Source of the DNA: a virus
IMG/VR virus record: IMGVR_UViG_3300028844_002816
Span: 1 to 22,466 of that record
Direction: 5' to 3' (one strand)
DNA length: 22,466 bases
Shown: positions 1 to 22,466 of the stretch, piece after piece
Layout of the letters: each line of letters starts with the position of its first letter
How positions within the stretch are numbered: position 1 is the first letter of the stretch
Notes under the pieces: generated by a model
What the model was told of the DNA's origin: nothing
What the model saw: the letters and a program-made list of their open reading frames with translations, nothing else
The model's database searches: none
Position numbers and translations under genes: made by a program

Positions 1-7
1 ACAGATA

Positions 8-259
8 ATGCCGTTTATTGAAACAGAAGCTTCAGTTAGGTATGAAACAATTAATGGTCAAAGAGTACCAGTAATTACGCCTAAAACAGAAGTAACATTA
101 ACTAACACAGAAACAGGTCAAGAATATATGTCAGATGCAGAAGCTTTGGCAGATGTTCAAGACGCTAATACAGCCACTAAACCAGAACATATAAGAAGAG
201 ACGTAAATGTGACTGTAGAAGAGATAAAAATTGGCGCTGGGTTTAATATCAGCGATTGA
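8..259 (+). CDS. Small conserved phage protein, probably in the structural block
   Basis: An 83-residue acidic protein with no signal peptide or membrane segment. It is rich in Thr, Val and Glu and reads as short beta-strand segments, for example around residues 9-35 and the VNVTVEEIKIGAGF stretch near the end. I do not recognise a catalytic motif. The ATG at 8 overlaps a TAA at 6-8 in the TAATG pattern used throughout this phage, which suggests an upstream gene ends here, but only seven bases of it are in view. The gene that follows after 33 bases is a virion-type protein, so a small head or tail component is a reasonable inference only. Length and composition fit a true coding region. Confidence 0.75.
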   Translation: MPFIETEASVRYETINGQRVPVITPKTEVTLTNTETGQEYMSDAEALADVQDANTATKPEHIRRDVNVTVEEIKIGAGFNISD

Positions 260-292
260 TTATTAAAGAAAAACCGAGTAAATTAGTAAACT

Positions 293-1783
293 ATGGGATT
301 ATTTAAAAAAGCAAGAAAATTTGTTAAAAAAATTATACCGAAGGAAATACGTCCTTTTATACCTTATATTGCAGCTGCTTTTGGTCCAGCTGGTTTAGCA
401 GGCACAAAATTTGCAACTTTAAATCCTGCTTTTCAAAAAGCTATTCTTGCAGGTGGTACTAAATTTGCTACAGACGATGAAGCAGATTTAAAAGACATTG
501 GTGTTACAGCTGCATTAGCTGCAGCTCCTACTGCTTTAGATCAATTTGCAGGTCCTACGGGTCCTGATCCACAAGGAATAATGGGTACATTAAGAAAAGG
601 TTCTAGAGCGCTTGCACAAAAAGCAAAAGATAGTCCTTACTTAACAATGGGTGCACAAGCTGGTACAGATGCTGCAATTAAACAAGCAGAATTAGATAAA
701 GATGCATTAGAAAAATATAATGCAGATTTACTTTCACAAGGAATAAAAGATAAAGGTGCAAGAAGAAGTGCTATCTTTGATATATTTATAAACGCTGGCC
801 ACGATTCAGATGATGTTAATATAATGTTAGATAAATATGGTTACGCAGATGGTGGTAGAGCAGGATATAGATATGGTAAAAGTGTTAAAAAGAAAAAAAC
901 TTCTATCAATAAAAAAGCTCCTCCATCGGCTGGAATTATGTCAGTTACCGAAGTAGACGCAGAAATAGATAAGGATGATGATAAAGATCAAATGTCTATG
1001 AAAGAATTTGTAGAAATGATGAAAGGTGGTGATGAAGATGAAGGAATGTCATTAGGAGATAGTTTAGATTACGCAAAACAAGGTTTAGGTATGTTACAAG
1101 GAGATGTTGCTCCTGTTCCTATAATGAGATTCGCGGACGGTGGATTTGGTGGTATTACAGAAGCCGTTACAAACATAGAAGAAAAACCAAAAGAATTTTT
1201 AGTAGATAAATTAAAAGTAACAGTACAACCAGGTCAATCAGAAATGAGAGCTATTATAGAAGCAATGTACAATGATATGGATGGTTTAATGCCTGAAGAC
1301 AGAAAAAGAGAGTTTTATGAATTATATGCTCCACAAATGTATAGAAATGGAGAAATGGAAAAACCAGAGTTTGAATTTATACAAACAGAAATATTAGATA
1401 AAGAAAAACCAGAAATGAAAGATGGTGGAAGTGTTACGTTTGAAGAATTTTTAGATATGAGACAAAAAGAAGATAAGCAAAGATCAAAAGATATGTTGTT
1501 TAAAGATTACGAAGAATATAAAAGAAGAGAAAAAATAAAAGAAGAAAAAACTATGGCTAAAGATGGTGGTATAATGAATTTAGGTGGTAAAGAAATGGAT
1601 ATGAGAGGTGGAGGTTTTATACCTATTGGTAAAAAAGAAAGAGCAGACGATGTTCCTGCTAGACTTTCTAAAAATGAATTTGTAATGACAGCAGATGCTG
1701 TCAGAGCAGCAGGTGGTGGTAGTGTAAATAAAGGGGCGAAAAGAATGTATAATTTAATGAACAATTTGGAGGCAAGAGTATAA
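293..1783 (+). CDS. Virion-associated protein with repeated DGG motifs
   Basis: A 496-residue protein. The first 45 residues are basic and then hydrophobic (KKIIPKEIRPFIPYIAAAFG), and an Ala/Gly-rich region runs to about residue 95. The rest is built of acidic, Met-rich segments separated by DGG motifs at residues 186-188, 282-284, 377-379 and 424-426, followed by a GGG at about 438. The C-terminal 48 residues (about 449-496) carry the block ARLSKNEFVMTADAV, then RAAGGGSVNKGAKRMYNLM. From memory this ending recurs in structural proteins of uncultured marine and SAR11-type phages. The biochemical role is not known to me. The next gene starts on the last base of this stop codon, so the two are probably translationally coupled. 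A virion role is inferred from the neighbours. Confidence 0.82.
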   Translation: MGLFKKARKFVKKIIPKEIRPFIPYIAAAFGPAGLAGTKFATLNPAFQKAILAGGTKFATDDEADLKDIGVTAALAAAPTALDQFAGPTGPDPQGIMGTLRKGSRALAQKAKDSPYLTMGAQAGTDAAIKQAELDKDALEKYNADLLSQGIKDKGARRSAIFDIFINAGHDSDDVNIMLDKYGYADGGRAGYRYGKSVKKKKTSINKKAPPSAGIMSVTEVDAEIDKDDDKDQMSMKEFVEMMKGGDEDEGMSLGDSLDYAKQGLGMLQGDVAPVPIMRFADGGFGGITEAVTNIEEKPKEFLVDKLKVTVQPGQSEMRAIIEAMYNDMDGLMPEDRKREFYELYAPQMYRNGEMEKPEFEFIQTEILDKEKPEMKDGGSVTFEEFLDMRQKEDKQRSKDMLFKDYEEYKRREKIKEEKTMAKDGGIMNLGGKEMDMRGGGFIPIGKKERADDVPARLSKNEFVMTADAVRAAGGGSVNKGAKRMYNLMNNLEARV

Positions 1784-2310
1784 TGGCAATACTAAAAAAA
1801 ATAAGAAGTGGTGTAGATAAAGTAAGGAAAAAATATATTCCTACTTTTGGAGAGCAATTTGATAAAGCAAAAAAAGAAGGTAAAAAAACTTTTACTTCTA
1901 CTAGAGATGATAAGAAAAAAGGAAAATTAGAATACTCTACTGAAACAAAAGCTGAAAGATCTAAAGCTCAAAAAAGAATGTCTAATAGAGAAAGAGCTAG
2001 AGTTGGAGATACTAGTAAACAACTTTCTGAAAAAGGTGCAGCTTTTAAATTAGCTAAAAAATCTGGTAAAGATACTTTTACTCATAAGGGTAAAAAATAT
2101 ACAACTCTACTTAAAGGTGAAAAAAAGAAAAAACCTTTAATTACAGGTAAAGGTTTTAATAAAAAAATTAATATCTCTAAACCTGAACTATCGGGTAAGA
2201 CTTCTAAAAAAATTAAAAAAGCAGTTAGAGGTGACGATTATAGAGATGTGTCTGCTCGTAAGGGTGGTTTAATAAGAGGATTACCTAAATTAGCTACTAA
2301 AGGATATTAA
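1783..2310 (+). CDS. Lysine-rich protein with an internal duplication, structural block
   Basis: A 175-residue, extremely basic protein in which roughly a third of residues are Lys or Arg. It contains two copies of one motif: FDKAKKEGKKTFT at residues 26-38 and FKLAKKSGKDTFT at 88-100. The second copy is followed by HKGKKYTT. The same kind of AKKxGKxTFTxxGKxYTT stretch is familiar from small phage structural proteins, but I cannot assign a function. High charge could mean packaged-DNA contact, which is inference. The ATG overlaps the upstream TAA by one base, and the stop TAA overlaps the next ATG by one base, so it sits inside a tightly coupled virion gene row. It has no membrane segment and no cysteine. 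Confidence 0.8.
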   Translation: MAILKKIRSGVDKVRKKYIPTFGEQFDKAKKEGKKTFTSTRDDKKKGKLEYSTETKAERSKAQKRMSNRERARVGDTSKQLSEKGAAFKLAKKSGKDTFTHKGKKYTTLLKGEKKKKPLITGKGFNKKINISKPELSGKTSKKIKKAVRGDDYRDVSARKGGLIRGLPKLATKGY

Positions 2311-4196
2311 TGGCAATAACAGAAACTAGACAGTATAGAGAACCCTTTGTAGAAGCCGCCGGTCTAGGTGTAACTAATGAAGGCTTAAGATTATTAGGTC
2401 AAACATTACCTACTTCTACATACACCGGTTCACAATTCGTTGCTGGCCAATCAGGTTTAGAAACAGCTGCAGCACAAGCCGCGGCTAATCTTGGTCAATT
2501 AACGGGTACAGGAGCGGGAACCGGAACAGGTTCAATCCAATCTTACATGTCGCCTTACCAACAAGAGGTTATTGATGCGTCGTTAGCATCAATGGAAAGA
2601 CAACAAGCTAAAGGTTTAGGTGCATTAAGAAATCAAGCAGTTCAAGCTGGAGCTTTTGGTGGTGGTAGAGAAGCTGCAATGATGGGTGAGTATCAAGCAA
2701 GTGCTGATATGGCTAGAGCAATGCAAGAATCTCAATTACTGCAACAAGGTTTTCAAGATGCCTCACAAAGAAGAGCAACAGATTTAGCAGCACAACAAGG
2801 TTTAGGTACATACCAAACTCAATTAGGTGGAACACAAAGACAATTAACACAAGCTAATTTAGCAGCACAACAAGAAGCAGCTAGAGAAGCAGCGTTTGCA
2901 GATTACACTAGACTAGGTTTAGTTGGTCCACAACTTGCATCAGTAATTGGTGGATTCCCAGCTGCAACACAAGTTCAATCAACTCCTCCTCCAAGCACAA
3001 CACAACAATTACTAGGACTAGGTATTGGTGCTGCAGGATTAGGTGGAGCTATTAATATTGAACAAGTAATGATAGAGTTTCCCGATGCAACTTTAGAAGA
3101 ACAAATAAAAATAGCAGGACAAAGATTAGGAAGTGAAGAATCATTTTTAGATAATTCTGGAATTGGATCAGTTTTAAAAACAATAGGAAATTTAGGTTTA
3201 GATGCTACTTCTTCAATTATGGATACAGCTATCAATGTTCCAATTAATACAGTAGGTAGATTGTTTGGTTATAACCCAGGTTTATCAGCTAATAAAAATG
3301 TTGAAGAAATTAAAAAAGGAATATTTGGAGATAACGCAGAAATATATGATCCAAATGATCCAGATAGAGATGAAGATGCTAATCCTAATGTAGCAGAGTT
3401 TTTTGGTATTAATACTAGCGCTGAAAGTACAAAAGATAGAAGAGAAAAAGACGCTAAAGAATTAATTGAAATTGAAAAAAATAAAATAAAAAAAGCAGAA
3501 GGAACTGGTACAGGCGCAGGTACAGGTGGAGATGGTACAGGTTTAAACAATTTTCAAGAAAAATCTGATAAAGATGTTATGCAAGAGTATATGGATATGT
3601 TTAAAGAAACTCTTGGTGGCGACAAAGATGAATTAAATAGACAACGATATTTAGAAATTGCTAAATTTGGTGCTAATATATTAGCACAACCTGGAGGACA
3701 ATCTTTAGGAGAAGTTGTAGGTAAAGCAGGTGGACCAGCATTAGAAGGTTTTTCTAAAATAGAAGAAGCTGAAAGAGCAGCAGATAGACAAGCTAAAACA
3801 TTAGGATTCCAAGCAGCTTTAAAAGAATTAGAACCTGGATCACTTGAAAAAAATGCAAAAGCATTAGCTAGATTAACTAACACTACTGTAGCAGAAGCTG
3901 CAAAAACAATATCTCAAAATGCTTCTGCTGGAAGAAATAGAATGGATAATATTAAATTAATTTATGAATCTTTAAGTCAAGAAACATCTCCAGGAATAGC
4001 ATTAAAAGTTAGTACATTTATGACAGACAATAGTATTTCTCCAGCTAAAGTTTCTAAACATCCTGATCCTACTCAAACAACTGGCGATGAAGTAACTAAT
4101 CAATATTATTATTTTGAAAAAGAAGGTCCCGGAGGAGAATTTTTTGGTAAATGGGATGGAAAAAAATTCTTATTACCAGGTGAAGAAGGTTTTTAA
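2310..4196 (+). CDS. Large Gly/Gln/Ala-rich structural protein, likely internal virion or tail component
   Basis: A 628-residue protein. Residues about 20-220 are rich in Ala, Gln and Gly with long helical, coiled-coil-like stretches (ALRNQAVQAGAFGGGREAAMMGEYQ). A low-complexity Gly-Thr run sits at about 65-75, and a second Gly/Thr linker lies at about 399-413. Residues 235-250 form a glycine-rich hydrophobic patch that could contact membrane. The C-terminal part, from about 420, is helical with a mixed charge pattern. The middle (3330-3500) is acidic. The composition resembles internal core or ejection proteins of short-tailed phages, but no named family is visible. It overlaps the upstream stop by one base and lies 13 bases before the giant gene, matching the T7-like order of successive internal virion proteins. 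This is inference from size, order and composition. Confidence 0.8.
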   Translation: MAITETRQYREPFVEAAGLGVTNEGLRLLGQTLPTSTYTGSQFVAGQSGLETAAAQAAANLGQLTGTGAGTGTGSIQSYMSPYQQEVIDASLASMERQQAKGLGALRNQAVQAGAFGGGREAAMMGEYQASADMARAMQESQLLQQGFQDASQRRATDLAAQQGLGTYQTQLGGTQRQLTQANLAAQQEAAREAAFADYTRLGLVGPQLASVIGGFPAATQVQSTPPPSTTQQLLGLGIGAAGLGGAINIEQVMIEFPDATLEEQIKIAGQRLGSEESFLDNSGIGSVLKTIGNLGLDATSSIMDTAINVPINTVGRLFGYNPGLSANKNVEEIKKGIFGDNAEIYDPNDPDRDEDANPNVAEFFGINTSAESTKDRREKDAKELIEIEKNKIKKAEGTGTGAGTGGDGTGLNNFQEKSDKDVMQEYMDMFKETLGGDKDELNRQRYLEIAKFGANILAQPGGQSLGEVVGKAGGPALEGFSKIEEAERAADRQAKTLGFQAALKELEPGSLEKNAKALARLTNTTVAEAAKTISQNASAGRNRMDNIKLIYESLSQETSPGIALKVSTFMTDNSISPAKVSKHPDPTQTTGDEVTNQYYYFEKEGPGGEFFGKWDGKKFLLPGEEGF

Positions 4197-4209
4197 TATA
4201 GGAGGATAA

Positions 4210-7200
4210 ATGCCGATTACTCCATTAAGTTTAGAGGAATCTAAAAAGAAAAAAGAAGATGAAGAAGTTGGCTTTTTTGAATCAGCACTTGCTGGTGTAG
4301 CCACAGGTCTTTGGAATATACCAAAAGGTTTTGTATCGTTAGGTGCAGAACTATTTGATTTAGTAGGAGATACTAATACTGCTAAAGGTGTGGAACAATG
4401 GTTTGATGATGTCAATCCTTTTGACGATGAAGCTGAAGCAAGAACCATAGGTAAAATTACTCAAGCATTAACACAGATAGGTATACCTGCTGTCCAAGGT
4501 TATAAGATAGGATCTAAATTAGCTGCTAAAGCATTACAAGCTAAAAAAGGTAGTAAGTATATGAGTATGGGTAAGATAGGGTCTAAAATTATGAGCCCTA
4601 CTGCAGGTGGTGTAGTTGGAGGTGGTATTGGAGAAGCATTGGTAGCCGATGAAGATATAGGTACATTTGCTGATATGGCTAGAGGTACATCACTAGAACC
4701 TTATGCTATTACTATGATGGATAAAGAAGAAAAAGAAAGTGGTAGACAAGATGCATATAGAAAATTAAAAAACAGATTAAAGTTTGGTACTGAAGGTGCT
4801 TTATTTAATTTAGGTATTATTGGTGCAGGAAAAGGAATTAAAGCATTAAGAGGTTCAGGAGATAAAGTATTAGATGAATACTCATCTAATTCTATTAAAC
4901 AAAACTTTGAAAAGTTTGGAGAGTTTGGAATGTCTGCCAAAGGAGCTGGACCAAGAAGTACATTTGAAACTAAAGAATATTATGATGGTATGAAAAAAGC
5001 TGCAAATGTTGCAGCTACAAATAGTGTAAAAGAAATAGACACAAGTCTTAAAAATTTAGGTGATGAATTTTATGATCAATATTTAAATACAAGAAAAGGT
5101 ATTAATGAAACAAGGACAGGCCAAGAAATCTTTAGAGCCGATCTACAAGAGATTGTAAGTCCTACTAGTAAAAATTCACAAAGACTTTTAAATCCAGAAT
5201 CTAAAGCAAGAGTAGCAAAAGAACTAGATGCTGTAAAACAATTTAAAGAACTAGAAGAAGAGTTAGTAGATTTAGGTAGAGAACTAGATGGAGGAAAAGC
5301 CATTAGTGATGAACAAATTAGTAAAAAGTTATTAGAAGTTAATTCTAAAAAAGAAATTTTAAAAAGTAAAGTTCCTAATATAGAAGATTTGTCTAAATCT
5401 ATTTCGGAAAAAGGAGCTTTTACTGTTAAAGATTATGTAGAAATTGGAAAAGAATCTGATGCGTTTAAAAAGATTTTAGATAAAGTTAAAAGTGTTGGTG
5501 GAGATTCTACAAAATTAAGAGATGCAATTGTCAATGCAAGACTATCTATTGATAATATGTCTAGTAGATTATATTTACAAAATTTAGATGGTGAAACTGC
5601 TAAAGGAATTGCAGATAATTTTGGAAGATATACTACTACAGTTTATCAAGGTTTTGAACAAAAGGGTTTATTAGGATTTAATAAATACAAACCTACCGAA
5701 GAAATAATTGAAAGAAGTAAAGAAAAATATGTAAAGTATAGAATTGAAGAACTTCAAAGCACAGGAAGGCCAATTGATTCTGATACAATTTTAAAAGAAG
5801 CAGACGAAGAAGTTAGAAAATTTGCATCTAAAATAGCAAGTGATGAAGTTACACCTTATGATTTAGGAAATGCAAATGTAAGTGCAGAAGAATTAAAAAA
5901 TGTAAAAATAGATAATTCTATTTTAAAAAGAAAAGTTTTAAATCCTTGGCAAGAAGAATTATTTGGAGTTATTAAAGATCCTTCTTATACTTTTTTTGCA
6001 ACAGTGGGTAAACAAGCAAATTTAAACTACACATTAGATTATTTGAATAGTATTGCTAGACAGGGATCAGGACCCAATGGCTTTATTAAATCTGTAGACG
6101 AAGTAGAAGATGCAATATTAAAAAGTAAATATGGTTTTAGTAGAGAAATGGCTACAGCTAGAAGAGCTGAATTAATACAAAAAGGTTCTGCTGGAGAAAA
6201 AGAACTTATTGAACTTAATGAGCAATTAGCTAGAGCAAATACTGAAGCTATGTCAACACTATCTAATCCAAACAAATATAAAAAATATGTAAATACCACT
6301 AGTGTACCTACTCCATTAGATGGTAAATATATTAAAGCACCTACTTACGATCAAATTTTAGATGTAACTAGTGATTGGTTAAATAAAAGTAGTGTAGGAA
6401 CTTTTTATAAATATGCAGTTCTTACTCCTAAAGCAGGATCTCAAATTGCAAAAACAATTTTATCACCATTAACACATGTTAGAAATTTATTAAGTGCAGG
6501 AGCATTCGTAGCTGCGAATGGTGCAGCTTTTCCAAACTATGGAGATATTAAATTATTATTACCTCAATCATTAGGTGGATCTGGAGTTGCAAAACAAGCT
6601 TATGATCTTACAGGTAAAAGAATATTTGGAACCTTAAGCAAGGATGATGAAACATTAACACAAACATTATTAAAAGTTGGAGTAATAGATTCTGCTGTTC
6701 AACCTGGAGAAACTAAAAGATTATTAGGAGATATTCTTGTAGATCCAGCCGCAGTGGAAAGAGGGTTATATAATAAAGTTCCAAAAGATGTTGCAAGTAA
6801 AACTAAAAGAGGCTTGTTAAAAACATATGCTAAATTACAAGATGCATATGTAGCTGAAGATGATTTTTGGAAAATTATAAATTGGAACCTTGAAAAAAAT
6901 AGATACTCTGGAATTGCAAAAAATTTAGGTTTAAATAGTGATAATATTTTAAAAATTTTAGATGGAGATCAAGAGGCTATAAAAGCATTGGGAGATAATG
7001 GTCAAGCAATTGCAAGTTATTTTATAAAAAGAGCTCCAAGAATGGATTATATTAAAAGTGGTATAAATAACCAAGAAATTTATGAAAATTTTTTAAATGA
7101 AGTAGCAGGTAACTTAACAAGAAATCAAGTCCCTAACTATGCATACATTGGTAGAACAGGTAGAGCATTAAGACAAACTCCATTTGGAAACTTTATCGCT

Positions 7201-8556
7201 TTCCCATTGGAAATTATGAGAACAGGTAATAATATTTTACAACAATCCATAGATGACATCACTAGTGGTATCCCAGAATTAGTAGGACTAGGTTATAAAA
7301 GATTGTTTAGTTTTGGAGCAACAGTAGGTGGAGTTCCTTATGGTTTAACTGAAATGTTTAAAGCTAAAAATGATGTGACAGATAAAGAAATGCAGGCTTT
7401 AAGAAAATTTGTACCTGAATGGTCAGAAAATTCTACACTTTTACCTACTGGTAGAGATGAAGATGGTAACTTAAAATATATTGATTTTAGTTATATGAAC
7501 GCATACGATACTTTAATAAGACCTTTTAATGCAATACTTACTCAAATAGGAGAAGGTAATTTAAATAAAGAATCTTTAATGAAATCATTAGGAGAAGGTA
7601 TGATAGAAAGTAGTACTGAACTATTAAAACCTTATGCAACAGAATCTATTTTTACTGAAGCATTAATTGATTCTACTTTTAGAAGAGGTTATGGTAGATC
7701 AGGTAGAAGAATATGGAGCGAAGAAGATGAAACAATGGTTAAAATAGGAAAAGGAATGTTACATGTAGGTAAATCTTTAACACCTGGTTCTATTTCACAA
7801 ATGAAAAGATTGGGTCAAGCTGCAACAGGAACCACAGATAAATATGGTAATCTATATAATTTATCAGATGAGTTACCTGGACTGTGGGGTGGTAGAGAAA
7901 TAACTGCAGATCCAGCAAAAGCTTTAACATATATGACAACTAGATTTGGTTCTGATTTAAAAAAAGATAATAATTTATTTATAGGTCCTTTATTAAAAGG
8001 AGGAAGAGTAGATGCTGAAGATATTATTAATAAATATAAATATTCTGAATCTAGAAAATTTAATACTATGAAAGAAATGTATGCAAATATTGAAGCAGCT
8101 AGAGATTTAGGTGTGCCTGAATACAAAATAAGAAAAACAATAACTAGAAGAGGAATTCCTAAAGATGTTTTAAATAATTTATTTCAAGGAGTGTTTACTC
8201 CCGATAGACCTAATAAATTTTTTGTTACTAAAATGTCTCAAATAAATAGAGATTTAAATCAAAAAGAAGGAGTAAATTTACCTAATCCCTATTTTAAAGC
8301 TTTACCAGAAGTTAATGAATTAATAAATGGAAACAGAAGAATTAGTTTAAGTAATGGTAATTTATCTTTTTATAGAGAAAGAGATAATCAACAACAATCT
8401 TTAACTCCTATCGAACCATTAAAGTTACCACCATCTAATGCATCTGCAGCAGGAAAAACACCCGTACTAAATCCTGTAAATATTAATAACCAAGCAACAA
8501 CCGCGATCAGAGGACAACAACTGTTCAATGATCGAGACGAAATTACCTTTAGCTAA
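4210..8556 (+). CDS. Giant 1448-residue presumed internal virion / DNA-ejection protein
   Basis: This is the longest gene in the window. It is preceded by a near-perfect ribosome site AGGAGG at 4200-4205, four bases before the ATG. Near residue 20 is a Gly/Ala-rich amphipathic segment (ALAGVATGLWNIPKGFVSLG), and more hydrophobic Gly-rich patches occur around residues 95-150 and 195-215. Long charged coiled-coil-like stretches fill about 270-560. A conserved-looking block KTILSPLTHVRNLLSAGAF starts at residue 748. I recall similar blocks in large virion proteins of marine phages. No lysozyme, transglycosylase or peptidase motif was found by eye. Size, order after two other structural proteins and position before the lysis gene fit an ejection protein analogous to T7 gp16, but no sequence link to gp16 is claimed. 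A tail or capsid accessory role is possible. Confidence 0.82.
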   Translation: MPITPLSLEESKKKKEDEEVGFFESALAGVATGLWNIPKGFVSLGAELFDLVGDTNTAKGVEQWFDDVNPFDDEAEARTIGKITQALTQIGIPAVQGYKIGSKLAAKALQAKKGSKYMSMGKIGSKIMSPTAGGVVGGGIGEALVADEDIGTFADMARGTSLEPYAITMMDKEEKESGRQDAYRKLKNRLKFGTEGALFNLGIIGAGKGIKALRGSGDKVLDEYSSNSIKQNFEKFGEFGMSAKGAGPRSTFETKEYYDGMKKAANVAATNSVKEIDTSLKNLGDEFYDQYLNTRKGINETRTGQEIFRADLQEIVSPTSKNSQRLLNPESKARVAKELDAVKQFKELEEELVDLGRELDGGKAISDEQISKKLLEVNSKKEILKSKVPNIEDLSKSISEKGAFTVKDYVEIGKESDAFKKILDKVKSVGGDSTKLRDAIVNARLSIDNMSSRLYLQNLDGETAKGIADNFGRYTTTVYQGFEQKGLLGFNKYKPTEEIIERSKEKYVKYRIEELQSTGRPIDSDTILKEADEEVRKFASKIASDEVTPYDLGNANVSAEELKNVKIDNSILKRKVLNPWQEELFGVIKDPSYTFFATVGKQANLNYTLDYLNSIARQGSGPNGFIKSVDEVEDAILKSKYGFSREMATARRAELIQKGSAGEKELIELNEQLARANTEAMSTLSNPNKYKKYVNTTSVPTPLDGKYIKAPTYDQILDVTSDWLNKSSVGTFYKYAVLTPKAGSQIAKTILSPLTHVRNLLSAGAFVAANGAAFPNYGDIKLLLPQSLGGSGVAKQAYDLTGKRIFGTLSKDDETLTQTLLKVGVIDSAVQPGETKRLLGDILVDPAAVERGLYNKVPKDVASKTKRGLLKTYAKLQDAYVAEDDFWKIINWNLEKNRYSGIAKNLGLNSDNILKILDGDQEAIKALGDNGQAIASYFIKRAPRMDYIKSGINNQEIYENFLNEVAGNLTRNQVPNYAYIGRTGRALRQTPFGNFIAFPLEIMRTGNNILQQSIDDITSGIPELVGLGYKRLFSFGATVGGVPYGLTEMFKAKNDVTDKEMQALRKFVPEWSENSTLLPTGRDEDGNLKYIDFSYMNAYDTLIRPFNAILTQIGEGNLNKESLMKSLGEGMIESSTELLKPYATESIFTEALIDSTFRRGYGRSGRRIWSEEDETMVKIGKGMLHVGKSLTPGSISQMKRLGQAATGTTDKYGNLYNLSDELPGLWGGREITADPAKALTYMTTRFGSDLKKDNNLFIGPLLKGGRVDAEDIINKYKYSESRKFNTMKEMYANIEAARDLGVPEYKIRKTITRRGIPKDVLNNLFQGVFTPDRPNKFFVTKMSQINRDLNQKEGVNLPNPYFKALPEVNELINGNRRISLSNGNLSFYRERDNQQQSLTPIEPLKLPPSNASAAGKTPVLNPVNINNQATTAIRGQQLFNDRDEITFS

Positions 8557-8558
8557 TT

Positions 8559-9167
8559 ATGGCAATAGAACCCAAAAATACAAGAGAACATATCATATCA
8601 CTTTACGGACACGTGACCGGATTAAAAAAAGATATTTCACAGATTAAGAATAATCACTTGAAACATATCCACGAAGATGTAGAAAAATTGGGCGGTAAGA
8701 TAGACAAGGTCTATTGGGTTCTTTTAGCGGCAGCGGGAACTGCTGTACTTTTCGTGTTGGAAAAAAATCCTAACGCAGATCAAATAGAAAAATTAAAATT
8801 ACTTTGTGAAAATATACTGCAACCCGTGCGGGACCATTTTGGTAGAGTAAAGGTGACTAGCGGGTTCCGTTCAGTAGAGCTGTGCCTAGCCATAAATAGT
8901 TCAGCAAATAGCCAACATGCAAAAGCGGAGGCTTGCGATTTCGAATGTGTGGGAGTTGACAACGCAGAACTTGCTGATTGGATTAATAGAGAGCTTTCCT
9001 ATGATCAATTGATCGTCGAGTACTACACTCCTGGCGAACCCAATTCGGGCTGGATACATTGTAGTTGGATCGCAGAACAACCTAGAGCTAGTTTTTTATG
9101 GGCTTATAGATCTGAAGGTAAAACTAAATACAAGCCTATTCTTGGCAAAGCAAAAGATTTAGTATAA
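8559..9167 (+). CDS. Membrane-anchored M15-type peptidase (holin-like segment fused to endolysin)
   Basis: A 202-residue protein in two parts. Residues 1-50 are charged and helical (HIHEDVEKLGGKIDK). Residues 51-67 form one hydrophobic segment (VYWVLLAAAGTAVLFVL). From about 72 a peptidase M15_3-like domain (D-Ala-D-Ala carboxypeptidase / endolysin type) follows, with SGFRS at 101-105, the SxHxxxxAxD metal motif giving His120 and Asp127, and His167 in GWIHCSW as third zinc ligand. In relatives the holin-like part and the peptidase are usually separate. Here the usual N-terminal part of the peptidase domain appears to be missing at the junction. A positive N-terminus and single span predict the enzyme outside the inner membrane, where it would cut peptidoglycan. 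GC content is visibly higher than in the gene before it. It lies two bases after the 1448-residue gene. Confidence 0.85.
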   Translation: MAIEPKNTREHIISLYGHVTGLKKDISQIKNNHLKHIHEDVEKLGGKIDKVYWVLLAAAGTAVLFVLEKNPNADQIEKLKLLCENILQPVRDHFGRVKVTSGFRSVELCLAINSSANSQHAKAEACDFECVGVDNAELADWINRELSYDQLIVEYYTPGEPNSGWIHCSWIAEQPRASFLWAYRSEGKTKYKPILGKAKDLV

Positions 9168-9176
9168 ACAGCTCCA

Positions 9177-9554
9177 ATGGAGAATAGTTTACTAGTACAC
9201 AAACATTTAATTGTTAGAGCAGAAGCTTCTCGTCCACCAATGGATGAAGAGCAACTAACGGAATGGATGAAAGAATTTGTAGAATCTATAAATATGAAAA
9301 TATTTATGGGTCCTTATGTAAAGTATTGTTCAATGCCAGGTAACAGAGGTATTACTGCAGTTGCAATTATTGAAACATCACACATCGCTATGCATATTTG
9401 GGATGAACCTAATCCTGCATTAATGCAGTTTGATGTTTATAGTTGTGGCGAGTTTGATGTAGAAAAGATTTGTGAAAAGATTAAAAAAGATTTTGATATT
9501 AAGAAAATAGAATATAAGTTCTTGAACCGCGAAACGGGATTACAAGATATTTAA
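9177..9554 (+). CDS. speD: SpeD-like pyruvoyl-dependent decarboxylase (S-adenosylmethionine decarboxylase family)
   Basis: A 125-residue protein matching the short bacterial/archaeal AdoMet decarboxylase fold. This family self-cleaves at an internal Ser to make a pyruvoyl cofactor, then decarboxylates S-adenosylmethionine for spermidine synthesis. The signature here is ETSHIAMHIWDE at residues 66-77, equivalent to the usual ESHISIHTWPE. Ser68 is the predicted pyruvoyl precursor, His73 the processing His, and Cys90 in DVYSCG the proton donor. The residue before Ser68 is Thr67, not the usual Glu, and there are two extra residues between the Ser and the Cys. Because family members with other substrates (arginine or ornithine) are known, the substrate is uncertain. 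It follows the lysis gene by nine bases and ends tail to tail with a minus-strand gene, stops overlapping by three bases. It is an auxiliary metabolic gene. Confidence 0.82.
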   Translation: MENSLLVHKHLIVRAEASRPPMDEEQLTEWMKEFVESINMKIFMGPYVKYCSMPGNRGITAVAIIETSHIAMHIWDEPNPALMQFDVYSCGEFDVEKICEKIKKDFDIKKIEYKFLNRETGLQDI

Positions 9555-9757
9555 CGACAGATACATCCAACAAAATTACCACTACCATCATTCATAATAT
9601 GTAAATTTAAACTATCAACATACCCAGATAATTTTTCTCTTAATATATTACAAAGATTTAAACAATCTACTTCTGCAGTTATAACTATACCTTCCATAAT
9701 TTCTTTTGTAACAGGTATTAGTTGATACAATCCATCATTTAAAATTATTAAATCCAA
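9551..9757 (-). CDS. Small hypothetical protein, downstream partner of the helicase
   Basis: A 68-residue protein read on the minus strand. Its ATG at 9757-9755 lies inside the end of the helicase gene, with a ten-base overlap, as expected for a coupled second gene. It contains four cysteines (VDCLNLCN in the middle and GCICR at the very end) and hydrophobic stretches, but no clear signal peptide or metal-site spacing. I do not recognise the family. Its TAA overlaps that of the + strand speD-like gene, so two transcription units converge with no space between them. The overlap and open frame make it likely real, but the evidence is only positional. Confidence 0.6.
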   Translation of the reverse strand: MDLIILNDGLYQLIPVTKEIMEGIVITAEVDCLNLCNILREKLSGYVDSLNLHIMNDGSGNFVGCICR

Positions 9758-11181
9758 TCTCTTAACTCCTCTCCCATAATTTCACTAGCAATATTTATTT
9801 TTTTACGCAAAGCTTTTTTAATTTTTTCATCAACAGTTTTTGGTGCTACGATATCAACATATGTTACAGATTTTTTCTGACCAATTCTATGTGCTCTATC
9901 TTCTGATTGTAATCTTTTCTCAAGATCATAACCATTAGAATAATAAATAACATTACTTGCAGCAGTCAAAGTTATACCATAACCACCCGTTTGTGGATTA
10001 CCAACAAAAAATTTAACAGGAGAATCGGGATCTTGAAACTTCTCAATAGCTTCTTGTCTTTTTTCTGACGAAATAGCACCATAATATTGTACTACAGAAT
10101 TTTCTCCGTGTTTTTTTTTAACTTCTTTTACAATATGTTCTATGTCATAGATATAGTTAGCCCAAATAATAGCCTTACCTTCCATTTCATCAATAACATT
10201 TAACAGCTCATCTAATCTATTATTTTTAATCTCGGTTATTGTACCATCATCATTCTTTAAATGACCACAAGTGATCTGATGCAAACGCATCATTTGTGTA
10301 AGCACGTGGGGTGCTGTTGCCATCTTACCTTTTAAAGAAGCGAGAGCCGCGGATTTCATAGTAGAATAAGCCTTACCTTGTTCTTCAGTAAGTTCTACTT
10401 GTCGTTCAATATATATTTTTTCTGGTAAATCTAGACAATGTTCTTTTAAAACTCTGTAAGAAAAAGCTTTTAAAATTTCTGCTAATTCATCTAATCTCTT
10501 ATAACCACCTACAATTTGTACTCTACGGCCACCAAAATTTCTATCTAACATATTGGCGTATCTGTTTCTAAAAGTATAATAAGAAGTAAAACCTAGTAAG
10601 TGTTCATTTAAAAAAACACATTGAGTATATAAATCTAACGGTGATTTAGTTACAGGAGAACCTGTAAGTATTCTTCTGTAGTTAGCAAGTTTACCAATAG
10701 ACAAAATAGATTTAGTTCTTTTAGCAGTAGGTGTTTTAATACTTGTTGATTCATCAATAGCCATTAAAGTTCTATGTGTTCTTAAAAATTTACCTGCAAA
10801 ATCTAAACCTTTTTTAGTACTGAATGCTTCTACATTCATAATTAAAATATGAAGATCATATCCTGTTTCAAATAACGAATCATATTCTTTTTGTTTTGTT
10901 TTAGAAGTTAAAGCTGTCCATAATACCATCTTGGGTTGTATGTGACTAGCCAAATGTGTTGGAATTTCTTGAGACATCCAATTTCTATAAACACCTTTTG
11001 GTGCTATAATTAATGCCCCATTTATTTTACCTTTATCATAAAGCATAGCTATATTATCTACTAACACTTTAGATTTACCTGTACCCATTTCCATAAAATA
11101 ACCATATTCAGTTTTATCCCACGATTTTTCTAACGCAGTTAATTGATGTGCATATGGTTTAGTTTTAAATTTATAATCCAT
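9748..11181 (-). CDS. SNF2-family (superfamily 2) DNA helicase / translocase
   Basis: A 477-residue protein when started at the ATG at 11181-11179. A longer reading from TTG at 11208 would begin inside the promoter -10 box, so it is unlikely. Helicase signatures appear in order: a Q-like YAHQ near residues 10-13, motif I GTGKS at 33-37, motif Ia IIAPKGVYRNW, motif II DEST at 143-146, motif III LTGSP at 172-176, and motif VI RAHRIGQ at 429-435. This set is typical of SNF2-like ATPases, which pump along double-stranded DNA. In phages these may remodel replication forks or displace bound proteins. It is the first gene of a two-gene minus-strand unit surrounded by + strand genes, with its own promoter. 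The role in phage replication is inferred from the adjoining primase and polymerase genes. Confidence 0.9.
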   Translation of the reverse strand: MDYKFKTKPYAHQLTALEKSWDKTEYGYFMEMGTGKSKVLVDNIAMLYDKGKINGALIIAPKGVYRNWMSQEIPTHLASHIQPKMVLWTALTSKTKQKEYDSLFETGYDLHILIMNVEAFSTKKGLDFAGKFLRTHRTLMAIDESTSIKTPTAKRTKSILSIGKLANYRRILTGSPVTKSPLDLYTQCVFLNEHLLGFTSYYTFRNRYANMLDRNFGGRRVQIVGGYKRLDELAEILKAFSYRVLKEHCLDLPEKIYIERQVELTEEQGKAYSTMKSAALASLKGKMATAPHVLTQMMRLHQITCGHLKNDDGTITEIKNNRLDELLNVIDEMEGKAIIWANYIYDIEHIVKEVKKKHGENSVVQYYGAISSEKRQEAIEKFQDPDSPVKFFVGNPQTGGYGITLTAASNVIYYSNGYDLEKRLQSEDRAHRIGQKKSVTYVDIVAPKTVDEKIKKALRKKINIASEIMGEELRDWI

Positions 11182-11201
11182 AATTATTTTATTCTTTCTA
11201 G

Positions 11202-11229
11202 TTGACAATTATATAAACCCTATGTTAAT
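11202..11229 (+). promoter_or_regulatory. Forward promoter for the replication block, overlapping the reverse promoter
   Basis: A perfect TTGACA at 11202-11207 is followed after 16 bases by GTTAAT at 11224-11229, which matches four of six bases of the -10 consensus. A start near 11236 would leave about 35 bases before the ATG at 11271. The two -35 boxes are an inverted pair, each lying at the other's start site, so the two promoters could not be occupied at once. The forward -10 is weak, so this promoter may need an activator. Confidence 0.4.
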
Positions 11230-11238
11230 GTCTGTCAA
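11208..11238 (-). promoter_or_regulatory. Sigma-70-like promoter for the minus-strand helicase unit
   Basis: Read on the minus strand, a perfect TTGACA occupies 11238-11233. TATAAT lies at 11213-11208 with a 19-base spacer. TATATA, two bases earlier at 11215-11210, gives the ideal 17-base spacer. Transcription would start near 11202, about 20 bases before the ATG at 11181. This supports that ATG over the TTG at 11208, which is part of the -10 box. Confidence 0.6.
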
Positions 11239-11270
11239 TAGAATAATAGAATTAAATAGAAAGTTAAAAA

Positions 11271-11678
11271 ATGAAAAATAAAATATTTGAATTATATAAA
11301 CCAAAATCTTTGGCAGAGTTTTTACAATTCTATAAAGACCATCCTGAAGAAAAATTTGTTTATGTATTACAACATCCACCAGCTAATATAAATATATTAG
11401 GTGCATCTGATTTTGGATATCTAGTTATTTGTTTGCCTAACTATGGTCCAGATTCTCAAATAATATTTTCTTCAAGTCCTTTTGTTTTTAAAATGCAAAA
11501 AAATTTAAGAGACTTTAGAGAACAAGATTATGTATTGCTAACAGGAGATCCAGCTATTATAGGTATTTCTTGTGCAATCGTTTGTGATAAAACAAACGGT
11601 AAATTTAATCTCTTGAAATGGGATCGACGAGAGAGTAAATACTATCCAATAAATTTCGATCTCTATCAGAAAGGATAA
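11271..11678 (+). CDS. Hypothetical protein, first gene of the replication block
   Basis: A 135-residue soluble-looking protein with a mix of beta-type hydrophobic segments (FVYVLQHPP, YLVICLPNYG, IIGISCAIVCD) and no membrane span long enough to be certain. I do not recognise the family. It starts about 35 bases downstream of the predicted forward promoter start and ends two bases before the next gene. The position at the head of the early-looking operon, before the coiled-coil and ssDNA-binding genes, suggests an early function, but this is inference. The coding pattern (AGA, AAA, TTA use) matches its neighbours, so the gene itself is well supported. Confidence 0.78.
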   Translation: MKNKIFELYKPKSLAEFLQFYKDHPEEKFVYVLQHPPANINILGASDFGYLVICLPNYGPDSQIIFSSSPFVFKMQKNLRDFREQDYVLLTGDPAIIGISCAIVCDKTNGKFNLLKWDRRESKYYPINFDLYQKG

Positions 11679-11680
11679 AT

Positions 11681-12247
11681 ATGAGTAATGAAGTAAATGA
11701 AATGATGATAAAAGATTCTAAAGATCTTTTAGATTCAGTTGAGGTAACTACTATAGCTGCAGAGTGTCAGAAGTTAAAACAAAAAGAAGACGAGATTGCA
11801 GATCTAGAAGAAAAGTTAAAATCTAAAAAACAAGAGGCAGATGATATTAGTTCTAGAGTTATACCAGAACTATTGGCAGAACAAAACTTAACTGAAATAA
11901 AGTTAGGTGATGGATCTGCAGTAACAGTTAAAAAAGAATTTAGGTGTACTCTTCCAAAAGATGAAGTGAAGAGAGAAGCAGCCTATCAATGGCTTCGTGA
12001 CAATAAGTTAGAGGATATTATTAAAAACAATGTCTTTGTAACTTTTGGTCGTGGGGAAGATGACAAGGCAGAGCAATTGCTCAACCTTGCGGCAGAAAAT
12101 GGCTTTCAACCACAACAGAAATCTGATGTGGCTTGGGCTACTTTAACTGCCCTGTTTAAGGAGCGTGTCGAGGCCGGTCTCGACATGCCTTCTGAAGTCT
12201 TTAATACATGGATTAAAGATAAAACTAAAATAAGCCGGAAAAAATAA
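11681..12247 (+). CDS. Coiled-coil protein of unknown function in the replication block
   Basis: A 188-residue protein. Residues about 25-60 form a clear heptad-like coiled coil rich in Lys, Glu and Leu (QKEDEIADLEEKLKSKKQEA). A compact domain follows, with GDGSAVTVKKEFRCTLP near residues 85-100, AYQWLRDNKLEDI near 108-120 and FVTFGRGED near 127-135. It ends in a basic tail KISRKK. I do not recognise a named family. It sits immediately before the presumed ssDNA-binding gene and is separated from it by 12 bases that hold the GGAGGA ribosome site. A DNA-metabolism role is inferred from place only. The last third has a higher GC content than the first, including two short palindromes at 12071-12082 and 12166-12185. 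Confidence 0.78.
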   Translation: MSNEVNEMMIKDSKDLLDSVEVTTIAAECQKLKQKEDEIADLEEKLKSKKQEADDISSRVIPELLAEQNLTEIKLGDGSAVTVKKEFRCTLPKDEVKREAAYQWLRDNKLEDIIKNNVFVTFGRGEDDKAEQLLNLAAENGFQPQQKSDVAWATLTALFKERVEAGLDMPSEVFNTWIKDKTKISRKK

Positions 12248-12259
12248 TGGAGGAAAATA

Positions 12260-13033
12260 ATGGCTAATGAAGTAATGGCTAAAAAAGACACTGGGTCAGT
12301 TGCCTTGTTTGGTAATGATGCAGCTACAGGATTTGAGAACATGACGCAAGAAGATATGGCGTTACCGTTTGTAAGAATCCTAGGACAATTATCACCACAG
12401 GTAACTGATGGTGATGCAAAGTATATAGAAGGTGCCAAACCTGGTATGATCTATAATACTGTTACCAGCGAACTGTTCGATGGTAAGAAAGGTATCAAGA
12501 TAATTCCTTGTTACTACAAAAAAGATTATCCAGAATGGTCGGATAGAGGGGATGGACCAGGTGCTCCGGTTGCTATCCACTTGCCGAACAGTCCGATAAT
12601 CGCAACAGGTAAGAGAGATGGATCTAAAATTAGATTACCTAATGGTAACTATTTAGAAGAGACAGCTTCTTACTATGTAATGATTGAGACAAAAACAGGG
12701 GGTTATACTCCTGCTTTGATTACTATGAAATCAACTCAATTAAACGTCAGTAAAAAATGGAATTCTATGATGAAAACCATACAAATATCTGACGGAAAAG
12801 GTGGATTTATAATCCCACCAATGCATGGGGTTGTGTATAATTTATCATCTACACTACAAAAGAACGATAAAGGTTCTTGGTATGGATGGGTTGTTACACA
12901 AGACAGAATTTTAGGACAGGAAGATAAGTCTTTGTATTTAAGTGCAAAAGACTTTTCTGGCAATGTCTCTAAAGGAAACGTGCAAACAAAAGCAGATGTG
13001 GAAGAGGTTGCTAAAGATAGTACTCCGTACTAA
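12260..13033 (+). CDS. Probable single-stranded DNA-binding protein
   Basis: A 257-residue protein with a strong ribosome site GGAGGA at 12249-12254. The first 35 residues are followed by a beta-rich core with many aromatic and basic residues (GIKIIPCYYKKDYPEW, ASYYVMIETKTGG, WYGWVVTQDR). A mildly acidic tail (VEEVAKDSTPY) completes it. Phage ssDNA-binding proteins often combine an OB-like barrel with an acidic tail that contacts polymerase and primase. The tail here is only weakly acidic. I recall similar proteins next to primase genes in marine phages being annotated this way, but no diagnostic motif proves it. It is the last gene before a hairpin terminator and lies just upstream of the primase. 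A strong, highly expressed early gene with its own terminator fits a stoichiometric DNA-binding protein. Confidence 0.6.
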   Translation: MANEVMAKKDTGSVALFGNDAATGFENMTQEDMALPFVRILGQLSPQVTDGDAKYIEGAKPGMIYNTVTSELFDGKKGIKIIPCYYKKDYPEWSDRGDGPGAPVAIHLPNSPIIATGKRDGSKIRLPNGNYLEETASYYVMIETKTGGYTPALITMKSTQLNVSKKWNSMMKTIQISDGKGGFIIPPMHGVVYNLSSTLQKNDKGSWYGWVVTQDRILGQEDKSLYLSAKDFSGNVSKGNVQTKADVEEVAKDSTPY

Positions 13034-13043
13034 ATTTAGTTCG

Positions 13044-13066
13044 AAGGGGATCGCAAGATCCCCTTT
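13044..13066 (+). terminator. Hairpin terminator after the ssDNA-binding gene
   Basis: A nine-base perfect stem: AAGGGGATC at 13044-13052 pairs with GATCCCCTT at 13057-13065 around the very stable tetraloop GCAA. Only three T residues follow before the run breaks (TTTACAAATT), so termination may be partial, allowing read-through to the primase gene 16 bases on. It could also act as an mRNA-stabilising hairpin. Confidence 0.7.
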
Positions 13067-13081
13067 ACAAATTCAATAGAA

Positions 13082-14617
13082 ATGATAATGAAAAAAGATA
13101 AATTCAAAAATATATTTAGTGGATTAACTATAGCATATGGACAATATCAACCAGGTGAACGTGGCTCAAACGGAAAGCAACAAGGAAAAGCTTTTATTGT
13201 TCGTAAACCAGTCACCGACGAACTCTGGGAAAGACATCTCAATGGAGAAGGAGCTGCCCTTGGGATTATCCCTATCACAGAAAATAATGATTGTAGGTGG
13301 GGGTGCATTGATATTGACGAATATAACTTTGATCACGCTGGCCTCGTTAAAAGTATTAGGGATCTTAAACTCCCATTAATAGTCTGCCGATCTAAATCTG
13401 GTGGAGCGCATGTATTTTTATTTACCAAAGAAAATATTCCTGCATCTTTGATGCAATCTAAATTAAAACAATTTGCAAAAGTTTTAGGATACGAAGGTTC
13501 AGAAATATTTCCTAAACAAACAGAAATATTAGTGGAACGTGGTGACACTGGTAATTTCTTAAACTTACCTTACCACAATGAAACGAAAGGATTACGATAT
13601 GCTATCAACGATAATGGCTCCTCTTGTACACTTGAGGAATTTTTTCAGCTCTATGATGTTTACAGCTGCAGTAAAGAGACCGTTGAAAAAATTAAAACGG
13701 AAGAAAAAAAAGTAGATGAAGCATTTCCAAGTGGTCCTCCTTGTTTAAACAAATTGGCATCAATAGGTTTTGGGGAGGGCTCAAGGAATAATGCATTGTT
13801 TAACATTGCTGTTTATTATAAACAATCACATCCTGATAGTTGGGAAGATGAAATAGTAAAAGCCAATATGAAATATATGGAACCTGCATTGAGCAACAAT
13901 GAAGTTCAACAATTAATTAAATCAGTAAACAGAAAAGGTTATGACAAGTATAGATGTAAAGATGCACCTATTAATTCTGTATGTCAGTCTGGTTTATGTA
14001 GAACAAAAAGATTTGGTGTAGGATTTGGTGAAGAAGAAATGCCTATATTAGCAAACCTTACAAAATATACTTCTAATCCTCCACAATGGTTTTTAAACGT
14101 AGGAGATAAGAGAATAGAATTAAAATCAGAACAACTTTACAATCCAGGTATGTTTGCATTAGCTTGCCTAGATCAAGCTAACTCTATTATACCGGTACCT
14201 AAACCTAAAGATTGGAAACAACATTTTTTAAAACCAATGATGACTAATATTCAAGAGATAGAACCTTTAGAATCATTGGATCCTACAAACGAACTTACAG
14301 GATTACTTCAAGATTGGACTACCAATAGACAAGCTGCAAGAACTATGGATGATATTTTTAATAAGTTACCATTTACAGATGACAAAAGAGAATTTACATA
14401 TTTTAGAATGGAAGACTTCTATAATTTTTGTAAAAAGAATCATTGGGATATGGATAAAATTAAAACAGGAAATTTAATTAAAAGATTAGAAAATATATTT
14501 GTAGAAGAAATTAGAATGACAATTAAAAAACAACAACCAAGACTAATTAAAATAAAAACTATGAAAAAAATAGATGCAACCCTATCTAAAATTGCTTACC
14601 AACAGGATAATTTTTAA
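13082..14617 (+). CDS. Archaeo-eukaryotic-type DNA primase (TOTE-like) with PriCT-like C-terminal region
   Basis: A 511-residue protein. The N-terminal half matches the AEP primase fold as seen in TOTE-type primases. The metal-binding DxD is Asp77 and Asp79 in WGCIDIDEY, the SxxxH motif is SKSGGAHVF at about 104-112, and a strand with TEILVERGDTGNFLNLPYHN lies at about 157-177. From about 240 a helical region with GEGSRNNALFNIAVYY resembles the primase C-terminal PriCT domain. A Cys cluster (CKDAPINSVCQSGLC, about 298-313) may bind zinc. The family makes RNA or DNA primers on single strands for polymerase. The ATG at 13082 is taken, but an ATG at 13088 is equally possible because no strong ribosome site is seen. 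It follows the ssDNA-binding gene and its stop overlaps the HNH gene start. Confidence 0.85.
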   Translation: MIMKKDKFKNIFSGLTIAYGQYQPGERGSNGKQQGKAFIVRKPVTDELWERHLNGEGAALGIIPITENNDCRWGCIDIDEYNFDHAGLVKSIRDLKLPLIVCRSKSGGAHVFLFTKENIPASLMQSKLKQFAKVLGYEGSEIFPKQTEILVERGDTGNFLNLPYHNETKGLRYAINDNGSSCTLEEFFQLYDVYSCSKETVEKIKTEEKKVDEAFPSGPPCLNKLASIGFGEGSRNNALFNIAVYYKQSHPDSWEDEIVKANMKYMEPALSNNEVQQLIKSVNRKGYDKYRCKDAPINSVCQSGLCRTKRFGVGFGEEEMPILANLTKYTSNPPQWFLNVGDKRIELKSEQLYNPGMFALACLDQANSIIPVPKPKDWKQHFLKPMMTNIQEIEPLESLDPTNELTGLLQDWTTNRQAARTMDDIFNKLPFTDDKREFTYFRMEDFYNFCKKNHWDMDKIKTGNLIKRLENIFVEEIRMTIKKQQPRLIKIKTMKKIDATLSKIAYQQDNF

Positions 14618-15168
14618 TGAAAAAAGATCAATTAAATTTATTTAAAGAACCTAGTAAATTAAAAGTAGGAGTTGATTATAATACCGTAGATGTTGCTAGT
14701 ATTATTCCTAATCATAATATAGTTCCTAATAGATATTTTATGAAACCTACAGGAGGATTACATCCTTTTGCTGTATTCCATGAAAGATTAAATACAGGAG
14801 ATTTTCCATATATTATTAATACAAATTATAAAGGTAAAGGAACAAGTAAAGTCCAACATGTAGTTATCAGAGATACCATAGAATATCCATATGTAATGTT
14901 ACAATCATTGGATAAAAGAAAAAATAACAATAGTTTAAAAAGTGTAAGTATTTGTATTCACAAGTTAGCAGCTAGAGCTTTTCTAGATCCAGATCATTTA
15001 GACCCATATGATTATGATATAACTGTAGTAGATCATATTGATGGAAAACCTTGGAACTATAGACTTAAAAATTTAAGATTTGTAACAAGATCTGAAAATT
15101 CTAAAGGTGCTAGAGTAAGAACTAAAGAAGAAATATTTAAAATAGGATTGATGAAAGGATTGTTTTAG
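14617..15168 (+). CDS. HNH endonuclease, homing type
   Basis: A 183-residue protein. The C-terminal half has the HNH_3-type signature: IHKLAARAFLDP, then VVDHIDGKPWNYRLKNL, then RFVTRSENSKG, with the paired His and Asn residues expected in the beta-beta-alpha metal finger. The N-terminal 100 residues hold a beta-rich region of unclear family. Such enzymes nick or cut DNA with low specificity and often sit as free-standing mobile genes among phage replication genes. Its ATG overlaps the primase stop by one base (TAATG), and its own TAG shares a base with the next gene's GTG, so it is fully knitted into the operon. It may be domesticated rather than an active invader. The target site is unknown. 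Confidence 0.85.
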   Translation: MKKDQLNLFKEPSKLKVGVDYNTVDVASIIPNHNIVPNRYFMKPTGGLHPFAVFHERLNTGDFPYIINTNYKGKGTSKVQHVVIRDTIEYPYVMLQSLDKRKNNNSLKSVSICIHKLAARAFLDPDHLDPYDYDITVVDHIDGKPWNYRLKNLRFVTRSENSKGARVRTKEEIFKIGLMKGLF

Positions 15169-15362
15169 TGAAGTATTCTAAAGACGTAGGTATTAATTGG
15201 CACCTTCGAATGAGAAAAGAAATACAAGTATTAAAAGATGAATTAGAAATTACACAAACAAAATTAAGAATATCAGAAAGGAAACTAAAAAAATATGAAG
15301 ACAATAATATTAGGACCACCAGGAACAGGAAAAACAACAACGTTGTTAAATTTAGTGGATGA
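15168..15362 (+). CDS. Small coiled-coil protein upstream of and overlapping the UvrD-like helicase
   Basis: A 64-residue, highly charged helical protein (QVLKDELEITQTKLRISERK forms heptads of Leu and Ile). It begins with a GTG at 15168 that shares its G with the TAG of the HNH gene. It runs 68 bases into the start of the helicase gene in another frame. I do not recognise the family. The end region, where it overlaps the helicase P-loop codons, is low in confidence because those bases are constrained by the helicase. The coupled start and clean coiled coil make a real gene more likely than chance. Confidence 0.55.
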   Translation: MKYSKDVGINWHLRMRKEIQVLKDELEITQTKLRISERKLKKYEDNNIRTTRNRKNNNVVKFSG

Positions 15363-16803
15363 ATTTATTCAACAAGGAGTTAGACCTAAACAAATAGGTT
15401 ACTTTTCTTTTACAAGGAAAGCAGCTACAGAAGCGGCAAACAGAGCAGCAGATAAATTTGCTTTAGATATAGATAATGATCTAGACAACTTTAGAACTTT
15501 ACACTCCTATGCATTTAGAGAATTAGGAATGACTAAAGAGAAGATGATGAAACCCGAAGACTATAAAGAATTTGGACAGAAATGTGGCATACCAATTAAG
15601 ACTGCTTCTTATTCTGCAGATGATGGTACCTTTAATTCTGATAATGAATATCTTACAATAATAAATACAGCTGCAGTTAAACGTATGGATCTATTGGAGT
15701 ATTATGATTCACGACAAAACATATTAGATATAGAAAGAAGCACATTATTTTTATTAGCAGAAGAACTTAAAAGATTTAAAAAAGAAAAAGGTTTGAAAGA
15801 CTTTAATGACTTATTAGAAAATTTTATACAGAAGGATATTAATCCTAAATTTGAAGTATTGTTTATAGATGAAGCGCAGGACTTATCTTTAATACAATGG
15901 GATATGGTTAGAAAACTTTGGACAAACGCTAACAAAACTTACATTGCAGGAGATGATGACCAAGCAATATTTAAATGGGCAGGTGCAGATGTAGATCACT
16001 TCATAGCTTTAAAAGAAGAAGTAGATGATATCAAAACATTAGAACAATCATATAGAATACCAGGTGGACCAATACACGAACTATCTCAACATATAATTAG
16101 TAAGGTACAAAATAGATTTGATAAACAATATAGACCAAGAGATGATGAGGGAATCTTAAAAAGATATTCTGATATTACACAAGTAGATATGTCTCAAGGT
16201 AATTGGTTAGTACTATCTTCAGCTAATTATTTTTTAGATGATGTAAAAGATTTATGTGAACTGCAAGGATGGTATTATCAATACAAAGGAAGAAATTCTA
16301 TATCTCTTAAATTATTATTAGCATTAAACAATTGGGAATCATGGCGTAAAGAAGGCACCTTAAATCATTTAGAAATAAAAAATATTTATGAATATCTTGG
16401 ATCAAATGTATTAGAAGGATTTAGAAAAGGTAAAACATTACACGCTGATGACAAATATACATTACAAGACTGTCAAGAGAAACACGGACTAATAACTGAT
16501 AAGGTTTGGTATGAATCTTTTGAAGGTTTAGATACTCTCACAGAAAACTATATTCGTAATATGAGGGCGAATGGAGAGCAAATAAATAAAAATCCTCGTA
16601 TAACAATGTCAACTATACACGGAGCGAAAGGAGGAGAAGCCGATAAAGTTTTGCTTATGCAGGACTTAACTAATGCAGCACTAGAAACGTTTAGTCACGA
16701 CCCAGATGAATTACATAGATTATTTTATACTGGAGCGACGAGAGCGAAGCGTGAATTGCATGTTTTGGATCCAAAAAACTTTGATCGGGCTTATATATTA
16801 TGA
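15295..16803 (+). CDS. UvrD/PcrA-like superfamily 1 DNA helicase
   Basis: A 502-residue protein with the full set of SF1A motifs: motif I GPPGTGKT at residues 7-14, motif Ia FSFTRKAA near 37-44, TLHSYAFRELG, motif II DEAQD at 192-196, motif III AGDDDQAIFKWAG near 219-231, motif IV QSYRIPGG near 257, motif V STIHGAKGGEADKV near 440, and motif VI FYTGATRAKREL near 480. It is shorter than cellular UvrD and seems to lack large 1B/2B insertions. These enzymes unwind DNA 3' to 5' in repair, recombination or replication. The ATG at 15295 is taken because the P-loop follows directly. It sits between the HNH gene and small genes, and ends with a four-base ATGA overlap. With no DnaB-type helicase in view, it is a candidate fork helicase. 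Confidence 0.9.
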   Translation: MKTIILGPPGTGKTTTLLNLVDEFIQQGVRPKQIGYFSFTRKAATEAANRAADKFALDIDNDLDNFRTLHSYAFRELGMTKEKMMKPEDYKEFGQKCGIPIKTASYSADDGTFNSDNEYLTIINTAAVKRMDLLEYYDSRQNILDIERSTLFLLAEELKRFKKEKGLKDFNDLLENFIQKDINPKFEVLFIDEAQDLSLIQWDMVRKLWTNANKTYIAGDDDQAIFKWAGADVDHFIALKEEVDDIKTLEQSYRIPGGPIHELSQHIISKVQNRFDKQYRPRDDEGILKRYSDITQVDMSQGNWLVLSSANYFLDDVKDLCELQGWYYQYKGRNSISLKLLLALNNWESWRKEGTLNHLEIKNIYEYLGSNVLEGFRKGKTLHADDKYTLQDCQEKHGLITDKVWYESFEGLDTLTENYIRNMRANGEQINKNPRITMSTIHGAKGGEADKVLLMQDLTNAALETFSHDPDELHRLFYTGATRAKRELHVLDPKNFDRAYIL

Positions 16804-17111
16804 AAATACCAAAACAACATAAAAAAAATACTAAAGAGGAAAGAGAAATAATACAAAATGCATTTATGGATTGTCGTAATTTTTTTCTAGATAAATATGA
16901 GGCACAAGTAAAAATAATGGAAAAATACTTTCCTTCATTTGCAGTAGACAAAACTCAAATTCCTTGTTTATTGACCATGGATATAATTACTGAATCAAAA
17001 TCAAGAATGACAGAAGGAGAATTTTTATCTTATAAAGCCTATGTTCAAGATGTATTAGATGGTTGGAGACCTCCTCTTGGACTTCAAGTTATTGAAGGAG
17101 GAAAAAAATGA
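16800..17111 (+). CDS. Hypothetical protein between helicase and DUF3310 gene
   Basis: A 103-residue mainly helical protein. It has a basic N-terminus (PKQHKKNTKEEREI), a central region with two aromatic-rich helices, and the end GWRPPLGLQVIEGGKK. I see no membrane segment, metal site or known motif. The ATG overlaps the upstream TGA in the ATGA pattern, and the strong ribosome site AAGGAGG for the next gene at 17095-17101 lies within its last codons. It is therefore embedded in the replication operon. Function unknown. Confidence 0.7.
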   Translation: MKIPKQHKKNTKEEREIIQNAFMDCRNFFLDKYEAQVKIMEKYFPSFAVDKTQIPCLLTMDIITESKSRMTEGEFLSYKAYVQDVLDGWRPPLGLQVIEGGKK

Positions 17112-17347
17112 CCAACAAAGAAATATTTAAGAAAGCAGAATATGATTCTCTAGATACACAGGTAGGTGGGAAGCACTACCAATCGATGAAAATTCAACCT
17201 GCAGAATTTATTAACGAAAACAAGTTGCTTTTCGCAGAGGGCAACGCTATAAAATATATCTGTAGACATCAATCGAAGGGAAAGGAAGAGGACGTGAGAA
17301 AAGCTATACACTATTTAGAGATGATTATTGAAAGGGATTACTCGTGA
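17108..17347 (+). CDS. DUF3310 protein, T7 gp1.7-like nucleotide kinase candidate
   Basis: A 79-residue protein with the DUF3310 pattern: QVGGKHYQSMKIQPAEFI at about 18-35, EGNAIKYICRHQSKGKEEDV at about 44-63, then RKAIHYLEMIIE. The family includes T7 gene 1.7, described as a nucleoside monophosphate kinase, so a role in making deoxynucleotides for the phage is possible. Short members such as this one are common in phages and many have not been tested. It has a strong ribosome site AAGGAGG at 17095-17101 and overlaps both neighbours by four bases. Placement directly before the polymerase supports a DNA-precursor role. Confidence 0.8.
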   Translation: MTNKEIFKKAEYDSLDTQVGGKHYQSMKIQPAEFINENKLLFAEGNAIKYICRHQSKGKEEDVRKAIHYLEMIIERDYS

Positions 17348-19206
17348 GAAGTACCCAGATCCCATTGTTTACTCCAGAAACAGAATGGGTTATGCCAGAA
17401 GAACTAAAAGATCTTCGTGGTTGTAAGGAGATAGCAATAGATTTAGAAACTAATGATCCACACTTAACTACATTAGGTTCTGGTAATGTTACAGGTAGAG
17501 GTCATGTAGCAGGAGTAGCTGTAGCCGTAGAAGGTTGGGCAGGATACTTTCCAATTCATCACGAATCAGGTGGTAACCTAGATAAAAATTTAGTTTACTC
17601 TTGGCTTAAAGATATAGTTAATCAACCCGATACAACATTTATATTTCACAATGCAATGTATGATGTGTGTTGGTTAAGATCAGAGGGAATAATTGTAAAA
17701 GGTAAAATCGTAGATACTATGATTGCAGCATCTTTAATAGATGAGAATAGATTATCTTATGCATTAAATACTCTAGCAAAATTTTATGTAGGTATTGGTA
17801 AAGATGAAAATGTATTACAAGCAGCCGCTAAAGAATATGGACTAGATCCTAAAAAAGATATGTGGAGATTACCTGCATTATTTGTAGGACAATATGCAGA
17901 GAGAGATGCTGAAGCTACCTTAAAACTTTGGAAAAGATTAGAGACTGAACTATACAAAGAAGAACTTTGGGATGTATTTAACCTGGAGACAAAACTATTT
18001 CCTTGTTTAGTTGATATGAGATTCAAAGGTGTAAGAGTTGACCTTGAACATGCAGCTAAAATTAAAAAAAATCTTATGCAAAGAGAAGGCAAAATCATTA
18101 GTAAAATCAAGGATTTAACAGGTATTCATGTAGAAATACATGCAGCTAGAAGTATTGCAAAAGCTTTTGACAAATTAAAGTTACCTTATGATAGAACAGA
18201 AAAAAGTAATGAACCAAGTTTTACAAAAAACTTTTTACAAAACCATCCACACGAATTAGCACGTTGTATTGCAGACGCAAGAGAGATTAACAAAGCGCAC
18301 ACAACTTTTATTGATTCGATTACTAAACACGCAGTTGATGGTAGAATACACGCAGACATAAATCAAATACGATCAGATGCAGGTGGAACGGTGACAGGTA
18401 GATTCTCTATGAGCAATCCAAACTTACAGCAGATTCCAGCGAGGCACCCGGAGCTGGGACCGATGATTAGATCTATTTTTATTCCAGAAGAAAATACGAA
18501 ATGGGGATCGTTTGACTACTCACAACAAGAACCTAGAATTTTAGTGCACTATGCAAAGTTACAGAACTTGGAAGGTGTTGATGAAATTGTAGGGGCATAC
18601 AATCAAGGAGATGCAGACTTCCACCAAGTGGTTGCAGATATGGCAGGCATTGAACGTAAGCAAGCAAAAACTATTAACCTTGGTTTGATGTATGGTATGG
18701 GTAAAAATAAATTGATGGCAGAACTAGGTTTGATGAAAGATTCTGCAGAAAAATTAATTAAACAATACCATACTAAAGCACCTTTTGTTAAGCAGTTAAT
18801 GGAAAATGTATCTCGTAAAGCAAATGATCGTGGAAAAATTAGAACTTTATTAGGAAGAGCGTGTCATTTTGATTTATGGCAGCCGGTGCAGTTTGGTGTA
18901 TTTAAACCTTTACCACTTGAAATGGCTAGAAAAGAATACGATGAGCCTTTAAAACGTGCATTTACTTACAAAGCATTAAACAAATTAATACAAGGATCAG
19001 CTGCAGATATGACTAAAAAAAGTATGGTAGCTTTGTATGAAAATGGTATAATACCTCACATACAAATTCACGATGAGGTTGATATCTCTGTTGAATCTGA
19101 TGCAAAGGCAGAACAAATAATTGAGATAATGGAATCTGCAGTAGATTTACAGGTACCTAACAAAGTGGATTATGAAAAAGGAAATAATTGGGGCGATATT
19201 AAATAA
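17344..19206 (+). CDS. polA: Family A DNA polymerase with 3'-5' exonuclease domain
   Basis: A 620-residue protein starting at GTG 17344, which overlaps the previous TGA. The proofreading domain shows Exo I at Asp33 and Glu35 (IDLET), Exo II HNAMYD with Asp107, and Exo III Tyr184-xxx-Asp188. The polymerase domain shows motif A FDYSQQEPR at 390-398 with Asp391, motif B RKQAKTINLGLMYG at 438-451, and motif C HDEV at 576-579. The residue equivalent to E. coli Phe762 is Leu446. There is no 5'-3' nuclease domain, as in T7 DNA polymerase, and no obvious thioredoxin loop. It is the replicative polymerase. The Leu at this site is known from many viral polymerases and has been tied to slower synthesis and less lytic lifestyles. 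It ends one base before the next ATG. Confidence 0.95.
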   Translation: MRSTQIPLFTPETEWVMPEELKDLRGCKEIAIDLETNDPHLTTLGSGNVTGRGHVAGVAVAVEGWAGYFPIHHESGGNLDKNLVYSWLKDIVNQPDTTFIFHNAMYDVCWLRSEGIIVKGKIVDTMIAASLIDENRLSYALNTLAKFYVGIGKDENVLQAAAKEYGLDPKKDMWRLPALFVGQYAERDAEATLKLWKRLETELYKEELWDVFNLETKLFPCLVDMRFKGVRVDLEHAAKIKKNLMQREGKIISKIKDLTGIHVEIHAARSIAKAFDKLKLPYDRTEKSNEPSFTKNFLQNHPHELARCIADAREINKAHTTFIDSITKHAVDGRIHADINQIRSDAGGTVTGRFSMSNPNLQQIPARHPELGPMIRSIFIPEENTKWGSFDYSQQEPRILVHYAKLQNLEGVDEIVGAYNQGDADFHQVVADMAGIERKQAKTINLGLMYGMGKNKLMAELGLMKDSAEKLIKQYHTKAPFVKQLMENVSRKANDRGKIRTLLGRACHFDLWQPVQFGVFKPLPLEMARKEYDEPLKRAFTYKALNKLIQGSAADMTKKSMVALYENGIIPHIQIHDEVDISVESDAKAEQIIEIMESAVDLQVPNKVDYEKGNNWGDIK

Positions 19207-19844
19207 TGGCTTATTTGAATGCAGATATACCACCCATTTATTGTAACGTAAGGAAGGAATATTTATATGACTTTAAAAAACATCATGGAGAAAGTGAAGA
19301 ATGTGTGGTCTTCGGTCTTACAAGTATGGCAGGCTCCGCAACATTATTTCACATTATGTTACCAAATGGTGCAGTCTTTTTTCGATTGCCTGTCTCTGCG
19401 TTTTTCCAAAAATCGTATGACAGATCCAAAGTGCCCGATATGCAGATCGACCAGCTTCAACTGTGGAACAGTTTTAGTTATTATCCTAGTGTTCATAGCT
19501 TTGGTTATCTAACATCACAACGTGGAAAATATTTTGGTAAAGATAAAAAATTTTATTATGGCGAGTATTTATTCACCATCGATTGGGGTCATCCAGAAAG
19601 TAATATCCTGGATACAGAACATTCTGAAATTCCTGATCAACATAAGTGTGGACACGTATTGGCTCTTGATAACGGGAATTATGCAATTCAGCCTAATAAT
19701 CGTATTCTTTGGAACATTAGCAACTTTACTTTTAAATCAGATATTCCTGACTACAATGTCCAAACTACAGAGTGGAACGTTGAAAATAAGAACTGGATTA
19801 CAGAGGATACTGACAAAATGTTCTACAAAATAGAAGACAAATAG
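19206..19844 (+). CDS. Conserved hypothetical protein after the polymerase
   Basis: A 212-residue soluble protein with many aromatic residues and mixed beta content (NVRKEYLYDFKKHHGE near residue 15, TSMAGSATLFHIMLPNGAVF near 40-58, KFYYGEYLFTIDWGHPES near 115-133). I recall relatives of this N-terminus in marine phages, but no function. The ATG shares a base with the polymerase TAA. A strong ribosome-site sequence AGGAAGGA at 19251-19258 lies inside the gene, ahead of an ATG in another frame (see findings). No membrane segment or catalytic motif is visible. Position suggests a replication-associated role, which is inference. Confidence 0.75.
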   Translation: MAYLNADIPPIYCNVRKEYLYDFKKHHGESEECVVFGLTSMAGSATLFHIMLPNGAVFFRLPVSAFFQKSYDRSKVPDMQIDQLQLWNSFSYYPSVHSFGYLTSQRGKYFGKDKKFYYGEYLFTIDWGHPESNILDTEHSEIPDQHKCGHVLALDNGNYAIQPNNRILWNISNFTFKSDIPDYNVQTTEWNVENKNWITEDTDKMFYKIEDK

Positions 19845-19853
19845 TGTAATATA

Positions 19854-19881
19854 CTTGGCTATGAATATAGAGGTAGCCAGG
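19854..19881 (+). other. Possible regulatory hairpin before a tiny membrane gene
   Basis: CTTGGCTA at 19854-19861 pairs with TAGCCAGG at 19874-19881 (eight pairs, one G-U). The 12-base loop contains GAGG at 19870-19873, which may be the ribosome site of the ATG at 19883. The fold could expose or hold the site. Evidence is the base pairing alone. Confidence 0.35.
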
Positions 19882-19882
19882 A

Positions 19883-19966
19883 ATGAATTACTATTTTACA
19901 GGGACTTTAATAATATTACTTGTTCTAATGGCTCTTTTTATAGAACCAGGATACGTACCTAAATGA
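19883..19966 (+). CDS. Tiny single-span membrane peptide
   Basis: A 27-residue peptide, mostly hydrophobic: residues 6-19 span FTGTLIILLVLMAL and the end is IEPGYVPK. A single membrane segment is likely. The TGA stop overlaps the next ATG in the ATGA pattern, so translation is probably coupled to the following membrane protein. GAGG at 19870-19873 could serve as ribosome site. Tiny peptides of this kind occur in marine phages. A role in lysis or host membrane change is possible but not shown. Confidence 0.6.
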   Translation: MNYYFTGTLIILLVLMALFIEPGYVPK

Positions 19967-20385
19967 GTAACAAACCATTACATATCGGAGAAGAGGCAGC
20001 CGTGCAGATGCCTATGAAGACGGTAGTCTCATTGATAATTATTGTAGCACTTGGCACGATGGGTTATTTTCAGATTGTTGAACGTCTTAATATTGCAGAC
20101 ACTAGACTTCAGTTAATGGAGAAAGATTTAACAGAGAACACAGACTTTAGAATAAAGTGGCCACGTGGACAACTAGGTTCACTACCCGCGGATTCTGAGC
20201 AATTCATGTTAATCGAAGATCTCTATAAACAGGTAGAAAAACTACAACAAAATATTGAAATGAACATGAGTAATAAATTAAAAATAGAATTTATGGAAGG
20301 TCAGATCAATGAATTATTAGTAGATGTAGATGAATTAAAAGATGCCGACAGAGAGATAGTATATAAAAATGGAACGAGTAACTAG
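19963..20385 (+). CDS. Membrane-anchored coiled-coil protein
   Basis: A 140-residue protein. Residues 1-19 are soluble, 20-37 form one hydrophobic span (TVVSLIIIVALGTMGYFQ), and the rest is a long helical region with heptads (LNIADTRLQLMEKDL, and IEDLYKQVEKLQQNIEMNM), with a central RIKWPRGQLGSLPADSEQF stretch. The pattern is an inner-membrane anchor with an outside coiled coil. This recalls the inner spanin of phages, but I see no lipobox partner next to it, so the name is not used. It follows the tiny membrane peptide with a four-base overlap and overlaps the next gene by 17 bases. Function unknown. Confidence 0.7.
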   Translation: MSNKPLHIGEEAAVQMPMKTVVSLIIIVALGTMGYFQIVERLNIADTRLQLMEKDLTENTDFRIKWPRGQLGSLPADSEQFMLIEDLYKQVEKLQQNIEMNMSNKLKIEFMEGQINELLVDVDELKDADREIVYKNGTSN

Positions 20386-20533
20386 AAAAATTTTAGATTA
20401 TCTTTATGAAATGAAACGAACTGTTACCAGACAACGTTTACACAAAGATTTAAAAAAAGAAGTTGAAACTGGCAAGAATGGTACACAAAAATATGTTGTA
20501 AAACAAGGGGTCAACAAAGGTAAAATAGTATGA
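20369..20533 (+). CDS. Small basic protein, unknown function
   Basis: A 54-residue, strongly basic protein (ERVTRKILDYLYEMKRTVTR, then KKEVETGKNGTQKYVVKQGVNKGK). It has no cysteine and no membrane segment. Its frame is open from the ATG at 20369, inside the end of the preceding gene, to a TGA that shares an ATGA with the next gene. The pairing of two overlaps with a clean basic composition supports a real gene. It may bind nucleic acid, which is inference from charge. Confidence 0.65.
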   Translation: MERVTRKILDYLYEMKRTVTRQRLHKDLKKEVETGKNGTQKYVVKQGVNKGKIV

Positions 20534-20748
20534 TTTTAGAAACTGTAGTAGCACTTCTTATGTTAGTAAACAATGAGATCAAAGAACATAGAATACAAGT
20601 AGAAGGTATGGCTCAATGTTTACGTGGTAAACGTAAAGCGGAAAGACAATATCAAGAAAATGTACAGTATCAATGTATAAAATCTAAAGCAGAACTTGAG
20701 AAAAATATTGATGGATCTTTATCAATTAAAAAACTAATATTAGAATAA
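20530..20748 (+). CDS. Small exported-type protein with two cysteines
   Basis: A 72-residue protein. The first 14 residues (MILETVVALLMLVN) are hydrophobic and look like a weak signal or anchor. The rest is hydrophilic with MAQCLRGKRKAER and QYQCIKSKAELEKNIDG carrying one Cys each, so a disulphide is possible if it is exported. I recall closely similar proteins in marine phages, always unassigned. It overlaps the gene before it by four bases and the gene after it by one. Confidence 0.72.
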   Translation: MILETVVALLMLVNNEIKEHRIQVEGMAQCLRGKRKAERQYQENVQYQCIKSKAELEKNIDGSLSIKKLILE

Positions 20749-20882
20749 TGAAAAATTGTAGTAAATGTAAAAAAGAGTTTGAAGCTAAAGACGAATTAGA
20801 TATGTTTTGTAGCCAAGACTGTAAGGAAGAAGCTCTAGCTGATCTTGACAATGACAGCGATGAGTGTTTAAGTTGTCAATAA
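20748..20882 (+). CDS. Small zinc-ribbon-like protein with six cysteines
   Basis: A 44-residue protein. Cys4 and Cys7 (CSKC), Cys21 and Cys25 (CSQDC), and Cys40 and Cys43 (CLSC) make three cysteine pairs; the first two could form a zinc knuckle. The middle is acidic. The ATG shares a base with the upstream TAA, and its own TAA shares a base with the next ATG. A regulator of host transcription or translation is a guess by analogy with other small phage zinc proteins. Confidence 0.62.
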   Translation: MKNCSKCKKEFEAKDELDMFCSQDCKEEALADLDNDSDECLSCQ

Positions 20883-21109
20883 TGACAAAAAAAGATTTAA
20901 GGTTCCAGGCAGAAGTTGTTAATGGTAAATGTCCAACGTGTGATCAGTTTACTATGTTAGTTGGAATTGATAGAGATTTTTTTAGGTGTATGAGTTGTGG
21001 ATCAGATTTAGAACAACATGTAAATGGTAAGATAACTTATCTACCAGTTATAACAGCACCTAAAGGAGCAAAACCATTTGTTAAGGAATGGTTAGACGAA
21101 GATGGCTAA
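20882..21109 (+). CDS. Small zinc-ribbon protein
   Basis: A 75-residue protein read from the ATG at 20882. An earlier GTG at 20864 would lengthen it into the preceding gene and breaks the TAATG pattern, so it is rejected. It has a four-cysteine ribbon: CPTC at residues 18-21, CMSC near 39-42, followed by GSDLEQHVNGKITYLP. The pattern resembles RNA-polymerase-type or TFIIS-like zinc ribbons. I recall it as a common unassigned marine phage protein. It overlaps the next gene by eight bases. Confidence 0.75.
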   Translation: MTKKDLRFQAEVVNGKCPTCDQFTMLVGIDRDFFRCMSCGSDLEQHVNGKITYLPVITAPKGAKPFVKEWLDEDG

Positions 21110-21236
21110 ACAAAAATTTACACATTTTGTACCTAGAGATAAACCTAAAAAACGTCGTGGCATTCACACGAAGAGTTTAAACAAACACAAAAAATTACAA
21201 AAAAAATTAACACGTTATAAGGGCCAAGGACGTTAG
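21102..21236 (+). CDS. Small arginine/lysine-rich protein
   Basis: A 44-residue protein, about half basic residues (PRDKPKKRRGIHTKSLNKHK and LTRYKGQGR), with no cysteine. It resembles small ribosomal-like basic peptides that I recall in marine phages. It starts inside the end of the zinc-ribbon gene and its TAG directly touches the next ATG. It probably binds nucleic acid, which is inference from charge. Confidence 0.68.
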   Translation: MAKQKFTHFVPRDKPKKRRGIHTKSLNKHKKLQKKLTRYKGQGR

Positions 21237-21473
21237 ATGAAATTCCTACTTACGGTGTTCATCTGCTCTGCAATGAGCGGAGAGTGCTACACCAACAAAG
21301 ATTATCCAAAACTATTTCCTGATCATCACGATTGTATAAGAGCAGGACTATCTGAATCTTACGAGATCATATATGCAGAAGGTAATTTTACTAAAGATGA
21401 AATAAACAACACACAGTTGTATCCTAAATTTACTTGTATTCCTCAAAAAGACGAAGATAAAGTTACAACCTAG
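21237..21473 (+). CDS. Small predicted secreted cysteine-containing protein
   Basis: A 78-residue protein with a signal-like start (MKFLLTVFICSAMSGECYTN) and cysteines at about 10, 17, 33 and 67. The last two, or Cys17 with one of them, could form disulphides in the periplasm. I recall unassigned relatives in marine phages. The ATG follows the previous TAG without a gap. The operon appears to end here, because 174 non-coding bases follow. A lipoprotein is not indicated because no clear lipobox is seen. Confidence 0.72.
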   Translation: MKFLLTVFICSAMSGECYTNKDYPKLFPDHHDCIRAGLSESYEIIYAEGNFTKDEINNTQLYPKFTCIPQKDEDKVTT

Positions 21474-21581
21474 AATTGTTCTAAAGTTTTATCGTTCTTA
21501 TTATGTTCATGCGCTCCAAGAAAGGAACGCACAAACAAAAGGTGTGAGAAGAGATCCCCACAATATATTAAAATTAATTAT

Positions 21582-21609
21582 TTGACAAGGACTTATTTGT
21601 TGGTATAGA
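21582..21609 (+). promoter_or_regulatory. Sigma-70-like promoter before the ribbon-helix-helix gene
   Basis: A perfect TTGACA at 21582-21587 is followed by a 16-base spacer and TATAGA at 21604-21609. A start near 21616 leaves about 30 bases before the ATG at 21648, which has the ribosome site AAAGGA. The intergenic space from 21474 to 21581 holds the inverted repeat TAGAA-TTG-TTCTA at 21471-21483 and an imperfect hairpin at 21511-21530, but no clear terminator. Confidence 0.6.
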
Positions 21610-21647
21610 TTCCCATATAATGTTATTAATCAAAGAAAGGAAATACA

Positions 21648-21827
21648 ATGGCAGATCCGTTAAAATTTAAATCTGTGTCGGTACCAATCGACACTTATCG
21701 TAAACTAGAGTTTTTGGCGAATGGAAAGTTTTTAGATGCAAAGTTAACAATTAGTAAAACAATTGAAGCCTTGGCTACAAGAGCTGCAAAAAAAACAGGA
21801 TACAAAAATGGAAAAACAAACACATAA
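21648..21827 (+). CDS. Ribbon-helix-helix-type small DNA-binding protein
   Basis: A 59-residue protein. The start KFKSVSVPIDTYRKLEFLA looks like the Arc/CopG layout: a short beta strand (residues 7-13), then helix one, then a second helix beginning LTISKTIEALATRAAKK. The family binds DNA as dimers through paired beta strands and often represses its own operon. It is the first gene behind the promoter at 21582-21609, so autoregulation is plausible. Its end overlaps the next gene by 20 bases. A toxin-antitoxin partner is not evident. Confidence 0.65.
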   Translation: MADPLKFKSVSVPIDTYRKLEFLANGKFLDAKLTISKTIEALATRAAKKTGYKNGKTNT

Positions 21828-21966
21828 AATAATATGTCAAAACTGTAAGGGCAATGGGTATGTTAGAATTCTTCTTGAAGAAGGTAGAGAAGAATTTATA
21901 ACAGACTGTCAAACTTGCAACAATCAAGGTGAGATAAAGGTAGCAAATGAAGAACTTCATAGCTAA
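21808..21966 (+). CDS. Small DnaJ-type zinc-finger protein
   Basis: A 52-residue protein with two CxxCxxxG-like motifs: CQNCKGNGY at residues 10-18 and CQTCNNQGE in the second half. This is the zinc-binding pattern of the DnaJ cysteine-rich region. A longer reading from a TTG at 21763 lies within the regulator gene and is unlikely. It may bind unfolded proteins or a host partner; the role is not known. It overlaps the gene before by 20 bases and the gene after by 20 bases. Confidence 0.68.
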   Translation: MEKQTHKIICQNCKGNGYVRILLEEGREEFITDCQTCNNQGEIKVANEELHS

Positions 21967-22102
21967 ATTTATGAACAAATTTAACAAACCAAAGCGAATA
22001 GAAAGCAAGAAAGAAAAAGTAAAAAGAAAAAGAAAAAGAAAAATTTCTGGTTATTATATTCACGACGGAAAAACAGAAATATTATATGACAGAGAAACTT
22101 AA
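21947..22102 (+). CDS. Small highly basic protein before the methyltransferase
   Basis: A 51-residue protein. Residues 15-32 hold many Lys and Arg (KPKRIESKKEKVKRKRKRK), and a short tail ISGYYIHDGKTEILYD follows. No cysteine or membrane segment is seen. It begins inside the previous gene and ends 17 bases into the methyltransferase gene, so it is likely coupled to both. The AAAAAGA-type repeats make the basic stretch partly low complexity, so it is less sure than its neighbours. It may bind nucleic acid. Confidence 0.55.
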   Translation: MKNFIAKFMNKFNKPKRIESKKEKVKRKRKRKISGYYIHDGKTEILYDRET

Positions 22103-22466
22103 GGTATTAGATCTATTTAGTGGTCTAGGTGGATTTAGTTTAGGGCTAGAGAGAACAGGACATTTTGAAACTGTAGCTTTTTGTGACAACGATAAATTCA
22201 GTAAATTAATATTAGATAAACATTGGAAAGGTAAAAAGGTATATGAAGATGTCAGAGAAATCACCAAAGAAAAACTCATCGCAGACGGAATTGAAATTCC
22301 AGATGTCGTCACAGGAGGGTTCCCGTGCCAACCGTTCTCGGTCGCAGGCAAACAAAAAGGAACGAGTGATGATAGACATCTCTGGCCAGAGATGTTTCGC
22401 ATCATCAAGGCACTCCAACCGAGGATCGTTCTTGGCGAGAACGTGCGAGGCATTGTTAACATCCAA
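22086..22466 (+). CDS. C5-cytosine DNA methyltransferase, N-terminal part (runs off the window end)
   Basis: The first 127 residues are visible, with no stop before the end of the window. The AdoMet-binding motif I is LDLFSGLGGFSLGLE at residues 8-22, an acidic motif II region follows (AFCDND), and the catalytic motif IV is GGFPCQPFSVAGKQKG, with Cys81 as nucleophile. DDRHLWPEMF and GENV (motif VI, residues 117-120) also fit. Phage enzymes of this kind mark phage DNA against host restriction. The target sequence cannot be told because the recognition domain lies beyond the window. From about 22310 the bases become clearly more GC-rich than the AT-rich start, which could reflect recombination. 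It overlaps the preceding gene by 17 bases. Confidence 0.9.
   Translation, partial: MTEKLKVLDLFSGLGGFSLGLERTGHFETVAFCDNDKFSKLILDKHWKGKKVYEDVREITKEKLIADGIEIPDVVTGGFPCQPFSVAGKQKGTSDDRHLWPEMFRIIKALQPRIVLGENVRGIVNIQ
22376..22395. repeat. Perfect 20-base palindrome within the methyltransferase gene
   Basis: ACATCTCTGGCCAGAGATGT reads the same on both strands, encoding part of RHLWPEMF. A perfect palindrome of this length is rare by chance in a window of this size, but it also serves as codons, so its function is open. Confidence 0.6.

Follow-up and report, generated by a model that had tools for sequence, protein, structure and literature searches.

A holin-like membrane segment joined in frame to an N-terminally truncated M15 peptidase in a marine phage contig

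Results

The window, that is the whole stretch of 22,466 bases of viral DNA analysed in this study, is probably a fragment (the genomes of its relatives measure 53-61 kb). It contains a gene that begins with ATG and keeps one frame open through two parts, first a holin-like membrane protein and then an endolysin, as is characteristic of a holin-endolysin fusion (Table 1). A preliminary description had proposed a charged coil, a hydrophobic span at residues 51-67 and a peptidase with the ligands His120, Asp127 and His167, and this anatomy was confirmed by sequence and hydropathy. The span is the most hydrophobic stretch of 17 residues in the fused protein (mean Kyte-Doolittle value 2.28), and no 17-mer of the peptidase part exceeded 0.81. 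All three zinc ligands were 100% conserved among 100 distinct relatives. Pfam Peptidase_M15_3 (PF08291) matched residues 83-154 (3e-10) with 40.6 bits, the curated cut-off being 23.2 bits, and the PHROG 894 endolysin profile matched residues 72-200 (1.2e-29). However, the PF08291 match began only at profile position 28, compared to position 2 in the full-length relative, which scored 63.9 bits. The N-terminal segment of the M15_3 family, NF..EL.KS.TA.R.GI.N (profile positions about 1-27), is thus deleted in the fusion. An ATG near the join that would allow separate synthesis of the peptidase was not found.

Table 1. Genes and features in and around the fused gene (window coordinates)
Feature	Position	Strand	Description
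Fused gene	8559..9167	+	202 aa; holin-like membrane protein (residues 1-69) and M15_3 peptidase without its first 25 residues (70-202)
Gene-1 part	8559..8765	+	charged coil (residues 1-50), one hydrophobic span (51-67, window 8709-8759)
Deletion join	8765..8766	+	95 nt of L003-L006 missing, 0-1 nt microhomology (DNA alignment)
M15_3 peptidase core	8766..9164	+	corresponds to the protein of the relatives from residue 26 onwards
Zinc ligands	8916-8918, 8937-8939, 9057-9059	+	H120, D127, H167
Upstream gene	4210..8556	+	1448 aa, directly upstream of gene 1
S-adenosylmethionine decarboxylase	9177..9554	+	PF02675 (2.3e-18), next gene downstream
140-aa protein	19963..20385	+	N-terminal hydrophobic span and coil (PHROG 20984); upstream of M15 in relatives
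72-aa protein	20530..20748	+	N-terminal hydrophobic stretch (PHROG 24646); upstream of M15 in relatives

The large gene directly upstream had no match in Pfam or PHROG. Relatives likewise have a large putative structural gene directly ahead of gene 1, as we call the separate homologue of the N-terminal part; in HTVC027P the counterpart of the window's upstream gene is annotated as 'putative structural protein'. The S-adenosylmethionine decarboxylase is also annotated in several other pelagiphages. In HTVC027P the genes of PHROG 20984 and PHROG 24646 lie directly upstream of M15, whereas in the window they stand without it; they are possible second lysis membrane genes. In another locus (L068:2719-3441) the reading frame of a gene of the PHROG 24646 family continues into M15, which is itself intact and still has an internal ATG of its own; this join is an independent candidate fusion. 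Since the small membrane genes lie very tight against M15, fusions can arise by small changes.

The same two domains in the same order, again with a large structural gene upstream, are found as a separate pair in HTVC023P-type pelagiphages (for instance phage 023Pt_psg01, URG13131.1/URG13132.1, and the IMG/VR loci L003-L006), with about 93-95% amino acid identity in L003-L006. There, gene 1 encodes 72 aa (about 93-94% identical to the window part) and is abutted by an M15 gene of 158 aa (about 94-95% identical over the common part) in a different frame. Over all separate copies in L003, L005, L082 and L085, which encode 71-72 aa, the gene-1 part showed 94-100% identity. In the DNA alignment, the window is shorter at the join than L003-L006 by exactly 95 nt. 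Of these, 20 nt comprise the last three codons of gene 1, its stop codon and the spacer with AGGAG ahead of M15, and the remaining 75 nt are the first 25 codons of M15 (MQLSRNFSLQELIKSDTAIRKGIDN in L003). The Shine-Dalgarno sequence and the start codon of the peptidase therefore lie within the lost stretch, and its removal places both genes in one frame. That the outcome is in frame is not beyond chance, as one third of deletions preserve the frame; the pairing of two homologous domains is far beyond it. A homopolymer error as the origin of the frame was rejected, for the run of A at the join corresponds to a blunt deletion between L003/L006-type sequences with no extra indel. Because the 95-nt deletion at 8765/8766 is clean relative to L003-L006, the alignments support an origin of the fusion by deletion between two neighbouring genes. 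This agrees with the preliminary description, which had named two separate genes in related marine phages with a peptidase starting some 20-25 residues earlier (25 codons in the loci compared) and had suggested that a deletion joined them right before NPNADQIE. The main paper on HTVC023P-type phages (PMC9599517) is silent on peptidase, holin and endolysin.

A second contig is affected at almost the same site. In L296:1692-2148 the M15 gene is frameshifted by a 20-nt deletion a few bases beyond the position of the window's join; this contig is about 80% identical to its nearest relatives among the loci compared. This site may be prone to deletion, or else defects of this sort arise repeatedly in assemblies.

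We searched about 325 other loci from IMG/VR, single-cell and isolate records with gene-1 queries of three subtypes and with M15 queries. Of these loci, 253 contained gene 1 (132 distinct 3' regions) and 271 contained M15 (165 distinct genes), and none of the approximately 325 loci held both domains in one reading frame. The exact join occurs once in the window record. It was not detected in other viral contigs with an exact 29-mer or with a degenerate 26-mer for EKNPNADQI, in collections that may omit the records nearest to the window. M15 directly follows gene 1 in 98 of the 132 distinct regions, mostly with an overlap of 4 or 1 nt or a gap of 8 nt. The two genes hence form a tight cassette, though exceptions exist: HTVC027P has gene 1 by itself behind the structural gene, with M15 about 45 kb away on the linear record, and in HTVC033P (L178:3001-3644) gene 1 is followed, with a 1-nt overlap, by a lysozyme/amidase gene (PHROG 822, 8.8e-55).

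The separate homologues of gene 1 encode 64-73 aa with one hydrophobic span. Profile searches gave weak hits to the 'hemolysin' PHROGs 1193 and 937 in 6 and 2 of 32 family members, respectively (best E 0.004). Membership in the XhlA family was rejected, since the Pfam profile (PF10779) had no match in the window record at E values up to 10. As gene 1 adjoins two unrelated types of lysin, M15 and the amidase of HTVC033P, we regard it with fair support from context and shape as a membrane protein of the lysis cassette and a holin candidate; it is small, carries a membrane span and lies beside an endolysin gene. The label 'holin-like' of the preliminary description can accordingly be kept on the grounds of context and shape, not of family profiles.

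The segment missing from the peptidase is strongly conserved. In an alignment of about 97 distinct relatives N, E, L, K, S, A, R, I and N were identical in 98-100%, and in a second alignment L3, N6, E11, L12, K14, S15, A18, R20, I23 and N25 were invariant. Altogether, the segment contains about eleven near-invariant residues. AlphaFold modelled residues 1-30 of the full-length M15 protein of L003 with pLDDT values of 95-97. The closest solved fold to this protein and to the fusion model was PDB 1lbu, a zinc D-Ala-D-Ala peptidase of the M15 family, which is a cellular enzyme with 16-19% sequence identity over the aligned residues. A search for solved homologues by sequence found nothing with the single sequence and only 1lbu with a profile (E 0.04). 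The L003 model matched 1lbu with a Z score of 13.8 (2.5 A, 123 residues) over model positions 1-155, that is from its first residue. Judged from alignments and predicted structure, few parts of the enzyme are as conserved as the lost segment, which also belongs to its fold. The model of the fusion retained an M15-like core (1lbu, Z score 12.3). Its blocks at residues 91-120, which adjoin the zinc site, were predicted with mean pLDDT values of 73-88 compared to 96-98 in the full-length model. As the input alignments of the two models differ, this drop is a hint only; impaired folding or activity is likely, not certain.

The retained part of the peptidase showed no deviation at invariant positions in comparison with 100 distinct relatives, and its dN/dS ratio against near relatives (about 0.075) is ordinary for the family, although most of the underlying divergence probably predates the deletion. 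N113 and C126 were considered as signs of decay and rejected, since 6 and 7 of 100 relatives, respectively, have these residues too. The invariant residues kept and the normal dN/dS ratio make a long-dead pseudogene unlikely; a recent one is compatible with these data.

Discussion

In this study we describe a gene in which a holin-like membrane segment runs directly into an M15 peptidase. We favour, with about even confidence, the reading that it is a private in-frame deletion allele whose product would be a membrane-tethered, probably impaired peptidase. In this reading, a clean, lineage-private deletion of 95 nt fused the two closely linked lysis genes of an HTVC023P/023Pt-like pelagiphage; the reading builds on the observed anatomy of the gene, its deletion relative to the relatives, its uniqueness among the loci examined and the conservation of the lost part. 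As the peptidase's own Shine-Dalgarno sequence and ATG are gone, the fusion would be translated only from the start of gene 1. The single span would insert the product into the membrane so that the coil faces the cytoplasm and the peptidase lies on the outer side, which would hold the tethered peptidase in a fixed 1:1 ratio with the holin-like part. Since the deletion also removed the conserved first 25 residues, peptidase activity would most likely be reduced or lost. Such an allele might be tolerated through a backup, presumably a second lysin elsewhere in the genome, or be on its way out. As the window covers 22.5 kb of an expected 53-61 kb, a backup lysin is conjectural for this phage.

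The independent frameshifting deletion of 20 nt in L296 indicates that broken M15 alleles of such a kind do occur. On the other hand, the absence of decay in the retained peptidase and the fact that AlphaFold still builds the core without the lost segment count against impairment. Moreover, the deletion is known from the assembled contig alone and may be absent from the phage itself.

This last point leads to the first alternative, a chimeric library molecule or a misjoin between two co-occurring mosaic phage genomes. The fusion occurs in one contig only, and the nearest relative among the loci compared switches at the join, from L163 (6566-8763) to L011/L003 (8760-12144). Thus, the cassette border within 6566-12144 is either a recombination boundary or a sign that the contig is chimeric. 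The deletion in L296 at nearly the same spot would fit an artefact as well. However, the joined ends share 0-1 nt, which offers little to a misjoin driven by overlaps or k-mers, switches of the nearest relative are to be expected in mosaic phages, and the join left both domains open and in frame, an outcome with a chance of one in three. Taken together, we regard an artefact as rather unlikely, yet as an explanation that has to be taken seriously.

A working membrane-anchored lysin is a further alternative. Here the holin-like span would serve as signal anchor and bring the peptidase into the periplasm, where the enzyme would cut peptidoglycan peptides without having to be released by a separate holin. 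The frame that is open through both parts, the complete set of zinc ligands, the ordinary evolution of the retained part and a core that is still predicted to fold are in line with such a function, as is L068, where another small hydrophobic gene is independently joined in frame to an intact M15. Opposed to this are the absence of a conserved and folded N-terminal segment of the enzyme, the single occurrence of the fusion and an in-frame outcome that chance provides in one third of deletions. The window also still contains a putative pair of membrane genes (PHROG 20984 and 24646) that lie directly upstream of M15 in other relatives. We consider a working anchored lysin unlikely. Because of what the deletion removed, a self-sufficient lysin is less likely than an impaired private allele, and the suggestion of the preliminary description that the product is self-targeting and needs no holin is not supported so far. 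The more specific proposal, that one deletion turned the two-gene cassette of a SAR11-type phage into one functional anchored M15 lysin whose anchor replaces the M15_3 N-terminal segment and which lyses a Gram-negative host, appears quite improbable.

Membrane-borne lysins are known from other phages. In the signal-anchor-release (SAR) endolysins, such as Lyz of P1 and that of R21, a hydrophobic segment of the lysin itself brings the enzyme to the membrane; this anchor is N-terminal, weakly hydrophobic and later released. The likeness to the window's fusion is loose, as the span of the latter follows a charged coil of 50 residues and derives from a holin-like gene. A closer precedent, which also lends some weight to an anchored lysin, is the natural holin-endolysin fusion of Clostridium sporogenes (WP_163247266.1), which has a holin of the TpeE family and was reported from six genomes (PMC9527704). 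As in the window, a holin-like N-terminal part is translationally fused to an endolysin, and the holin was suggested as a possible membrane anchor; hence, the idea of a holin-tethered lysin is not new. In contrast to the window, the host is Gram-positive and the holin belongs to another family, and loss of a conserved enzyme segment is not described in the available part of the source (PMC9527704). Particular to the window are the marine origin of a phage with a Gram-negative host, the type of enzyme (M15) and the missing N-terminus of that enzyme.

Finally, it is hardly conceivable that the cassette was fused ancestrally or is commonly fused, one of the two findings that the preliminary description had named as fatal to its account, since none of the 253 gene-1 and 271 M15 loci is fused, the two genes lie far apart in HTVC027P and gene 1 precedes an amidase in HTVC033P; this form is excluded in the loci examined.

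The fusion may thus represent a private allele, possibly a weakened one, and not a novel strategy of lysis. Should it turn out to be a defective allele or an artefact, it cautions against taking fusions seen in single contigs as new strategies of lysis. If it proves genuine and its product works, a phage with a Gram-negative marine host would have a natural holin-endolysin fusion that a single deletion separates from an ancestor with two genes, and one could test on it directly whether cells are lysed by a lysin that its own holin-like anchor tethers. In addition, the comparison assigns the gene of about 72 aa found in HTVC023P-type pelagiphages to the lysis cassette, where it is a candidate holin.

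Follow-up and report, generated by a model that had tools for sequence, protein, structure and literature searches.

A conserved pair of interlocked promoter-like boxes, probably a compact bidirectional promoter, between the helicase gene and the replication block of a pelagiphage

How are two gene units that leave one short spacer in opposite directions expressed? The question is raised by a 22,466-nucleotide fragment of a relative of HTVC023P-type pelagiphages (the window, meaning the whole stretch of DNA that was analyzed), in which a 37-base unit at 11202-11238 separates a helicase gene on the minus strand from a replication block on the plus strand. Pelagiphages of this type infect SAR11, an ocean bacterium. 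The nearest annotated record is phage 023Pt_psg01 (psg01), which matches 54% of a 3.4 kb query at 81.5% identity. The features concerned are the following.

9748-11181, minus strand: SNF2-like helicase gene (Pfam SNF2-rel_dom, 1.2e-20, and Helicase_C, 2.9e-13; PHROG 62 DNA helicase, 8.5e-117)
11202-11207, plus strand: putative -35 box TTGACA of the rightward promoter, containing the predicted leftward start (~11203); TTGAC invariant in 47 distinct units
11210-11215, minus strand: putative leftward -10 box, TATATA, at a spacing of 17 bases; 48/48 distinct units have a TATA core at 16 or 17
11224-11229, plus strand: putative degenerate -10 box GTTAAT of the rightward promoter, 16 bases from its -35; TATA core in 35/48 distinct units, the window not among them
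11233-11238, minus strand: putative -35 box TTGACA of the leftward promoter, containing the predicted rightward start (~11236); GTCAA invariant in 47 distinct units
11271-13033, plus strand: first three genes of the replication block, similar to Pam3 gp32, gp33, and gp34 (PF23992, PF23984, and PF23977)

The helicase gene starts with an ATG at 11181-11179 (minus strand), preceded by a ribosome-binding-like AGAAAG at 11199-11194 (minus strand), and the same AGAAAG occurs ahead of the replication block at 11258-11263. The gp34-like gene is directly followed by a primase gene and then by helicase and DNA polymerase genes, all three named from the same order in annotated relatives. Convergent with the SNF2-like helicase gene lies an auxiliary metabolic gene for S-adenosylmethionine decarboxylase (9177-9554, PF02675, 2.3e-18). 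No Rfam element matched the window at the gathering score. A replication origin was considered and rejected, as the GC skew is negative only around the minus-strand helicase gene, where it turns because of gene direction.

As an earlier note on this DNA had reported, the two TTGACA boxes lie on opposite strands (11202-11207, plus; 11238-11233, minus) with 25 bases between them. Single TTGACA hexamers are no more frequent in the window than expected (14 against 15.2), whereas inverted TTGACA pairs with a gap of 10-30 bases are (2 found, 0.05 expected). The second such pair, at 20845-20879, was set aside as a chance occurrence, as it sits in a small reading frame (20748-20882, frame read by eye). 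A generic promoter scan of the window called neither promoter and was uninformative.

Other promoter-like stretches were seen as well. In the window, TTGACA-N16-TATAGA (21582-21609, plus strand) stands 39 bases upstream of a reading frame of 59 aa (21648-21827), and the aligned psg01 sequence lacks the TTGACA; the encoded protein, tried as a candidate regulator, was dropped, having no Pfam or PHROG match. In psg01, TTGACA-N17-TATATA (minus strand, L005:10190-10437) precedes ~200 rather G+C-rich bases without an annotated gene, which are possibly a small RNA (no Rfam match; folding z-score only -1.7).

For the leftward promoter, the earlier note had described a full TATAAT. This hexamer is indeed present, at 11213-11208 (minus strand), but 19 bases from the -35, a poor spacing outside the usual -35/-10 range. 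Since TATAAT is also absent in many relatives, we prefer the TATATA at 17 bases. The rightward -10 is weaker, as had been claimed; its candidates are GTTAAT, spaced 16 bases from the -35, and TGTTAATGT (11223-11231), spaced 18 bases, which has the extended TGn form. Judged by its boxes, the leftward promoter should be the stronger one in the window. With 7 bases assumed from -10 to start, the predicted starts fall at ~11203 (leftward) and ~11236 (rightward), so that each -35 would overlap the start of the opposite promoter, which agrees with the geometry first proposed.

We then compared this spacer among relatives, as the earlier note had recommended. The set consisted of the best 80 of 281 viral contigs with a relative of the helicase, which match at 78-97% identity in their best segment. 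In 78/80 contigs, TTGAC...GTCAA lay no more than 60 bases from the helicase start, with 24-26 bases between its arms; one exception ends inside the unit, and in the other the unit lies 211 bases away, behind a small inserted frame in the helicase direction. Absence of the pair from relatives, named in the earlier note as a refuting outcome, did not hold for these contigs. No further copies of the pair were found elsewhere in these loci (589,610 bases). Adding the window and psg01 gave 80 units, 47 of them distinct, in which all ten TTGAC/GTCAA bases were invariant, compared with 0/57 fourfold-degenerate helicase columns in 47 sequences. As the class patterns themselves demand TTGAC and GTCAA (or looser forms), the real measure is the number of loci that fit, and the invariance is to be read alongside it. 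The compared sequences are related and hence non-independent samples, and frequencies here and below apply to the retained rows only (best 80 of 281, of 355, and of at least 600). As far as such comparisons can tell, the box pair is strongly conserved and is not a product of chance.

In a pattern scan of viral contigs returning at least 120 rows, 118 adjoined these helicase, gp32-like, or gp33-like genes: both genes lead away from the unit in 103, the helicase gene only in 7, and a gp32- or gp33-like gene only in 8. The earlier reading of two opposed promoters on shared DNA, one leading to the helicase and the other to the replication block, is supported. One of the two remaining rows has the same interlocked TTGACA pair in another phage contig (L107:854-891), between two small divergent reading frames, and the layout may therefore have arisen more than once.

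The positions of the -10 boxes follow a rule. We required a TATA core 16 or 17 bases from each -35 in 48 distinct units, one contig from a sister set (L279, see below) being included. The core was present on the reverse side in 48/48 and on the forward side in 35/48, so that the combination used as a criterion for alphaproteobacterial sigma70 promoters (TTGAC with TATA at 16-17) is found on both sides in most units, the window having it on the reverse side. When the inner bases were shuffled, TATA cores on both sides occurred in 0.13/48 units on average and in 2 at most, against the 35 observed. In these 35 units, an arm gap of 24 goes with spacings of 16/16, a gap of 25 with 16/17 or 17/16, and a gap of 26 with 17/17, and the two -10s stand 8 bases apart in 35/35, across all three gaps. 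The remaining 13 units, which include the window and psg01, lack the forward TATA core with the forward TTGAC unchanged, suggesting that the rightward promoter may there be weak, helped by a factor, or unused. The invariant left TTGAC in these units could possibly reflect an extended -10, an activator, or a second role.

Several observations bear on the polymerase that would read such boxes. Upstream regions of the SAR11 16S rRNA genes carry TTGATT-N16-TATAAG in 70/88 loci (the motif is missing in 18/88), and a -10 without the final T is common to these regions and the phage units. TTGACA itself occurred 10 times in the SAR11 intergenic DNA, never with a TATA at 16-18 bases, a sample too small to decide that leans against a host-promoter reading. 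Phage HTVC027P encodes no RNA polymerase and is described as depending on that of its host (PMC12753301).

The clade of HTVC027P provides a second version of the same spacer. From the best 80 of 355 contigs near this phage, two were dropped for having no DNA upstream of the helicase start. In 75 of the 78 left, TTTACT...AGTCAA surrounds a shared central TATATA that would be usable both ways; the arms are 39 bases apart in 35/36 distinct units, and a distance of 19 bp is predicted between the starts. Each of the six TATATA columns agrees in 31/35 distinct 51-base units. The other three contigs comprise L279, which has the layout of the window, and two with other DNA at this position. A CTTTC/GAAAG inverted repeat common to both arms, inside the promoter spacers, was seen in this clade (L207-L286); it may correspond to the ribosome-binding sites of both genes or to a factor site, and in some contigs it lies more than 20 bases from the start codon. 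In HTVC027P itself, an additional promoter-like stretch (TTGACA-N16-TATATA, plus strand, L002:388-415) lies between gp01 and gp02 in the replication block.

A helicase tree, built by a quick method from 121 rows (one for each distinct unit, with part of the HTVC023P set), placed all rows with the window's layout except L279 in one clade (SH-aLRT 97) and L279 as sister to the shared-TATATA clade (SH-aLRT 99). Four more contigs (L093, L124, L130, and L183), whose gp32-like proteins share 72-79% identity with the one from L279, also have the window's layout. From the placement of L279 and these four contigs, the interlocked form is probably older than the shared-TATATA form. Among the best 80 of at least 600 contigs of the HTVC023P set, two of which were dropped, the spacers showed neither layout in a clear form; a forward TTTGCA-N16-TATATT with a reverse TTGA core, noticed by eye, was too weak to claim.

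In more distant phages, the two genes are arranged differently. The gp32-like gene (PF23992) follows the helicase gene in the same direction in four of them: Pam3, Rhizobium phage RHph_I65, and Bordetella phage CN1, where the two genes overlap by four bases, and Luteibacter phage Pluto. In DSL-LC04, the two genes are divergent, as in pelagiphages, and no clear box pair was visible by eye in the spacer. The annotation of MW202510 shows no gp32-like neighbor of the helicase gene. Judging from these six records only, the helicase gene would have been turned round, and a two-way promoter would have kept both units under the same input.

Taken together, we consider it likely that the host sigma70 polymerase uses the spacer as a compact bidirectional promoter, which would feed both units and serve their coupled expression. 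Two promoters of the form TTGACA-N16/17-TATAWN would stand head to head, 8 bp separating their -10s, a distance that puts each -35 on the start of the other promoter and the predicted starts 33 bp apart. Polymerase would bind in one orientation or the other and accordingly make mRNA of the helicase gene or of the replication block. One site would thus supply both units, whose genes form one co-directional row in the outgroup phages.

The earlier note had gone further, suggesting that the two units may exclude each other or be timed in infection. In such a timed switch, use of one overlapping promoter would shut out the other, with a regulator of phage or host origin tipping the choice in one direction at one stage of infection. 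This we regard as unlikely. Its starting point is sound, as the geometry would hardly let polymerase sit on both promoters at once, a view also taken for other overlapping promoters in the available parts of PMC4207663 and PMC12825309. The unequal promoter strength read from the sequence of the window fits it too, and the unequal overlapping divergent promoters of plasmid pLS20, which have a regulator, work in this manner (PMC4207663). Against it, no regulator was recognized by Pfam or PHROG among the seven proteins scanned in the window, itself part of a genome. Nor is the inequality kept: the window and 12 further distinct units have a forward -10 that is the weaker by sequence, while both cores are present in the other 35 of 48. 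In the five E. coli cases examined in PMC12825309, the promoters fired too seldom at the basal level to compete. Finally, the two genes are co-directional neighbors in four of the six outgroup records, which favors coupled expression over a timed switch.

The earlier note had also offered the inverted TTGACA pair as a possible operator. On this reading, the pair would bind a dimeric regulator, and there would be a single leftward promoter. The invariance of the left TTGAC in the 13 units with a degenerate forward -10 would fit such a site, as would the half-site centers, ~31 bp or three helical turns apart in most units. The -10s, however, keep their 8-base distance at arm gaps of 24-26, each one-base change of the gap being matched in the -35/-10 spacing, and this is not what a rigid dimer site would lead one to expect. 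The sister-clade arms, at 39 bases and with a different left box, and the lack of a second copy in 590 kb of relatives also argue against it, making an operator quite improbable. That the pair is functionless, its boxes drawn at random from AT-rich DNA, is barely credible, for all the lack of TTGACA enrichment and the second pair inside a reading frame, given the 78/80 contigs, the 0/57 fourfold columns, and the constant inner distance.

A bidirectional promoter in these phages would be of some general interest, bidirectional promoters having come under study only recently and mainly in bacterial genomes. One gene pair keeping a two-way promoter through two layouts would be a natural experiment within a phage group, and what could be under selection is polymerase competition, the balance of strengths, or mere compactness. 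More tentatively, we propose that selection in an abundant marine phage group has maintained an interlocked pair of promoters with near-perfect -35s and a constant 33 bp between starts, that a shared -10 version took its place at the same gene pair in the sister clade, two-way firing rather than any one sequence being under selection, and that this arrangement replaced a co-directional operon after the helicase gene turned; we hold this fuller account as possible rather than probable. The question of what is selected can in part be tested now, as HTVC027P can be propagated on a SAR11 strain in culture, and RNA-seq data of its infection are public (BioProject PRJNA1253180).

In the open-licence literature, we found no paper on a pelagiphage bidirectional promoter; among the matches listed, none on pelagiphage or SAR11 promoters and transcription starts concerned this unit by title, and none on overlapping or bidirectional phage promoters described anything similar. 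The word "promoter" is absent from the main text of PMC9599517 (80 environmental genomes) and PMC12753301. The interlocked layout may therefore be new relative to the papers searched, bidirectional promoters as such being already known.

Compared with the S. meliloti sigma70 consensus, CTTGAC-N17-CTATAT in the available part of PMC2873474, the pelagiphage unit has the same TTGAC -35, a TATAT -10 without the final T, and a nearly equal spacing; the unit corresponds to two such copies interlocked head to head. The Pc/Pr promoters of pLS20, as presented in the accessible part of PMC4207663, are likewise overlapping and divergent, with one usable at a time. They differ in having a regulator and a DNA loop, neither of which was found at the pelagiphage unit, and in driving an operon and its own regulator, whereas the pelagiphage pair would drive two replication units.

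The bidirectional promoters of Warman and Grainger are defined, in the available portions of PMC12825309 and PMC10268837, by divergent starts 7-25 bp apart, the commonest class being 18 bp. In them, one short stretch takes polymerase in two orientations and yields divergent mRNAs, as the pelagiphage unit would. The window's layout lies outside that definition, with predicted starts 33 bp apart, and has two -10s 8 bp apart in place of a shared near-symmetrical one; both of its -35s are near-perfect, whereas the Salmonella study, in the part available, calls the -35 poorly conserved. The HTVC027P-clade version, with its shared TATATA and a predicted distance of 19 bp, comes close to the commonest class.
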